Assembly: GCF_024623785.1 (NCBI RefSeq)
Contig: NZ_JANKBZ010000001.1
Location: 744,001-808,000, forward strand
Origin: Archangium lipolyticum
Lineage (GTDB): Bacteria > Myxococcota > Myxococcia > Myxococcales > Myxococcaceae
DNA length: 64,000 bases
Direction: 5' to 3'
Part shown: piece after piece, positions 1 through 64,000 of the stretch
How positions within the stretch are numbered: position 1 is the first letter of the stretch
Layout of the letters: each line of letters opens with the position of its first letter
Made by a program: the position numbers and the translations under genes
Notes under the pieces: generated by a model
What the model was told of the DNA's origin: nothing
The model's database searches: none
What the model saw: only the letters and a program-made list of their open reading frames with translations

Positions 1-2345
1 AACAGCGGGATGCCATCCGTCTTCTCCACCAGCTCCCGGACCGTCTCCTCCGGCAGGGGCGCACCGCGAGCCGCCTCCTTCACCAGGGACTCCGCGAGCC
101 CGGCCGGCAGGCGCTCCAGGGTGAGCGAGTGGAACCAGGGCCGCGAGGGCCAGGAGGGCTGGAACTCGGGGCGGGCGGAAAGGACGACGAGAACGCGTGC
201 TCCCTCGATGCGCTCGAGCAGGAGCCCAAGCAACTCGAGCCAGGAGGAGTCGGCCCAGTGCAGATCCTCGACGGCGACGAGCACGGGCCGCTGCCGCGCC
301 TCGCGCAGGAGCAGCTCCACCAGGGCCTCGTACGTCATCTCCTGCCGCCGCTCGGGCGTGAGCCGGGACACCGGGGAGCCCTCGGGCAGGGGCAGTGAGA
401 GGAGCAGGCCCAGCAGCTGTGCGGACTCCCGGGGGGACTCCATCGTATCCAGCCGTGACTCCAACTCGCGCAGGTACCGCTCGGGCGAGACCTCCGGGGA
501 GAACCGGAAGAGGCCCTGGAGCACCTCGGCCATCGGAAGGAGGGCGCTGGCGCCGAACCGGGAGCCGCATTGGAACCGCAGCCGGGTGGCCATCTCCGGA
601 GGCACACGCTCGTGCAACTCCTGAAGGAGCCGGGACTTGCCGATGCCCGCCTCTCCCCGGAGCAGGACGAACGCGCCCCGCCCGTTCCGGGCCCCCTCCC
701 AGTGCTCCAGGAGCCACCGCAGCTCCCCTTCCCTCCCCACCAGGGGCGTGAGGCCACCGGCCATGAGCGTCCTGTCGAAGCGGACCTGCCCCTCCCGCTC
801 GCGCAGCACGCGATGCACCTCCATGCGGACCGGCCCCGCGAGCCCCGGCAGCTCCCGGAGGCCGAGTGCCTCCGTCTCGAAGGCACCGCACACCTGCTTC
901 CAGGTCGTCCCGGTGGCGAGCACCTCGCCGGGCCCGGCCTGTCTCGCGAGCCGGGACACCACCCGCGAGGCCTCTCCCTGGAGAGCGCGTGCGTCCAGCA
1001 TCATCCAGTCCGTATGGAGGCCCACCCTCGCCCCCAGCCCGGAGATCAGCAGGTGCGGCAACCTCCGGCGGAGCAGCTCCGGCATGTCCCGGGCCAGCCG
1101 CAGCGCCGCGCGGACAGCGCGCTCCGCGTCGTCCTCCCGCACCTGGAGCTGGCCGAAGCAGGCGACCACCTCTCCGCCCATGGCCAGGGTGACGGTGCCG
1201 CCGTGCCGCTGGATGACGTCCGCACACTCCCGCTGGAAGGCCGTCTCCAGTTCCTCCACGTCCTCGGCGCCGAGCCGCGCCGAGAGCCCGGAGAGCTCCG
1301 GCAGCAGACAGGAGAGCAGCACCAGCAACCGGCGCTGCTGGAGCACGGGCCGCGGCGGCCCGGCTCCGGGCCCGGCGAGGCGCACACGCAACTCGAGGAT
1401 CACCTCCCGCAGCTCCCGGGCCGAGGGAAGGCGCCGGGCCGGCTCCTTGGCCAGCAGGGACACCACGAGCGACTCCACCTCCCGAGGCACGTCTGGCTGG
1501 CGCGCGCGCACCGAGGGCATGGGCTCGCGGGAAGTCACCCGCTCGCGCAGCTCCGGCCACGGGGCATCCGGAAAGGGCAGCTCGCCGGTGAGCACCTCGT
1601 ACAGCATCACCCCGGCCGCCCAGAGGTCGGTCCGCGCATCCTGCGTCCCTCCCCTCCACTGTTCCGGCGCCATGTAGCCCGGAGTCCCAGCCCTGGGCAG
1701 GTGCGGCGAGCCCGTGCCATTGCCGGCAATCAGGTGCGACAGGCCGAAGTCCAGCAGCTTCACCCCACCTTGTCGGGTGAGGAAGACATTGCCGGGTTTG
1801 AGATCCCGGTGGACGATGCCGCGCTCGTGGGCGTGCGCCAGGCCCGCGGCGATGCCGTCCATGATCTCCAGCGCGCGCCGCACCTCCAGCCGTCGTTCCC
1901 GCTTCAGCACCGCCGCGAGCGACTCTCCCTCCAGGCATTCCATGACCAGGAAGGGCACACGGGGCTCTCCGCGCGTGGCACTCCCCTCGGACACGTCGAA
2001 GATGCGGATGATGTTCTCGTGGTCCAGCCGGGCGATGGCGCGCGCCTCGCGCAGTGCCGCTTCGTCGAACCCCGTGCGAACCAGGAGGAACTTGAGCGCC
2101 ACCTCGCGCTGCAGCATCTCGTCCCGGGCCCGGAAGACCTGACCCATTCCCCCGCCCCCCAACCATTCCAGGACATGGTACCGGCGACCCTCCGGGCCTC
2201 CGAGCCATCCCCCGGGCACCGGGAGCCGAGGCATCGGCTCGATCCGCAACTCGCGCAGGAAGGAATCCTCGAGGTCCGAGGAGCTCCCACGCTCGTCCGT
2301 GGACAGGCTCCGGTTCTCGCCCTCCTGCGTGATGTCCCTGCTCAT
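1..2345 (-). CDS. Ser/Thr protein kinase - cyclase-like - AAA ATPase fusion, 3' end outside window
   Basis: Signalling kinase; 781 residues are visible and the frame is still open at base 1. The kinase domain comes first: glycine loop GGGGMG near residue 63, HRDLKPGN near 180, DFGLS near 199 and the APE motif near 226, so it should be catalytically active. Residues about 350-505 resemble a class III nucleotide cyclase, but the first metal aspartate is not apparent and the usual GD is GE (MGGEVVACFG), so this part is probably a sensor or structural domain. An AAA module follows, with Walker A GIGKS near 568 and Walker B VAVEDLHWAD near 690. This architecture is common in myxobacteria (kinase/cyclase fusions with an LuxR/MalT-like ATPase). 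Start ATG at 2345 has GAGGGG seven bases upstream. It lies 78 bp downstream of the P-type ATPase and may share its transcript. The substrate is unknown. Confidence 0.9.
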   Translation of the reverse strand, partial: MSRDITQEGENRSLSTDERGSSSDLEDSFLRELRIEPMPRLPVPGGWLGGPEGRRYHVLEWLGGGGMGQVFRARDEMLQREVALKFLLVRTGFDEAALREARAIARLDHENIIRIFDVSEGSATRGEPRVPFLVMECLEGESLAAVLKRERRLEVRRALEIMDGIAAGLAHAHERGIVHRDLKPGNVFLTRQGGVKLLDFGLSHLIAGNGTGSPHLPRAGTPGYMAPEQWRGGTQDARTDLWAAGVMLYEVLTGELPFPDAPWPELRERVTSREPMPSVRARQPDVPREVESLVVSLLAKEPARRLPSARELREVILELRVRLAGPGAGPPRPVLQQRRLLVLLSCLLPELSGLSARLGAEDVEELETAFQRECADVIQRHGGTVTLAMGGEVVACFGQLQVREDDAERAVRAALRLARDMPELLRRRLPHLLISGLGARVGLHTDWMMLDARALQGEASRVVSRLARQAGPGEVLATGTTWKQVCGAFETEALGLRELPGLAGPVRMEVHRVLREREGQVRFDRTLMAGGLTPLVGREGELRWLLEHWEGARNGRGAFVLLRGEAGIGKSRLLQELHERVPPEMATRLRFQCGSRFGASALLPMAEVLQGLFRFSPEVSPERYLRELESRLDTMESPRESAQLLGLLLSLPLPEGSPVSRLTPERRQEMTYEALVELLLREARQRPVLVAVEDLHWADSSWLELLGLLLERIEGARVLVVLSARPEFQPSWPSRPWFHSLTLERLPAGLAESLVKEAARGAPLPEETVRELVEKTDGIPL

Positions 2346-2423
2346 CCCAACCCCTCGAGGTACCGCCACGGAGTCTCCCCAGTGGCCGTCCTCCAGAATG
2401 TAGGGGTCCGGAAGAACCGGGAC

Positions 2424-5228
2424 TCAGCCCACCGTCGCACGCCGAGGCACGTGCCGAGGGAGCTGCTTGCCGGCCTCCTGCTCCCGCCGCGCTCGCTGCG
2501 CACGCCGCGAGCGCCACCACTTCTCCACGCTGATGACGGGGAGGACCATGGCCCCCACCAGCGCGCACAGGCCCAGCGCCTCGAGCGACAGCGGCGCGGT
2601 GCCGAACACGCGCTGCATGAAGGGCAGGAAGATGAACCCGAGCTGCAGCAGCGCCAGCGTTCCGATACCGAGATAGACGAAGGGGTTGCTGAAGACACCG
2701 ATGCGGAAGAACGAGTCACGCAGGGAGCGGCAGTTCAGCAGGTAGAACATCTGGAACATGATGACCGTGGTGACGGCCATGGTCTGCGCCTCGCGCAGGG
2801 CCATGTCGTGGCCCAGGCGTGCCGCCTCGGTGTTGTACTCCCAGAGGAAGAGCCCGGTGGCGCCAGCGCACATCAGCACCGCCACCACCACCGTTCGTAT
2901 CACCACGAAGCGGCTGAGCACGGGTGAGTCCGGCCGGCGCGGAGAGCGATTCATCACATCGGGCTCCCGGGCCTCGAAGGCCAGCGGCAGCGCGAGCGCC
3001 ACCGTGGCCACCAGGTTGATCCACAGCAACTGGCTGGGGAGCATGGCCAGCAGGGCCTCGGATTGACCGTTGATGTTCAGGATGGGGAAGAAGGCCACGC
3101 CGACGATGAGGATGAGGGCCAGCCCCAGGTTGGTGGGCAGCACGAAGGCGAGCGACTTGATGAGGTTGTCGTAGACGCGCCTCCCCTCCTCCACCGCGGC
3201 GGCGATGGAGGCGAAGTTGTCATCGGTGAGGATGATGTCCGCGGCCTCCTTGGACACGGCGGTGCCGGTGATGCCCATGGCCACGCCGATGTTGGCCTGC
3301 TTGAGCGCGGGCGCGTCGTTGACGCCATCCCCCGTCATGGCCACCACGTGGCCCTCCTTCTGGAGGGCGCGCACCAGGCGCAGCTTGTGTTCGGGCGCCA
3401 CGCGGGCGAACACGTTGGAGGACGTGGCCGCTTCACGCAGCCGCGCCTCGTCCATCTCCGCCAGCTCCGCCCCCGTCACCGCCCGGCCTCCCTCGAGGAT
3501 GCCGAGCTGCGCGCCGATGGCCTCCGCCGTCTTCGCGTGGTCGCCGGTGATCATCTTCACGGAGATGCCGGCCGTGTGGCAGGCCTTCACCGCCTGGATG
3601 GCCTCCTCGCGCGGCGGGTCGATCATCCCCTGGAGCCCCAGGAGCTGGAAGCCGCCGGCCGCGTCCTCGAGCCGCACGCCCCGCTGCGAGTCAGGAACGG
3701 ATTTGCTCGCCACGGCCAGCACGCGCATGCCCCGCGAGGCCAGGCGCTCCACCTCCGCGAGGACCCTCCTGGCGTCGAGCCCCTCGTGCGAGTCGCAGCG
3801 GCGCAGCACCACCTCGGGGGCGCCCTTGAGGAAGAGGGAGCGGCCGCCCCGCTCGTCCTCGTTGAGGGTGGCCATGAACTGGTTCTCGGACTCGAAGGGG
3901 ATGGCATCCACGCGGGAGCGGCCGGAGCGCAGCTCCTCCACGCGCAGCCCGGCCTTCTCCGCGGCGACGATGAGGGCGCCCTCGGTGGGATCTCCCGTCA
4001 GCTCCCAGGTGCCATCCTTGGAACGGACCGAGGCGTCATTGCAGAGCGCGCCGGCCACGAGCAGCTCGCGGGCATCCTCGGGCAGGGAGCCCAGGGGCTG
4101 GTCATCCCGGCGCACCTCGCCCTGGGGCGCGTACCCCACGCCGGAGATGGAGTAGGAGCCAGCGGGCGTCCACAGGGCCTGGACGGTCATCTCGTTGCGG
4201 GTGAGCGTGCCCGTCTTGTCGGAGCAGATGACGGTGGTGCTGCCCAGCGTCTCCACGGCCGGCAGCTTGCGGATGATGGCGCGGCGCGCGGCCATGTATT
4301 GCACGCCGATGGCCAGGGCGATGGTGACGATGGCGGGCAGGCCCTCGGGGATGGCGGCCACCGCCAACGTGAGGGCGGCCAGGAGCGACTCGGCCACCGC
4401 GTAGCCGCGCAGCAGGCCCACGCCCAGCAGCACGGCGGAGATGATGAGGATGGCGATCGTCAGGTAGCGCCCGATGGAGGCCAGGGCCTTCGTCAGGGGC
4501 GTCTGCAGATCCACCGCCTCGTGCAACAGCTGGGAGATGCGGCCGAGCTCGGTGGCGGCGCCCGTGGCCACCACCACCGCCGTGCCCGTGCCGTAGGTGA
4601 CGTGCGTGCCGCCGTAGGCCATGCTCGCCCGGTCGCCGATGCCCGCGCTCGCGTCGACGGGCGCCGCCTTCTTCTCCGAGGGGACGGACTCGCCCGTGAG
4701 CGCCGCCTCCTCCACCTGGAGGTTGCGCCCGGCGAGGAGCCGCACGTCCGCCGGCACCTTGTCCCCCGAGGCGAGCAGCACCACGTCCCCCGGGACGAGC
4801 TCCGCGGCGGGCACCGTCACCTTCTGGCCCGAGCGCAGGACGGTGGCGTTCTCCGGCACCATCTGCGTGAGGGCCTCGATGGCCTTGCCCGCGCGGAATT
4901 CCTGCACGAAGCCGATGAGGGTGTTGAGCACCACCACCGCGAGGACGATGATGCCGTCCGTCACCTTGCCCAGGGCGATGGCCAGCCCCGCCGACGCGAG
5001 CAGCACCCAGATGAGGGGGTTGTTCACCTGGCGCCAGAGCAGCTTCAGGGGGCTCTCACCGGAGACCCGCTGCAACACATTGGGGCCATGGCGTTCGAGC
5101 CGGGCGCGGGCCTCGCTCTCGGAGAGGCCGTCGGGGCCGCCTTGAACGGCTTTCAGCACCGCGTCGGGGGGCAACGCGTGCCAGGGCTGGGGGGACGAAG
5201 TCACCGCGGGAGGTTCGTGTGCATCCAT
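2424..5228 (-). CDS. P2-type cation-transporting ATPase
   Basis: Inner-membrane ion pump of 934 aa, normal length for P2 ATPases. Visible landmarks in order: N-terminal cation ATPase domain, TGES near residue 179, PEGLP in TM4 near 291, phosphorylation motif DKTGTLT near 337, hinge GDGVNDAPAL near 633 and a C-terminal helix bundle. It resembles bacterial Ca2+ ATPases (PMA1/CtpF-like), but acidic residues that bind Ca2+ in SERCA TM5 and TM6 are absent: TM5 reads LPTNLGLAL where SERCA has NVGE, and TM6 reads NLVATVALALP where SERCA has NLVTDGLP. The transported ion is therefore uncertain. The start has GAGGAG just upstream of ATG 5228. It stands 123 bp downstream of nadD, with a weak hairpin between them. 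Confidence 0.92.
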   Translation of the reverse strand: MDAHEPPAVTSSPQPWHALPPDAVLKAVQGGPDGLSESEARARLERHGPNVLQRVSGESPLKLLWRQVNNPLIWVLLASAGLAIALGKVTDGIIVLAVVVLNTLIGFVQEFRAGKAIEALTQMVPENATVLRSGQKVTVPAAELVPGDVVLLASGDKVPADVRLLAGRNLQVEEAALTGESVPSEKKAAPVDASAGIGDRASMAYGGTHVTYGTGTAVVVATGAATELGRISQLLHEAVDLQTPLTKALASIGRYLTIAILIISAVLLGVGLLRGYAVAESLLAALTLAVAAIPEGLPAIVTIALAIGVQYMAARRAIIRKLPAVETLGSTTVICSDKTGTLTRNEMTVQALWTPAGSYSISGVGYAPQGEVRRDDQPLGSLPEDARELLVAGALCNDASVRSKDGTWELTGDPTEGALIVAAEKAGLRVEELRSGRSRVDAIPFESENQFMATLNEDERGGRSLFLKGAPEVVLRRCDSHEGLDARRVLAEVERLASRGMRVLAVASKSVPDSQRGVRLEDAAGGFQLLGLQGMIDPPREEAIQAVKACHTAGISVKMITGDHAKTAEAIGAQLGILEGGRAVTGAELAEMDEARLREAATSSNVFARVAPEHKLRLVRALQKEGHVVAMTGDGVNDAPALKQANIGVAMGITGTAVSKEAADIILTDDNFASIAAAVEEGRRVYDNLIKSLAFVLPTNLGLALILIVGVAFFPILNINGQSEALLAMLPSQLLWINLVATVALALPLAFEAREPDVMNRSPRRPDSPVLSRFVVIRTVVVAVLMCAGATGLFLWEYNTEAARLGHDMALREAQTMAVTTVIMFQMFYLLNCRSLRDSFFRIGVFSNPFVYLGIGTLALLQLGFIFLPFMQRVFGTAPLSLEALGLCALVGAMVLPVISVEKWWRSRRAQRARREQEAGKQLPRHVPRRATVG

Positions 5229-5295
5229 GTGGCGCTCCTCGCGGGGTAATGTGTGGACCCCGGCAATCCTCGGCCAAAAGAAAATAGGGCCGCGA

Positions 5296-5316
5296 CACTT
5301 CGAGAAAGACGAAGTG
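5296..5316 (-). terminator. possible weak terminator after nadD
   Basis: A 7-bp perfect stem CACTTCG/CGAAGTG with a 7-base loop lies 36-56 bp past the nadD stop. On the minus strand it is followed about 12 bases later by a T-rich run (TATTTTCTTTT). The distance to the T run makes termination only moderately likely; it may separate nadD from the ATPase unit. Confidence 0.35.
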
Positions 5317-5351
5317 GAAGCGTCAGGGGGACGAGCGAGGAGCCGCCCGGC

Positions 5352-5936
5352 TCACAGGCCGTAGAGGTGGTGCTCGCGGGCGTAGGCGAGCACCGCGCTC
5401 GGCACCAGGTCCGAGGGCAGCTCGCCCCGGGACAGCCGCTCGCGGATCTCCGTGGAGGAGACCTCGGCCAGCGGCGGGCCCACGACGTCGAGCGGCGGCT
5501 GGATGACGGTGTCGACGCCCGGGTAGCCCGCGCGGTGGAGCACCAGCACGCGCGCCATCCGCCGGATGCGGTCGACGTCCTTCCAGTGCGGCAGATCCTT
5601 CAGGATGTCCGAGCCGATGACGAGCGTGTAGCGGTGCTCCGGGTGGCGCGCCTGGAGGAAGGCCAGCGTGTCCACCGTACGCCCGTCCTTGCCCACCTCG
5701 CTCTCCACCCGCGAGCTCTTCATCCAGCCCGAGGTGTCCCGGCACAGCAGCTCGCACATGCGCAGGCGGTGCTCGAACTCCTCGGACACCTTGCCGAAGG
5801 GATGGCGGAAGGTGGGCATGAGCCACACCTCGTCCACGCCCTGGGTGGCGCGCACGTAGTGGGCCGCCATCAGGTGGCCGACGTGAGGCGGGTTGAACGA
5901 GCCTCCGAGGATCGCGACCTGCACGGGGTGCCTCAC
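5352..5936 (-). CDS. nadD: nicotinate-nucleotide adenylyltransferase
   Basis: Converts nicotinate mononucleotide and ATP to deamido-NAD in NAD biosynthesis, in the cytoplasm. The 194-aa product carries the nucleotidyltransferase signature GGSFNPPHVGHL at the N-terminus and the ATP-binding SSTEIRERL near the C-terminus, and has normal NadD length. The start is GTG at 5936, chosen because it overlaps the TGA of the upstream gene as GTGA and places the signature about ten residues in; a longer frame to 6056 lies inside the upstream gene. The gene is not followed by rsfS, its common partner elsewhere. It is translationally coupled to the phosphoesterase-like gene and through it to namZ. Confidence 0.93.
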   Translation of the reverse strand: MRHPVQVAILGGSFNPPHVGHLMAAHYVRATQGVDEVWLMPTFRHPFGKVSEEFEHRLRMCELLCRDTSGWMKSSRVESEVGKDGRTVDTLAFLQARHPEHRYTLVIGSDILKDLPHWKDVDRIRRMARVLVLHRAGYPGVDTVIQPPLDVVGPPLAEVSSTEIRERLSRGELPSDLVPSAVLAYAREHHLYGL

Positions 5937-6616
5937 TTGATGGTCAGCTTGGAGCGGCGATCCAATAGCAGCATCTGCGGTTGGAGGATCACCGACCCAT
6001 CCAGCCGGAAGGCGGAGAAGCGCAGGTTGCGATCCTCTCGCTCCAGCAGGGCGCACGTCTGCTCCGCGGCCCCGGCCAGGCGGCCCGGGGTGAGGAAGTA
6101 GCGCGGGCCGATCTGCACCAGCTTCGGCTCGGAGTCCTTGCCGTGGATGAAGACGAGCGCGTTGACCAGGTCGTCCCGGGACAGGTCGTTCTTGTCATGG
6201 ACGAGGCAGCAGAGCGTGTCGCCCACCATGTCCAGCATCTTCCGGGGGATGGACGGGTCCCTGTACTGGAGGGAGTCGCGCTCCGGGGTGCGCAGGAAGT
6301 GCTCGCGGACGAGCAGCGGGTCCTCCTCCAGCTCCTTCAGCGCCTCGTCCCCCAGGGACAGCGAGCGCGGGCGGGGCTTCTGCTCGGTGACGGCCAGCCA
6401 GCGGGCCACGTCCTGGATGAAGTCCGCCCCGGAGTACTCGCGGCCCCCACGGCTGCGCTCGCGCCGGTCGAGGATCCACTCGTCCAGGTCGGTGTAGCGT
6501 CCCCCCAGGAAGATGAAGCGCTGTGCGCCCTTGGCCCGCAGCAGCTCATAGGCCGCGTCGAAGGCGGCCAGATCGCCATGGCTGTCGGACAGGATTCCGA
6601 TGACGTCTTGGCTCAC
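5933..6616 (-). CDS. degenerate calcineurin-like phosphoesterase-family protein
   Basis: A 227-aa cytoplasmic protein starting at GTG 6616, which overlaps the namZ stop as GTGA. The N-terminus, GILSDSHGDLAAF, is motif I of YfcE-type metallophosphoesterases. The later motifs are damaged: the expected GD is GG (FLGGRYTD), no GNHD is visible, and the C-terminal GHxH appears as IHGKDSEPK followed by a family-like FLTPGRL. It may be a binding or regulatory protein rather than an enzyme. The hydrophilic middle (residues about 55-150) has no motif I recognise. It sits between namZ and nadD with four-base overlaps on both sides, which implies fixed stoichiometry. The function is unknown; the fold assignment is fairly safe. 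Confidence 0.8.
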   Translation of the reverse strand: MSQDVIGILSDSHGDLAAFDAAYELLRAKGAQRFIFLGGRYTDLDEWILDRRERSRGGREYSGADFIQDVARWLAVTEQKPRPRSLSLGDEALKELEEDPLLVREHFLRTPERDSLQYRDPSIPRKMLDMVGDTLCCLVHDKNDLSRDDLVNALVFIHGKDSEPKLVQIGPRYFLTPGRLAGAAEQTCALLEREDRNLRFSAFRLDGSVILQPQMLLLDRRSKLTIK

Positions 6617-7806
6617 GACCCCTGAGCGTACAGCAGATGACGCTCCCTCCGCTTGGCGAAGTCCCGGGCCTGGGTCTCGAAGCCTTCCAGTAGACGGTCC
6701 AGCGGCCAACCAGCCTCGATCCCCTTGCGGACCTGATCCGTCCCACAGAGCAGGTCGAAGGCGGGCACGTCGTCCACGAACTCGTAGGCGTCTTCACGCC
6801 AGGCGAACTTCCCGCCCTGCCCCAGCTCGTAGAGGGCCTGGAAGATGGCGAGGCCCGTGCGCAGGGGCAGGAAGGCCTGGCGGTCCGTGACGTGGATGAA
6901 GGCACCGCTGCAGGACTCGCCCTTGTACTTGTCGAAGGTGGGAGTGAAGCCCACGGCGCGGAAGGAGACGCCGGGGAGCTTCTCGCGCTCCAGCCGGGCG
7001 AGCAGCGCGTCCGTGTCCACCCAGGGTGCGCCGAACTGCTCGAAGGGGCGGCAGGTGCCGCGGCCCTCGGAGACGTTGGTGCCCTCGCCCTGGCACATGC
7101 CCGGGTAGACGAGCGCGGTGTCCGGGGTGGGCATGTTCGGCGAGGGCGGGATGAAGGGCAGCCCGGTATCGGACCAGAAATACTCGCGGCGCCAACCTTC
7201 CATGGGCACCACCGTCAGCTCGCACCCGAAGCCCTGCTCGTCATTGAAGAGGCGGGCCAGCTCGCCGGCCGTCATGCCGTGCCGGTTGGGAAGGGAGTAC
7301 AGCCCCACGAAGGAGCGGTAGCGCTCGCCCACGAGGTTGCCCTCGATGGTGACGCCGTTGAGCGGGTTGGGCCGGTCCAGCACGTAGAAGGGCACCTTCG
7401 CCTTGCCGGCGGCCTTCATGGCCAGGGCCATGGTGTAGACGTAGGTGTAGTAGCGGCTGCCCACGTCCTGGATGTCGAAGACGAGCGCGTCCAGGCCCTC
7501 CAGCCACTCGGGGCGGGGCGAGAGGGACTCGAAGGTGGAGCCGTAGAGGCTGTACACGGGGACGCCGGTGCGCCTGTCTCGCACATCGTCCACGGCGACC
7601 ATGTACTGGGCCTCGCCGCGGATGCCGTGCTCGGGGCCGAAGAGGGCTCCCAGCTTCACCCCCGGCGCGCTGGCCAGCAGGTCCGCCAGGTGGCGGAACC
7701 GCGAGTCCACGCTGGTGGGGTTGACGATGGCGCCCACCCGCTTGCCCTTCAGCGGCGCGAAACCCTGCTCCACCCAGACATCCAGTCCCGTCTTCACCCG
7801 TCTCAC
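6613..7806 (-). CDS. namZ: DUF1343 / NamZ-type exo-N-acetylmuramidase (GH171 family)
   Basis: A 397-aa member of the DUF1343 family, whose Bacillus subtilis representative NamZ removes terminal N-acetylmuramic acid from peptidoglycan fragments. Family hallmarks visible here are FGPEHGIRG near the N-terminus, DVGSRYYTYVYT, DRPNPLNG and EGTNVSEGRGT. Start GTG 7806 is preceded by GGGGGA at good spacing. With that start no signal peptide is visible, so the enzyme may act in the cytoplasm on imported muropeptides or use a start I have missed. It lies 14 bp after the cyclase gene and overlaps the phosphoesterase gene. A role in recycling its own wall or digesting prey wall is inference. Confidence 0.85.
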   Translation of the reverse strand: MRRVKTGLDVWVEQGFAPLKGKRVGAIVNPTSVDSRFRHLADLLASAPGVKLGALFGPEHGIRGEAQYMVAVDDVRDRRTGVPVYSLYGSTFESLSPRPEWLEGLDALVFDIQDVGSRYYTYVYTMALAMKAAGKAKVPFYVLDRPNPLNGVTIEGNLVGERYRSFVGLYSLPNRHGMTAGELARLFNDEQGFGCELTVVPMEGWRREYFWSDTGLPFIPPSPNMPTPDTALVYPGMCQGEGTNVSEGRGTCRPFEQFGAPWVDTDALLARLEREKLPGVSFRAVGFTPTFDKYKGESCSGAFIHVTDRQAFLPLRTGLAIFQALYELGQGGKFAWREDAYEFVDDVPAFDLLCGTDQVRKGIEAGWPLDRLLEGFETQARDFAKRRERHLLYAQGS

Positions 7807-7820
7807 GTCATCCCCCAATG

Positions 7821-9041
7821 TCAGCGGCCGAGCCGCTCCAACGCCTTCTCCGCCTTCTTGCGCGAGTTGCACCCCAGGCCCCACAGGGCGTCCGGCTCAT
7901 CGCCCGGGCCGCCATTCTTCGCCAGGGCCACCAGCGCGCCGCGCGCGGACTCCAACCGGAGCTCGCCCAGCGTGGTCGCGACCTCGGAGCGCACGCGGCA
8001 CTCCGGGTGCTTCAACATGCCGGTGAGCCGCGCCCCGGCCTCTTCGTTCCCGGCCTTCACCGCGGCGCGGTAGTGATCCACCGCCTTGCCGGGTGCCTCC
8101 AGCGCCTCGTCGAGCTGCCCGAGGAGCAGGTTCTTCTCCCCCGGGAGCTTCTCCTCGGCGATGAGCTTGCGGGCCTTCTCCGCCAGCTCGAGCTTCTCCT
8201 GCGTGGCGGAGGCCTCGGCCACGTCCTTGATGGCGGCCTCGGCGGGGCTGTCGCGCAGCACGACGAAGCCGATGCCCAGCAGCAGCAGCACCAGCGCGCC
8301 TCCGCCCACCGCCAGGGCCCGGGGAGAGAGCGACAGGCGCCGCCCGGACTTCACCGCCATGATGACGGTGGCCGCGCGGCTGCCCAGGGCGGCGGCGAGA
8401 TCCGGACCCGGCGTGAGCAGGGAGCCGGGGACGCGCGAGAGCGCCAGGTTGCCGAAGGGCGGCTGCTCGTTCTCCAGCGAGGGCTCCTCGGTCGGCAGGT
8501 GCACCACGGAGGGCGTCTCCACGCGGTAGGGCGCCCGGGGCACGCGGAAGACGCGGATCTTCCCGGGGATGCCCTTGAGCTCGAAGGAGCCCACCTCCAG
8601 GGAGGGCACCTCGGCCTTGTTCATGGCCAGGTACACGGCCTCGGTGAAGAACACCTCGCCGGCCTCGGCGATGGACTCCACGCGCGAGGCGATGTTGACG
8701 GGCTCACCGAAGACGTCGTTGGACTCCAGCCGCACCTCTCCCACGTTGATGGCCACGCGCACGTCGAGCCGCTCCGCGTCCGGGACGCCGCGGTTGTACT
8801 GCCAGAGCCGGTCCTGGATGGCCATGCCACTGAGGACGGCCTGGGTGGGCGACTCGAAGGTGACGAGGAAGGCATCCCCGATGGACTTGATGATGCGCCC
8901 GCCGAACGCCTTGAACACGGGGGTGAGGAGCTCATTGTGCGTCCGCAGCAGACGCTGATTCTCCTCGAGGGTCTGCCGGCTGGTCCGCTCGGTGAACCCT
9001 TGGATGTCGGTGAAAACGATGGCGAGGTTGGCGGTCTTCAA
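7821..9041 (-). CDS. class III adenylate/guanylate cyclase with transmembrane segment
   Basis: A 406-aa predicted nucleotide cyclase. The N-terminal catalytic domain has the metal-binding FTDIQGFT, the second aspartate in SIGDAFLVTF, and the NDVFGEPVNIASRV block with the transition-state Asn and Arg, so it looks active. A basic stretch and one strong membrane helix (near LAVGGGALVLLLLGIGFVVL) follow. The C-terminal part is helical, with a HEAT-like end (PECRVRSEVATTLGELRLESARGALVALAK). The cyclase domain would face the cytoplasm. Start TTG 9041 is chosen because family members begin at MKTANLAIVFTDI; another TTG at 9086 adds 15 residues of unlike character. It leads into namZ with 14 bp between. 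The signal it senses is unknown. Confidence 0.85.
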   Translation of the reverse strand: MKTANLAIVFTDIQGFTERTSRQTLEENQRLLRTHNELLTPVFKAFGGRIIKSIGDAFLVTFESPTQAVLSGMAIQDRLWQYNRGVPDAERLDVRVAINVGEVRLESNDVFGEPVNIASRVESIAEAGEVFFTEAVYLAMNKAEVPSLEVGSFELKGIPGKIRVFRVPRAPYRVETPSVVHLPTEEPSLENEQPPFGNLALSRVPGSLLTPGPDLAAALGSRAATVIMAVKSGRRLSLSPRALAVGGGALVLLLLGIGFVVLRDSPAEAAIKDVAEASATQEKLELAEKARKLIAEEKLPGEKNLLLGQLDEALEAPGKAVDHYRAAVKAGNEEAGARLTGMLKHPECRVRSEVATTLGELRLESARGALVALAKNGGPGDEPDALWGLGCNSRKKAEKALERLGR

Positions 9042-9101
9042 GGCGGGCGCAGTGTATGCAGTGGCGCTTTCCGCGCAATCAGACAAGGACAGAAAGGTTC
9101 C

Positions 9102-9800
9102 CTATCGTCGCGAGGGCCTCAAGGGACGCATCTTCTTCGAGGGAGCGGGCGGTTCCAGGCTCGCCCGCAGCTTCGCCGCCTGTTGGGTCCTGCCGGTACG
9201 CTCGTAGAGGTCCGCCAGCCGGCGGATGACCAGGGCGTTGCCCGGCTGCTCGTTCTTGAGTTGTAACAATTCCTTCTCGGCGTCCGTTGTCCTCCCCTGC
9301 TCCTCCAGGGCCCGGATGAGTTGGAGGCGCACCTGCACCCACTCGGGGCGGGAGCGGGCGAGGTAGCGGTAGTGGAGCTCGGCCTTCAGCCAATCACCCA
9401 GGGAGGCCCAGAGACCGGCGAGCCGGAAGCGGGCGTCCTCGTAGGAGGTTCTGTAGAACACGGCCAGCTCATAGGCACGAGCCGCGCGCAGGGGCTGGCC
9501 GCGCTCTTCCCACAACAACCCCCGGAGGTAGTGGACCCGGGGATTCTCGGGGGCCCTGGCGGAGGCTACATCCAGGTGGGTCTCCACCAGGTCCAGGTCC
9601 CCTCCGAGCTTCAACAGAAGGCGCGCCGCCTCGAGCCGGGGGAGGGCCTCGGCGGGCCAGGCGCGCACCACGGCCTCCACGGTCGCCAGGGCCCCCGCGT
9701 CATCCCCCGCGGCCTCTTGTGACAGGGCCGTTGTCAGGTCCCCGGTGGCGGGGACGTCCATGGCCGCCGCGAGCGTGCCCGCTACCAGTAGCCAGAGCAT
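9102..9800 (-). CDS. secreted or periplasmic TPR-repeat protein
   Basis: A 232-aa protein with an N-terminal signal peptide (MLWLLVAGTLAAA) followed by TPR-like helical pairs: ALATVEAVVRAWP, LVETHLDVASARAPENPRVHYLRG, RAYELAVFYRTSYEDARFRLAG and later units. The C-terminus is basic (SKKMRPLRPSRR). It is probably a periplasmic scaffold. It is the first gene of the minus-strand series that includes the cyclase and namZ, with a 60-bp gap to the cyclase. It is divergent from mutS2. The ligand is not predictable. Confidence 0.75.
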   Translation of the reverse strand: MLWLLVAGTLAAAMDVPATGDLTTALSQEAAGDDAGALATVEAVVRAWPAEALPRLEAARLLLKLGGDLDLVETHLDVASARAPENPRVHYLRGLLWEERGQPLRAARAYELAVFYRTSYEDARFRLAGLWASLGDWLKAELHYRYLARSRPEWVQVRLQLIRALEEQGRTTDAEKELLQLKNEQPGNALVIRRLADLYERTGRTQQAAKLRASLEPPAPSKKMRPLRPSRR

Positions 9801-9869
9801 GTCAGGCAGATAGCAGAGCGGCGCCGGCCATCACAATCGTACTTCCTCTTGACGGCCGACCGGCCGCGC

Positions 9870-12281
9870 ATGAAACCCATGACCGTGCAGATCGCCCAGA
9901 GAACGCTCGAGGACCTTGGCTTCGCGGATGTGCTCCGCGCCCTAGCCCATCGCTGTAGGACCGAACCCGGGAGGGAGCGTGCGCTCGCCCGGCCGTTCCT
10001 CGACACCGAGGAAGAAGTGGCGGAAGCCCTGGAGCTCGTCGCCGAGGCGCGGCGGCTGGCCCAGGAGCAGTTCTCCCTGCCGCTGGGTGGGGTGACGGAC
10101 CTGCGGGGCGCGTTGGAGCTCGCCTCCAAGGGGGGCCTGCTGGAGCCCCGGCAGCTCATCGCGTCGGCGCAGCTGCTGTTCGCCTTCGTGCGCACCCGCG
10201 AGGCGCTGGAGGAGCGCCAGCACGTGGTGCCCCGGCTGGCGGCCATCTCCCGGCGGCTGCCGATGCTGGAGCAGCTGGCGGTGCGCATCGACCGGAGCTT
10301 CGAGGCGGACGGGGAGATCTCCGACCGGGCGAGCCCGGCGCTGCGCGAGGCGAGGGATCGGGTGCGGGGGCTGCACCGGCGCATCAAGGGCTGGCTGGAG
10401 GAGAAGCTCCACGACGAGAGCTTCCTGCCGAAGCTGCGGGAGAACTACTACACCATCCGCAACGGCCGGTACGTGGTGCCCGTCGTCTCCAGCTTCCGGG
10501 GAGAGGTGCCGGGCATCGTCCACAACGCGAGCCAGACGGGGCAGACGCTGTTCGTGGAGCCCGAGGGGCTGGTGGGGATGGGCAACGACCTGGCCATCGC
10601 CCAGTCGGTGGTGACGGAGGAGGAGCGGCGGATCCTCCAGGAGCTGACGAACCAGCTCGGGCGGGAAGCGGACAAGGTGCTCGAGGGCATCGCCGCGGTG
10701 GCGGAGCTGGACGAGGTGGAGGCGGCGGCGGTGCTGTCGGGAGACCTGCGGGCGCACGCGCCCGAGTTCGTCGGGGTGGAGAGCCTGACGCTGCTGCGCC
10801 TGAGACACCCGCGGCTGTTGTTGAGGGACACCGAGGTGGTGCCCAACGACGTGGAGATGAAGGGCGACGCGCGGGCGCTGGTGGTGTCGGGTCCGAACGC
10901 GGGCGGCAAAACGGTGACGCTGACGGCGGTGGGCCTGTGCTCGCTGATGCTGCGGGCGGGCCTGCCGATTCCGGCGGGCGAGGGCTCGCGGATGCCGCTG
11001 TACCGCTCGGTGCACTCCACGGTGGGTGACGCGCAGGACCTGTCGCAGGGCCTGTCCACGTTCAGCGCGCACGTGGTGATGCTGCGGGACATCGCGCTGT
11101 CGGTGGGGAAGAACTCGCTGGTGCTCATCGACGAGATCGCCGCGGACACGGATCCGCGCGAGGGAGCGGCGATCGCCATCGCGGTGCTGGAGGAGCTGCT
11201 GGAGAAGGGAGCGGTGGTGCTGGTGACCACGCACCTGGAGGAGCTCAAGGCGCTGGCGCACCTGGATCCGCGCTTCCTGAACGCGCGGGTGGGCTTCGAT
11301 GCGAAGAAGATGGCGCCCACGTACAAGCTGCAGCTGGGAGCGGCGGGTGCGTCGTCGGCCATCGAGGTGGCGTCGAGGATGGGGCTGCCGGAGCACATCT
11401 GCACGCGCGCGAGGGACCTGGCGATGAACGCGGGTGGCGCGCTGGCGAAGGCGCTGGCGGCGGCGGAGGAGGATCGGAGGAGGCTGCAGGACGACCTGGA
11501 GCGGGCGAAGGTAGCGGCGGAGGAGGCCGAGCGGCTGCGCGCGCAGTTGGAGGAGCAGAAGCAGCAGTTCGAGCGGGAGCGCAAGGCGAGGCTGATGCGC
11601 TTCAACGAGGAGGTGGCGGCGGCGAGCGACCAGGCGGCGGCGGAGGTGCAGGAGCTGCTGAAGGTGCTGAGGGCGCAGTCGAACGAGAAGGCGGCGTCGG
11701 AGGCGCGCGCACAGTTGCTGCAGCGGGCGGAGGAAGCGAACCAGCGGGCGAAGGCGGCGAGGGCGGAGCTGTTCCAGGTGGAGGCCCCTGCCCCGGCGGA
11801 GCTGCGGGTGGGAGCGCTGGTGCGGCACTCCGGGCTGAACAAGGACGTGGAGATCCTGGAGCTGCACGGAGACCAGGCGCTGGTGGCGGCGGGCATCATG
11901 AAGATGCGCGTGCCGGTATCGGAGCTGTCGGGCTCGCGGACGGCGAAGCCGAAGGACACGAAGTTCCCGGAGCGCAACAAGCAGGCGCAGCAGATCCAGC
12001 GGGCGAAGCAGGCGGCGCCGGAGGCGGTGGAGGCGACGAACTACCGCTGCGACGTGCGAGGCATGCGAGCCGAGGACGCGCTGGGCGAGGTGGAGTCGTT
12101 CCTGGACCGGGGGATGCGCAGTGGCGAGGAGTCGGCGCTGATCATCCACGGACACGGCACGGGAGCGCTGCGGCAGGCCATCCGGGACTACCTGGCGGCG
12201 TCGCCGTACATCCGGATGTTCCGTCCGGGTGAGAACCACGAGGGCGGCGACGGCGTGACGGTGGTCGCCCTGAGGGCCTGA
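9870..12281 (+). CDS. mutS2: endonuclease MutS2
   Basis: An 803-aa MutS2 homologue, acting on recombination intermediates or collided ribosomes in other bacteria. In order: N-terminal MutS2 core/lever region, ABC-type ATPase with Walker A GPNAGGKTVTLT and Walker B SLVLIDEIAADTDPREGAA, a long charged coiled coil (about residues 525-640), a KOW-like segment around VRHSGLNKDVEILELHGDQ, and a C-terminal Smr nuclease domain with DVRGMRAEDAL and IIHGHGTGALR. The length is typical. Start ATG 9870 is preferred because MKPMTVQ matches the usual N-terminus; a TTG 21 bases upstream is possible. No strong Shine-Dalgarno is visible. Confidence 0.95.
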   Translation: MKPMTVQIAQRTLEDLGFADVLRALAHRCRTEPGRERALARPFLDTEEEVAEALELVAEARRLAQEQFSLPLGGVTDLRGALELASKGGLLEPRQLIASAQLLFAFVRTREALEERQHVVPRLAAISRRLPMLEQLAVRIDRSFEADGEISDRASPALREARDRVRGLHRRIKGWLEEKLHDESFLPKLRENYYTIRNGRYVVPVVSSFRGEVPGIVHNASQTGQTLFVEPEGLVGMGNDLAIAQSVVTEEERRILQELTNQLGREADKVLEGIAAVAELDEVEAAAVLSGDLRAHAPEFVGVESLTLLRLRHPRLLLRDTEVVPNDVEMKGDARALVVSGPNAGGKTVTLTAVGLCSLMLRAGLPIPAGEGSRMPLYRSVHSTVGDAQDLSQGLSTFSAHVVMLRDIALSVGKNSLVLIDEIAADTDPREGAAIAIAVLEELLEKGAVVLVTTHLEELKALAHLDPRFLNARVGFDAKKMAPTYKLQLGAAGASSAIEVASRMGLPEHICTRARDLAMNAGGALAKALAAAEEDRRRLQDDLERAKVAAEEAERLRAQLEEQKQQFERERKARLMRFNEEVAAASDQAAAEVQELLKVLRAQSNEKAASEARAQLLQRAEEANQRAKAARAELFQVEAPAPAELRVGALVRHSGLNKDVEILELHGDQALVAAGIMKMRVPVSELSGSRTAKPKDTKFPERNKQAQQIQRAKQAAPEAVEATNYRCDVRGMRAEDALGEVESFLDRGMRSGEESALIIHGHGTGALRQAIRDYLAASPYIRMFRPGENHEGGDGVTVVALRA

Positions 12282-12312
12282 GCCAACTGTCGAACCAACC
12301 CAGGAGCACACG

Positions 12313-13548
12313 GTGGGTGCACTGCAACTGCTGCGCGGCCACCGTGAGTTCCGGTCCCTGTGGCTCGCGCGGGTCATCTCCTTCGCGGGTGATTCGCTCA
12401 GCCTGGTCGCGCTCATGCTCCATGTGGCGGAGACGACCGGCCAGGCCCTCGCCGTCTCGCTGCTGCTGCTCACCGGCGACTTCGCCCCATCGCTGTTGAG
12501 CCCGCTCACCGGAGCGATCAGCGACCGGTTCGACCTCAAGCGGGTGATGATCACCTGCGAGCTGATCCAAGGGGCACTCCTGCTCCTCATCGCGCTCGCG
12601 TTGCCGCCGTTGCCTCTGTTGCTGGTCCTGGTGGGCGCGCGAGCGGTGGCCGGACAGATCTTCCAACCCGCGTCCCGAGCGGCGGTGCCGGCGTTGGTGG
12701 CCGGTGACGAGTTGGAGACCGCGAACTCCACCCTGGGATTCGGGACGAACGGAGCCGAGGCCCTCGGCCCGCTTCTGGCGGCGGCGCTGTTGCCGGTGGT
12801 GGGAATCCGAGGCGTGCTCCTGGTGGACGCGGCCTCGTTCCTCGTTTCGGCGGCGCTCCTGGCCTCCGTGCCATCACTGCCCTCCGCGCTCGCCGGGGAG
12901 AAGGACCCGCCATCCCTCCTGCGTCAGGCGAGGCTGGGCCTGGGCTACATCCTGTCGGCGCCGGCGGTGCGGGTCATCGCGCTGGGCTTCTGCGGCGTCG
13001 TGGTGTTCAACGGAGTCGACGACGTGGCGCTGGTGCTCCTGGCCAAGGAGACACTGAGAGCCGGGGACTCGGCGGTGGGGCTTCTGCTGGGCGCCGTGGG
13101 AATGGGGCTGCTGCTCGGCTACATCCTGCTGGCGCGTTACGGAGCCCGCGGGTCGATGGTGGCGCTGCTGCTGCTGGGGTTCGCGGTGAGCAGCATTGGC
13201 AATCTGCTGACCGGGTTGACGTGGGCGGTCTCCGCGGCGTTCGCGATGCAGGGCATGCGAGGAGTGGGGCTCGCGGCGATGGACGTCGCGAGCAACACCC
13301 TGCTCCAGCGATTGGTGCCACCCGAGATGCTGGGCCGGGTCTTTGGAAACCTCTACGGAGCGATCGGAGTGGCCGCCGCGCTGTCCTACATCGGAGGAGG
13401 ACTCTTGCTCGATGCCACCTCGGCGCCGGTGACGTTACTGATTGCGGGAGCTGGGGGCACGGTGGCCACGCTCGCCACGGCACTCACACTTCCGGGGGCG
13501 CTGAGAAAAACCACCCCCCCCTCTCCCTCTGGGAGAGGGACGGGGTGA
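12313..13548 (+). CDS. MFS transporter, C-terminus formed by a palindromic repeat
   Basis: A 411-aa major facilitator, probably an inner-membrane drug or metabolite exporter of the enterobactin-exporter/MFS_3 type, with about 12 hydrophobic segments. SDRFDLKRVMI matches the conserved loop 2-3 motif. Start GTG 12313 has AGGAG six bases upstream. The last ten residues (PPSPSGRGTG) and the TGA stop lie inside repeat copy A, so the original terminus was probably replaced or extended by the repeat. The gene follows mutS2 by 31 bp. The substrate is unknown. Confidence 0.85.
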   Translation: MGALQLLRGHREFRSLWLARVISFAGDSLSLVALMLHVAETTGQALAVSLLLLTGDFAPSLLSPLTGAISDRFDLKRVMITCELIQGALLLLIALALPPLPLLLVLVGARAVAGQIFQPASRAAVPALVAGDELETANSTLGFGTNGAEALGPLLAAALLPVVGIRGVLLVDAASFLVSAALLASVPSLPSALAGEKDPPSLLRQARLGLGYILSAPAVRVIALGFCGVVVFNGVDDVALVLLAKETLRAGDSAVGLLLGAVGMGLLLGYILLARYGARGSMVALLLLGFAVSSIGNLLTGLTWAVSAAFAMQGMRGVGLAAMDVASNTLLQRLVPPEMLGRVFGNLYGAIGVAAALSYIGGGLLLDATSAPVTLLIAGAGGTVATLATALTLPGALRKTTPPSPSGRGTG

Positions 13549-13555
13549 GGGTATC
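13519..13555 (+). repeat. palindromic repeat copy A (REP-like)
   Basis: The core is CCCTCTCCC-TCT-GGGAGAGGG, a perfect 9-bp inverted repeat with a 3-base loop, followed by the arm ACGGGGTGAGGGTATC. Copy C at 62176 matches across this whole span and copy B at 58292 matches the core with a slightly different arm. Here it overlaps the end of the MFS gene and provides its stop. Lying between convergent genes, it may also work as a bidirectional terminator. Confidence 0.8.
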
Positions 13556-13595
13556 ATTGCTTCGCTGATGCGCCGACCCTCCCAGACCCACGCCA

Positions 13596-16500
13596 CTAGC
13601 CGACGTTGGAGGCCGGCCGGGGCTCCTGCTCGGCTACGGGAGAGACAACGGGGCTCGGCGCCACCTTGCGAGCCCGGCGCCGGTCCACCCAGCCCGCGAG
13701 CGACACATAGCCCACGGGGATGACCAGCAGCGTCAGCAGCGTGGACACCGTCATGCCGCCGATGACGGCCCGGGCCATGGGGGCCCACATCTCCGCGCCG
13801 TCTCCCAGTTCGAAGGCCAGCGGCACCATGCCCAGCACCGTGGTGAGCGTCGTCATCAGGATGGGGCGCAGGCGGCTGCGGCCCGCCTCCACCGCCGCGA
13901 GCACCAGATCCTGCCCCTCGAGGCGGCGGGTCTTCAGCACGTCGATGAGGACGATGCCGTTGTTCACCACCACGCCCGCCAGCAGGATGATGCCAATGAG
14001 GGCCGTCACCTGCAGCGTGGTCCGGCTGATGACCAGCGCCAGCACGACGCCGGAGATCGCCAGGGGCACGGAGAACAGGATGACGAAGGGCTCCAGCAAC
14101 GACTCGAACTGGCTGGCCATCACCATGTAGACGAGCAGCACCGCCACCACGAAGGCCAGGCCCAGCGCCATGAAGGAGTCCTGCAGGTCCTCCGCGGTGC
14201 CCGCCACCATCGTGGTGATGCCGGGCTCCTCGCCCATCGCGGTGAGGGTCTCGTTCACCTTCTGGATGAGCGTGCCGAGCGCGACCCCGTTGGCCGACAG
14301 GTTGATGGTGGCCAGCCGCCGCTGGTTCTCACGCGAGATGGCCGTGGGCCCCAGCGACTGGTGGATGGACGCGACCGTCTCCAGCGGCACCGTCACGCCC
14401 AGGGGCGTCGACACCGGCAGTGCCCGCAGCCGCCGCACGTCCTCGCGCACCTCCTTCGGAGCCCGGACGAAGACGCGGTACTCGTCGCCTCCCTCGCGGA
14501 ACATGGTGGCCGTCGTCCCCAGGAAGTACGTGGAGACGGTGGAGGCCACCTCCGCCGGAGCCAGCCCCAGCAGGCGGATCTGATCCCGGTCCAGGTCCAC
14601 CTTCAGCTCCGGCTGGCCCTGCTCCATGGAGAAGGTCACGTTCGACGCCCCGGGCACCACCTCCAGCCGGCTCTTCAACCGCGCACCGTAGTCCCGCACC
14701 TTCATCAGATCGTCGCCGAACACCTTCACCACCACATCACCGCCCGCCCCCATCATCCCCTGTTGCTGGGGCAGCACCTCCAGGCCCGCCAACCCCTTGA
14801 AGCGCTCGACCAGCACGTTCTCGATCTGCTGCTGGCTGCGCTCGCGCTCGGCCCGTGGCGGCAGACGCACCTGCACGTTGCCCGTGTACGAGTTCTGCCC
14901 GAAGAGCGCCGCGAAGCCCTCTCCGCCGCCGAACTGGGAGACGACCACCTCCGCCTCGGGCACCTCGGCGTGGACGATGGCCTCCACCTGCTTGAACAGC
15001 GAGTCCGTGGTCCACAGCGACGTGCCGGGGCTCGCCTTCACCGAGAAGCGCAGCTCGCCATTGTCCGTCTTGGGCATGAAGTCCACGCCCAGCAGCGGCG
15101 TCATCGCCATGGTGGCGATGAAGATGAGCAGCGTGCCGGCCATCACCTTGCCCCGGTTGCGCATCGCCTTGCCCACCAGCACCGCGTAGCGCTCGGAGAG
15201 CGGATCCAACCACGTGGTGAACCGTCCCACCCACCGCTCCAGCCGGTTCTGCCCCGCGCCGAGCGCCATCAGGCTGGCCATCAGCGGCACCAGCGTGAGC
15301 GCCACCACCAGCGAGGCGAGCAGCGAGATGCAGATGGTGAGGCTCATGTCCCGGAAGAGCTGGCCCGCCAGCCCGGGCACGAAGAGGATGGGCGCGAACA
15401 CCGCCACCGTCGTCAGCGTCGAGGCGGCGATGGGCATGGCCATCTCCCGCGTCCCGTCGATGGCGGCTTCCTTCGGCCCCTTGCCCTGGCCCAGGTGGGT
15501 GAAGACGTTCTCCAGCACCACGATGGAGTTGTCCACCAGCATGCCCACCGCCAGCGCCAGGCCCGCCATGGAGATGATGTTCATCGTCACCCCCTGGAAG
15601 TCCATCACCGCGAAAGTGGCCAGCAGCGACAGCGGGATGCTCACCAGCACGATGCTGCTCGTGCGCCAGCTGCGCAGGAACGCCAGCAGCACGGCCGCCG
15701 TCAGGAAGATGGCCAGCAGGGCGCTGTCAGAGAGGTTGGAGAGCGCGCGGGTGATCGGCAGCCCCTGATCGAACACCCGCACCAGGGAGACGCCCTCGGG
15801 CAGCCGCTTCTGGAGCTGCTCCATCTCCTTCATGACCCGCCGCGCTACCTGCACCGTATTGGCATCCGACTGCTTGCGCACGGCCATCATCACCGCATGC
15901 CGGCCGTCCGCCCGCACCACCGCCGTCTCCTCCTCGAACGTGTCCACCACCTCCGCCACGTCGCGCAGGTACACCCGCTCCCCGCCCTTCTGCCCCACCA
16001 CCACGTCCCGCACCTGCTCCACGGTGCGGAACTCGGCGTTGGTGGAGATGCTCAGCTCCTGCCTCCCCTGATCCAGCCGCCCGCCCGGGATCATCACGTT
16101 GGCGCCCCGGAGCGCCGACACCACCTGCTGCGCCGAGATGCCGTAGGACTCCAGCCACGCGGGATCGAGCCGCACTTGAATCTCCCGCTTGGTGCCGCCA
16201 ATCACCTCGGCGGAGGCCACGCCCGCGATGCGCGCCAGGTAGGGCTCCACCATGTCCTCGGCCAGCTTGCGCACCGTGTGCGGCGTGCCCGGCGCGTTCA
16301 CCGTGAGGAACACCACCGGCTGCAGCGCCGGATCGAACGCGAACGTCAGCGGCCGCTCGACGTCATCCGGCAACCGGTCCTGGGCGAAGATCTCCAGGTT
16401 CTTTCGGACGTCCTGCTCGGCCGTCTGCATGTCCGTGCCCCAGGCGAACTTCACCATCACGATGGAGTTGCCCTGGTTGCTGGTGGAGTTGATGTCCTCC

Positions 16501-16730
16501 ACGTTCTCCACGGAGGCCATGGCCTCCTCGATGGGGCGTGTGACGAGCTGCTCCATCGAGTCCGGGCCGGCCCCCGGGTACTGGGTGATGATGGCCACCA
16601 GCGGGAACTCGATGTTCGGCAACATGTCCAGCTTCAGCCGGCTGAAGGTGAACAGCCCGAGGATGGTGAGGCACAGGAACACCATCACCCCGGTGACGGG
16701 GCGACGGACCGACAGTTCGGTGAGGTTCAC
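13596..16730 (-). CDS. RND-family efflux pump, inner membrane subunit (AcrB/HAE1 type)
   Basis: A 1044-aa proton-driven efflux transporter. It begins MNLTELSVRRPVTGVMVFL, the usual RND first helix, and has two periplasmic loops and two six-helix blocks. TM4 carries the paired acidic residues in VGMLVDNSIVVLENV. The length is standard for tripartite pumps. Start GTG 16730 overlaps the adaptor stop as GTGA, so the two are translationally coupled. No outer-membrane factor gene is present here; the pump probably uses a TolC-like protein encoded elsewhere. Expression is probably controlled by the MarR gene at the head of the operon. Substrates cannot be read from the sequence. Confidence 0.93.
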   Translation of the reverse strand: MNLTELSVRRPVTGVMVFLCLTILGLFTFSRLKLDMLPNIEFPLVAIITQYPGAGPDSMEQLVTRPIEEAMASVENVEDINSTSNQGNSIVMVKFAWGTDMQTAEQDVRKNLEIFAQDRLPDDVERPLTFAFDPALQPVVFLTVNAPGTPHTVRKLAEDMVEPYLARIAGVASAEVIGGTKREIQVRLDPAWLESYGISAQQVVSALRGANVMIPGGRLDQGRQELSISTNAEFRTVEQVRDVVVGQKGGERVYLRDVAEVVDTFEEETAVVRADGRHAVMMAVRKQSDANTVQVARRVMKEMEQLQKRLPEGVSLVRVFDQGLPITRALSNLSDSALLAIFLTAAVLLAFLRSWRTSSIVLVSIPLSLLATFAVMDFQGVTMNIISMAGLALAVGMLVDNSIVVLENVFTHLGQGKGPKEAAIDGTREMAMPIAASTLTTVAVFAPILFVPGLAGQLFRDMSLTICISLLASLVVALTLVPLMASLMALGAGQNRLERWVGRFTTWLDPLSERYAVLVGKAMRNRGKVMAGTLLIFIATMAMTPLLGVDFMPKTDNGELRFSVKASPGTSLWTTDSLFKQVEAIVHAEVPEAEVVVSQFGGGEGFAALFGQNSYTGNVQVRLPPRAERERSQQQIENVLVERFKGLAGLEVLPQQQGMMGAGGDVVVKVFGDDLMKVRDYGARLKSRLEVVPGASNVTFSMEQGQPELKVDLDRDQIRLLGLAPAEVASTVSTYFLGTTATMFREGGDEYRVFVRAPKEVREDVRRLRALPVSTPLGVTVPLETVASIHQSLGPTAISRENQRRLATINLSANGVALGTLIQKVNETLTAMGEEPGITTMVAGTAEDLQDSFMALGLAFVVAVLLVYMVMASQFESLLEPFVILFSVPLAISGVVLALVISRTTLQVTALIGIILLAGVVVNNGIVLIDVLKTRRLEGQDLVLAAVEAGRSRLRPILMTTLTTVLGMVPLAFELGDGAEMWAPMARAVIGGMTVSTLLTLLVIPVGYVSLAGWVDRRRARKVAPSPVVSPVAEQEPRPASNVG

Positions 16731-17833
16731 TTCCCCGTCTCCTTCTTCTCGGCCAGCGTGATGGGGTTGCCGTCGCGCAGCAGGTGCGCCCCGTGCACGA
16801 TGAGCTCCTCTCCGCCGGCCAGGCCCTCGCGGATCTCCAGCCGGTCCTCCTGCCGCGCGCCCACGCGCACCTGGCGGCGCTGGGCCTTGCTTCCCTGACG
16901 GACGAAGGCGGTGGCCAGGCCCGTGCGCTCGGTCTCACCCTCCAGCAGCACCGCCTCGGCGGGGACGAGCACCACGCCCTCGCGGCGGCTCAGCTCGATG
17001 GAGGCGCGCACGGCGGAGCCGGCGACGAGCTGGCCCTCCTTGTTGTCCAGGTGGACCTCCACCAGCCCCGTGCGCGTCATCCGATCCACCACCGGACCCT
17101 TGAGGGACACCTTGCCCTCCACTACCTGCCCGGAGCGGGCCAGAGGGGACACGCGCACGGGCATGCCCTCGCTCACCCGGAGGAAGTCGCGCTCCGGCAC
17201 GCGCAGCACCACCTTGAGCCGCTCGGACTTCACCACCGTGACGACGGGAGAGCCCGCTCCCGCCAGGTCCCCCTCTCGCAGGTGGACGACGGCGACGACC
17301 CCCGAGATGGGGCTGCGGATGGTGGTGCGGTTGCGCTGGGCGGAGGCCTGGGCCACCGCGGCGCTGGCCTGACGCACCTGTGCCTCCGCGCCTCGGAACT
17401 GAGCCTCGAGCGACTCGAGCTGGGCCCGCGTCACCGAGCCCGACTCCACCAGCGACCGCGTGCGCTCCAGGTTGTCCAGGATGGCATCGCGGTTGGCCCT
17501 GGAAGCCTCCAGCGCCGCCTGCGCCTGGTTGAGCCCCTCCGACTGCAAGTCTCCGTGCAGCGTGGCCAGCAGGTCTCCCTGCTTCACCCGGACGCCCTCC
17601 TTCACGGCCAGGTCGAGGATGCGCTCGGGCACCACGGGAGAGACGCGCACCTCCTCCATGCCCTGCAGCTCGCCCACCAGCTCCACCGACTCCACCACGC
17701 TGCCCTTCTCCACCGGGGCGGTGCTCACGGTGCGCTCGGCCAGCTCCGTCCCCTGGCTCTGGGCGGCGGGCTTCGAGCACGCCGCCAGCGCCAGGAGCAC
17801 CACGCAGGCGCTCTTCCTCAGGTTGCTCCTCAT
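16727..17833 (-). CDS. RND efflux periplasmic adaptor lipoprotein
   Basis: A 368-aa membrane fusion protein linking the RND pump to an outer-membrane channel. The signal peptide ends in a lipobox (LLALAAC), so it should be lipid-anchored in the periplasm. Then come a barrel-sandwich half (VSPVVPERILDLAVKEGVRVKQGD), a long alpha-hairpin (about residues 95-165), the second half (TIRSPISGVVAVVHLREGDL), a beta-barrel, and a membrane-proximal domain. Start ATG 17833 has GGAGG five bases upstream and gives the signal peptide directly. A GTG at 17875 overlaps the marR stop but adds 14 residues ahead of the signal peptide. Confidence 0.92.
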   Translation of the reverse strand: MRSNLRKSACVVLLALAACSKPAAQSQGTELAERTVSTAPVEKGSVVESVELVGELQGMEEVRVSPVVPERILDLAVKEGVRVKQGDLLATLHGDLQSEGLNQAQAALEASRANRDAILDNLERTRSLVESGSVTRAQLESLEAQFRGAEAQVRQASAAVAQASAQRNRTTIRSPISGVVAVVHLREGDLAGAGSPVVTVVKSERLKVVLRVPERDFLRVSEGMPVRVSPLARSGQVVEGKVSLKGPVVDRMTRTGLVEVHLDNKEGQLVAGSAVRASIELSRREGVVLVPAEAVLLEGETERTGLATAFVRQGSKAQRRQVRVGARQEDRLEIREGLAGGEELIVHGAHLLRDGNPITLAEKKETGK

Positions 17834-17871
17834 TCCATCCTCCAGGTGCATCGGGCGTCGTCCCGCGGGGG

Positions 17872-18342
17872 TCACGGGTCCAAGGGTTGAACAGGGGCGG
17901 CGAGCCTTCTCACCAGCTTCTCGAAGACGCGCAGCAGGGCCGTGCGCTCCTTGCCGTCCAGCAGGGAAAGGAAGGCGCGGAGGCTCTCCAGGGCCTGGGT
18001 GTGCACGCGGTCGGCGGTCTCCTTCCCCCGAGGCGTCAGGCTCACATGGACGACGCGCCGGTCGGACGAGTCCCGTGCACGCTGGGCGTAGCCCTCGCGC
18101 TCGAGCCGGTCGACGATGCCGGTGATGGTCTTCTCGGTGACGCCCACCCTCCGGGCCAGCTCTCCCATGGAGAGGGGACCGTCACGGCCGAGCCACGCCA
18201 CGCTGTGGAGCTGCGGCGGCGTGAGTCCCAGGGACTCCACGAGCAGGGCGAGCGGATCCCTCAGCGAGTTGCGCCGGCCCAGAGCCGTCAGCAACTCCAT
18301 CAGCTGATACGCCGTGTCGTCCAACCCCGAGATATTCCGCAT
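17872..18342 (-). CDS. MarR-family transcriptional regulator
   Basis: A 156-aa winged-helix regulator, first gene of the RND operon. The helix-turn-helix is seen in LSMGELARRVGVTEKTITGIVDRLEREGYAQR and the wing in RDSSDRRVVHVSLTPRG. It probably represses the efflux operon and is relieved by a ligand, as is usual for MarR genes beside pumps. The start codon sits inside an inverted repeat that may be its own operator. No clear Shine-Dalgarno precedes ATG 18342, so the mRNA may be leaderless or nearly so. The stop overlaps a GTG (GTGA) leading toward the adaptor. Confidence 0.9.
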   Translation of the reverse strand: MRNISGLDDTAYQLMELLTALGRRNSLRDPLALLVESLGLTPPQLHSVAWLGRDGPLSMGELARRVGVTEKTITGIVDRLEREGYAQRARDSSDRRVVHVSLTPRGKETADRVHTQALESLRAFLSLLDGKERTALLRVFEKLVRRLAAPVQPLDP

Positions 18343-18353
18343 TGGCGAATATC
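18331..18353. promoter_or_regulatory. putative MarR operator over the marR start codon
   Basis: Perfect inverted repeat GATATTC-N9-GAATATC, a 23-bp site with the size and symmetry of a MarR dimer site. The marR start codon (18340-18342, minus strand) is in the spacer, so a bound repressor would cover the translation and probably the transcription start. The site is seen in sequence; binding is inferred. Confidence 0.5.
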
Positions 18354-18580
18354 ATCTAGCAGGGTCGTTTGTCCCCACACAACCCTCCCACACCGTGGAC
18401 CTTCCTGACACCAGCGCCCCCAATGTGGGTATCGACCCAGGTAATCCAAGACGACAGCAAGAATCGCGCCCCAATGTCAGACAGTAGATTTCAAGAAACC
18501 AAGACGTGCGCAATCTGGAAGTTCGGCACGTGACGGATTGACTGACTTATTGCAGAATCAGTTCCGGGTTTTTCACCTAA

Positions 18581-18611
18581 CCGGGGTTGGAGTGTTTCCA
18601 CTCCACCCCGG
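18581..18611 (+). promoter_or_regulatory. leader hairpin upstream of the 18637 secreted gene
   Basis: Stem CCGGGG/CCCCGG continued by GGAGTG/CACTCC, with a TTTC loop and one bulge, ending 26 bases before the GTG start at 18637. No plus-strand gene lies immediately upstream, so it belongs to the 5' leader of the secreted trio rather than to a gene end. No T-run follows. The rest of 18343-18580 is non-coding and holds both divergent promoters, but I see no convincing -35/-10 pair. Confidence 0.45.
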
Positions 18612-18636
18612 ATGTTCACCACTCACGAGGAGCGCT

Positions 18637-20058
18637 GTGCTTCGACGACTCTTACTAGGGGCCGCTCTCTGCCTGTTGGGGCTATCGGGGGAGGCTTTGG
18701 CCAAACCTCCGGCGGGCGGCGTGTTCTGCAACACCTATCCATCCGCACCCGCGTGCACCGGGCAGCAACCGGCCTGCACCTACTGTCACGTCGCGCCGCC
18801 ACAGCGGAACGACTTCGGCGCCGCGGTGGCATCCGAGCTGGCACCCGGTGCGCCACGCCCGCTGTCAGACAATGATTTCGCGGCCGCGCTGCCCACGGCA
18901 CTGAGGGCCGTGGAGGCATTGGACTCCGACGGCGATGGCGTGACGAACCTCGTGGAGTTCCAGAAAGGAACCCTGCCGGCCGATCCCCGGAGCGTGCCGG
19001 CGGAGACGGGCGGCTGCTCGGGTGGCACCAACGCCCAGTACGACGTGTGCCGCTACGACGCGCGCTTCGCGTACAAGCGCGTGCTGCTCGACTTCTGCGG
19101 ACTGTCACCCACCTATGCGCAGCTCAAGGCCTTCGCCGCGCTGAGCGCGGACGAGCAGCGCGCGAAGCTCGACGCCGAGCTGGACCGGTGCACCCAGAGC
19201 GAGTTCTGGCGTGGAAAGAACGGGCAGCTGTGGAAGCTGGCGCACCCGAAGATCCGCCCGGTGGGCTCGCTCAAGTCCGGCGAGGACAAGGGAGCCATTC
19301 CCCTCGCCGACTACTATGACGACTACGCGCTCTACGCCTACGCGCAGCTGGACGACCACGACGCGCGCGATGTGATGACGGCGAAGTACTATGTGCGCCG
19401 GGAGACCAATCCCACGCGCTACACGAAGGAGACGTCGCTGCCGTCGCAGTACGTCGACGAGGCGCACCGCGCGGGCAACATCACCTCCTCCTGGAGCCTC
19501 ATCTACTTCGTGATGTTCACCGCGCTCCCACGCAACGCGGCCTCGCAGGCGTACCGCGGGTACCTGGGCTACGACATCGCCAAGCAGGAGGGCCTCTTCA
19601 GCATCCCGGACGAGCCCCGCGACTACGATGCCAAGGGCGTGACGGCGCCGGCCTGCGCGGCCTGCCACGCGACGCTCGACCCGCTGAGCTACCCCTTCCG
19701 CAACTATCAGGGCCTGTCCCTCACGGCCTTCAACACGTCGGCGCGCTACATCCCCAACCGCCTGGAGACGTACTTCCCTGACGTCGCTCCGAACATCACC
19801 CAGACGCCCGAGGCCGGCTACCTCTTCGGCCAGCCGGTGAAGGATCTGGTGGAGTGGGCCCAGGTGGGCGCCAACAGCGACGCCTTCGCCATCGCCGCCG
19901 TCACCGACTACTGGAAGCTGCTCGTGGGCCACCCCCCGACACCCGAGGAGAACGCCGAGTTCGTCGCCACCTGGCGTCGCTTCAAGGGCACACACAACTA
20001 CAGCGTGCAGCGCATGCTCCACGATCTGATCCGCACGGAGGCCTACGGTGCGCCCTGA
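18637..20058 (+). CDS. secreted cytochrome-like protein, DUF1592/DUF1588-type, paired with DUF1501
   Basis: A 473-aa exported protein starting at GTG 18637 with GAGGAG upstream, followed by a signal peptide (LLLGAALCLLGLSGEALA). CTYCH (about residue 50) and CAACH (about 345) are CxxCH haem c or metal-binding motifs; the second, CAACHATLDPLSYPFRNYQG, matches the DUF1588-type pattern. LDFCGLSPTYAQLKAF resembles DUF1549/DUF1587-type segments of planctomycete proteins. DSDGDGVTNLVEF is a calcium-binding type 3 repeat. It heads a three-gene unit, overlapping the next gene by 11 bp. Such proteins commonly pair with DUF1501 proteins. The biochemical role of the pair is not established to my knowledge. 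Confidence 0.75.
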   Translation: MLRRLLLGAALCLLGLSGEALAKPPAGGVFCNTYPSAPACTGQQPACTYCHVAPPQRNDFGAAVASELAPGAPRPLSDNDFAAALPTALRAVEALDSDGDGVTNLVEFQKGTLPADPRSVPAETGGCSGGTNAQYDVCRYDARFAYKRVLLDFCGLSPTYAQLKAFAALSADEQRAKLDAELDRCTQSEFWRGKNGQLWKLAHPKIRPVGSLKSGEDKGAIPLADYYDDYALYAYAQLDDHDARDVMTAKYYVRRETNPTRYTKETSLPSQYVDEAHRAGNITSSWSLIYFVMFTALPRNAASQAYRGYLGYDIAKQEGLFSIPDEPRDYDAKGVTAPACAACHATLDPLSYPFRNYQGLSLTAFNTSARYIPNRLETYFPDVAPNITQTPEAGYLFGQPVKDLVEWAQVGANSDAFAIAAVTDYWKLLVGHPPTPEENAEFVATWRRFKGTHNYSVQRMLHDLIRTEAYGAP

Positions 20059-20737
20059 TTCCCTTCGCGTATTGCTCCTGTCCGCCGCCTGCGCGCTCGC
20101 CGCCTGCAAGCCCTCTCCCTCGGGTGGAGAAGACGCTGGCACGCCACCGCCCGTCGATGCCGGGCAGCCCGACGCCGGCCCGGGCCCCCAGGGGGACGTT
20201 GCGCGCTCCAAGCGCAACAACCTGCGCTTCAAGGGGCCGGAGCGGCTGACGCTCGACTTCGCGGTGGCGCTGTCGCTGCCGCCCGAGCAGGTGTGCAACG
20301 AGCTGGGCCTGTATCCCTGCACCACCTCCGTGCACACCGTGGCACTGGGTGGCGTGGATCCCTACGGCCTTGGCTTCTACGAGCCCCTGCCCTACACCGG
20401 TGCGACCACGCCCATCGCCGTGGACCGCGTGGCGCTGGCGGCCTGCGTCCGGCGCGTCACGCTCGACGTCACCACGCCCGCGGAGGCCGTCGTCTTCGGG
20501 GGCATCGAGCTCGATTCCCAGGGGCGCTTGTCGAACCGGGAGGGCGCGCCGGTGAGGAACGCCATCACCGCGCTCTATCAGCGAGCCCAGCTACGTGATC
20601 CCTCGGAGGCCGAGGTGGACACGCTGTTGAAGCTGGCCGCCGACATCGAGGGCTCGAGCAGCCAGACCCCTGGCCGCGACTGGATGAAGGCAGCCTGTTT
20701 CGTCGTCCTGTCCTCCGCCGAGTCCGTCTTCTTCTAA
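20048..20737 (+). CDS. putative lipoprotein of unknown function
   Basis: A 229-aa protein beginning GTG 20048 inside the end of the preceding gene. A signal peptide with lipobox LAAC is followed by a Pro/Asp/Gly-rich linker typical of surface lipoproteins (GEDAGTPPPVDAGQPDAGPG). The folded part has at least four cysteines and no motif I recognise. It includes LTLDFAVALSLPPEQVCNELGLYPC, discussed here only as a family-specific segment. Position between the cytochrome-like and DUF1501-type genes suggests a membrane-anchored partner of that pair. Confidence 0.7.
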   Translation: MRPDSLRVLLLSAACALAACKPSPSGGEDAGTPPPVDAGQPDAGPGPQGDVARSKRNNLRFKGPERLTLDFAVALSLPPEQVCNELGLYPCTTSVHTVALGGVDPYGLGFYEPLPYTGATTPIAVDRVALAACVRRVTLDVTTPAEAVVFGGIELDSQGRLSNREGAPVRNAITALYQRAQLRDPSEAEVDTLLKLAADIEGSSSQTPGRDWMKAACFVVLSSAESVFF

Positions 20738-20748
20738 AGGTAACCACC

Positions 20749-22296
20749 ATGTCACTCCGCAAGAATGGACGGCTTTCACGCCGGGAGATGTTGAAGGCAC
20801 TGTCGCTGTGCGCGGCGGGCTCCGCGACGATGGGATCCCTGCTGACGAGCTGCCGCGACTCACTGGACACCCCCGAGGCGCTCGAGCGGCGCGGGGGCGT
20901 GCGCCGCGACAAGCTCGACACCAAACCCCGCTTCCTCATCGTGATTGGCGCCGCGGGAGGTGCCTCCATCGTCGACAGCTTCCTGGCGGTGCGCGCCTCG
21001 GAGGCGGGCGCCAACGCCGCGAAGCTCAACACCTTCGCCGACGCGCAGGTGCAGAGCGTGGAGAACTCCCCGTTCCGCGCCGTGAAGGTGAGCAGTCCCC
21101 GGCTGGGCAACATCCCCATGCCGGTGAACACGGATCAGCTGCCCTTCGTGCGCAAGCACAAGGACTCGATGCTGGTGGCCACCACGGTGGGCACCTCGGT
21201 GAACCACGTCATCGCGCAGAAGCGGGCCCTCACCGGCAACGCGGCCTGGCGTGGCCGCACGCTGCAGGAGTGCGTGGCCCTGCAGTACGGTGCGGGCTTC
21301 CCCATCCCCAACGTGAACATGGCGATGAGCGGCTACTCCGAGCGTGGCACCGACGACTCCCTGCCCGCGTACTGCTTCGGTGAGGTGGTGACCAACGCCT
21401 CGCTCTGGCCGCTGGGCCTCGATGGCAGCAAGGGCATCAAGGACGCGCCCCCACGGGACGTGTTGGAGATGGCCCGGCGCGCGCGCAACACGCTCGATGG
21501 CCGGTCCGTCTTCGGGCAGACCTTCGAGAACGCCACGGCGCTCCAGCGGTGGAACGAGCAGCGCATCGTGGGACAGCCGGCGTTGGAGACGCAGGATCTG
21601 ATCAACCGCCTCAACATCCTGCCCGACCAGCCGCCGACGATGCCGCTCTCGGAGTACGGCCTGTCGAGCTCCCCCGATGGGGAGCGGCTGCGCGCGGCCT
21701 TCCCGGACTACATGACCGATCCCATCGAGGCACAGGCCGCGCTGGCGTTCCTGCTCCTCAAGAACCGGGTGTCGGTGACGGTGACGCTGGGTCCGACGTT
21801 CAACGTGGCGTTGGGCAGGAACCGGATCAACAACCCGCCGCTGGCCTTCGACTTCAGCCACACCGAGCACCGCGCGGCCCAGGCCTTCATGTGGGCGCGG
21901 GTGATGGGTGTGGTGGACAAGCTCATCGACCTGCTCGGGACGGAGCCCTTCGACGAGGCGACCGGCGAGAGCATGTGGGACCGTACGTTGATCTACGTGG
22001 CGACCGAGTTCGGGCGCACGCGCACGCGGCCCAACGACGCCACGGAGTTCAGCTCGGGGCATGACCTCAACAACGGCTTCCTGATGCTCTCGCCGATGCT
22101 CAAGGGCAACAGGGTGCTGGGAGGAATCGACCCGAGCACCGCGCTGACCTACGGTTTCGACCCGCGCACCGGCGAGCCACAGCCCGGCAACGTGGAGTCC
22201 AACGAGCCCCACATCTTCTCGGGCATCCTGACGGCCATGGGCGTGGATACCTCCGGAAGCGGGCTCCCCGACGCGAGCGCCTTCGTGCGCACCTGA
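20749..22296 (+). CDS. Tat-exported DUF1501-type protein
   Basis: A 515-aa protein with an N-terminal twin-arginine signal (LSRREMLKALSLCAAG), implying export in folded form. The body resembles DUF1501/sulfatase-fold proteins: FLIVIGAAGGAS at the start of the domain, SVNHVIAQKRALTG, and TEFGRTRTRPNDATEFSSGHDLNNGF near the C-terminus, the equivalent of the family's EFGRT...HW segment. It starts 12 bp after the lipoprotein gene with GGTAACC upstream, and is the last gene before a strong hairpin. It probably acts in the periplasm or at the outer membrane with the CxxCH protein. The substrate is unknown. Confidence 0.75.
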   Translation: MSLRKNGRLSRREMLKALSLCAAGSATMGSLLTSCRDSLDTPEALERRGGVRRDKLDTKPRFLIVIGAAGGASIVDSFLAVRASEAGANAAKLNTFADAQVQSVENSPFRAVKVSSPRLGNIPMPVNTDQLPFVRKHKDSMLVATTVGTSVNHVIAQKRALTGNAAWRGRTLQECVALQYGAGFPIPNVNMAMSGYSERGTDDSLPAYCFGEVVTNASLWPLGLDGSKGIKDAPPRDVLEMARRARNTLDGRSVFGQTFENATALQRWNEQRIVGQPALETQDLINRLNILPDQPPTMPLSEYGLSSSPDGERLRAAFPDYMTDPIEAQAALAFLLLKNRVSVTVTLGPTFNVALGRNRINNPPLAFDFSHTEHRAAQAFMWARVMGVVDKLIDLLGTEPFDEATGESMWDRTLIYVATEFGRTRTRPNDATEFSSGHDLNNGFLMLSPMLKGNRVLGGIDPSTALTYGFDPRTGEPQPGNVESNEPHIFSGILTAMGVDTSGSGLPDASAFVRT

Positions 22297-22306
22297 GCCG
22301 GAGCCT

Positions 22307-22337
22307 TCCGGGACCCGGGGATGTACCGGGTCCCGGA
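22307..22337 (+). terminator. strong hairpin terminator after the secreted trio
   Basis: A perfect 12-bp stem TCCGGGACCCGG/CCGGGTCCCGGA with a 7-base loop begins 11 bases after the stop at 22296. No T-run, as is usual at high GC. Confidence 0.6.
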
Positions 22338-22350
22338 GAACCGCGTCATC

Positions 22351-22380
22351 GGGGTGGGTACGCCTCGGCGCACCCACCCC
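22351..22380 (-). terminator. hairpin terminator after the AA10-CBM2 gene
   Basis: Stem GGGGTGGGT/ACCCACCCC with an inner CGC/GCG pairing lies 13-42 bp past the stop of the minus-strand LPMO gene. With the hairpin at 22307 it forms a back-to-back pair separating convergent genes. Confidence 0.6.
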
Positions 22381-22392
22381 GGAACGTGACCC

Positions 22393-23706
22393 TTACGGGG
22401 TGGTGCAGAGGGTCCCGTTGAGGGTGAAGGCGGACGGAACCGGCAGGTGGTGGGCCGCCGGTGCGTTCGCGTTGAACCCGAACGTGACCGAGCCGTTCGG
22501 CGGGATGGTGCCGGTCCACGCCTCGTTCTCGGCGGTCACCGTGGTGCCCTGCTGGGAGACCTTCGCGCTCCAGCCGTTGGTGACCGTCTGGCCGCCGGTG
22601 TAGTCCCACAGCAGCTTCCAGCCGGAGATGGTGCTGGTCCCGGTGTTGGTGATCGTCACGTTGCCGGTGAAGCCGCCGTGCCACTTGTTGGGCTCGCTGT
22701 ACTCGACCTTGCAGTCGCCGGCGGGCGGGGTCTCGCTCGTGGTGAACGTGACCGCCGCCGAGGCGTTGGAGCGGTTGCCCGCGGCGTCACGGGCGACCAC
22801 GTAGTAGGTGTACGTCGTCGAGGGCGTGAGGCCCGTGAGACGAGTGGTGTTGCCCGCGAGCGAGGCCACCAGCTCGGCGCCGCTGCTGGTCTGCCGGTAC
22901 ACCTCGTAGCCGGTCACTCCCACGTTGTCCCTCGAGGCGGACCAGGCCAGCTGGGCGGTCGTGCCCGTCACGCCGCTGACGGCCGGCGTGCCGGGCGTGG
23001 TGGGCGCCTCGGCGTCCGGCTGCTGGCTCCCACCGTCGAAGACCACGTCGGAGCAGTTGTAGAAGGCCTCCGGGCTGTCCGAGCGCTGCCAGATCGAATA
23101 GATGATGTGGCGGCCGCTCTTGTTGGCCGGCAACTGCGCGGTCCACGTGTACTCGGGGCCCTCCGGACCGGTGCCGTTGATGGGCGGGTTGGTGACCGTG
23201 TCGAAGGGGACCGGCTCCAGGTCGGACCACTTCAGGGGCTGGCTCGGATCCCACCCGTCCTTGGTCACGTACTGGTACCAGGTGCCAGGGTGCGGCGCCC
23301 AGGCGTTGTACCGGATGGTGATGGAGGAACCGGCCTGCAGGGAGGTCGTGGGCCACTCATCGTGCGCCATGTTGTAGGCGTCGAAGAGCGCAGTGGGTCC
23401 GCACAGCTTGCCATCCGGGATGATCTCCCGGTGCCGGCCGGCGGCGTTGCTGATCAGGTTCCCGAACCAGTTCCAGAGCGGATTCTTGCCGCCCTCGGCC
23501 ACGGCGGCCACGCAGGCGGGGTTGGTGGGATGCAGGTCACCGCCCTGCCCTCCGGCCTTGCCATCCACGTAGCAGGCATAGGTCCGGGTCGCGGGGTAGG
23601 TCATTCCGCCGTGGGCGAACGCCGCGTCGAGTGGCGCGAGCATCGCACCGAGAGTGGTCACACCCAGGACAGCAGCGCGGAAGGCAGGATCGTTTTGCTT
23701 TCTCAT
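22393..23706 (-). CDS. AA10 lytic polysaccharide monooxygenase with FnIII and CBM2
   Basis: A 437-aa secreted copper enzyme that oxidatively cleaves crystalline cellulose or chitin. The signal peptide should be cut after residue 31, leaving His32 (HGGMTYP) as the copper-binding N-terminus; the second histidine-brace ligand is His139 (WAPHPGTWY). AA10 domain about 32-225, a fibronectin type III linker about 230-325, and a C-terminal family 2 cellulose-binding module about 330-437 with the flanking-cysteine layout. Start ATG 23706 has AAGGAG upstream; an in-frame GTG at 23730 overlaps the GH9 stop. It lies 20 bp after the GH9 gene, so the two are cotranscribed. The CBM2 and neighbours favour cellulose as substrate. 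Confidence 0.93.
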   Translation of the reverse strand: MRKQNDPAFRAAVLGVTTLGAMLAPLDAAFAHGGMTYPATRTYACYVDGKAGGQGGDLHPTNPACVAAVAEGGKNPLWNWFGNLISNAAGRHREIIPDGKLCGPTALFDAYNMAHDEWPTTSLQAGSSITIRYNAWAPHPGTWYQYVTKDGWDPSQPLKWSDLEPVPFDTVTNPPINGTGPEGPEYTWTAQLPANKSGRHIIYSIWQRSDSPEAFYNCSDVVFDGGSQQPDAEAPTTPGTPAVSGVTGTTAQLAWSASRDNVGVTGYEVYRQTSSGAELVASLAGNTTRLTGLTPSTTYTYYVVARDAAGNRSNASAAVTFTTSETPPAGDCKVEYSEPNKWHGGFTGNVTITNTGTSTISGWKLLWDYTGGQTVTNGWSAKVSQQGTTVTAENEAWTGTIPPNGSVTFGFNANAPAAHHLPVPSAFTLNGTLCTTP

Positions 23707-23726
23707 GGCTTTGTCTCCTTTGGGGT

Positions 23727-26792
<3,066 letters not shown>

Positions 26793-26819
26793 CTACCCCG
26801 CCGCCGCGCATGAATGAGA

Positions 26820-26858
26820 AACGCCGCCCGAGGGTGCGAACCCCCCTCGGGCGGCGTT
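26820..26858 (-). terminator. intrinsic terminator between GH48 and GH9
   Basis: A perfect 15-bp stem (AACGCCGCCCGAGGG and its complement) with a 9-base loop starts 5 bp past the GH48 stop and is followed on the minus strand by TCTCATTC. It would end or attenuate the GH48 transcript, so GH9-LPMO probably has its own promoter in 26730-26820 or is expressed at a lower level by readthrough. Confidence 0.75.
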
Positions 26859-26862
26859 CAAC

Positions 26863-29565
26863 TCACTTGACGATGATGGAGCAGTTCTGGCCTTCCACGC
26901 TCACACCGCTGGGCACCGGCTTCGCCCCGCTGTAGTTCGCCACGAAGCCGAACTCGATGCTGCTGCTGGAGGGGATCGTCGAGTTGCCCTGCGGCGTCAC
27001 CACCACCGAGCGGCCCGACTTCGTGAAGACCCCGTTCCAGTAGTTGGCCAGCGTGAAGTCGTTGGTGGCCGTCCAGCTGACCTTCCAGTTCGAGATCGGC
27101 TGCGTGCCCAGGTTCTGCAGGATGCCGCGGCCGACGTGACCGGAGCCCCAGTCGTTGCTGGTATCCACGGTCAGCGAGCAGGTGGCGGGAGGCGGGATGT
27201 CATTGTCGATCTCCGTCGCGTGGACCGACACCGCCGTGTAACCGCTCGCGGACAGCCGGAACTGCCCGGTCCCGTTGGTCATGTCCGCATCCTCGCCCGC
27301 CGCGATGGTGACGGTCTGACCCACGCTCCAGTTGGACGGGGTGAAGGTCAGCGTGGACGGAGAGGACAGGAAGAGATCCGCATCACCGGAGGCCTTGGTG
27401 ATGGAGACCGTGACGTTGCTCGCCGGGGCCGCGGACAGGCTCACCTGGAAGCTCGCGGAGCCACCCTCGGACACGCTGAGGTCGCTCGACGAGGCCACGA
27501 TGGACGCCGACGTGGAGCCACCCTCCAGCAGCCGGGCGTAGTCCGCCATGGCCATGGCGATGTCCGCCTGGGCCCAGAAGCGGTGGTAGGTGAACTCGGG
27601 CACCGGGCCGCCCGCCAGGTAGGCCTGCACCTTCGGCCAGTCCGGATCCTGCTGGTACTTCGGACGCAGGCTGATGAACGTCGAGTTCGAGTTGATCGCC
27701 GCGCCCTGGGCGTTCGTCCCGGACCAGCCCGGCGGGACGTAGACGCCGTCGCCCGTCGTCGGGTTGTAGGCATCGTCGAAGCGCTTGTAGTCCTCACGCT
27801 TCTCGGGGACGGCCACGCCCTTCGGCGTCTGGTAGTTCGCCCACATCCGGTCGAGCAGTTCCTTGGCCAGGGTCTTGGCGGCCACGTTGCCGCTCTTGGC
27901 GGCGTAGAACACCAGCGTGCGCGCGTAGGCGGCGGCGACACCCACGTCGGTGGTGTAGTCCACCACCGTCACGTGCAGGTTGCTGTTGGTGCCCGGGTTG
28001 GTGGGATTCCAGGTGTCCGGCTCGCCCGACCACTGCAGGGTGCTCGGAATCTGGTACTTGCCATCCGCGGTGAGCTTCGTGTGCTGCGAGGCCCAGGCCA
28101 CCCACTTGTCGAGCACCTTCTTGGCCTTGGCATCACCCGTGACGTAGTAGTACTCCGCCACGCGCTGCACGGACCAGGCCTGGAAGCCGAACCACTGGTT
28201 GCTCGGCGGATCGTGGTACACGGGCTGCCAGTCGTAATACATGCCGTAGAAGGTCGACGTGCTGGTCGGCTGCCCGTAGCGCCCGTTCCAGCTGTTGGTG
28301 GCACCACCCGCGATGCCGCCCTCGGCCGACTGCAGCCACGTGTAGAACTCGATCTGGCGCTGCAAGCTCGTCGCCCAGTCGGCCGCTCCGGTCGCGGACT
28401 GGGGCCGCAGGAACGACGTGTTGCTCAGGACGTAGGCCGCCATCGGGTTCTGGTACCCGAAGTGGTTGTGGCTCGAGCCGATGCGCCAGGCCCAGCCAGC
28501 GCTCGAGTCCACCGCACCACCCCACGAGTAGTACCAGGACAGCAGGTAGTGCATGCTGTTCTTGCCGCTGCCCGCGGGACACGCGGTCTCGCCGATGCAC
28601 TGGCCGATGCGCTTGAAGTACTTGTCGAACATCGCGTAGCGCAGGTAGTCACCCATCTTGGCCGCCTTCTTGACGACCTCGGCCACCTCCGCCTCCTTGC
28701 CCTGCTCCCTCGCCCAGATGTGGGCCCAGTAGGCCGCCTGCACGGCGCGCGCATCCGCGTCCGGCGCGTTGGTGTAGCGCCACTGGCGGGAGTAGCTGGC
28801 GTCTCCCGTGAAGAGGCTCATGAAGCCCTGGCCCGACTTGCCCCAGGCGAAGTTGTCACAAGAGGGGTGCGGCACCGTCTCCCACACCGACTCCTGCGAG
28901 CCGCGCTGGAAGGTGTTGATGTACGACGGAGAGGTCGTCCCATCTCCGCAGCGGCCGTACCCGTACCAGTTGTCGACATCCAACAACCAGTGCATGCCGT
29001 AGATGTTGCTGTTGCCGTACGTCGACTGCAGCTCACCCGCGATCGGATCATTGCCGACCGCCACATCCGAGCGCAGGGGGGACGGATACTGGCTCGGCAG
29101 ATCCCACTCCCCGGCATACGTGGCCGGCTTGTTCGCCTGGTAGAACTGGTTGGTGGGCTGATCCGCCTGGGACGGGATGATGTACTTCTCCATGTTGGCC
29201 CAGGCGGCGTTGAAGGGCGCCCAGTCGCCCGTCACATGGCCATACTCCGCCTCCAGCCACAGCCAGTAGCTGTAGGCCTCCGAGGTGGTCTCGTGCCCAT
29301 GGTCCGGAGCCTCGACCATCAGCGTCTCCACGGAGTGATAGGGCACGCCCTTGGAGCTGAAGTACCCGTTCGCCGGATCCTTGATCTTGTTGTATTGCTC
29401 GAGGAATCGTTGCGTATAGGTAGATTCCCCAGCCAGGGCCTTGGCCAGCGTGGTGCGCGCGGGTTTGGCGTTGGCGGCAATGGCCTGTGCGGGCGCGGCA
29501 ACCGCCACCATCAAGCAAAGGGCTTTCGTCACTGCGGATTTGACGGAACGTGAGGCGAAAGACAT
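26863..29565 (-). CDS. GH48 reducing-end cellobiohydrolase with Calx-beta-like domain and CBM2
   Basis: A 900-aa secreted exoglucanase that releases cellobiose from reducing ends. A signal peptide (ending near AQAIAA) precedes the GH48 domain (about 40-680), with the catalytic acid in [11 protein letters not shown] near residue 91 and family blocks [27 protein letters not shown] and [12 protein letters not shown] Calx-beta-like Ig-fold module (about 685-787, starting [12 protein letters not shown]) and a C-terminal CBM2 (about 790-900) follow. Start ATG 29565 has GGAGG upstream; an in-frame extension to 29601 is unneeded. GH48 usually occurs once per genome and marks strong crystalline-cellulose degraders; it works in synergy with processive GH9 enzymes such as its neighbour. 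Confidence 0.95.
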
Positions 29566-29934
29566 CACTTCCTCCTTGGGGGGTAGGACAGAACGACACA
29601 CGACAAGCTGAACGGCGACAGCCCTTCACTCGCTACGGAACGCGCTCCCCTTGTATGAGAAAACTTCAGGACTTCCCGATGTCACGACAAGACAAATACC
29701 GGGAGCTGCCAGGCCCTTGAAACGATGTCGGGAAACTCGAGACCTGTTCTGGAGGCATTCACGGCGCGCCGGAATCACGGAAGCGAACACGGGCTGCTGG
29801 CGCGCCTCGTGTCTATCTGCTTGTTCTGATACCCCAACATTTCCAGGAACGCAAACGAAAACAGCTTTTCCTGGTTGATGTACATATATGGGAAAAGTGA
29901 AGGCCTCACAGCCGCGAGCCAAACTCAAACTCCC

Positions 29935-29953
29935 ATGAGCTGAGACAGCTCAT
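29935..29953. promoter_or_regulatory. ATGAGCT inverted repeat upstream of GH48
   Basis: ATGAGCT-GAGAC-AGCTCAT is a perfect 7-bp inverted repeat with a 5-base spacer. A third ATGAGCT follows at 29957-29963, 22 bases after the first. It lies about 370 bp upstream of the GH48 start, so it could be a distal regulator site or a small structured element. The role is unknown. Confidence 0.35.
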
Positions 29954-30074
29954 CGAATGAGCTGGCACAGCGCACCGGAAGAGACCGGCGGCGATCCTGA
30001 CAGGAATTGTTTCGGGGACTTCGAGCCGCTTCGGCGAAGGAGGCGGAGGCGCCATCGACCTCGCACGCGGCCAT

Positions 30075-30117
30075 CACCGGAGCGCCGGGCCTGTCCTGGC
30101 CCAGGCCGCTCCTGGTG
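30075..30117 (-). terminator. terminator-like hairpin after the sugar ABC operon
   Basis: Nested pairing CACC/GGTG, GGAGCG/CGCTCC and GGGCC/GGCCC starts 17 bp past the stop of the ATPase gene. GC-rich, no T-run. Confidence 0.5.
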
Positions 30118-30133
30118 GCGATACGTAGGACCG

Positions 30134-31219
30134 CTAGGCCAACCGCACGCCGCTGTCCGGAGAGAACAGCGAGACGCGCCGGCCGTCGATGCGGATGGGC
30201 AGCGGCGCATTGCGCTCCACCTTCTCTCCGCTGGACAGGCGGGCGGTGATCTCATTGCCGCCGAGCGCCATCCGCACGAACATGTCGGGGCCGGTCGGCT
30301 CCGACATCAGCGGCACGGCCTGGATGGTGCCGGCCCCGCCCTTCTCGGCCGTCAGGACGTGCTCGGGCCGGAGACCGAGCACGATGGGGCGGCCTTCCGT
30401 CAGCTCCGAAGGACCGTCCAGCCCGGGCAGGGGGATGACCGCGTCGCGGCAGGCGAGCGCCAGGCCGTCCCCGCTCCGCGTCAGGCGGCCGTCGAGGAAG
30501 TTCATGGTGGGCGCGCCGACGAAGGACGCGACGAAGCGGTTGGCGGGCCGCTCGTAGATGACCTCGGGCTTGTCGCATTGCTGCACCCGCCCCTGATCGA
30601 GCACGACGATGCGCGTCGCCATCGTCATCGCCTCGATCTGGTCATGCGTGACGTAGACCATGGTGCGGCCCACCCGCTCATGCAGCTTCTTGAGCTCGAC
30701 GCGCATGTCGGCGCGCAGCTTGGCGTCGAGGTTGCTGAGCGGCTCATCGAACAGGAAGACCGATGGCTCGCGCACCAACGCGCGCCCGATGGCCACGCGC
30801 TGCTGCTGGCCGCCGGACAGGTTCGCCGGACGGCGATCCAGCAGGTGCTCGATGCGCAGCAGCCGCGCCGCGGCATCCACCTTGCGCTCGATCTCCGCAT
30901 CGGGAACCTTGCGCATCTTGAGGCCGAACCCGATGTTCTTGCGCACCGTCATGTTCGGATAGAGCGCATAGGACTGGAACACCATCGCGATGTCGCGCTC
31001 GTCCGGCTCGAGCTGGGTCACGTCCCGGCCGCCCATCCAGATGCGGCCGCTCGTCACCGGCTCGAGGCCCGCGATCATGTTGAGCAGCGTGGACTTGCCG
31101 CAACCCGACGGTCCCAGCAACACCAGGAACTCACCGTCTTCGATCTGCAGATCGAGCTTGTCGATGATGACGAGCGAGCCATAGGTCTTGCGAACGGATT
31201 CGAGTTTGACGCCATGCAT
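30134..31219 (-). CDS. sugar ABC transporter ATP-binding protein (UgpC/MsmK/GtsD type)
   Basis: A 361-aa cytoplasmic ATPase energising the sugar importer. Visible: Walker [11 protein letters not shown]-loop FQSYALYPN, signature LSGGQQQR, Walker [14 protein letters not shown]-loop VTHDQIEAM, then a C-terminal MalK-type regulatory beta domain with GLRPEHV. Start ATG 31219 has GAGGA upstream; the frame extends to 31258 inside the permease gene. It is the last gene of binding protein - permease - permease - ATPase, the gtsABCD order of Pseudomonas glucose importers. A single MsmK-like ATPase can serve several importers, so it may not be dedicated. Confidence 0.94.
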
Positions 31220-31229
31220 TGGTAGGTCC

Positions 31230-32075
31230 TCAGCCCTTGACGGCGCCGGCCGCGACACCGCGGACGAAGAGGCGGCCGGAGAAGAGATAGACGAGCACGG
31301 TCGGCAGCGCCGTCAGCATGGTCGCGGCCATGTTGAGGTTGTATTCCTGCTCGCCGAACTGCGAGCCGACCAGGTTGTTCAGCGCCACGGTCACCGGTTG
31401 GCTCTCCGGGCTGCTGAAGGTCAGGCCCAGCAGGAAGTCGTTCCAGATGTAGGTGAACTGCAGGATCATCGCGACGGCGAAGACCGGAAGCGACAGCGGC
31501 AGCATCACGTACCAGAAGATGGAGTAGAAGCCGGCCCCGTCGATCCGCGCGGCCTTGAGCAGATCCTTCGGCACCGACTGGAAGAAATTGCGGAACAACA
31601 GCGTGACGAAGGGCAGACCCCAGACCAGATGGACCAGCACCAGCCCGGGCACCGAGCCGAACAGGCCGAGCTCGCGCATCAGGATGATCATCGGGTAGAG
31701 CGTCACCTGCGGCGGAATGAAGAGGCCGATGAGCAACGCTCCGAACAGGAAATTGGCATAGGGGACGCGCCACAGGCTGAGCGCGTAGCCCGTCAGCGAG
31801 CCCAGCGCCACGGACAGGAAGAGCGACGGAATGACGATCAGGAAGGAATTGGCGAACTGTCCCGACAGGCCATCACAGGAAGCACCGATACAGGCGCTGC
31901 CCCAGGCCTTGCCCCAGGCGGCCAGCGTCGGGGCATGGGGTAGCGCGAACAGGCTCCCGTCGCGGATCTCGTCCATCGGCTTGAGCGAGGTCGAGACCAT
32001 GAAGAAGAGCGGCGCCAGCATCGCCAGCGCGGCGGAGGTCAGCAGCAGGTAGAGGATGAATCGCTGGTAGCGCAT
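31230..32075 (-). CDS. sugar ABC transporter permease (MalG/GtsC type)
   Basis: A 281-aa inner-membrane permease with six predicted helices. The EAA loop that contacts the ATPase is visible as [24 protein letters not shown]. The start ATG 32075 shares one base with the TGA of the preceding permease (TGATG) and has AAGGAGG upstream, so it is translationally coupled. It forms a heterodimer with the 32075-33022 product. The open frame upstream of this start belongs to the other permease read in a different frame. Confidence 0.92.
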
Positions 32076-33022
32076 CACGCCTCCTTCCGCGGTGCCCGCA
32101 GCTCGGCATAGAGGTAGGGGGCGATCACCGCCGCGATGGTGCAGAGCATCATGAAGGCACCGGCGGCGCCCAATCCCAGCTCCTGGCGGTTGAGGATGTG
32201 ATCGACGACGAAGCGCGCCGGCAGGTCGGAGGAGAAGCCGGGACCGCCGCCGGTCAGTGCCACGACGAGGTCGAAGGACTTGAGGACCAGCGCCGACAGC
32301 AGGACGAACACGGAGAAGAACACCGGCCTGAGCATCGGGGTGATGATGTCGGTGTAGACGCGCCAGGTGGGGATGCCGTCCACCCGCGTCGCCTTCCAGA
32401 TGTTGGGATCGATGCCGCGCAGGCCGGCGAGGAAGAGCGCCATGCACAGCCCGACCTGCTGCCAGACCCCCGCGATGGCCAGCGTGTAGATGGCCCGGTC
32501 CGGCCGGACGATCCAGTTGAAGACGAACTCCGTCCAGCCCAGATCCCGCACCGCGTCCTGGATGCCGAGCGTCGGGTTGAGCAGCCACTGCCAGATGGTG
32601 CCGGTGACGATGAAGGACATCGACAGCGGCAGCATGAACACGGTGCGGAAGAAGCTCTCCCCGCGGGTCGCCCGGTCGAGCAGGAGGGCGAGCGCATAGC
32701 CGATCAGCGTGCAGCCCAGGATGAACAGCGTGCCATGGATGGCCAGGTTCTCCATGGACGTCCACCAACGCTCATTGGTGAACAGACGCTTGTACTGGTC
32801 CAACCCGACGAATTTGTAGACAGGCAGCAGCCGCGAACGCGTCATGGAGATGACGACCGTCCAGCCGACGAAGGCGTAGAAGCAGACAACCGTGATGATC
32901 GCCGCCGGAGCGAGCGCGATCTTCGCCGCCGTGCTGGCGGACAACCAACGGCGCTTTCCAGCGGGCGGTGCCACCGCGCGCGGCAGGGTCACCGCGGACG
33001 GCGGCTGTTGTGCGTTCATCAT
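32075..33022 (-). CDS. sugar ABC transporter permease (MalF/GtsB type)
   Basis: A 315-aa inner-membrane permease. Six helices, a family segment YKRLFTNERWWTSMENLAIH, and an EAA loop IWKATRVDGIPTWRVYTDIITPML. The start is either of two adjacent ATGs (33022/33019), with AGGA upstream. It follows the binding-protein gene by 86 bp, the largest gap in the operon. Confidence 0.92.
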   Translation of the reverse strand: MMNAQQPPSAVTLPRAVAPPAGKRRWLSASTAAKIALAPAAIITVVCFYAFVGWTVVISMTRSRLLPVYKFVGLDQYKRLFTNERWWTSMENLAIHGTLFILGCTLIGYALALLLDRATRGESFFRTVFMLPLSMSFIVTGTIWQWLLNPTLGIQDAVRDLGWTEFVFNWIVRPDRAIYTLAIAGVWQQVGLCMALFLAGLRGIDPNIWKATRVDGIPTWRVYTDIITPMLRPVFFSVFVLLSALVLKSFDLVVALTGGGPGFSSDLPARFVVDHILNRQELGLGAAGAFMMLCTIAAVIAPYLYAELRAPRKEA

Positions 33023-33108
33023 GAAGGGGTCCTGGTGCCGTGAATGCCGGGGAGGAGGAGGAAACGCGGCTGGGGGGAGCGTGTGAGCCTCCCCCCCGTG
33101 ACACGGCC

Positions 33109-34350
33109 TTACTTCGTGTCGGCAATCGCCTTCATGAAGTGCGCGCGCCCCTGCTCGGGCGTCATCGACCGGTTGTTCCAGAAGTGCGAGATGGCATCAT
33201 CGATGGCGCCGGACACCGAGCTGGGCAGGCCGAACAGGCCGGAGCTCGCGAGCTGGGCCTTCGGGTCCTTGAGCGTCTCGATCGCCAGCTTCGCGCAGAC
33301 GTCGAAGGACGGGTCGTTCACGTCGGTGCGGACGGGGATGGAGCCCTTGCGCTTGTTGAAGGCGATCTGGACCGCCGGGTCCATGATGACGTTGGCCATC
33401 AGCTTCTGGGCATCGAGGCTCGCCTTGTCCTTCACCTTGGCGAAGGCGAACGCGTCGACGGTCATGATGTAGCCCTTGTCCTTGGCCGGGGCGAGCGCGC
33501 AGCCGACGCTCGTTCCAGGCTCGATCCCCGCCGCCACCAGCTCACCCTTGGCCCAATCGCCCATGAAGTAGAAGGCCGCCGTGCCCTTCATCATCATGTT
33601 GGCCGCGAGGTTCCACTTACGGCCCGGGCTGCCCTCGTCGACGAACTCGCGCAGCGCCGCGACCGTCTTGAAGACCTCGAGCATGGTGTCGGACTTCATC
33701 GCGGCCTCGTCCAGCTGGCTGTAGACCTTGAGGTAGTGGTCGCGGCCACCAACCCCCAGCAGGACGGAGTTGAAGAGGATCCGCTCCTGCCACGGCTCGC
33801 CACCGAGCGCGATCGGGGTAACTCCCGCGGCCTTGAGCGTCTTGGCGGCCGTGATGAACTCCGGCCACGTCTTGGGCACCTCGACCTTGGCCTTCTTGAG
33901 GACGGCGGTGTTGTAGAACATCCAGTTCTCACCGTGGATGTTCACCGGCGCGGCGATGTACTTGCCCTCGTACTTGGAGGCCTTGGCGATCAGGGGCGGC
34001 AGCACGGCGTCCCACTTGCCAGCGGTGGCCGCGTCGTTGACGTCTCCGACCATCCCCTGCTCCGCCAGCTCGTCGAGCTGTTTGCCAATCGAGAACATGA
34101 AGGCGGTGGGCGGCTTGCCGCCGATCATGCGATTGACGACGGCGGCGCGCGCATTGGAGCCACCGGCCACCGGCGTGTCCTTCCAGGTGCCGCCCTTGGC
34201 GGCATAGGCAGAGCGCACCTTGTCCAGCGCGGCCGACTCACCGCCAGACGTCCACCAGTGCAACACTTCCGCCGTCTGGGCCTGGGCCACCGAGGACACA
34301 CCGATCAGCAAGGCCACCACCACATCCGCCGAACTCTTGAGCGCTCTCAT
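33109..34350 (-). CDS. sugar ABC transporter substrate-binding protein (GtsA glucose/mannose type)
   Basis: A 413-aa periplasmic binding protein with a cleavable signal peptide (VVVALLIGVSSVAQAQ). The mature start VLHWWTSGGESAALDKV, the segment GGTWKDTPVAGG and the later AAPVNIHGENWMFYN closely resemble GtsA-type glucose/mannose-binding proteins, which suggests glucose and perhaps cellobiose as ligands. Start ATG 34350 has GGGGAGG upstream; the open frame continues to 35175 by chance. It heads the importer operon and is 31 bp from the perfect palindrome at 34381. Confidence 0.93.
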   Translation of the reverse strand: MRALKSSADVVVALLIGVSSVAQAQTAEVLHWWTSGGESAALDKVRSAYAAKGGTWKDTPVAGGSNARAAVVNRMIGGKPPTAFMFSIGKQLDELAEQGMVGDVNDAATAGKWDAVLPPLIAKASKYEGKYIAAPVNIHGENWMFYNTAVLKKAKVEVPKTWPEFITAAKTLKAAGVTPIALGGEPWQERILFNSVLLGVGGRDHYLKVYSQLDEAAMKSDTMLEVFKTVAALREFVDEGSPGRKWNLAANMMMKGTAAFYFMGDWAKGELVAAGIEPGTSVGCALAPAKDKGYIMTVDAFAFAKVKDKASLDAQKLMANVIMDPAVQIAFNKRKGSIPVRTDVNDPSFDVCAKLAIETLKDPKAQLASSGLFGLPSSVSGAIDDAISHFWNNRSMTPEQGRAHFMKAIADTK

Positions 34351-34380
34351 TACGATCCTCCCCGTTGATCGATGACTAAA

Positions 34381-34398
34381 AATCGTAACGTTACGATT
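34381..34398. promoter_or_regulatory. LacI-type operator O1 (perfect palindrome)
   Basis: AATCGTAACGTTACGATT is a perfect 18-bp palindrome with a central CG, the standard LacI-family form. It lies 31 bp upstream of the ABC operon start codon and 1.5 kb from a LacI-family gene. The binder is inferred from position. Confidence 0.75.
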
Positions 34399-34480
34399 CG
34401 CTGATTGGTCCCACAGACCCGGGCCGCAGTCAATGGCGTTCATGCGTCGGAGACGCTGAAATAATAGGTCGAAAATGTAG

Positions 34481-34498
34481 AATGACAACGTTACGATT
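34481..34498. promoter_or_regulatory. LacI-type operator O2 (one arm degenerate)
   Basis: AATGACAACGTTACGATT keeps the centre and right arm of O1, with changes in the left arm. The centre is exactly 100 bp from the centre of O1 and 86 bp before the GH1 start, so one tetramer or two dimers could control both divergent units, possibly by looping. Confidence 0.65.
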
Positions 34499-34575
34499 GC
34501 CTGAGAAAGACAGCGACGCGGTGCGACAAGGAAATGCCGCGGTGCGGCAAGACATGTTGAGGAGGAGCTCCGGAA

Positions 34576-35913
34576 ATGACGATTCGTTTTCCCGAAGGCT
34601 TTCTGTGGGGGGTCTCGACTTCCAGCTACCAGATCGAAGGAGGCGCCCCGGACGACGGGCGGGGACGGAGTATCTGGGACACCTACTGCGCGAACCCCGG
34701 CAAGGTCGCCAACGGTGACACCGGAGAGGTGGCCTGCGACCACTATCACCGCTACGCCGAGGACCTCGACCTGATGCGCGACCTGGGCGCGAAGGTCTAC
34801 CGCTTCTCCATCATGTGGCCGCGGGTGATTCCAGAGGGCGTCGGTGCCATCAATACCAAGGGACTCGATTTCTACGACCGCATTGTCGACAGCCTGCTCG
34901 AGCGCGGTATGCGCGCCTGGCCGTGCCTGTATCACTGGGATTTGCCGCAGGCGCTGCAGGACCGGGGTGGCTGGACGAATCGAGACATCGCCAGTTGGTT
35001 CGCGGAGTACGCGGCCCTCATGGCCCGGCGGCTCGGCGACCGTGTCGAGAACTGGGTGACCTTCAACGAGCCGAGCGTCTCGGCCTGGGTCGGTCATGAG
35101 GAGGGGCGCCATGCACCAGGGCTGACCGATCCACGCGCCGCCGTTCGCGCCGCGCACCATCTCAACCTGGCGCATGGGCGGGCCGTCGCGGTGCTACGGG
35201 ACCTGGCACCCCGCACCGGCGTCGGTGTGGTGCTCCCGATCCACAAGGCCCGGCCACTGCCGCAGTTCAAGGAGCGCGATGGCCACCTGCCGGCACTCTT
35301 CGAGGACAAGTGGAACGGCGCCTTCCTCGATCCCATCTATCACGGCCGCTACCCCGCCTCGGTCGCGGAGCGGTTCGCCGAGCACGTGCGCGACGGAGAC
35401 CTCGCGGAGATCCACCGGCCGATCGATTTCCTGGGCGTCAACCACTACTTCCCGAGCTACGTCAGAACCGCGACGCAGGGCGCCTGGCCGTTCGAGCACT
35501 CGGATCCGCCGTTCTTCTTCCGCCGGACCGAGATGAACTGGGCCATCGACGGCCATGCCTTCTATGAGGCGCTCATGATCGTCAAGGCTCGCTGTGGCAA
35601 CCCGCCCGTCTACGTGACCGAGAACGGCGGTGCATTCGTCGACGTGGTCGGGCCGGATGGCCGGGTTGACGATCAAGACCGCATCGCTTATTACCGCGAC
35701 TATCTCGCTGGAGTGCAGCGCGCGATTTCGGAGGGGGCGGACGTCCGTGGATTCATGCCCTGGTCTCTGCTCGACAACTTCGAATGGGCGCGCGGCTACA
35801 GCAAGCGCTTCGGTCTCGTTCATGTGGACTACCAGACACAGAAGCGGACGCCGAAGGCTTCCTTCGACTTCATGCGGAAAGTGATTGCCACCAACGCTTT
35901 GCCAGGCGTCTGA
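34576..35913 (+). CDS. GH1 beta-glucosidase
   Basis: A 445-aa enzyme hydrolysing cellobiose and short cellodextrins to glucose; no signal peptide, so cytoplasmic. The acid/base Glu165 is in TFNEPS and the nucleophile Glu349 in YVTENGG. The N-terminus FPEGFLWGVSTSSYQIEGG is the family signature, and the length is normal. Start ATG 34576 has GAGGAGGAG upstream. It diverges from the sugar importer with two operators between, and is followed 17 bp later by the LacI gene, consistent with one catabolic regulon. Confidence 0.96.
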   Translation: MTIRFPEGFLWGVSTSSYQIEGGAPDDGRGRSIWDTYCANPGKVANGDTGEVACDHYHRYAEDLDLMRDLGAKVYRFSIMWPRVIPEGVGAINTKGLDFYDRIVDSLLERGMRAWPCLYHWDLPQALQDRGGWTNRDIASWFAEYAALMARRLGDRVENWVTFNEPSVSAWVGHEEGRHAPGLTDPRAAVRAAHHLNLAHGRAVAVLRDLAPRTGVGVVLPIHKARPLPQFKERDGHLPALFEDKWNGAFLDPIYHGRYPASVAERFAEHVRDGDLAEIHRPIDFLGVNHYFPSYVRTATQGAWPFEHSDPPFFFRRTEMNWAIDGHAFYEALMIVKARCGNPPVYVTENGGAFVDVVGPDGRVDDQDRIAYYRDYLAGVQRAISEGADVRGFMPWSLLDNFEWARGYSKRFGLVHVDYQTQKRTPKASFDFMRKVIATNALPGV

Positions 35914-35930
35914 ACCCAGGCCGGAATGAC

Positions 35931-37046
35931 GTGAGCACCAAACGACGTAAGCGCCAGGAAGGCGAAGGGCTCAACGGGAAGCCTGCGGCTCCCGCGAACC
36001 TCAGGACGTTGGCGGCACATCTGGGACTGTCCATCAGCACCGTTTCGCGCGCGCTGAAGGACGGTCCCGAGGTGAGGCCGGAGACGATCGAGCGGGTGAA
36101 GGAGGCCGCCGCCAAATTCGGCTACATGCCGAACATCAGCGGCATCCACCTTCGGACCGGCCGGACCTTGAAGGTGTGCTCCATCCTCTACGCGCCCGAG
36201 GTGGGTGACTACGGAGAGCCGGGCTTCCTGGCGCAGGTCGAGAGCCTGTCCAATGGCATCGAGACCTCGGGCTACAACCTGATCGTCCTGGCGCAGACCG
36301 CCCAGCAGGCGCCGCTGGATCCGATCCGCAGGGTGTACGCGCAACGGCTCGCCGACGCCGTCGTCTTCTCCCGCACCACCCCCATGGACGAACGGGCCAG
36401 GTTCTGCCTGGAGAAGGGGTTTCCGTTCGTGAGTTTCGGGCGGACCGAGCTGCAGACACCGCACGCCTTCGTCGACCATGACGACGAGAGCGCTGTCTTC
36501 GACGCGGTCGTGCGCCTGGCCCGCGACGGGCATCGGCGGATCCTGATGCTCAACCCGTCCGGGGGGTTCACCTACGCCGGCATGAGGTTGCGCGGCTATC
36601 AACGGGCCCTGGTCGAAGCGGGACTGCCCAGGGACGAGTCCCTGGTGTTCCACGGCGACCTGTCGGTCCGGGCCACCCGCGAGACCACGAAACAGTTCCT
36701 GCAGCGGGATCGCTCGATCACCGCGATCGTCTGTGGAAACCAGATGTCCATCATGGGCGTGCTGGAGGCGTTGATCGAAAGCGGGATGAACGCCGCCAGG
36801 GACGGGGTGAGCGTCGTCGGCTTCGGCGGCATGCCGTTCCTCACGCTCTCCGAACAGCGCATCATCTACTACTACCAGCCGCAGCGGCGCGTCGGTGCCG
36901 TACTGGCCAGGCATTTGATCGCGCTCTTGAACGGCGAGCCCGCGGCGAACCTGCAGACGGTTCTGCCCTATGTGCGGATCGAGGATCTGCGGCTGTTCCG
37001 CACACAGGAAGAATTCGATCCCGCCCGAATACTACCGCCGACTTGA
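35931..37046 (+). CDS. LacI-family transcriptional regulator
   Basis: A 371-aa repressor. After a basic N-terminal extension the helix-turn-helix reads LRTLAAHLGLSISTVSRALKDG, followed by the hinge VKEAAAKFGYMPN, then a periplasmic-binding-protein-like sugar domain (about 70-345). Start GTG 35931 is chosen because it lies just after the GH1 stop and gives a near-normal N-terminus; the Shine-Dalgarno is weak, and the frame is open back to 35784 inside GH1. It probably senses an imported or released sugar and binds the palindromes at 34381 and 34481. Whether it also controls the cellulases is open, since no copy of the palindrome is seen near them. Confidence 0.92.
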   Translation: MSTKRRKRQEGEGLNGKPAAPANLRTLAAHLGLSISTVSRALKDGPEVRPETIERVKEAAAKFGYMPNISGIHLRTGRTLKVCSILYAPEVGDYGEPGFLAQVESLSNGIETSGYNLIVLAQTAQQAPLDPIRRVYAQRLADAVVFSRTTPMDERARFCLEKGFPFVSFGRTELQTPHAFVDHDDESAVFDAVVRLARDGHRRILMLNPSGGFTYAGMRLRGYQRALVEAGLPRDESLVFHGDLSVRATRETTKQFLQRDRSITAIVCGNQMSIMGVLEALIESGMNAARDGVSVVGFGGMPFLTLSEQRIIYYYQPQRRVGAVLARHLIALLNGEPAANLQTVLPYVRIEDLRLFRTQEEFDPARILPPT

Positions 37047-37124
37047 GGGTGGCGGATTCCGGCGCGTCTTCCGATGACCCGAATTCTTCCTCCGTGGGCT
37101 CAGTACGGGCCGGAGGAAGAAAGA

Positions 37125-38111
37125 ATGTCCCCATCGACCCGGAAGACCCTCGCGACGTGTCTCGCAGTGCCGTCCCTGTTGTCCGCCGGCATGGCCCTGG
37201 CGCATGGCTCCATGGAGGTGCCCATCAGCCGCGTCTACAACTGCTACAAGGAAGGGCCGGAGAACCCCCAGTCCGCCGCGTGCAAGGCCGCCATCCAGGC
37301 CCATGGCACGCAGGCCTTCTATGATTGGAACGGAGTGAGGCAGGGGAACGCCAATGGGCAACACCGTGCGCTCATCCCGGACGGGAAGCTGTGCAGCGCG
37401 GCCAACGAGAGCCACAAGGCCCTCGACCTGGCCCGGACGGATTGGAAGGCGACGCAGATCGCCCCCAATGCCAGCGGCAACTTCGAGTTCGTCTTCCATG
37501 CGACCGCGGTCCACGCCACCAATTACTTCCAGCTCTATGTGACCCGGCCGGGCTACAACCCCGCGCTGCCGCTGAAGTGGTCGGACCTGGAGGCGACTCC
37601 TTTCTGCACGGTGAGGAGCGCCACGGCCGTGAACAACCGCTACCGGCTGACCTGCCCCTTCCCTCAAGGGCGGACGGGTTCCCACGTCATCTATGCCATC
37701 TGGCAGCGCTCGGACAGCCCCGAGGCGTTCTACGCCTGCGTGGACGTCAAGCTCGGCACCGCGGCCGCCGCCCTGGCCTCCTCGTGGAAGGAGCTCGGCC
37801 AGGTGCAGGCCCGGACGGACCTGCCCGCCGGCAGCACGGTGACCTTCCGCCTGTTCGACAGCGCCGGCAGGGACGCGGAGACCCATCCCCTCGTGTTGGA
37901 TCGCGCGGCCCCGGCGGCGGACTGGCTCGTCCGGCTCGCCGAGCGGGTGAACGCGAGCTCCACCCACGTCAGGCTCGGGGCGCTTCAGCCCTCCGGGGAG
38001 ATCGCTCCCATCGGGAACCGCCAGGGCAACAGCGTCTACGGCCTGGATTCTGGATACACCTTCCAGATTGACATCCAGAAGCCAGCGGCCGACGAGGCGT
38101 CCTCCAAGTAG
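37125..38111 (+). CDS. AA10 lytic polysaccharide monooxygenase with GbpA-like second domain
   Basis: A 328-aa secreted copper enzyme. The signal peptide is predicted to be cut after Ala26, giving mature His27 (HGSMEVPISR); the second copper ligand is His130 (TAVHATNYFQ). Blocks YDWNG, HRALIPDGKLCSA and HVIYAIWQRSDSPEAFYACVDV are characteristic of AA10. Residues about 220-328 (WKELGQ...GSTVTFRLFDSAG) resemble the second domain of GbpA-type chitin-binding proteins rather than CBM2. Start ATG 37125 has GGAGGAAG upstream. It follows the LacI gene and may belong to the same unit. Substrate, cellulose or chitin, cannot be decided from sequence alone. Confidence 0.9.
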   Translation: MSPSTRKTLATCLAVPSLLSAGMALAHGSMEVPISRVYNCYKEGPENPQSAACKAAIQAHGTQAFYDWNGVRQGNANGQHRALIPDGKLCSAANESHKALDLARTDWKATQIAPNASGNFEFVFHATAVHATNYFQLYVTRPGYNPALPLKWSDLEATPFCTVRSATAVNNRYRLTCPFPQGRTGSHVIYAIWQRSDSPEAFYACVDVKLGTAAAALASSWKELGQVQARTDLPAGSTVTFRLFDSAGRDAETHPLVLDRAAPAADWLVRLAERVNASSTHVRLGALQPSGEIAPIGNRQGNSVYGLDSGYTFQIDIQKPAADEASSK

Positions 38112-38126
38112 GAGTGTACGCCTCCT

Positions 38127-40304
38127 CTACCCCCCGCTCCCTGGCTCGGTAGCCGTAGGCAGCAGCGCCGGGGCGGGGGTGTGGTGAATGGGGCTCACGC
38201 CATCACCCAACTGCCCGTAGAAGTTGTGGCCCCAGGAGATCAGGGTGCCATTCGCACGCAGCGCCATCGAATGGAGGTCGCCCCCCGAGATGGCCACCAC
38301 ACCCCCGAGCTCCGGTACCCGCACCGGCGTGGTGCGATCCGTCAGCGTCCCATCGCCGAGCTGGCCGTAGGCGTTGCTGCCCCAGGCCCAGACCGTCCCG
38401 TCTCGGCGCAGCGCCAGGGAGTGGAACACTCCGCCATCAATGGCCACCACGCCCATGAGTCCCCGCACCCGTTCCGGCGTGAGGGAGTCGTGAGGCCAGG
38501 TCCACACCGTGCCATCCTCGCGTAGCGCCAGCGACGCGATTTTGTTGGCCGAGACGGACACCACTCCCCTGAGTCGCGGCACCTGCACCGGCGTGAGCTC
38601 GGGGATGATCGTCCCGTCCGTCATCCTGGCGGGCTCGCAGAACCAGACCCACACCGTGCCGTCCTTGAGCACCGCCACCGACCAGTAGTTCCCCGCCGCG
38701 ATGCCCGTCACGTCCGAGAGGCCCTTCACCTGCATGGGCGTGAGCCCCACCCCGTAGCCCCAGGCCCATACCGTGCCGTCCTCGCGCAGCAGCAGCGAGT
38801 GGGAATCACCGGCCAGGAGGACCTTGCCGCCCGTGAGCTCCGGCACCTGTACCGGCGAGGGACTGTCGCTCGTCGTTCCATTCCCGAGCTGCCCGTAGAG
38901 ATTGTTCCCCCAACCCCACACCGTGCCATCCCCTCGCAGCGCCAGGGAGTGCATCGTACCGGCGGAGACGCCCACCACGTCCGTGAGACCCGGCACCTGC
39001 CCCGGCACAGCCTGGGGCTGATTGAACTGGGTCAGCGGCCCACGGCCGAGCTGTCCGAAGATGTTCACCCCCCAGGTCCACACCGTGCCATCCCCTCGCA
39101 GCGCCATGGAGTGCAGTGAGCGCGCGGAGAAGTCCACCACGTCCGTGAGGTTCACCACCGGCACCGGCTCGAGCCGGCGATCCGAGCCCGTGCCGAGCAT
39201 GCCCCGGGTGTTGTCACCCCAGCCCCACACGGAGCCCTCCGCTTGCACCGCCAGGCTATGGACCTCACCCGCCGCGATGGACCGCACCTCCGGTAGACCC
39301 TCCACTCGCACGGGCAGGCTCTGGTCCACGTTCGTTCCATCCCCCAGCTGGCCGTAGGCGTTGTCGCCGAAGGCCCACACCGAGCCATCCGCGCGCAACA
39401 CCAGGGAGTGGAAGGTGGCGCCCGAGATGGCCACTACGTCCGTGAAACCCGTGGCCTGAACGGGCGAGGGCTGGATCGTCACCACGGGATCGATCCCGAG
39501 GTTGCCGGCGCCGCCGTAGCCCCAGGCCCACACGGTGCCGTCCTCGCGCAACGCCAGCGAGTACCAACCCCCCGCCGAGATGGCCACCACGCCCGTGAGC
39601 CCCGGCACCTGCGCCGGAACGGGCCGAGACACCTTCGTCCCGTCCCCGAGCTGGCCTCCGTAGTTTCCACCCCAGGCCCACACGGTGCCGTCCTCGCGCA
39701 GCGCCAGCGAGTGCGACTGTCCGGCCGAGGTGGCCACCACGCCCGTGAGGCCCGGCACCTGCCCTGGCACCCGCCATGTGCCGCCGCTCGAGGACCCGAG
39801 CTGGCCCTCTTCATTGTTCCCCCAACCCCACACGGTGCCGTCCGCGCGCACCACCAGGACATGGGACCATCCCGATGAAATGGACTTCACGTCCGTGAGA
39901 CCCGGCACCTGCCCTGGCAAGGGGCGGCCCTGGGCGGAGCCATCCCCGAGCGCGCCCGTGTTGTTGGAGCCCCAGGTCCACACCGTGCCGTCCTGCCCCA
40001 GGGCCACGGAGTAGCCCTGGCCCACCGCGACGGACACCACGCCCCCGAGTCCGGGCACCGGCTCCTTCCGTGGCGCATCCAGGTACGTGCCGTTTCCGAG
40101 CTCCCCCTCGGTGTTCATGCCCCAGGCCCACACCGTGCCATCCTCGAGAACCCTCAGCGTATGGGATTGCCCCGTGGCGATCCCGCTCCGCGCGTCCACC
40201 TCGCGGGGCCGCAGCGGCAGGCCCCAGGCGATCTCCGTCGTCAGCACCATCCCGAGCAGCGCGGACAGCAGCACTCCGCGCACGCTTCTTGTCTCTCGAA
40301 GCAT
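38127..40304 (-). CDS. secreted RCC1-repeat double beta-propeller protein
   Basis: A 725-aa protein with a signal peptide (GVLLSALLGMVLTTEIAWG) and almost nothing else but RCC1-type repeats of about 50 residues, with the pattern HSLALREDGTVWAWG...GQLGDGT. I count 14 units, two of them shortened (about units 10 and 12), enough for two seven-bladed propellers. Start ATG 40304 has GGAGG upstream; the frame runs on to 40484 without support. It is convergent with the AA10 gene, 15 bp between stops. Extracellular RCC1 proteins are frequent in myxobacteria; the ligand is unknown. The repeats are also similar at DNA level, so copy number may vary between strains. Confidence 0.88.
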   Translation of the reverse strand: MLRETRSVRGVLLSALLGMVLTTEIAWGLPLRPREVDARSGIATGQSHTLRVLEDGTVWAWGMNTEGELGNGTYLDAPRKEPVPGLGGVVSVAVGQGYSVALGQDGTVWTWGSNNTGALGDGSAQGRPLPGQVPGLTDVKSISSGWSHVLVVRADGTVWGWGNNEEGQLGSSSGGTWRVPGQVPGLTGVVATSAGQSHSLALREDGTVWAWGGNYGGQLGDGTKVSRPVPAQVPGLTGVVAISAGGWYSLALREDGTVWAWGYGGAGNLGIDPVVTIQPSPVQATGFTDVVAISGATFHSLVLRADGSVWAFGDNAYGQLGDGTNVDQSLPVRVEGLPEVRSIAAGEVHSLAVQAEGSVWGWGDNTRGMLGTGSDRRLEPVPVVNLTDVVDFSARSLHSMALRGDGTVWTWGVNIFGQLGRGPLTQFNQPQAVPGQVPGLTDVVGVSAGTMHSLALRGDGTVWGWGNNLYGQLGNGTTSDSPSPVQVPELTGGKVLLAGDSHSLLLREDGTVWAWGYGVGLTPMQVKGLSDVTGIAAGNYWSVAVLKDGTVWVWFCEPARMTDGTIIPELTPVQVPRLRGVVSVSANKIASLALREDGTVWTWPHDSLTPERVRGLMGVVAIDGGVFHSLALRRDGTVWAWGSNAYGQLGDGTLTDRTTPVRVPELGGVVAISGGDLHSMALRANGTLISWGHNFYGQLGDGVSPIHHTPAPALLPTATEPGSGG

Positions 40305-40578
40305 CGTTCCTCCACGAGCTAGCGATGGGCGCCCAAGCAGAGCGCGTGCCACCTGCCTGCCTGCTCTCGCTCCCTCGGAACACCCGTGAGCACGAGCCCG
40401 TGTTCGCGTGGACGGATGACGTTTTATGTCCAATGACTGACGTGATTGGTCCTCCCACCGGACTCCCCCCGGTGGGCCTCTCACGAAGTGGTCCGAAGAG
40501 CGCTCGCCCTCAGCCAGCAGCTGGAGGGATGGGTGTACGCAGAGCCGTAGCCGCGCGACCGTCTGCTATCCTCCGGGC
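40305..40578. other. divergent intergenic region with a GC-rich hairpin
   Basis: 274 bp between divergent starts. It holds a perfect 8-bp stem CCCACCGG/CCGGTGGG with a 7-base loop at 40454-40476. As no gene ends here, it is a leader structure or protein site rather than a terminator. No other feature recognised. Confidence 0.45.
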
Positions 40579-41031
40579 ATGGACTGGCCGTGGAAGCGTG
40601 CGAGACGGGTATTGAACAAGGAGGAGGAGGCTCGGCTCATCGAGGCCATCCGCCGGGCCGAGCAGGGCCATCGCGGAGAGGTGCTCGTGCACGTGGAGCG
40701 GCACTGCAAGGGAGGCAGCGCGCTGGCGCGGGCCATGGGGCTCTTCGAGAAGCTCGGGATGCGGGGCACGGCCACCGACACCGCGGTGATCCTCTATGTG
40801 GCGTTGGAGGATCGCAAGACGGCGGTGTACGCGGGCCGGGGGGTGCACGGGGCGGCCATGCCGGGCTTCTGGGAGACGGTGGTGGACGCGGTGGAGGAAG
40901 GCTTCCGCAAGGGCGAGCCCGTGACCGGGCTCGTGACGGCGGTGGAGCGCATCGGGGGGCTGTTGCTCACCGCGGTTCCGGGCAGGGACACGGCGGGCAA
41001 CGAACTGCCAGACCGGGTGAACCAGGGCTGA
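40579..41031 (+). CDS. TPM-domain (TLP18.3/Psb32-type) protein
   Basis: A 150-aa protein matching the TPM domain: EEEARLIEAIRRAEQGHRGEVLVHVE at the start, a DTAVILYVALEDRKTAVYAGRG core, and the helical GFWETVVDAVEEGFRKGEPVTGLVTAVERIG end. No signal peptide or membrane helix is visible, so this is a lone soluble domain; many relatives are anchored. It lies 9 bp upstream of the AraC gene and is probably cotranscribed. The function of bacterial TPM proteins is poorly defined (membrane protein turnover has been proposed). Confidence 0.8.
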   Translation: MDWPWKRARRVLNKEEEARLIEAIRRAEQGHRGEVLVHVERHCKGGSALARAMGLFEKLGMRGTATDTAVILYVALEDRKTAVYAGRGVHGAAMPGFWETVVDAVEEGFRKGEPVTGLVTAVERIGGLLLTAVPGRDTAGNELPDRVNQG

Positions 41032-41040
41032 GGTCCCCGC

Positions 41041-41949
41041 ATGCGTCGCACCCCTCAGAACCCTCCTCCCCATCTCCTCACCCTGGACGCGATGGGCGCT
41101 GGGGGCCTGCCCTTGCGTGTCGTTCGCATTCCAGGGCACCAGCCCGTGATTCCGCCCGGGCCACTCGTCTCGACCTTCTTCATGGTCTTCGTGCTGACGG
41201 CGGGAAGGGGGCGAGCCCGTCTCCTGGAGCCGCTCGATGTCCAGGCGGGGGACATCCACCTCGTCCCCGCGGGCATGGAGCACCAGCCCCTCGAGCTGGG
41301 CGACCTCGAGGGGTGGATCGTGGGCTTCGATCCGCTGCTGCTCCGCTCGCTCGGACCGGAGTGGTTGCCAGAACCGCCTCGAAACCGTGGAGCGGCGAAG
41401 CCCACTCCAGCGCGAAGCCTCTTCGTCCGGGGACTGCTCCGGCTGCGGCCCGGGCAAGCGCGGTGGCAGCGAATCGCGCACCGGGTGGCCGAGCTGGAGG
41501 CCGAGCTGCGAGAAGCCCGTTGGGGCGCGGAGAACGCGACGTATGCATGGTTCGTCCTGCTGGTCACGGAGCTCCTGCGCGAGTTGCAGGAGCACGCGCC
41601 TCTCGCGCCGTCCATGAGCGGCGGGCTCGTGCACGATGCGCTCGCCTTCATCGAGGCGCACTGCTTGCAGCCCCTCTCGCTCCAGGACGTCGCGGCGGCG
41701 GTGGGGTGCACGCCCTCGCACCTGGCCAATGCCATCCGCCGGGAGACGGGGCTGACGGTGGGTGACTGGCTGCGCGAGCACCGCATGGCCGAGGCCCGGC
41801 GGCGCCTGCTGGACACGGAAGCCAGTATGGAGAGCATCGCGAGCCAGGTGGGTTACGCCGACGTCACCCATTTCATCCGCACCTTCCGGCGCGTCCACGG
41901 AATGACCCCCCGGGCCTGGCGCGAGCAGCGCCGCAGCACCGGAAGCTGA
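41041..41949 (+). CDS. AraC-family transcriptional regulator
   Basis: A 302-aa regulator with an N-terminal cupin-like sensing domain (about 1-100, with QAGDIHLVPAGMEHQPLELG) and a C-terminal double helix-turn-helix: SLQDVAAAVGCTPSHLANAIRRETG and MESIASQVGYADVTHFIRTFRRVHGMTPRAWR, the latter the typical family end. Start ATG 41041 lies 9 bp after the TPM gene. Target genes are unknown. Confidence 0.9.
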   Translation: MRRTPQNPPPHLLTLDAMGAGGLPLRVVRIPGHQPVIPPGPLVSTFFMVFVLTAGRGRARLLEPLDVQAGDIHLVPAGMEHQPLELGDLEGWIVGFDPLLLRSLGPEWLPEPPRNRGAAKPTPARSLFVRGLLRLRPGQARWQRIAHRVAELEAELREARWGAENATYAWFVLLVTELLRELQEHAPLAPSMSGGLVHDALAFIEAHCLQPLSLQDVAAAVGCTPSHLANAIRRETGLTVGDWLREHRMAEARRRLLDTEASMESIASQVGYADVTHFIRTFRRVHGMTPRAWREQRRSTGS

Positions 41950-41979
41950 CAAGGCTCCCGGCTCCGAGGCGGGGACGAA

Positions 41980-43638
41980 CTACCGCACGTCCAGGAAGAT
42001 GGCGGTGGGGACGCCCCAGTTTCCGCTGGCGTCCTGGCTCTCCACGAAGATCGTGTGCCGGCCCGGTGCCAGGCCAGAGGTGAAGACCGTGGCCTGCACC
42101 GACTCGGCCGTGCTGTTGAAGCTTCCGTCCACCGCGCTCAGTGCGAACGTGGGCGTCCCCGACACCCAGGACGGCGCATCGATGGAGTAGCGCGCGGCGG
42201 CGATGGCCTGCGAGCCTTCCGTACCCCCGTTCGTGCCGTAGCGGGTGTCATCCGCCCGAGCTGTGAGCGTCACCGGGGTCCCCTGCATCACGCTGCTCGC
42301 CGACAGCGCGAGGTTGATGGAGTCCGGGCCCGCCGCCACCTGATACGGCCGCCGCGCCGCCTTGAAGGCGTAGGAGAGGGCCGGCATGTTCTTGGGGACG
42401 ATGGTGTTCTCGAAGGTGGTGCAGCTCTCGAAGAAGGCACTTCCCATCTCGAAGGTGAACGCCGCGACGCCGAGCCGCCCGTAGGCGAAGGCGTCCGTGG
42501 AGCCCGAGGCCGAATACAGGCACGAGCTCACCTGGCACGCCTGATAGCCATTGAAGTAGTTGAACTTGCGCCCCAGGGTGCGCAACTGGGTCGCGTTCGG
42601 CGCCGCCGCCGTGGTGGCCGACCAGGGATAGAGCACATAACCGCCGTAGCTGTGGAGGCTGAGCATCAGGCCCGTGGCGTCCGCGGGGGCGGGATCCGTG
42701 GAGGCGGGCCCGCGCTGATCCGGGAAGAGGGAGAGGATGTAGTTCTCCAGCGTCTTCGTCTCCGGCTCGGAGGCCGCCGAGCGCCCCCGGTAGGTGTCAT
42801 TGCACGCGCTGCTGCTCGCGCCCGCGCCACCCCAGTCGAAGCTGCTGTTGCGGTTGAGATCCACTCCGTACGTCGTCGTGGAGCAGGAGCCCTCGCTGGT
42901 GTTGGTGTTCTTGCGCTTGGACAAACCCGTCTCCGCGACGCGGCGGCCGTCCGGGTTGGACTGCACCACGACGTGCAGCTCGGAGTAGTCGAGCAGCCAG
43001 GTGACATCCGGGTCCGTGCCGTAACGGCTCACGAGTTGCTCGGCGAAGCGCGTGGCCAGCTCCGCCGTCGTGTACTCGCGGGCGTGGATGCCGCCCATCA
43101 GGAAGAACCGCGCCTTGGAGCCCGAGCGCGCCTTGTTCGTCAGCACCAGCACCCGCAGGTCATCTCCCGGCTTGCCTCCCGCCGTCACCTTGTCCCAGGT
43201 GTCGCCGATGTCATTCCACGAGGCGAGGTTCGGGTAGGTGATGGGCAGCTGCGCCATCGCGGCGTAGGTCTCGTCCACCGTGCGGTAGCACGAGTAGCCG
43301 GGAATCCCGCCGGCCAGGGACACCCGCCCCTCGCGTGGCTCGTTCAGGAGCCGCGTCTGTTCCTCGAGGATCTCCACGCGGCGACCCTCTTTCACCAGCG
43401 CGTCGTACTCCTCGGGCGAGAGTACCGCCTCCACGGTCTTCTTCTCATGATCCACCGCCGCACTGAGGTCCAGCGTCTCGGCGAGTCGATCCAGGTCTAC
43501 CCGGGACTTGAACGACACCCGGGCCAGGAGGACGGACGGACGGGACGGCCCCTCCTCGGGGGCTGCTGCCCGGGCAACGACAGGTGAGAGGGCGAGCGCT
43601 GCTGCGGCTGCGAGAACTCCAGTGACGGACGACGGCAT
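41980..43638 (-). CDS. secreted M14 zinc carboxypeptidase
   Basis: A 552-aa exported protease with an N-terminal signal peptide. A propeptide-like segment (about 30-110) precedes the M14 domain: zinc ligands in GGIHAREYTTAE (HxxE), third ligand in LSLHSYGGYVLYPW, and the catalytic Glu in FTFEMGSAFFES. The binding residues NPDGRR and VDLNRN are also present. A C-terminal Ig-like domain (about 440-552) may assist secretion or binding. Start ATG 43638 has GGAGG at 7 bp, but this lies within a perfect hairpin. A role in digesting prey or environmental protein is inference. Confidence 0.93.
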   Translation of the reverse strand: MPSSVTGVLAAAAALALSPVVARAAAPEEGPSRPSVLLARVSFKSRVDLDRLAETLDLSAAVDHEKKTVEAVLSPEEYDALVKEGRRVEILEEQTRLLNEPREGRVSLAGGIPGYSCYRTVDETYAAMAQLPITYPNLASWNDIGDTWDKVTAGGKPGDDLRVLVLTNKARSGSKARFFLMGGIHAREYTTAELATRFAEQLVSRYGTDPDVTWLLDYSELHVVVQSNPDGRRVAETGLSKRKNTNTSEGSCSTTTYGVDLNRNSSFDWGGAGASSSACNDTYRGRSAASEPETKTLENYILSLFPDQRGPASTDPAPADATGLMLSLHSYGGYVLYPWSATTAAAPNATQLRTLGRKFNYFNGYQACQVSSCLYSASGSTDAFAYGRLGVAAFTFEMGSAFFESCTTFENTIVPKNMPALSYAFKAARRPYQVAAGPDSINLALSASSVMQGTPVTLTARADDTRYGTNGGTEGSQAIAAARYSIDAPSWVSGTPTFALSAVDGSFNSTAESVQATVFTSGLAPGRHTIFVESQDASGNWGVPTAIFLDVR

Positions 43639-43642
43639 GGGG

Positions 43643-43666
43643 GTTCCTCCACGGCAGGGGAGGAAC
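43643..43666 (-). promoter_or_regulatory. hairpin sequestering the carboxypeptidase Shine-Dalgarno
   Basis: On the minus strand GTTCCTCC-(8 bases)-GGAGGAAC is a perfect 8-bp stem. The 3' arm contains the GGAGG Shine-Dalgarno and ends four bases before ATG 43638. In the folded mRNA the ribosome site would be closed, suggesting control of translation by temperature, a trans-acting factor or coupling. Confidence 0.6.
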
Positions 43667-43763
43667 GCACCTTATTCCTGGAATGCTGGATATACAATTT
43701 TCACGGCCACTTCAATTCGCGAGAGTGAGCCGCCAGGCGGACGTCAACCCGGGCGTGCCGCAT

Positions 43764-44513
43764 TCATGGCTCGGGTGGGAGATCGAATTCCTTCTTCGCT
43801 CCCGTTGTCTGAAGACCCTTCGGCGTGAGTTTGAAGACTTCCGCCTTGAAGTGGAAGTTCTCCGGGCCGGAATCGCGCCTCAGCGCCAGGAAACCCACGT
43901 CCCGCTCGCCCAGGGCACCGAAGAGCGAATGGGTGAAGTCCGTTGCCCAGGTCTTGATCGGACCGCGGGTGATCTTGCCTTTCGCATCGACCGGAAAGAT
44001 ATAGAAGAAGCGAAGCCTCGAGGCGGAGCCGGAGACCGAGCCGAGCCCATTGGCGAGGACGAGATAGCGCTCCCCTCCCCTCTTGAGCTCGAACGCCTCG
44101 TGTCCTTCCTCGAGCCAACCCCCGAACGGATCCTCGTGTGTCACCACGCGAAAGACTTTCGTCCCAATGGTGAAAGACTCTCGCTGTTCGTCCGTGCCTC
44201 GATGGCGGACCTCATAGCGATAGGAATGAGGTCCCGCCTTGACCACCAGGGCCCGGAGCTCATCGGGAGAGTCGTACTGGAGGGATTGGCCCGCCGTGGA
44301 CAGACAGGTCACGGTCAAGCCCTTCCTGTCCATCAGCGCTTCCGTGGCCTTGCGTACCGCGGATTCCCACGCCGAGAGCTGTGAGCAATCCGCCGGGTAG
44401 TCGAAGCGGCTGCCCGACACGAGGTTGTCTGAAGTCGATTGCGCGGTGGCGGTGGTGTACAGGAGGCCCGTACACATCGACACCAATGCGACAAGGGAGC
44501 CGGTCATTTTCAT
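43764..44513 (-). CDS. small secreted protein of unknown function
   Basis: A 249-aa protein with a signal peptide (MKMTGSLVALVSMCTGLLYTTATAQ). The mature part is rich in beta-type sequence, for example HSYRYEVRHRGTDEQRESFTIG and RYLVLANGLGSVSG, with two cysteines (DCSQL, VTCLS) that may pair. I recognise no family. The start ATG overlaps the Kelch lipoprotein stop as ATGA, so the two are translated together and may interact at the envelope. Confidence 0.7.
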   Translation of the reverse strand: MKMTGSLVALVSMCTGLLYTTATAQSTSDNLVSGSRFDYPADCSQLSAWESAVRKATEALMDRKGLTVTCLSTAGQSLQYDSPDELRALVVKAGPHSYRYEVRHRGTDEQRESFTIGTKVFRVVTHEDPFGGWLEEGHEAFELKRGGERYLVLANGLGSVSGSASRLRFFYIFPVDAKGKITRGPIKTWATDFTHSLFGALGERDVGFLALRRDSGPENFHFKAEVFKLTPKGLQTTGAKKEFDLPPEP

Positions 44514-45664
44514 GGCGTATAGCGCTCGGTATACCAGATGAGGCCCTGGCGGCTCACACCGCCCGTCACCAGCACATCCCCCGTCTCCAGCAGTGTGGCG
44601 GAGTGGAGGTGCCTGGGATGAAGCATGTCGCCCACCAGCGTCCAGGTGTTCGTCGCCGGGTCATACAACTCGGAGGTGGGCACGTAGTCACCGGATGAAT
44701 CGCCCCTCCCCCCCGTCACCAGCACCTGTCCCGAGTACAGCAGCGTCGCGGTGTGACCCCGGCGCGGCCGGTTCATCGGAGGAGCGGAGAACCACCGGTC
44801 GTTGTACGGATCGTACACGTCCACCGAGCTCAAGGCCTTCCCGTTCGCGTCCATGCCGCCCGCCACCAGCACATAGCCGGAGTAGAGCCGCGTGGCGGTA
44901 TGGTTGGCACGGATCGTCGGTAGGGATTGCACCTGCCGCCACGTGTTCGTGGACGGGCTGTACAGGTCCACCTTCCGGGTGAACGGCAGCCCGCCCGTCA
45001 CCAGCACCTCGCCCGAGTAGAGCCGTGTCGCGGAGTGATCCGCCCGGTAGGAGGGCATGGGGCCCGTGAGGCTCCACGTGCCCGTGGAGGGGTCGTACAG
45101 CTCCGCTCCAACCGGCTGACCTCCGAAGGGCGTGTAACCACCCGCCGCCAGCACCTGGCCCGAATCGAGCAGCGTGGAGGAGTGGGAGACGCGAGGCACC
45201 ACCATGGGGCCCGTGAGGTTCCATGTGCCGGTGGCCGGGTCGTACAGCTCGGCGATGCTGGAGGGGACCGGCTCGACGGAACCATGACCTCCCGACACCA
45301 GCACCTGGCCCGAGCCGAGCCGGATCGCGGTGAAGATCTCGTGCGGTGCGTTCATCGAGCCCGTGCGAGTCCATGTATTCGTGTAGGGATTGTACAGCTC
45401 CGCGCTCTGGAGGTAGCGGTAGTAGTCCGCGCCACCCGCCACCAGCACCGCACCCGAGTCGAGCAGCACCGCCGAGTGCCGCATGCGCATGGCCAGCGCG
45501 GAGGCCTCCTGGGTCCAATGCGTCCCGTCCGTGGCGAGCGCCTTCGCGTCGGAAGACCGGACCACCCCGTCAGCCGGAAGGAACGGCGCCTCCGCGCCAC
45601 CACACGCACCCGCGACAGTGGCGGCCCCCGCCACCAACAACGACAGACGAATCCTCTTGAGCAT
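44510..45664 (-). CDS. Kelch-repeat beta-propeller lipoprotein
   Basis: A 384-aa protein. The signal peptide ends in a probable lipobox (TVAGAC), so it is likely lipid-anchored. Seven Kelch-type repeats follow, each with HSATLLDSGQVLVAGG...ELYDPATGTW, enough for one complete seven-bladed propeller. Start ATG 45664 has AAGGGA upstream; the frame extends to 45751 without support. It is coupled by ATGA to the small secreted protein downstream. It is a common myxobacterial surface type; probably a binding protein, as no catalytic residues of galactose oxidase are apparent. Confidence 0.88.
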   Translation of the reverse strand: MLKRIRLSLLVAGAATVAGACGGAEAPFLPADGVVRSSDAKALATDGTHWTQEASALAMRMRHSAVLLDSGAVLVAGGADYYRYLQSAELYNPYTNTWTRTGSMNAPHEIFTAIRLGSGQVLVSGGHGSVEPVPSSIAELYDPATGTWNLTGPMVVPRVSHSSTLLDSGQVLAAGGYTPFGGQPVGAELYDPSTGTWSLTGPMPSYRADHSATRLYSGEVLVTGGLPFTRKVDLYSPSTNTWRQVQSLPTIRANHTATRLYSGYVLVAGGMDANGKALSSVDVYDPYNDRWFSAPPMNRPRRGHTATLLYSGQVLVTGGRGDSSGDYVPTSELYDPATNTWTLVGDMLHPRHLHSATLLETGDVLVTGGVSRQGLIWYTERYTP

Positions 45665-45799
45665 GGAATCCCTTGACCTGGTTGTGTGCCGCCCGGGCCC
45701 GACCTCCGGGGACATGCGGCACAGTACAAAGGGGGGCTGACAACGGTTCATCCGGGTGGGCTACTCTTCCGGCGCCTCGCTGACCCTGAAAGGTCGCAC

Positions 45800-46834
45800 A
45801 TGATGCAAGTCATGAAGACACTTCTTTCGACTCCGCTGCACCTGGTGGTGCTCGGGGGCTTGTCGCTGTTCGGCGCTCCGGCCGCGGCACAGTCCGGCCC
45901 CTTCTCTCCGTTCGCGCCCTTCGAACTGCGGGTGAATTTCCAGCCCGCCAGCGCGCCCGTGCCCGCGGGCTTCGTCGTGGACTCGGGCCAGGTGTTCGGC
46001 AGCCGGGGCAACGGCTACACCTACGGGTGGAGCGCTGACAACACGGCCAACACCCGCGACCGCAATGATCCCAACACCCCGTCCCAGGCGTATGACACCC
46101 TGATCCGGACGCAGAACGGTGGCAACTTCACCTGGGAGCTCGCCGTCCCCAATGGCTATTACCAGGTCCGTCTGGTGGCGGGTGACCCGGGCTACACCGA
46201 CAGCGATTACCGCTTCAATGTGGAGTATTACGGCGACGTGCTGAAGGGCACGCCCACCGAGGGTCAGCGCTTCTTCGAATCGGTGACCACGCTCGACGTG
46301 AACGACGGCCGGCTGACCATTCGCAACGACAGCTTCGCCGTCAACAACAAGCTGGCCTTCGTGGAGGTGAAGCGGAAGTTCGGCGTCGACGTCAACTTCC
46401 AGCCGGCCTCGTCCTCGCCCATCGAGATCTACGGATTCGTCTCGGACAACGGCCTCGCCTATGGGAACCGGGGCAACGGCTTCACCTACGGATGGAACGT
46501 GGACAACACGGCCAACATGGTGGACGTGAGCTACGACATCGACATCCTCGGGCAGCGGCACGCGCGCATGCAGCAGGGTGGCGACTACGTCTGGGAGATC
46601 GCCGTGCCCAACGGCGTCTACTCGGTGAGCCTGATGGCGGGGGACCCGTCCACGAAGGTGGGTGCGTACCGCATCCAGGTGGAGGACTCGGTGATCCTCA
46701 GCGGTATTCCGACGGGCTATGGCTTCACGCACGGCAGTGGCATGGTGGCGGTGACGGACGGCCGCCTCACCGTGCGCAGCGCACCGGGTGCCGCCAACAA
46801 CAAGCTCAACACCATCCGGATCCTCCAGCAGTAG
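45800..46834 (+). CDS. secreted protein with two tandem malectin-like domains
   Basis: A 344-aa exported protein. After the signal peptide (LHLVVLGGLSLFGAPAAAQ), two clearly related units of about 150 residues occur, each opening with VNFQP and containing RGNGYTYGW or RGNGFTYGW, then WE(L/I)AVPNG, GDP and DGRLT(I/V)R. The pattern is that of malectin-like carbohydrate-binding beta-sandwiches. No catalytic domain is attached, so it is probably a glycan-binding protein. Start ATG 45800 is preferred; ATGs at 45803 and 45812 are equally usable. It diverges from the Kelch gene. Confidence 0.75.
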   Translation: MMQVMKTLLSTPLHLVVLGGLSLFGAPAAAQSGPFSPFAPFELRVNFQPASAPVPAGFVVDSGQVFGSRGNGYTYGWSADNTANTRDRNDPNTPSQAYDTLIRTQNGGNFTWELAVPNGYYQVRLVAGDPGYTDSDYRFNVEYYGDVLKGTPTEGQRFFESVTTLDVNDGRLTIRNDSFAVNNKLAFVEVKRKFGVDVNFQPASSSPIEIYGFVSDNGLAYGNRGNGFTYGWNVDNTANMVDVSYDIDILGQRHARMQQGGDYVWEIAVPNGVYSVSLMAGDPSTKVGAYRIQVEDSVILSGIPTGYGFTHGSGMVAVTDGRLTVRSAPGAANNKLNTIRILQQ

Positions 46835-46865
46835 CCTTTCCGTGCCCGGAGCTTGAGGGGCGTCC

Positions 46866-48311
46866 TTGCAAGCTGTCTTGACGTATTTCGATCCCCAGCC
46901 CGCTCCAGCCGAGCTGCCGGTGCGGCTCTCGAGCCCGTTCGCGCACGGCCCGCCGCATGCCCTGGCGCGCCGTGCCGCCGAGGAGTTGCGGTTGCACCTG
47001 CGCCGCGGCGATCTCGGCGGTGGGCTCGAGCTCCGCGAGCTTGAGGCGCCGGGAGGCGGCAAGATGTTCGGTGTGCTGGTCGTCGCGGCGCCGGATGGCC
47101 GCATCGGCTACCTCCGCGCGTTCTCGGGCATGCTCGCCGGCCACTGGCAGGTCGACGGCTTCGCGCCTCCGCTCTTCGATCAAGCCATGCGCGACACCTT
47201 CTGGCCCGCTGGCCAGGCCGAGCTGTCAGCGCTCGGCGACCGTCATGCCGCGCTGCGCGAGGGTGCCGACCCCGTCGCGCTGCGTGCGAGCCTCGTCGAG
47301 CTCGAGCACCTGCGTGCCGGGCTTTCGAGGCAGCTCTGGCAGCAGCTCTCCTACACCTACGTCATCCCCAATGCCCGGGGCGAGGAGCGGCCCCTGGGCG
47401 CACTGTTCGCGCCCGCGCCTCCGCCGGGCGGAGCGGGCGACTGCGCCGCGCCGAAGCTCCTCGCTCACGCCTACCGTCACCACCTGAGACCGTTGGCTCT
47501 CGCCGAGTTCTGGTGGGGGGCGCCACCGCTCACGGGAGAGCGACACGCGGGTGAGTATTACCCGGCATGTCGTGGCAAGTGTGGCCGGGTCCTGCCGTAC
47601 ATGCTCGAGGGACTGTCCGTCGAGGCGTCGCCGCTCCTCGAAGAGGCCGCTGGTGTGGTGGAGGACCCTCGGGTCGTGCACGAGGATCCCTGGGTGCTCG
47701 TCGTCGACAAGCCTCGCGGCCTCCTGTCGGTCCCTGGCCGCCACTCTCCGGGACGAGACTCGGTACTCGTCCGTCTCCGGCGAAAGTTCCCGGAGGAGTC
47801 CGGGCTGCACATCGTGCACCCCCTCGACTTCGAGGCTTCCGGGCTGATGCTCGTGGCCAGGGCGCCGGAGATCCACGCGGCGCTCCAGCGGCAGTTCGCG
47901 CGGAGCGAGGCCCACGCGCGCTACGTCGCCTGGCTCGACGGCCACGTCACCGGCGACCAGGGAGTCGTCGAGCTGCCCCTTCGGAGCGATGCCGATGATC
48001 GGCCCCGCCACATCGTGGATCCGCTCCACGGCAAGCGCGCCATCACCGAATGGTGCGTCACACAGCGCAGCGGTACTCGAACCCGGGTGGCGCTCATCCC
48101 CCGCACCGCGCGAACGCACCAGCTTCGGGTCCACGCCGCGCATCCGCTCGGCCTTGGCGCTCCGATCGTCGGCGACCTCCTTTACGGTGGTGACGGCACG
48201 CGCCTGATGCTCCACGCCGAAGCCGTGACGTTCATCCATCCGCGCACGGGCGAGCGCATCGACATCGAAAGCCTTGCTCCAGACTGGCCATACCCCGTGA
48301 CCCGGAGCTGA
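46866..48311 (+). CDS. long-form RluA-family pseudouridine synthase
   Basis: A 481-aa RNA modification enzyme of the long subfamily in which an extra N-terminal domain (block GGKMFGVLVVAAPDGRIGYL then AFSG) and a helical linker precede the catalytic domain. The latter (about 275-481) has the RluA core VVDKPRGLLSVPG, the catalytic Asp in HPLDFEASGLMLVAR, and TARTHQLRVHAAHPLG. The usual HRLDxxTSG is changed at two places (R to P, T to A). Start TTG 46866 puts MQAVLTYFDPQPAP first; no better start is visible. RNA target, probably rRNA or tRNA, is unknown. Confidence 0.85.
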   Translation: MQAVLTYFDPQPAPAELPVRLSSPFAHGPPHALARRAAEELRLHLRRGDLGGGLELRELEAPGGGKMFGVLVVAAPDGRIGYLRAFSGMLAGHWQVDGFAPPLFDQAMRDTFWPAGQAELSALGDRHAALREGADPVALRASLVELEHLRAGLSRQLWQQLSYTYVIPNARGEERPLGALFAPAPPPGGAGDCAAPKLLAHAYRHHLRPLALAEFWWGAPPLTGERHAGEYYPACRGKCGRVLPYMLEGLSVEASPLLEEAAGVVEDPRVVHEDPWVLVVDKPRGLLSVPGRHSPGRDSVLVRLRRKFPEESGLHIVHPLDFEASGLMLVARAPEIHAALQRQFARSEAHARYVAWLDGHVTGDQGVVELPLRSDADDRPRHIVDPLHGKRAITEWCVTQRSGTRTRVALIPRTARTHQLRVHAAHPLGLGAPIVGDLLYGGDGTRLMLHAEAVTFIHPRTGERIDIESLAPDWPYPVTRS

Positions 48312-48328
48312 TCCACGCGGCGGCCGGA

Positions 48329-48358
48329 GGGGCTGGGGTGGAGGTCCAACCCAGCCCC
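48329..48358. terminator. bidirectional terminator between convergent genes
   Basis: Stem GGGGCTGGG/CCCAGCCCC with an inner TGG/CCA pairing lies between the stops of the pseudouridine synthase (48311) and RNase R (48364) and could serve both. Confidence 0.6.
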
Positions 48359-48363
48359 CTGCC

Positions 48364-51300
48364 CTACCGCTTCTTCGCCTTGCGAGCGGAAGCGGTCTTC
48401 TTCGCGCCACCCTTCGTCTTGGCCCCACCCGGGGAGCGAGCCTTCGACGCGGACTTCTTGGCGGCGGCCTTCTTCACGGCCGGAGCCTTCCTGGTGGCCG
48501 GTGCCTTTTTCTTCGCCGCGGGAGCCTTCTTCTTCGCGGCCGGGGCCTTCTTGACGGCCGGAGCCTTCTTCGCGGCGGCCTTCTTCTTCACGGCCGCCTT
48601 GCGAGCCGGAGCCGCCTTGCGAGCCCCCGCGGCGGGACGCTTCGCACGCGCCGGCTTCTCCTCGGCCGCCGCGGCCTTCTTGCGCCGCTTGGGAGGCACG
48701 GCCCGAGGCGCCTCGCTCTCCTCGCCCCCTTCGCGCGCGTCCAGCGCGGCCAGGGCGCGGATGCGATCGAAGCCCGCGGGTGCCTTCGGGGTGAGCCGCT
48801 CCACGATCTCCACGGACTCGGTCTGCCGCTCCACGGTGGGAGGCGCCACTGCGGCGGTCTCCACCCGCTCCACCGGAGCCTCCTCCACGGCGGCGGCCTC
48901 GCCGGCCCGCTTCCGCAGCGACTCCGCTTCGGCCATCGAGCGCTCGCCGGCCTCGACACCCCGCTGGGGACGGCCCCACCGCTCCTCGCGGGCCCGCTCG
49001 CGCCCGGCACGGGCGGCCTTCTTCCGCTCCTCACGGGCCTGCTGCTTCTGGGCCTCCTGCTCCTCCCGCGCCACGTCCTGGATGGAGCCCACGCTCCTGC
49101 CGGCGATCTCCAGGGCCTCGAATTCGATCCGCCGCAGGGACAGGTTCACGTTGACCAGGCGCACCCGGGCCTTCTGTCCCACGCGCACGCGGAAGCCACC
49201 CGGCAGCGTGAAGGTGTGCAGCGTCTTGTCGAAGCGCGTCCCGAACCCGAGCGAGTCCGCTCGGACGAGCCCCTCGACGTGCACCTCGTCGAGCTCCACG
49301 AAGAAGCCGAACTCGACGAGGCCCGCGACAGTGGCGGCGAACTCCTCGCCCAGGCGGTCCTTCATCATCAGGGCCGCGTAGAACGAGACGACCTCGCGCT
49401 CCACCTGCATGGCGGCGCGCTCGCGCTCGGAGCTCTGGGAGGCCATGTCCTCCAGCCGCTGCTCCTCGCGCTCCAGCTGCGCGGGAGCGCGCTCCTGTCC
49501 CCCACGCTCCCAATGCGCCTTGAGCAGCCGGTGGACGAGCAGGTCCGGGTAGCGGCGGATGGGCGAGGTGAAGTGGAGGTAGAACTCGGCGGCCAGTCCG
49601 TAGTGGCCGACGTCCGAGGCCGTATAGACGGCCTGCATCATGGAGCGCAGCAGCAGCTGGTTGAGGGCGCGCTCCTCGGGGTGGCCCTGGAGCTGGGCCA
49701 TGAAGGCATTGAGCGCCTTCGGGGTGATGTCCTCGGCCACCATGCGGAAACCGTAGGCCTGGGCCAGCTGGGCGAAGACGGCCAGCTTCTCCTCGTCGGG
49801 CTCACCGTGGTAGCGGTACACGCTGGGCAGGCCCTGGTCGGCGAAGAACTTCGCCACCGCCTCGTTGGCGGCGAGCATGCACTCCTCGATGAGCCGGTGG
49901 CTGTCCTTGCGCTCGCGGCGCTCCATGCGGGCGGGCAGGCCATCCTCGCCCATCACCACCTTGTGCTCGGGCAGGTTGAAGTCGATGGCGCCGCGCTCCT
50001 TGCGCATCTGCATCAGCACGCGGGCCAGCGCCATGAGCTGCTCGAAGTGGGGCTTGAAGGCGTTGCGGTGCGGGACGTCCTTGCCGTCCAGCACGTCCTG
50101 CACCTCGTTGTAGGTGCATCGGGCGTGGCTGCGCATGACGCCCGGGTAGATCTCGCTCGAGACGAGCTTCCCACGCGTGTCGAGCACCATGTCCGCCACC
50201 ATGCACAGCCGGTCCTCGTCGGGGCGCAGCGAGCAGATGCCGTTGCTGAGCCGCTCGGGGAGCATGGGCAGCACGCGGTCCGGCAGGTAGACGGAGGTGG
50301 CGCGGCGCAGGGCCTCGGCGTCGAGCGCGGTGCCCTCGCGCACGTAGTGCGTCACGTCGGCGATGGCCACCACGAGCCGCCACCCCTGCGGGTGTGGCTC
50401 GGTGTAGACGGCGTCGTCGAAGTCACGCGCGTCCTCGCCATCGATGGTGACGAGCGCCATCTGCCGCAAGTCGCGGCGGCCCTCGGCGCGGGCCTCCTCC
50501 TCGGTGACCACCGGGCGGATGCGGTCCGCCTCGTCCATGACCTCGGCGGGGAACTCGTCGGAGAAGCCCTGCGAGTAGGCGATGGAGAGCACCTCGGCGC
50601 TCGGATCTCCGGGTTTGCCGACGGAGCCCGAGACCTCGCCATAGAGGCCCTCGCCCGGCTCCAGCAGCTCCGCGCCAATGCCCAGTCGCACCCTCACCAC
50701 GTCCCCGTCACGCGCCATCTGGGTGGGCGGGACGCGGATGGGGCCCTGCGTCTGGAGGTTCTTGTCGTAGGGGATCACCAGGGCGTTGCGCCGGCCGCGC
50801 TCCACATAGGTGCCGATGGCGAGCTGCCGCGTCCGGTCGAGCACGCGAACGAGGCGGCCCTCCATGCGCCCGGGCCGACCCCAGGACTCCACGACCACCC
50901 GGTCGTTGTCGAGCGCCCGCGCTGCCTCCTGGGGCGGAAGGAAGATGTTGTCTCCCTCGCCCGAGCTGGGGTGGACGAAACCGTAACCATCGCGGTGCAC
51001 GTGGAGGATCCCCTCCACCGTGTAGGTCTCCTGCCCCTCTTCCGCTCCACGCTCGCGCCGGCCACCCCGGCCTCGCGGCTCGAAGCGCTCCTCACGGGCG
51101 AAGCGTCCTCCGCGTCCGGCGCGGCGATCCTGCTCGAAGCGGCCGCGGTTGTCGGGCCGGCCCTGATCCTTTCCGAAACGGCCCGCCTGTCCGGGGCGGC
51201 CCCCACCGGGCTTGTCCTGCCGGGCGAACCGGTTCCGGGGCTCGGCGGCCCCGCGCTCCTCGACACGGCCGCGCGGCCCGGGTGCGCCACGATCCTCGAA

Positions 51301-51756
51301 GCGCGCCTGGGGCTGCTCCCTGCGGCCCTCGCGAACGAACCGGCCCCGAGGCTCGGGACGGCCCCCCGGCGAGAAGCGGCCCCGGGGAGCGAAGCGCTCA
51401 TCGACTCCGGGCCGGGCCTCCTCACGCGGCGGAGAACCGGGCCGGCGCTCCTCTCGAGCTCCCTGACGCCAGGCTCCTGGAGGACGGCCCTCGCGCCGCG
51501 CCTCCTGCTCGCGCCGGACGAAGGGAGGCCGTGCGCCTCCGTTCCCGTCACCACTGGGGGCTGGCCGCTCGCCCCGCAGGCGGAATCGCTTGCCCTCCTT
51601 GAGCAGCTCCCCGCTGCGCACCATGTCCCGCAGGGTGCGCTTGAGCTGGGTCTGCTGCCCGGGGTGCAGTCCGGTGAGTCGCAGGAGCTCCTTGACCCCG
51701 AGGGGGTGCTTGGAGTCGGACAGGTGTCGCTTCACGTCTTGAAGAATGTCGGTCAC
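48364..51756 (-). CDS. rnr: ribonuclease R with Arg/Gly-rich insert and histone-H1-like tail
   Basis: A 1130-aa 3'-5' exoribonuclease, far longer than the usual 750-830. N-terminal winged helix (about 1-70, DILQDVKRHLSDSKHPLGVKELL in the family pattern), a disordered Arg/Gly/Pro/Glu-rich region (about 72-240), cold-shock domains, an RNB catalytic domain with the metal cluster DGEDARDFDD near 440, an S1 domain near 815, a linker, and a Lys/Ala/Pro tail from about 1032 with repeats like KKAPAAKKKAPA. Start GTG 51756 matches the family N-terminus; the frame is open to 51816. Both low-complexity regions should bind nucleic acid or ribosomes and are lineage-specific additions. Confidence 0.93.
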   Translation of the reverse strand: MTDILQDVKRHLSDSKHPLGVKELLRLTGLHPGQQTQLKRTLRDMVRSGELLKEGKRFRLRGERPAPSGDGNGGARPPFVRREQEARREGRPPGAWRQGAREERRPGSPPREEARPGVDERFAPRGRFSPGGRPEPRGRFVREGRREQPQARFEDRGAPGPRGRVEERGAAEPRNRFARQDKPGGGRPGQAGRFGKDQGRPDNRGRFEQDRRAGRGGRFAREERFEPRGRGGRRERGAEEGQETYTVEGILHVHRDGYGFVHPSSGEGDNIFLPPQEAARALDNDRVVVESWGRPGRMEGRLVRVLDRTRQLAIGTYVERGRRNALVIPYDKNLQTQGPIRVPPTQMARDGDVVRVRLGIGAELLEPGEGLYGEVSGSVGKPGDPSAEVLSIAYSQGFSDEFPAEVMDEADRIRPVVTEEEARAEGRRDLRQMALVTIDGEDARDFDDAVYTEPHPQGWRLVVAIADVTHYVREGTALDAEALRRATSVYLPDRVLPMLPERLSNGICSLRPDEDRLCMVADMVLDTRGKLVSSEIYPGVMRSHARCTYNEVQDVLDGKDVPHRNAFKPHFEQLMALARVLMQMRKERGAIDFNLPEHKVVMGEDGLPARMERRERKDSHRLIEECMLAANEAVAKFFADQGLPSVYRYHGEPDEEKLAVFAQLAQAYGFRMVAEDITPKALNAFMAQLQGHPEERALNQLLLRSMMQAVYTASDVGHYGLAAEFYLHFTSPIRRYPDLLVHRLLKAHWERGGQERAPAQLEREEQRLEDMASQSSERERAAMQVEREVVSFYAALMMKDRLGEEFAATVAGLVEFGFFVELDEVHVEGLVRADSLGFGTRFDKTLHTFTLPGGFRVRVGQKARVRLVNVNLSLRRIEFEALEIAGRSVGSIQDVAREEQEAQKQQAREERKKAARAGRERAREERWGRPQRGVEAGERSMAEAESLRKRAGEAAAVEEAPVERVETAAVAPPTVERQTESVEIVERLTPKAPAGFDRIRALAALDAREGGEESEAPRAVPPKRRKKAAAAEEKPARAKRPAAGARKAAPARKAAVKKKAAAKKAPAVKKAPAAKKKAPAAKKKAPATRKAPAVKKAAAKKSASKARSPGGAKTKGGAKKTASARKAKKR

Positions 51757-51789
51757 GAGCGGTCCCAGAGCAGGGAGCCAACGGGCCCT

Positions 51790-51831
51790 GAAAAAAGTAA
51801 GCCCGGCAGGTCCCACTGGGGACCCCCGGGC
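51790..51831 (-). terminator. intrinsic terminator upstream of RNase R
   Basis: Nested stem GCCCGG/CCGGGC and GGTCCC/GGGACC with a 4-base loop, followed on the minus strand by TTACTTTTTTC. This is the only classic T-run terminator I see in the window. It ends the unit of the gene at 51874, so RNase R must have its own promoter within or after it. Confidence 0.75.
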
Positions 51832-51873
51832 GAAAGACTTCGATGCGAAGTGCCTTGGAGCGTAGAGGGTCTC

Positions 51874-53205
51874 TCAGGGCTTGACGTTCACGGTGAGCTT
51901 GAAGGAGCGCTCCACCTGACCAGGGTTGAAGGCCTTGGCGAGGAAGAACTCGACCTCGGACGTACCGGGGTTGCGCGGGGTGAAGAAGAACTCCCGGGTC
52001 GCCGAACCGTCGGAGCCCGGCTCGAAGTTGGCCTCCCGCAGGCCCACGCGCTTGGCCGCCGTGGGCTCGATGGCCCAGGTGAAGCCCGGCTGCTCCTGGA
52101 GACGCACGGTGATGGCGTGGTTGAGCTTCGCCTCGATGCTGGTGGGCTGCTCGCCCTCCACCTGGACGATCTCCATGCCCTCGCGGGAGATGGGCCGGAG
52201 CTCGGAGGGACGCGGCTCCACGTTCTCCACCTCGATGCGGCCACCCCAGCCGGAGGTCTTGTCCACCACACCGGTGACGACGAGCGTCTGGCCCAGGTGC
52301 TTGCGCAGCCCCTTGGAGCCCTTGCCCTCGAGGATGTAGGACACCTGCTGCCGGGTGCCCCCGTTGGACACCACGAGGACGAACTCCTCGCCCGTCATCT
52401 CCAGGTTGCCGCGCAGCGAGGCGAAGCCCTTCATCCCCGCGCCCATGCCGGCCGACACCACCTGGGACACCTCGCCGGGAGACAGGTAGCGCAGCCGGGT
52501 CTCCACCTCCACCGGCGCGACCACGGGCTCCTCGACCTCGGGCTTCTTCGCGGAGAACTTCCGCACGTCCACCGTGCCGCCGTAGTTGGTGGTCTTCTTG
52601 ATGAGACCACTGACGGACACCTTGTGATCCATGTAGGCCGGCAGCACTTCCTGATCCGGCCCCTGGAGGATGAAGGTCAGCTCGCGCTTGTCGCGGCCCA
52701 CCACCATGAGGGCGGGCAGGCCGTCGACCACGGTCAGGCGCCCCTTGAGGCTGCCCTCGCCCACCACGCCCCGGCCCTGGCCGGCGGTGAGCAACTGCTC
52801 CATGTCGCGCTTGTTGAGCGGCTCGCCCGGAGGAGGCAGCTTGGTGGCGCGGGGACGCGGCTTCTCGGCCGGGGGCACCACGGGGGCCTCCGCCTTGGCG
52901 GACTCCTTGCCCCGGGTGGCCTCCTTCACCTTCCCCGCGACCTTCGTGGCGACCTTCGAGGCCGCCTCGGCGACCTCCTTCACCTTGGTGGCGGCCTTCG
53001 CGGCGACCTTCTTCGCGGCGGGCGCCTCCTTCTTCGCCGCCGCGCCCTTCTTCGCCACCTTCGCGCCCTCCGCCGCCTTCGTCACCAGTTTCGCGGCGGC
53101 CTTCGCCACGCTCTTGGACGCGGTCTTGAGGACACCCGGTTTCGTCGACTTGACCTTCTTCTCAGCGGGAGTCGCCTTCTTGGCCCCGGACCTGGGCTTG
53201 GCCAT
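51874..53205 (-). CDS. H1-tailed protein with duplicated beta module and chagasin-like C-terminus
   Basis: A 443-aa protein. Residues 1-115 are a Lys/Ala-rich tail like histone H1 (KKVAAKAATKVKEVAEAASK). Then come two related units of about 95 residues: (1) MEQLLTAGQGRGVVGEGSLKG ending VSGLIKKTTNYGGTVDV, and (2) VSQVVSAGMGAGMKG ending VTGVVDKTSGWGGRIEV. The C-terminal 85 residues (ITVRLQEQPGFTWAI, FFFTPRNPGTSEVEFFLAKAF) resemble chagasin/I42 inhibitor Ig-fold. No signal peptide, so it is probably cytoplasmic and DNA- or RNA-associated. Start ATG 53205 has AAGGAG upstream. I do not know a characterised homologue; the chagasin assignment is tentative. Confidence 0.75.
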   Translation of the reverse strand: MAKPRSGAKKATPAEKKVKSTKPGVLKTASKSVAKAAAKLVTKAAEGAKVAKKGAAAKKEAPAAKKVAAKAATKVKEVAEAASKVATKVAGKVKEATRGKESAKAEAPVVPPAEKPRPRATKLPPPGEPLNKRDMEQLLTAGQGRGVVGEGSLKGRLTVVDGLPALMVVGRDKRELTFILQGPDQEVLPAYMDHKVSVSGLIKKTTNYGGTVDVRKFSAKKPEVEEPVVAPVEVETRLRYLSPGEVSQVVSAGMGAGMKGFASLRGNLEMTGEEFVLVVSNGGTRQQVSYILEGKGSKGLRKHLGQTLVVTGVVDKTSGWGGRIEVENVEPRPSELRPISREGMEIVQVEGEQPTSIEAKLNHAITVRLQEQPGFTWAIEPTAAKRVGLREANFEPGSDGSATREFFFTPRNPGTSEVEFFLAKAFNPGQVERSFKLTVNVKP

Positions 53206-53442
53206 CGACGCTGTCTCCTTGGATTTCCCGTGTCTTCTCAACGGGTTGGCGCGCCAGCACCCGACCGGACGCAGGCCTCGCGATCACCGGAACTTGTAAC
53301 GATGATCAGCAGGAGTGTCAAACAAAGTCTTGAATTTCCTAGGGACTTTGATGCCAAAAGCAGCCTGTCGCTACACACCTGTTTCGCCCTCCCCCGGTAA
53401 AGCCGAACATCCCTGGGAGATCACCCCAACGGAGCCCGACCC

Positions 53443-54669
53443 ATGAAGGAAGATGACGCGTTGCTGCCCGTGGAGGAAGCACGTGCTCGCACGCTCGCTC
53501 TGGTGTCCCCTCTGCCCCAGGAGTGGGTGCGGATGGAAGAGGCCCTCGGGCGCGCCCTCGCGGTGGACGTCCGCGCGCAACGTACCCTGCCCCCCTGGGA
53601 CAACTCGGCCATGGATGGCTTCGCGGTGCGCAGCGCCGATCTGACGGCGCCCCCGCCCATCCGCCTCCAGGTGCGGGAGACGATTTACGCGGGCCAGATG
53701 CCCCGTGAAGAGGTCCGGCCGGGCACCTGCGCGCGGATCATGACGGGGGCCCCGATGCCGGCGGGCGCGGACGCGGTGGTGATGCGCGAGCGCACCCGGC
53801 TGGCGCCTGGAGGAGAGACGGTGGAGATCCTCGAGGCGGTGGGGCCGGGCAACTTCGTGCGGCCCCGGGGCGAGGACGCGCGGGAGGGCGAGGTGCTGCT
53901 GGCGCGGGGCACGCCGCTGGGGATTCCGGAGCTGGGGCTGCTGGTGGGCCAGGGAATGCTGACGGTGCCGGTACCGCGCCGCCCGCGGGTGGCCATCCTC
54001 TCCACGGGCGACGAGTTGTGCCGGGCGGACGCTCCCGCCGAGGGCCGCATCGTGGACGCCAACGCCCCGGCGCTCTCCCTGGCCGTCCTCCGGGCTGGCG
54101 GGGTGCCCTCGGTGCTCGGCATCGCCCGGGACACCCTGGAGGACGTGTACCAGCACCTCGCGGCGGCCGAGGGGTACGATCTGGTGCTGACGAGCGCGGG
54201 CATGTCCGTGGGCGAGCACGACTTCGTGCGCGAGGCCCTGGCGAAGCTGGGTGTGGAGCGGGACTTCTGGCGCGTGGCCATCAAGCCGGGCAAGCCGCTC
54301 GCCGTGGGCCGCAAGGGGAGCACCGCCTACGTCGGGCTGCCGGGCAACCCCACCTCCTCCCTCGTCACCTTCGAGCTGTTCGTCCGCCCCGCCCTGCGCC
54401 GCATGCTGGGGCACTCGGACGTGGAGCCGCCGAGGGTGGGGGGCCGGCTCGCCGGAGCGCTCCAGAAGCCACCGGGGCTGGCCCACTACGTCCGCGTGAC
54501 GGCCGCCTGGCAGGAGGGTGAGCTCTGGGCCCGGCCCCTGTCCACCCAGACGTCGGGCGTGCTGCGCTCCGCGGCATCGGCAACACACCTGCTCCACTTC
54601 CCACGAGAAGCGAGTAGGCTCGCTAATGGTGACAACGTGGAACTGCTCCCTCTTTCCTGGGGGGCATGA
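53443..54669 (+). CDS. moeA: molybdopterin molybdenumtransferase
   Basis: A 408-aa cytoplasmic enzyme inserting molybdenum into adenylylated molybdopterin. Family motifs are visible: PPWDNSAMDGFAVR near residue 45, RIMTGAPMPAGADAVVM near 100, STGDEL near 187, TSAGMSVGEHDFV near 250, and the GLPGNPTSS loop near 298. The length is typical. The 237 bp upstream (53206-53442) is non-coding and has two divergent promoters; I see no molybdenum-cofactor riboswitch. No other moa/mob genes are adjacent. ribA follows 66 bp later. Confidence 0.94.
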   Translation: MKEDDALLPVEEARARTLALVSPLPQEWVRMEEALGRALAVDVRAQRTLPPWDNSAMDGFAVRSADLTAPPPIRLQVRETIYAGQMPREEVRPGTCARIMTGAPMPAGADAVVMRERTRLAPGGETVEILEAVGPGNFVRPRGEDAREGEVLLARGTPLGIPELGLLVGQGMLTVPVPRRPRVAILSTGDELCRADAPAEGRIVDANAPALSLAVLRAGGVPSVLGIARDTLEDVYQHLAAAEGYDLVLTSAGMSVGEHDFVREALAKLGVERDFWRVAIKPGKPLAVGRKGSTAYVGLPGNPTSSLVTFELFVRPALRRMLGHSDVEPPRVGGRLAGALQKPPGLAHYVRVTAAWQEGELWARPLSTQTSGVLRSAASATHLLHFPREASRLANGDNVELLPLSWGA

Positions 54670-54735
54670 AGAACGAACCCCGACGGTTCGCATCCAACTT
54701 GTGCCTCCAAATGTTGTGCGAGAGAAGGGATCATC

Positions 54736-55410
54736 ATGTCCGATTCGCGTACACCCCAGGTTCTCCCTACCCGCAAGAATGCTTCCCTCCTGGAGAGGTT
54801 CTCGGAGGCGGATGTCCCCACCGGACGGGGAGTGCTGCGGACGGTCGTCTTCCGGGAGAAGCGCAACGGGCGGGAGCACGTGGCGCTGGTGGTGGGTGAG
54901 GTGGAGGGGATGGAGGGCGTACCCGTCCGGGTTCACTCCGAGTGTTTGACCAGCGAGGTGTTCGGCAGCCTGAAGTGCGACTGCCGGGAGCAGCTGGACC
55001 GGGCGCTGGACTTCGTCACCCAGAACGGGTGCGGCGTGGTGCTCTACCTGCGGCAGGAGGGCCGGGGCATCGGCCTGGGCAACAAGATCAAGGCCTACGC
55101 GCTGCAGGCCCAGGGGCTGGACACCTACGAGGCCAACCGCAAGCTGGGCTTCCCGGATGACCTGCGCAGCTACGACATCGCCGCCGAGATGCTGCGCCTG
55201 CTCGGGGTGCGATCGGTGGACCTCATCACCAACAACCCCCTGAAAATTGCAGGCCTGGTGGAAGAGGGGATTCCAGTTCGTCGACGCATTCCCTCGCGTA
55301 CGGAGCACAATCCGCATAACGTCGACTATCTGAAGACGAAGCGTGAGCGGACGGGGCACCTGATTGAGCTCTTCGCCGAGGACGACGACACGGAAGCGAA
55401 GGTTGGCTGA
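54736..55410 (+). CDS. ribA: GTP cyclohydrolase II
   Basis: A 224-aa enzyme for the first step of riboflavin synthesis from GTP. Zinc and substrate motifs are intact: RVHSECLTSEVFGSLKCDC near residue 70, LRQEGRGIGL near 105, and TNNPLKIAGL near 172. It is the monofunctional form with no RibB domain. Start ATG 54736 follows GGGATCATC. The stop overlaps the start of the MBL-fold gene. No FMN riboswitch is recognisable in the short upstream gap. Confidence 0.95.
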   Translation: MSDSRTPQVLPTRKNASLLERFSEADVPTGRGVLRTVVFREKRNGREHVALVVGEVEGMEGVPVRVHSECLTSEVFGSLKCDCREQLDRALDFVTQNGCGVVLYLRQEGRGIGLGNKIKAYALQAQGLDTYEANRKLGFPDDLRSYDIAAEMLRLLGVRSVDLITNNPLKIAGLVEEGIPVRRRIPSRTEHNPHNVDYLKTKRERTGHLIELFAEDDDTEAKVG

Positions 55411-56278
55411 GGACGAACAAGGGGAGAAGCACGCCCAGGCGCGGGTGCCCTTCCATGTCCGTTTCTGGGGAGTGCGCGGTTCGATCCCTGCACCGGGACC
55501 GAAGACGCAGCGCTATGGGGGCAATACGCCCTGCGTCGAGATGCGATGCGGGGAAGAGCTGCTCATCTTCGACCTGGGGACGGGCGTACGCGTGCTGGGA
55601 GAGGAGCTGTGCGCATCGGGGACTCCGGTGCGCGCGTCGATCTTCCTGTCGCACTACCACTACGATCACCTGCAGGGGCTGCCGTTCTTCACCCCCATCT
55701 TCAACCCGATCCACAGCTTCACGGTGTACGGAGCGCCCCGGAAGGGGCAGTCGGTGAAGGAGGTGCTGGCCGGGCAGATGGTGCACCCCTACTTCCCGGT
55801 GACGGCGGAGCAGGTCTTCAAGGCCCAGCTGACGTACCGGGACGTGGAGTCCAAGCAGGTGCTGGAGGTGGGCCCCGCGAGGATCCGCACGCTGGACATG
55901 AACCACCCGGGAGGCAGCCTGGGCTACCGGGTGGAGTGCGACGGCAGATCCGTGGTGTACGCGACGGACGTGGAGCACGGGAGCGCGAAGGACCCGGAGC
56001 TGGTGGAGTTCGCGCGCGACGCGGACTTGCTCATCATCGACGCGATGTACACGGAGGATGAGTACCGGGGCCGCAAGGGCGCGGCGAAGCTGGGCTGGGG
56101 CCACTCGACGTGGGAGTCGGCGGTGGAGACGGCCAACGCGGCGAAAGCGAAGCAGCTGGTGCTCTTCCACCACGAGACCACGCGCGACGACGACGCGATG
56201 GATCGGTTCGTCGAGGAGGTGCGCAAGCACCGTCCCGACGTGATCGCCGCCGTGGAGTCGGAGATCCTGGAGCCGTAA
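55403..56278 (+). CDS. metallo-beta-lactamase-fold hydrolase
   Basis: A 291-aa predicted metal-dependent hydrolase. FWGVRGSIPAPGPKTQRYGG at the N-terminus is typical of PhnP/cyclic-phosphodiesterase-like MBL proteins; SHYHYDHLQGLPFF is the HxHxDH zinc motif; MNHPGGSLGYRVE, YATDVEH and VLFHHETTRDD supply the remaining ligands. No signal peptide, so cytoplasmic. Start TTG 55403 overlaps the ribA stop; another TTG at 55364 would lengthen it by 13 residues. Substrate unknown; cyclic nucleotide or phosphodiester hydrolysis is a guess from family. Confidence 0.82.
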   Translation: MAEDEQGEKHAQARVPFHVRFWGVRGSIPAPGPKTQRYGGNTPCVEMRCGEELLIFDLGTGVRVLGEELCASGTPVRASIFLSHYHYDHLQGLPFFTPIFNPIHSFTVYGAPRKGQSVKEVLAGQMVHPYFPVTAEQVFKAQLTYRDVESKQVLEVGPARIRTLDMNHPGGSLGYRVECDGRSVVYATDVEHGSAKDPELVEFARDADLLIIDAMYTEDEYRGRKGAAKLGWGHSTWESAVETANAAKAKQLVLFHHETTRDDDAMDRFVEEVRKHRPDVIAAVESEILEP

Positions 56279-56302
56279 TCCCCTACCCCGCCAGCCGGGC
56301 GC

Positions 56303-57388
56303 TCAACCCCCGAGCACCCGGCTGGTGCGAAGTACGCCCTCGCGCAGCCCGCGGAATGGCAGCCGGGCGAGCGCGGTCGGTACGTCCACCCACTCGTGCG
56401 CATCGTGCTCGTCGCCGAGGTGGACCTCGAAGTCGTCGGAGCACCGGGCGGCGAAACCGTTCTCCTCCACGAGTCTCGGAGGCACCACGCTGCCCACGGC
56501 GAAGGCGTGGCGGTACTCCAGCTCCACCACCTCGGTGCGCAGTCCCGTCTCCTCGAACAGCTCGCGGGCGGCGGCCTCCCGGGGCTGCTCTCCTGGCTCC
56601 AGGCGGCCAGTGACGATCTGCCAGAAGCCACCGCGCTCGGGGCGGCGGCGGAGCAGCAGCACGCGCGCCTCCGGCCCCTTGCCACGCATCAACGTGACGC
56701 ACACGGTGCGCGTGAGGGGCTTGGGCTCGGCCAGCTGGAGCTCGAAGACGTCGGCGAAGTGCCGGGCCACCTTGTCCTCGACCTCGGCCAGGGACACGGG
56801 GCGGCCGAGCTCCTTGCGCATCGAGGTGACTCCGGCCTCGCGGATGCCGCACGGGACGATGAGGTCGAAGTGCGGCAGGTGCGTGTTGACGTTGAGCGCG
56901 AAGCCGTGGCTGGTGAGCCAACGGGAGAGGTGGACACCGATGGCGCAGATCTTCCGGACGTCGGGGGCGTCCTCCTGGCCCAGCCACACACCGGGCCACT
57001 TGGGGATGGTGCCGGAGGAGAGGCCGTACTCGGAGAGGGTGCGGATGATGCACTGCTCGACGTCACGCACGTAGCGGCGCACGTCGTGGCGGTGCTCGGG
57101 CAGGAGGAAGATGGGGTAGCCGACGAGCTGCCCGGGCCCATGGTACGTGACGTCTCCACCGCGATCGGTCTCGAAGATCTCCACGCCCTCGGCGGAGAGA
57201 CGCGCGTCGCTGGCGAGGATGTTGGCGCGCTTCGCGCCGCGGCCCAGGGTGAGGACGGGTGGGTGCTCGAGCAGGAGCAGGGAGTCCCCGCACAGCCCCT
57301 GGCGCCGGGCCTCGCCGAAGAGCTTCATCAGCTGGAGGCCGTCCTCGTATTCGACCCGGCCGAACCGGTACACCGTCAGCGTGTTCAC
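56303..57388 (-). CDS. lipB: octanoyltransferase LipB fused to a Nudix hydrolase
   Basis: A 361-aa fusion. Residues about 1-215 are LipB, which moves octanoyl groups from ACP to lipoyl domains: DRGGDVTYHGPGQLVGYP, the lysine block RKICAIGVHLSRW, and the catalytic cysteine in VPCGIREAGVTSM. Residues about 228-361 are a Nudix domain with a complete box (GRLEPGEQPREAAARELFEE, then TGL). Both look active. Start GTG 57388 overlaps the upstream stop as GTGA. LipA, a lipoyl E2 and lipoamide dehydrogenase lie within 6 kb. The Nudix substrate is unknown; acyl-CoA, acyl-AMP or a damaged nucleotide are options. Confidence 0.93.
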   Translation of the reverse strand: MNTLTVYRFGRVEYEDGLQLMKLFGEARRQGLCGDSLLLLEHPPVLTLGRGAKRANILASDARLSAEGVEIFETDRGGDVTYHGPGQLVGYPIFLLPEHRHDVRRYVRDVEQCIIRTLSEYGLSSGTIPKWPGVWLGQEDAPDVRKICAIGVHLSRWLTSHGFALNVNTHLPHFDLIVPCGIREAGVTSMRKELGRPVSLAEVEDKVARHFADVFELQLAEPKPLTRTVCVTLMRGKGPEARVLLLRRRPERGGFWQIVTGRLEPGEQPREAAARELFEETGLRTEVVELEYRHAFAVGSVVPPRLVEENGFAARCSDDFEVHLGDEHDAHEWVDVPTALARLPFRGLREGVLRTSRVLGG

Positions 57389-58809
57389 GACTTCCCCTTC
57401 CGCCGGCCGCGACGGACCGGAGTCGCCTTCGCCTTCCCCTTCGCCTTCTTCACCTCCAAGCGCCAGGTGCCGGGAGGCACCCGGGCCAGGAGCGCTTGCA
57501 ACTCATGCCCGGAGCGGGGTGAGCGGGCCGCCTCGGTGGCGAGCACGGTGAGCACCTCGTCGGAGAGGCGGAGGTCCTCGCGCGAGGCGAGCCGGCACCG
57601 GGCGATCTCGATCAGCTCCTCGACGGTCGGCGTTTCGAGCGGAATGAGGCTCTGCACCTGTTCCAACAGGACGAGGGGCAGCGCGCCCTGAACGGCCGCG
57701 GAGAGCGCGGCGGTGGAGGGCACGGGCAGACGCCCGGAGTCCGAGAGCAGCACGAGCCCCGGAGCCACTGGAGCGCCCCGAGCGGTCATCAAGACGGTAC
57801 GCTCGGAGTGGCGGGCCAGGAAGGCGCCCAGGGAAGACTGCTCGGCGGACGGGAGCCGGTCCACGTCCTCCACGAGGAGCACGGCATCCATCGGCGCCCG
57901 GTCCAGGGAATCGGGAGTCACGAGCACTCCCCTCCCCTGCTCCGCGAGAGCCCGCATCCAGGTGGTCTTTCCGGAGCCCTCGGGCCCGAGCAGCAGCACG
58001 CGGCGCACACCCGCCTCCAGGCCGCGCTCGAGACCCTCACGGGCCGCATCCTGACCCACCAGCTCGAACGAAACAGGCCGGGAGGCAACCCGCGCCCGAC
58101 CCCGCGCGGCCGACGCCACCGGGGCGACGCCACCGAGCAGCGCATTGGACTCACCGATGCAGGCCGAGCAGATGAACGCTCCGGCGGGACCCGCGACGAG
58201 GGGACCCACCTCCGCACGAGGCCGGCAGCAGAAGGAGCACCAGGCATCGAGGGAGGGATCCGCGCGAGTCGGACCCCGCTCGATGAAAGCCCCCTCTCCC
58301 TCTGGGAGAGGGTTGGGGTGAGGGTCTGCGGGAACCACAGGAGCCACGGGAACCACAGGAGCCACGACCGCGGGCGGCTCGACCGGTCCCGGCACCTCCA
58401 CGCCGAGCACGGCGGAGCGTACGGCCTCCACGGCGGCGCCCACCGGATTGAACCGGCGGTCCACGGCCAGCTCGGCCTGACGCAGGGCCTCGGCGAGCGA
58501 GCTCGAGGTGTCCTCCTCGATCACCCACGTATCCGGCGTGGGCTCATCATCCAGCTCGGAAGCGGAAGACGGTGGCACGACCTCGTCGGCCCGGGCCCCC
58601 GCCTCCAACTGGCGGATCTCCTCTTCCAGCTCGGAGAGGGAGGGGTCCAACTTGAGGGCGTAGCGTAGCAACTGCGCGGCCCGGTCCCCGCTGCCCGAGC
58701 GCCGGTACAGCGCGGCGGCGCGTCGGAGCAGCTCGATGGCGCGGGGCTTGTTCCCCCCGAGCTCCGCGGCCTGGGCGGCGCGGATGACGTCGCGAACGTT
58801 CTCGGCCAT
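57385..58809 (-). CDS. AAA ATPase with TPR-like N-terminus and ClpX-type zinc finger
   Basis: A 474-aa protein I cannot match to a named family. Residues 1-70 form TPR-like helices (AAQAAELGGNKPRAIELLRRA). An acidic and Pro/Val-rich linker carries a peptide, PHPNPLPEGEGAF (about 160-172), encoded by palindromic repeat copy B. Residues about 190-218 are a C4 zinc finger (CSFCCRPRAEVGPLVAGPAG then CSAC) very like that of ClpX. An ATPase domain follows with Walker A LGPEGSGKT near 276 and Walker B AVLLVEDVDRL, then a helical lid and a basic tail (AKGKAKATPVRRGRRKGKS). ClpP-binding loop IGF is not seen. Coupled by GTGA to lipB. A role in choosing substrates for a protease or assembling lipoyl proteins is speculation. 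Confidence 0.8.
   Translation of the reverse strand: MAENVRDVIRAAQAAELGGNKPRAIELLRRAAALYRRSGSGDRAAQLLRYALKLDPSLSELEEEIRQLEAGARADEVVPPSSASELDDEPTPDTWVIEEDTSSSLAEALRQAELAVDRRFNPVGAAVEAVRSAVLGVEVPGPVEPPAVVAPVVPVAPVVPADPHPNPLPEGEGAFIERGPTRADPSLDAWCSFCCRPRAEVGPLVAGPAGAFICSACIGESNALLGGVAPVASAARGRARVASRPVSFELVGQDAAREGLERGLEAGVRRVLLLGPEGSGKTTWMRALAEQGRGVLVTPDSLDRAPMDAVLLVEDVDRLPSAEQSSLGAFLARHSERTVLMTARGAPVAPGLVLLSDSGRLPVPSTAALSAAVQGALPLVLLEQVQSLIPLETPTVEELIEIARCRLASREDLRLSDEVLTVLATEAARSPRSGHELQALLARVPPGTWRLEVKKAKGKAKATPVRRGRRKGKS
58292..58325 (+). repeat. palindromic repeat copy B, inside a coding sequence
   Basis: The core CCCTCTCCC-TCT-GGGAGAGGG is identical to copies A and C; the arm reads TTGGGGTGAGGGT. 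It is translated on the minus strand in frame as part of the linker of the AAA protein, without a stop codon or frame change. Confidence 0.8.
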
Positions 58810-58896
58810 GGGACAGCGTAACCTCCTCGGAGGCCGGGAGCGCGGTTGCGCGAGCGCTCCCGGCGAGGCACGCGCCCCCGGCAGGCAGCCCGGCCG

Positions 58897-60153
58897 TCAG
58901 GCCATGGCCAGGAACAGCATGTCCGGATGCTCCAGGTACTTGATGACCTCGTAGACGAAGTCCGCGGCGACCTGGCCGTCGATGACGCGATGGTCGGCGG
59001 AGATGGAGACGTTCATCATCTCGCGCACGACGATCTGATCGTTCTTGTCCACCACGGGGCGCTTGCGCATGCGGTGGATGCCCATGATGGCCACCTCGGG
59101 GTGGTTGATGATGGGCGTGGCGAAGATGCCGCCCGTCTGGCCGAGCGAGGTGATGGTGAAGGTGCCACCGGTGAGCTCGTCCATCTTCAGCTTGCGCTCA
59201 CGCGCGGCGGTGCTGAGGCGGACGATCTCCTCGGCCAGCTCGCGCAGGGTGAGCCGATCCGCGTGCTTGATGACGGGGACGGTGAGACCCTCGGGGGTGG
59301 CCACGGCGATGCCGATGTTGAACTCGCCCCGGACGACGAGCTCCTGGGCGGCCTCGTCCATGTTGGCGTTGACCTGGGGGTACTTCTTCATCGCGGCGAT
59401 GACGGCCTTCACGATGAAGGGCAGGAAGGACAGCTTGGCCTTCTCGCCGGCGGCGGCCAGGGTGTCGTTGAGGCGCTTGCGGAGGGCCACCAGCTCGGTG
59501 GAATCCACCTCCTCGACGAAGCCGAAGTGCGGCGCGGTGAACTTCGAGCGCACCATCTTCTCGGCGATCTTCTTGCGCAGGCCGCGCAGGGGAATGCGCT
59601 CGTCGCCACGGCCCGACACCACCGAGGGCGCGGCCGGACGGGCCTGGGCGGCCGGAGCGGCCACCTCGTTGCGCGCGGAGCGGCCACCCTCGAGGGCCGC
59701 CACCACGTCCGCCTTCATCACGCGGCCCTGGGGACCGGAGCCGGGGATCTCCGCGAGGTTCAGCCCGTGCTCGGCGGCCATGCGGCGGGTGAGCGGCGTG
59801 GCCAGCACCTTGGAGGCGGCCTGGGGACCCGTGGCTTGGGCAGCGGGAGCCGCGGCCGGAGCGCCATGGGCGGCGGGGGCACCATGACCCGAGGCCTGGA
59901 CCGGAACGGCGCCCTCGATCTCCATCGTGACGAGGGGCTGGTGGACCTTGGCGATCTCGCCTTCCTTGCCGTGCGTCTGCACGACACGACCGGCCTTGGG
60001 GCTGGGCACGGTCACGGTGGCCTTGTCGGTCATCACCTCGGCGAGCGTCTGGTCCTCCTTGACCAGGTCGCCCGGCTTGACGTGCCACTTGACCAGCTCG
60101 CCCTCCTGAACACCTTCGCCCAGGTCGGGCAGCTTGAACTCGAAGATCGCCAT
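58897..60153 (-). CDS. dihydrolipoyl acyltransferase E2 of a 2-oxoacid dehydrogenase complex
   Basis: A 418-aa E2 subunit. One lipoyl domain (1-80, lipoylated Lys44 in MTDKATVTV), an Ala/Pro linker, a peripheral subunit-binding domain (about 115-150, ATPLTRRMAAEHGLNLAEI) and a catalytic domain ending with the active-site block SADHRVIDG near 388. The DKATVTV lipoyl motif and single lipoyl domain favour a branched-chain (BkdB) or pyruvate-type E2; sequence alone does not settle it. No E1 genes are adjacent. Start ATG 60153. lipA lies 36 bp upstream on the same strand, so modification enzyme and target are cotranscribed. Confidence 0.93.
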   Translation of the reverse strand: MAIFEFKLPDLGEGVQEGELVKWHVKPGDLVKEDQTLAEVMTDKATVTVPSPKAGRVVQTHGKEGEIAKVHQPLVTMEIEGAVPVQASGHGAPAAHGAPAAAPAAQATGPQAASKVLATPLTRRMAAEHGLNLAEIPGSGPQGRVMKADVVAALEGGRSARNEVAAPAAQARPAAPSVVSGRGDERIPLRGLRKKIAEKMVRSKFTAPHFGFVEEVDSTELVALRKRLNDTLAAAGEKAKLSFLPFIVKAVIAAMKKYPQVNANMDEAAQELVVRGEFNIGIAVATPEGLTVPVIKHADRLTLRELAEEIVRLSTAARERKLKMDELTGGTFTITSLGQTGGIFATPIINHPEVAIMGIHRMRKRPVVDKNDQIVVREMMNVSISADHRVIDGQVAADFVYEVIKYLEHPDMLFLAMA

Positions 60154-60189
60154 TCGCGGATCCGTATCGGGTGTGGGGTGAAAAAGGCG

Positions 60190-61125
60190 TCAGGTGCCGC
60201 TGGCGAGCCCCAGGCGCTCGCGCTCCATGAGGCCCTTCATGAAGAACTCGGCGGCGCGGTAGCTGGAGCGAACCAGCGGCCCGGAGGCGACGTAGAGGAA
60301 GCCGTAGGACTCGGCGAGCTTCTTGTAGTCCTCGAACTGCTGAGGCGTGACGAAGCGCTCCACGCGCAGGTGGTACTGGGACGGCTGCAGGTACTGGCCG
60401 AGCGTGAGCACGTCCACGCCCACCGCGCGCAGGTCCTTGAAGGTCTGATCCAGCTCCGCGTCCGTCTCGCCCAGACCGACCATGACGGAGGTCTTGGTGT
60501 AGAGCCGCTCGGGCCGCTGCTTGAGGTACTCGAGCACCTTGAGGGACTGACGGTAGGTGGCGCGCCGGTCACGCACGGTGGGGGTGAGGCGCTCCACGGT
60601 TTCCACGTTGTGGGCCACCACGTGCGGGCGGGCCTCGGCCACGGTGGCCAGGTCGCGCTCCACGCCCTTGAAGTCGGGGATGAGCACCTCGACGATCGTC
60701 CGGGGCGAGTGCTGGCGCAGCTCGCGGATGGCCGAGGCGAAGTGGCTGGCGCCTCCATCCGGCCGGTCATCCCGGTTCACGGAGGTGACCACGATGTACT
60801 CGAGGTCCATCTCCTTGACGGCCTGGGCCAGGTGGATGGGCTCCATCGGATCCAACGGAGGAGGCGCTCCCACCTTCACGTGGCAGAAGCGGCACGCGCG
60901 GGTGCACACCTCGCCCATGAGCATCACCGTGGCGGTGCCACCGCCCCAGCACTCGGCGATGTTGGGGCAGCGGGCCTCCTCGCACACCGTGGCCAGCTTC
61001 GTGCGGCGGACGATGGATTTCACCCGCTCGTACCCCTCCCCGTGGGGGAGGCGCACCTTCAGCCACTCGGGCTTCCGGGTGGACTCGGATACCTGCGGCA
61101 GGGGGAAACGATCGGGAGTTGCCAT
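60190..61125 (-). CDS. lipA: lipoyl synthase
   Basis: A 311-aa radical SAM enzyme inserting sulfur into octanoyl-protein to form lipoyl groups. Both clusters are visible: the N-terminal auxiliary [4Fe-4S] motif CEEARCPNIAEC and the SAM-binding CTRACRFC. Other blocks include DRPDGGASHFA, VMVGLGET and QYLQPS. Start ATG 61125 gives the normal length; the open frame beyond is unsupported. It is followed by the E2 gene at 36 bp. Confidence 0.96.
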   Translation of the reverse strand: MATPDRFPLPQVSESTRKPEWLKVRLPHGEGYERVKSIVRRTKLATVCEEARCPNIAECWGGGTATVMLMGEVCTRACRFCHVKVGAPPPLDPMEPIHLAQAVKEMDLEYIVVTSVNRDDRPDGGASHFASAIRELRQHSPRTIVEVLIPDFKGVERDLATVAEARPHVVAHNVETVERLTPTVRDRRATYRQSLKVLEYLKQRPERLYTKTSVMVGLGETDAELDQTFKDLRAVGVDVLTLGQYLQPSQYHLRVERFVTPQQFEDYKKLAESYGFLYVASGPLVRSSYRAAEFFMKGLMERERLGLASGT

Positions 61126-61374
61126 GGGTCGCGGGCCTTCTACGGTTGGGGCGAAAGCAGGGTCAAGCGGGAAGCCTTGACGCGAGGCGTCAGCTTCCTC
61201 GCACCACGATACTCCTCCCGTTCTAACGTCTCCGCCCTCGGAGGGCAGCGCCAGCGCGAGCAGAGGAGCGGGAACCCTTCCCAGGGGGTGTAAGCGGATC
61301 TTGCCCGAAGGATGAGCAACCCCTGGGGCCAGGGGTCGGCTCCCTGGAGAGGCCGGAGTGCCCATCCTTGGGGC
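61126..61374. other. divergent intergenic region between lipA and the DUF72 gene
   Basis: 249 bp non-coding, containing both promoters. No clear operator, hairpin or riboswitch recognised. Confidence 0.4.
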
Positions 61375-62163
61375 ATGAGGGCCATCCACCTGGGGACGAG
61401 TGGCTACGTCTACAAGCACTGGAAGGGACTCTTCTACCCACCCAAGCTGCCAGCCAGCCGCTGGCTCCCCTACTTCGCCCAGGTATTCGCGACGGTGGAG
61501 CTGAACGCCCCCTTCTACCGGTTGCCCACGGCGGACGCGGTGGACGGGTGGCGGGAGCAGACCCCCGCGGGCTTCCGCTTCGCCTGCAAGGGCAGCCGCT
61601 ACCTGACACACATGAAGCGGCTGACGGACGTGGGCGAGGGCCTGGAGCGCTACTTCAGCGTCATCCTCCGCCTGGGCCCGAAGCTGGGTCCGGTGCTGTG
61701 GCAGCTCCCGCCGCACATGAAGAAACCGGATCCGGAGCGGGTGGATCGCTTCCTTTCCGCCCTGCCCCGCGACGTCCAGTACGTCTTCGAGTTCCGCGAC
61801 GCGGCCTGGTACCACGAGGAGGTGCTGGAGGTGCTCGATCGCTGGGGGGTAGCGGTGTGCGAGCACGACCTGGTGCCAGTCCCCCCACCGCGCTTCACGG
61901 GAGACTTCCGCTACCTGCGCTTCCACGGGTCGGGCTCACGCTATGCCGGGCGCTATGGCCGGGAAGCACTCTGGCCGGTGGCCTGCGAGCTGGACACGTG
62001 GAGACGCAAGGGGCGAACGGCCTGGGTCTACTTCAACAACGATCTGCACGGGCACGCGCTGCTGGACGCGTTCGATCTGGCGGAGCTGCTGGGGCGGGTG
62101 CCAGTCCACCCGCCGCCGGACATGCGAAGGCCGTCCGAGACAGAAGAGTCCCGAACGGCCTGA
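61375..62163 (+). CDS. DUF72-family protein
   Basis: A 262-aa DUF72 (YecE-like) TIM-barrel protein. Visible blocks: HLGTSGYVYKHWKGLFYP at the start, FATVELNAPFYRLP, FACKGSRYLTH, VLWQLPP, FEFRDAAWY and YFNNDLHGHA. Start ATG 61375 is the second in-frame ATG and the one giving a normal family N-terminus. DUF72 function is not established; a nucleic-acid or metal role has been suggested. Repeat copy C lies just after its stop. Confidence 0.88.
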   Translation: MRAIHLGTSGYVYKHWKGLFYPPKLPASRWLPYFAQVFATVELNAPFYRLPTADAVDGWREQTPAGFRFACKGSRYLTHMKRLTDVGEGLERYFSVILRLGPKLGPVLWQLPPHMKKPDPERVDRFLSALPRDVQYVFEFRDAAWYHEEVLEVLDRWGVAVCEHDLVPVPPPRFTGDFRYLRFHGSGSRYAGRYGREALWPVACELDTWRRKGRTAWVYFNNDLHGHALLDAFDLAELLGRVPVHPPPDMRRPSETEESRTA

Positions 62164-62175
62164 ACTCCCCCCTCC

Positions 62176-62212
62176 CCCTCTCCCTCTGGGAGAGGGACGG
62201 GGTGAGGGTATC
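62176..62212 (+). repeat. palindromic repeat copy C (intergenic)
   Basis: Matches copy A across the 9-bp inverted-repeat core and the arm ACGGGGTGAGGGTATC. It lies 12 bp past the DUF72 stop and 27 bp before the convergent lpd stop, and could act as a bidirectional terminator. Confidence 0.8.
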
Positions 62213-62239
62213 TGAACCCACCGGATGACCGGCCGTGGC

Positions 62240-63637
62240 TCAGATGTGGATCGGGTGACCCAGGGTGGCCTCGGCGCCCTCCTTCATGATCTCGGAGAGG
62301 GTCGGGTGGGCGTGCATGGTGTGCGCGAGCTCCTCGGTGGTGATCTCCAGGCGCATGGCGACGCAGGCCTCGGCGAGGAGCTCGGTGGCGTGGGGGCCCA
62401 CGAGGTGGACACCGAGCACCTCGTCATACTTCTTGTCGGAGATGACCTTGATCATGCCGATGGCCTCGTTGGAGATGGAGGCCTTGGTGACGGCGGAGAA
62501 CGGGAAGATGGCGCTCTTCACGTCGTAGCCGCGCTCCTTGGCCTTCTTCTCGGTGAGGCCGACGGAGGCCACCTCGGGGTAGCAGTAGGTGGCGGAGGGG
62601 GTGAGGTCGTAGTTGATGGGAGCGGGGTTCTTGCCGGCGATGTGCTCGACGGCGAGGACGCACTCGGCGCTGGCCACGTGGGCGAGCATCGGCGTGGGGA
62701 TCACGTCACCGATCGCGTACACGTTCGGCTCGGTGGTGCGCATCATGGTGTCGGTCTTGATGAAACCGCGGTCGGGCTTGATGGAGGTGAACTGAAGCCC
62801 GATGTCCTCGGTGACGGGAGCGCGGCCCACGGCGGACAGGACGAGCTCGGCCTCGATGGTGCGGGTCTCGCTGCCGACGGTCATGGTCAGCTTCACGCCG
62901 TTGGCGGTGTTCTCGACCTTCTCCACCTTGGCACCGGTGTGGAGATCGATCTTCCGGCGCTTGAAGTGCCGCTCCAGCTCCTTGGAGGCGTCGATGTCCT
63001 CGATGGGGAGCAGGTTGGGCATGTACTCCACGATGGAGACCTGGGTGCCCATGTGGTTGAAGACGGAGGCGAACTCGCAGCCCACGGCGCCGGCGCCGAT
63101 GACGATCAGGCTCTTGGGAATGCGGTCGATCTCCAGGATGGAGTCGCTGTTGAGGACGCGCTTGTGGTCCACGACGATGTTGGGCAGCGACTTGGGCACC
63201 GAGCCGGTGGCGATGATGATGTTCTTGGTGTCCAGCGTCTGCTTGCCACCGGCCTCGAGGGCGACCTCGACCTTGCCCTTGCCGGCGATGCGGCCGTGAC
63301 CCTTGAACACGGTCACCTTGTTCTTCTTCATCAGGAAGTCGATGCCGTTGGCACCCTTGGTGACCACCTTCTGCTTGTGCTCCTGGACCTTGGCCCAGTT
63401 GACCACCGGAGCCGGCACCTCGATACCGAAGTCCGCGGCCTCACGGATGTGATGGAGCAGCGCGGCGGACCAGAGGAGGGACTTGGTGGGGATGCAGCCG
63501 CGGTGGAGGCACGTGCCACCCAGGCGCTTGTCCTTCTCGATGAGAGCCGTCTTCAGCCCGAGCTGCGCGGCTCGGATGGCACCGACGTACCCGCCAGGGC
63601 CCGAACCGATGATGACCACGTCGAAAGTCTCAGCCAC
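62240..63637 (-). CDS. lpdA: dihydrolipoyl dehydrogenase (E3)
   Basis: A 465-aa flavoenzyme reoxidising dihydrolipoyl groups of 2-oxoacid dehydrogenases or the glycine cleavage system. FAD-binding VVIIGSGPGGYVGAI, redox disulfide GGTCLHRGCIPTKS, NAD-binding VIGAGAVGCEFAS, second FAD block NVYAIGDVI and the dimer-interface catalytic HPTLSE are all intact. Start GTG 63637 has GGAGG upstream; the open frame beyond is not supported. It is separated from lipA and E2 only by the convergent DUF72 gene, so lipoate enzymes are clustered here. Confidence 0.95.
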   Translation of the reverse strand: MAETFDVVIIGSGPGGYVGAIRAAQLGLKTALIEKDKRLGGTCLHRGCIPTKSLLWSAALLHHIREAADFGIEVPAPVVNWAKVQEHKQKVVTKGANGIDFLMKKNKVTVFKGHGRIAGKGKVEVALEAGGKQTLDTKNIIIATGSVPKSLPNIVVDHKRVLNSDSILEIDRIPKSLIVIGAGAVGCEFASVFNHMGTQVSIVEYMPNLLPIEDIDASKELERHFKRRKIDLHTGAKVEKVENTANGVKLTMTVGSETRTIEAELVLSAVGRAPVTEDIGLQFTSIKPDRGFIKTDTMMRTTEPNVYAIGDVIPTPMLAHVASAECVLAVEHIAGKNPAPINYDLTPSATYCYPEVASVGLTEKKAKERGYDVKSAIFPFSAVTKASISNEAIGMIKVISDKKYDEVLGVHLVGPHATELLAEACVAMRLEITTEELAHTMHAHPTLSEIMKEGAEATLGHPIHI

Positions 63638-63712
63638 GAACGCCTCCGGAGTGGATGTACCCGCGCGGCGCTGATAACCACCCATCCCGGCCGGAATCAA
63701 GGAGTTTGCACC

Positions 63713-64000
63713 GTGCGACGCTTTCCGCTCCGAACGCTGCTGCTGATGGCGCTGGCCCTGGCGGCCTTCGCGCGCCTCTACTACCTCACCCATGTAAACG
63801 GGCGTCAGGCCGAGAGCCCCACCCCCGCCCCAGCGAAAGCGGACGAGCGGGCCATCGACGTGACGCCTCGTGGCCCCGAGGCAGGCCCCACCCCGGGCGC
63901 CCAGGCCTGCCGCACCCTGGATCGCTCCCTGGAGGGCGCGGTGCGAGCGCCCTCGGACCCGGCCGCCCTCGCCACGGCGCGGCAACAGCTCGACGCCTGC
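63713..64000 (+). CDS. membrane-anchored protein of unknown function, cut by right edge
   Basis: The frame from GTG 63713 (AAGGAG eight bases upstream) is open to the end of the window, giving 96 residues. It has a basic start and one hydrophobic helix (RTLLLMALALAAFARLYYL), probably a signal anchor, then a Pro/Ala/Asp-rich linker and two cysteines (AQACRTLDRS, LDAC). No family recognised; probably periplasmic. It is divergent from lpdA with a 75-bp gap. Confidence 0.6.
   Translation, partial: MRRFPLRTLLLMALALAAFARLYYLTHVNGRQAESPTPAPAKADERAIDVTPRGPEAGPTPGAQACRTLDRSLEGAVRAPSDPAALATARQQLDAC

Follow-up and report, generated by a model that had tools for sequence, protein, structure and literature searches.

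The window analyzed here, a 64,000-nt stretch of the Archangium lipolyticum genome (GCF_024623785.1, contig NZ_JANKBZ010000001.1, positions 744,001-808,000), contains a gene for a 474-aa protein (hereinafter, the finger gene and the window protein) that lies among genes for protein lipoylation and 2-oxoacid dehydrogenases. The features, in window coordinates, are the following.

56303..57388, minus strand: octanoyl transferase LipB with a fused Nudix domain, starting inside the finger gene (GTGA)
57385..58809, minus strand: finger gene, ORF with an ATG start, 474 aa, with TPR-like region, ClpX-type C4 finger and minimal AAA+ domain (ORF call, Pfam, AlphaFold)
57394..57401, minus strand: GGAAGGGG, probable lipB ribosome-binding site in the terminal codons of the finger gene (GGAAGGG conserved)
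57451..58077, minus strand: minimal AAA+ domain, residues 245-453 (AlphaFold model and structural matches)
57853..57879, minus strand: Walker B-like LLVEDVDRL, residues 311-319, with E-D instead of D-E (motif)
57964..57987, minus strand: Walker A GPEGSGKT, residues 275-282 (GxxxxGK[S/T] motif)
58135..58242, minus strand: ClpX-type C4 zinc finger, residues 190-225, CSFC...CSAC (PF06689)
58292..58324, no strand assigned: 33-bp palindromic dispersed repeat, in frame in the linker (genome repeat count)
58582..58809, minus strand: TPR-like helical N-domain, residues 1-76 (AlphaFold pLDDT)
58897..60153, minus strand: 2-oxoacid dehydrogenase E2, the lipoyl-bearing acyltransferase
60190..61125, minus strand: LipA lipoyl synthase (TIGR00510, 398 bits; start chosen)
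62240..63985, minus strand: ORF with an E3 dihydrolipoyl dehydrogenase domain from near 63625 (TIGR01350, 572 bits, residues 121-581)

The sequence pattern of the window protein, as originally noted, is real. The protein belongs to a family of 79 distinct members (identical proteins collapsed, L071 and L003 left out of the alignment) that, among the genomes searched, was detected in Myxococcaceae and two sister families and nowhere else, and Myxococcus xanthus has an orthologue (L053). The finger-ATPase order, which the first-pass annotation had suggested following through relatives, recurs across the family, with all three parts present in 71 of the 79 members. A chance origin is excluded by this co-occurrence, by the presence of lipB behind the gene in 77 of the 79 members, and by dN/dS values that stay below 1 for all three parts (TPR-like, finger, AAA) in every one of 11 pairs analyzed. 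The phylum search yielded matches in 100 of 195 genomes at 1e-8, three of which (one family, f25) match in the finger only and are read as ClpX-type. The scan of GTDB with short patterns, which detects close relatives only and sets no bound on distant members elsewhere, gave 40 loci, from Myxococcota (one titled only Deltaproteobacteria) and from two records assigned to Dyella and Comamonas; the Dyella match (L071), consisting of finger and P-loop only, is probably a true ClpX and was left out of the counts, and the record labeled Comamonas (L045), which has the gene order of Myxococcus, was retained. A mobile origin, a phage gene and a defense gene were all rejected as candidates, with no plasmid match, a single P-loop match (0.007) in PADLOC, and five weak matches in PHROGs, including two to clamp-loader P-loops and two in the finger region. 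No paper describing the window protein by title or abstract was found in the open-access literature.

Conservation is uneven along the protein, mean pairwise identity (comparable pairs, 71 members) being highest in the finger (0.73), followed by the TPR-like part (0.54), the AAA domain (0.43) and the linker (0.32). In seven members with whole frames (L077, which ends at a contig end, is not among these), the AAA domain was not detected; these proteins keep the helices and the C4 finger, six of them still precede lipB, and they fall in three places of the LipB tree (constructed without L077, L078 and L100). The constant core of the family is the TPR-like part with the finger, and the ATPase is the variable part.

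The ClpX-like sequence of the window protein is concentrated in the finger, and the close resemblance to the ClpX N-domain proposed from the sequence is borne out: PF06689 (zf-C4_ClpX) matches residues 190-225 with 45.5 bits (cut-off 27; E 6.9e-12; Pfam), and the finger is matched in all 60 aligned sequences, the window protein included, with C191, C194, C214 and C217 invariant in this 60-row alignment. According to a passage in PMC5415555, the ClpX N-domain dimerizes and is important for the recognition of some substrates and adaptors. The domain is also described as a terminal accessory domain of some cyanobacterial sigma factors (passage in PMC11119718), which share with the window family the use of zf-C4_ClpX as an accessory module outside ClpX; there, the finger is terminal, and that passage mentions no link to lipB.

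Beyond the finger sequence, the window protein has in common with ClpX the order of finger, flexible stretch and AAA+ domain, and the AAA+ fold. The differences are an additional TPR-like N-domain, the finger loop of 19 rather than 18 residues, the absence of the GYVG and IGF-type motifs (ClpX loop motifs as given in a passage of PMC7112952), the E-D Walker B, and the short distance from Walker A to sensor 2, 164 residues compared with 253 in the two ClpX proteins encoded in the same genome. With the NCBIfam ClpX models (TIGR00382, NF003745), the whole window protein scores far too low, at 27.4 bits (cut-off 359) and 18.5 bits (cut-off 370.75), and a standard ClpX paralogue is ruled out by motifs, spacing and scores. 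In the available part of a study of Myxococcus xanthus ClpX, which covers ClpX1-3 (MXAN_2015, 4054 and 2743), the orthologue of the window protein is not mentioned.

The similarity of the fingers brings up the idea that the window protein modulates ClpX, its finger pairing or competing with the zinc-binding domain of a genuine ClpX and thus controlling the turnover by ClpXP of lipoyl enzymes, for instance LipA, a putative ClpXP client. The lipA and E2 genes are nearby in many loci, and both ClpX proteins of the genome have fingers. However, the finger of the family departs from that of ClpX consistently, the CxxC pairs being separated by 19 residues in 76 of the 79 members, compared with 18 in both own-genome ClpX, and the sequence being CSFCC-RP in place of CSFCGKS, and in two reduced genomes it is reduced to little beyond its cysteines, which makes such modulation quite unlikely.

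The ATPase domain is confidently modeled, with pLDDT block means of 89-98 across residues 251-450, an AAA+ fold and a clear P-loop (residues 275-282); the predicted fold together with the Walker A motif, which is present in all 71 AAA-bearing members, assigns it to the AAA+ superfamily. The 50 matches listed in the structural comparison, with Z of 13.6-15.0, are all AAA+ proteins by title. The top rows are ClpX (Z 15.0, 190 residues, rmsd 3.1), RFC (14.3) and domain III of DnaA (13.7, 182 residues, rmsd 3.1), the last being level with the lower ClpX rows, so that the fit of the fold to ClpX is no worse than that to RFC or DnaA. Foldseek ranks RuvB first, and in a profile search against PDB sequences, P-loop matches prevail, midasin ranking first only through the summation of many weak domains. 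Among the NCBIfam models, the isolated domain of the window protein has its best scores with HdaA (23.8 bits, E 2.9e-5) and, at the same level, an RFC model, and at E 0.01, the RFC small subunit is matched in 14 of 36 members and ClpX in 3 of 36. As regards an origin of this domain from ClpX, structure thus places ClpX level with RFC, and sequence leans to RFC/Hda.

These affinities suggest a further candidate role, that of a regulator similar to Hda/DnaA or a clamp loader, which would act on a nucleic acid or a nucleic-acid machine through the basic C-terminal tail. In comparison with DnaA, the lid sequence GHELxALLxRV presumably resembles the sensor-2 helix, and the position of the sensor-2 arginine is mostly occupied by histidine. 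The RFC and Hda matches and the lysine/arginine-rich tail of the window clade are compatible with this role. Nevertheless, the scores are far below the curated cut-offs (300 bits for the HdaA equivalog), the metagenome members compared have no such tail, and the lipB ribosome-binding site encoded at the end of the tail can account for its conservation there. Such a role therefore appears very improbable.

The threading-loop and ClpP-loop motifs of ClpX are missing. The pore-1 GYVG-type motif and the ClpP-binding IGF-type loop ([ILV]GF) were each found in none of the 71 ATPase-bearing relatives and in both own-genome ClpX, which, with the short spacing, upholds the description of a shorter ATPase lacking an evident ClpP loop. 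The RKH substrate loop is not in the window protein, and RK[HL] is in one of the 71, although this is a weak test because one own-genome ClpX also lacks it. A DE Walker B was found in none of the 71 members, compared with IDEID in both own-genome ClpX; 48 of the 71 have E-[D/E]-x-[D/E], and the E-D pair may still hydrolyze ATP. The patterns used pick out no member with both an acidic Walker B pair and an arginine at the sensor-2 position, and the residue aligned with the arginine finger differs among members (E, Q, H, R and others).

The first-pass annotation had left the choice between a protease-independent remodeler and an adaptor. A remodeler would recruit a client such as LipB or E2 through the finger and remodel it with the AAA+ ring in an ATP-driven, ClpP-independent manner. 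The universal P-loop, the acidic Walker B in many members and the top structural rank of ClpX can be accommodated by such activity, and so can the dN/dS of 0.13-0.61 for the AAA domain (11 pairs), from which it follows that this domain does useful work where present. Given the lack of the pore-1 and IGF-type motifs, the unpaired Walker B and sensor-2 residues, the variable arginine-finger position and the seven members with no detected AAA domain, a remodeler is unlikely, and the adaptor alternative, with the TPR-like part and the finger as the constant core, is favored. An ATP-binding domain devoid of the protein-pulling parts of ClpX is more likely to belong to a binding adaptor or switch than to an unfolding machine.

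The amino-terminal region consists of four helices in the AlphaFold model (residues 5-17, 21-37, 41-54 and 59-76), with pLDDT block means of 95-98 across residues 11-70. The helical nature of this region, originally called TPR-like, thus stands, whereas the Pfam TPR models stay below their gathering scores in the window protein (TPR_12, 14.8 bits against 30.1; TPR_2, 13.9 against 27). In one short member, the corresponding region aligns with helical proteins, TPR proteins among them, with Z of 8.1-10.2 over 49-57 residues, which is within the chance range for helical arrangements, so that membership in the TPR family was rejected and ‘TPR-like' is used as a description.

The coupling to lipB is conserved. 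As noted at the outset, the finger gene and the gene for LipB-Nudix overlap by four bases, GTGA. Same-strand lipB lies directly behind the finger gene in 77 of the 79 members; the two genes overlap by exactly these 4 bases in 50 members and are no more than 11 bases apart in 72, and in the 50 members with the overlap, the GGAAGGG before the lipB start has positional frequencies of 0.74-0.98. The link is not universal: in the sister family f3, a HIT-like gene is downstream of the finger gene in one genome (G025), and in another (G002), lipB is on another contig, behind a different gene. The E2 gene is within the examined flank of 60 of the 79 members.

Such adjacency could be merely an expression setting, with the finger gene placed before lipB for co-expression and its function unrelated to lipoylation. 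The slot is indeed open to several genes: in 15 sister-family loci without the finger gene, lipB is preceded by an E1-like gene at 8 loci (7 recognized by motif, 1 by eye), by E3 at 4 and by other genes at 3, and the HIT-like gene shows that the finger gene can have another downstream neighbor. Against this, the adjacency spans members down to 30% identity with the window protein, and persists at 11 loci whose examined flank contains no E2 or LipA gene (L057-L062, L064, L065, L068, L069 and L072) as well as in the reduced genomes G022 and G109, so that mere neighborhood is decidedly unlikely. The first-pass annotation had named a standard ClpX paralogue with a ClpP loop, or a gene pair that is not conserved, as findings that would speak against it; neither is the case, as the protein is not a standard ClpX, has no ClpP-loop motif and keeps its lipB link in 77 of 79 members. 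With the remodeler disfavored, its interpretation as a whole is partly supported.

The adaptor reading that we favor, plausible although short of probable, is that of a lineage-specific adaptor of the lipoylation/2-oxoacid dehydrogenase cluster in which any ATPase domain present would be a switch that binds nucleotide. The domains, the absence of the threading-loop motifs, the gene order and the conservation pattern were observed directly, and from these we infer the adaptor activity, the partner and the switch. The TPR-like helices would bind a partner and the zinc-binding domain, by analogy with ClpX, would bind a peptide or client and dimerize, the two forming the working core; translational coupling, to judge from the gene overlap, would ensure that the protein is made in step with LipB. 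The AAA+ domain would bind nucleotide via its intact Walker A and serve as a switch or oligomerization module in the manner of Hda/DnaA, rather than as a polypeptide-threading ring. More tentatively, the family might represent a new, lipoylation-linked kind of protein, in which a ClpX-type zinc-binding domain apart from the unfoldase is joined to a TPR-like domain and to an AAA+ nucleotide-binding switch that several lineages lost or never had, and which would be a dedicated adaptor for LipB/E2 assembly or turnover, produced in a fixed ratio with LipB.

Protein lipoylation is not known to require enzymes other than LipA and those of the LipB/LplA type, so that a LipB-coupled companion conserved across a whole bacterial family suggests an unrecognized step of control or assembly. 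The ClpX-type client-binding finger apart from the ClpX motor makes the binding function accessible to separate study, and the natural series of members, in which the ATPase-like domain is present, further degenerated or absent, makes the role of each part directly testable in Myxococcus xanthus.

The stretch between the TPR-like N-terminus and the finger of the window protein is a disordered linker, and the 33-bp repeat that it accommodates is present in 459 copies in the genome (with up to 3 mismatches).

The finger gene product joins a TPR-like N-domain, a linker, a ClpX-type C4 finger and a minimal AAA+ domain, and its linker holds a copy of a repeat that is abundant in the genome:

57385-58809, minus strand: finger-AAA ORF, ATG start, 474 residues
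58292-58324: 33-bp palindromic repeat, within the linker and in frame; the genome has 459 copies at three mismatches or fewer, none for the reversed control

The finger, the AAA+ fold and the TPR-like array are each of known kinds; the titles and abstracts of the literature searched describe neither the way they are combined, nor the coupling to lipB, nor the recurrent absence of the ATPase. The C4 finger (residues 190-225; 45.5 bits against a cut-off of 27, E 6.9e-12) is the sole Pfam family above cut-off in the window protein, P-loop and TPR matches remaining below the threshold, and nothing but the finger is matched by the NCBIfam ClpX models, at 27.4 bits (cut-off 359) and 18.5 bits (cut-off 370.75). 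In the AlphaFold model, run with a family alignment of 60 rows (mean pLDDT 78.7), the N-domain is helical and, like the AAA+ domain (block means 89-98), predicted with confidence, the linker is disordered, and the finger reaches low-to-middling confidence (block means 61-76), against block means of 92-94 for the finger of L070, a short natural member.

The link to lipB is nearly universal. Of the 79 distinct members, 77 have lipB downstream on the same strand, a count that is not circular because the members were gathered via the finger protein and not via lipB. The four-base overlap, taken in the first-pass annotation as a sign of linked function, recurs exactly in 50 members (GTGA in 28, ATGA in 21, TTGA in 1); the gap is at most 11 bases in 72, 53-98 in 3, and 327 and 665 in 2. 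Within the last codons of the finger gene, just before the lipB start, a GGAAGGG stretch is kept (positional frequencies 0.74-0.98, n=50), consistent with a ribosome-binding site for lipB; this could also explain why R-K-G is conserved at the C-terminus of the finger protein. By these sequence features, the two genes are apparently translationally coupled. That the finger protein is a neighbour with no functional link to lipB is unlikely. The E2 component of 2-oxoacid dehydrogenase is present in the examined flank of 60 of the 79 members, flank lengths differing, and 11 metagenome loci (L057-L062, L064, L065, L068, L069 and L072) have lipB downstream with both E2 and lipoyl synthase (LipA) absent from the flank.

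In the sister families, lipB is preceded by other genes. Among 15 such loci lacking the finger gene, eight have an E1-like gene in this position (seven by motif, L145 by eye) and four an E3 gene; the remaining three (L133, L138 and L140) have neither, and the gene at L140 (genome G010, family f3) encodes a TPR-rich protein without the finger. Therefore, the finger gene is a lineage-specific insertion in the lipoylation/2-oxoacid-dehydrogenase cluster. In two other f3 genomes, the arrangement differs: in G002, lipB is on a different contig from the finger gene and is preceded by another gene, and in G025, an AAA-less TPR-finger protein (L078:2097-3205) is followed by a gene that is HIT-like by sequence, not by lipB, with no LipB match in this 86% complete genome. 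The LipB-Nudix fusion itself (56303-57388) was searched for in 22 genomes, drawn from other families, from reduced members and, in two cases, from another class. LipB or Nudix matched in 20 of them, with the alignment spanning both domains in one stretch in 13, so that the fusion reaches further across the order than the finger gene does.

All three parts are present in 71 of the 79 proteins. Among these, the finger is the best conserved, with a mean pairwise identity of 0.73, followed by the N-domain (0.54), the AAA domain (0.43) and the linker (0.32, over the 972 of 2485 pairs that allowed comparison). Nei-Gojobori dN/dS values for 11 pairs, with dS near 1 in two of them, range over 0-0.51 for the TPR-like domain, 0-0.43 for the finger, 0.13-0.61 for AAA and 0.24-0.94 for the linker, the order of the domains varying by pair (TPR-like equals AAA in L052-L053, finger exceeds AAA in L061-L065). 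A detectable AAA domain is absent from eight members. One of them, L077, is truncated at the end of its contig; the remaining seven measure about 107-259 residues, with uncertain start codons in three. In two of these seven, from G022 and G109, which are reduced genomes (2.7 and 2.3 Mb), the finger retains little beyond its four cysteines. In the LipB tree, which has long branches, the six placeable AAA-less members are spread over three separate well-supported clades that contain or adjoin AAA-bearing members: four fall within a 19-row clade (support 100/99, with weak internal forks), L080 groups with L108 and L109 (99/98), and L107 is sister to the 48-row main clade (99/98). The AAA domain thus has been lost or gained more than once, as read from the clades and not from the summary table, which skips unlabelled rows.

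With the finger removed, sequence models favor RFC and Hda: the isolated AAA of the window protein is best matched by HdaA (2.9e-5; 23.8 bits against a cut-off of 300) and the RFC small subunit (2.9e-5), and at E 0.01 the RFC small subunit is matched in 14 of 36 members and ClpX in 3 of 36. Hence the likeness to ClpX at the sequence level sits mainly in the finger, and the candidates for AAA+ ancestry are ClpX, RFC, Hda/DnaA and RuvB. In a structural second look, ClpX (3hte_E; Z 15.0, rmsd 3.1, 190 residues) and RFC (1sxj_C; Z 14.2, rmsd 3.2, 175 residues) are tied, DnaA domain III (2z4r_A; Z 13.7, rmsd 3.1, 182 residues) is on par with the lower ClpX rows, and Foldseek itself ranks RuvB top. 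A nucleic-acid regulator is the least probable of the functions considered.

In each of the two true ClpX of the same genome, Walker A, Walker B, sensor 1, the arginine finger and sensor 2 are separated by 56, 55, 54 and 60 residues; in the window protein, the aligned positions are separated by only 30, 21, 35 and 46, and the space for the pore-1, pore-2, RKH and IGF loops (motifs as given in PMC7112952) is largely missing. GYVG-type and [ILV]GF motifs, present in both ClpX, occur in none of the 71 AAA-bearing members; RK[HL] is found in one member and in a single ClpX. ClpX-like working of the window protein is accordingly unlikely. A role as a modulator of ClpX is doubtful. The excerpted text of a Myxococcus xanthus ClpX survey (PMC11423568) names three ClpX and makes no mention of the finger protein, whose orthologue in that species is L053.

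Walker A is complete in all 71 AAA-bearing members. Walker B reads E-[D/E]-x-[D/E] in 48, D-E in none and a D-D pair in three more (L081, L108, L109); sensor 2 is H-E-L in 54 and A-R-E-L in 7; and an arginine lies near the finger position in 30 by a loose pattern or 25 by a stricter one. The window clade retains the E-D pair with no arginine at the arginine finger, Corallococcus members have the arginine one place further on, and the Walker B pair is mostly gone from the metagenome relatives, some of which retain an arginine-finger-like S-P-x-L-L-S-R-V. By these patterns, no member combines the acidic Walker B pair with a sensor-2 arginine. This, we infer, looks like retained nucleotide binding with a drifting hydrolysis apparatus, although E-D pairs may remain active. 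An ATP-driven remodeller is unlikely, if the likeliest of the rivals.

The favored, still tentative, reading is that the finger protein is an adaptor of the lipoylation cluster. The ClpX N-domain forms dimers and is used to recognize some substrates and adaptors (PMC5415555). In the simplest reading, the finger would bind and pair, the helical N-domain would engage a second partner, and nucleotide binding, where retained, would exert control, all acting in step with LipB; candidate partners would be LipB, a lipoyl-domain protein or ClpX itself.

A search of the order with the window protein gave matches in 68 of 117 genomes at 1e-6. Across the phylum, a TPR-finger profile matched 100 of 195 genomes at 1e-8; 97 of these belong to Myxococcaceae or to two other families of its order, f2 and f3, and the remaining three (f25) match in the finger only. 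One locus, L045, comes from a record titled Comamonas sp. KCTC 72670, but its proteins and gene order resemble those of Myxococcus, and it falls in the Myxococcus group of the LipB tree; the record is probably mislabelled.

The 33-bp repeat contributes the peptide DPHPNPLPEGEG to the linker, with a related peptide in L033 and none in L005. The AAA-less L107 (genome G150) carries a dispersed-repeat-like peptide, PLTPSLSQGERGG, C-terminal of the finger, so that repeat insertions may have struck the finger gene more than once. A short GFGD motif, a possible binding motif, recurs in the otherwise variable linkers of the metagenome members L057, L058, L059, L062, L064 and L069.
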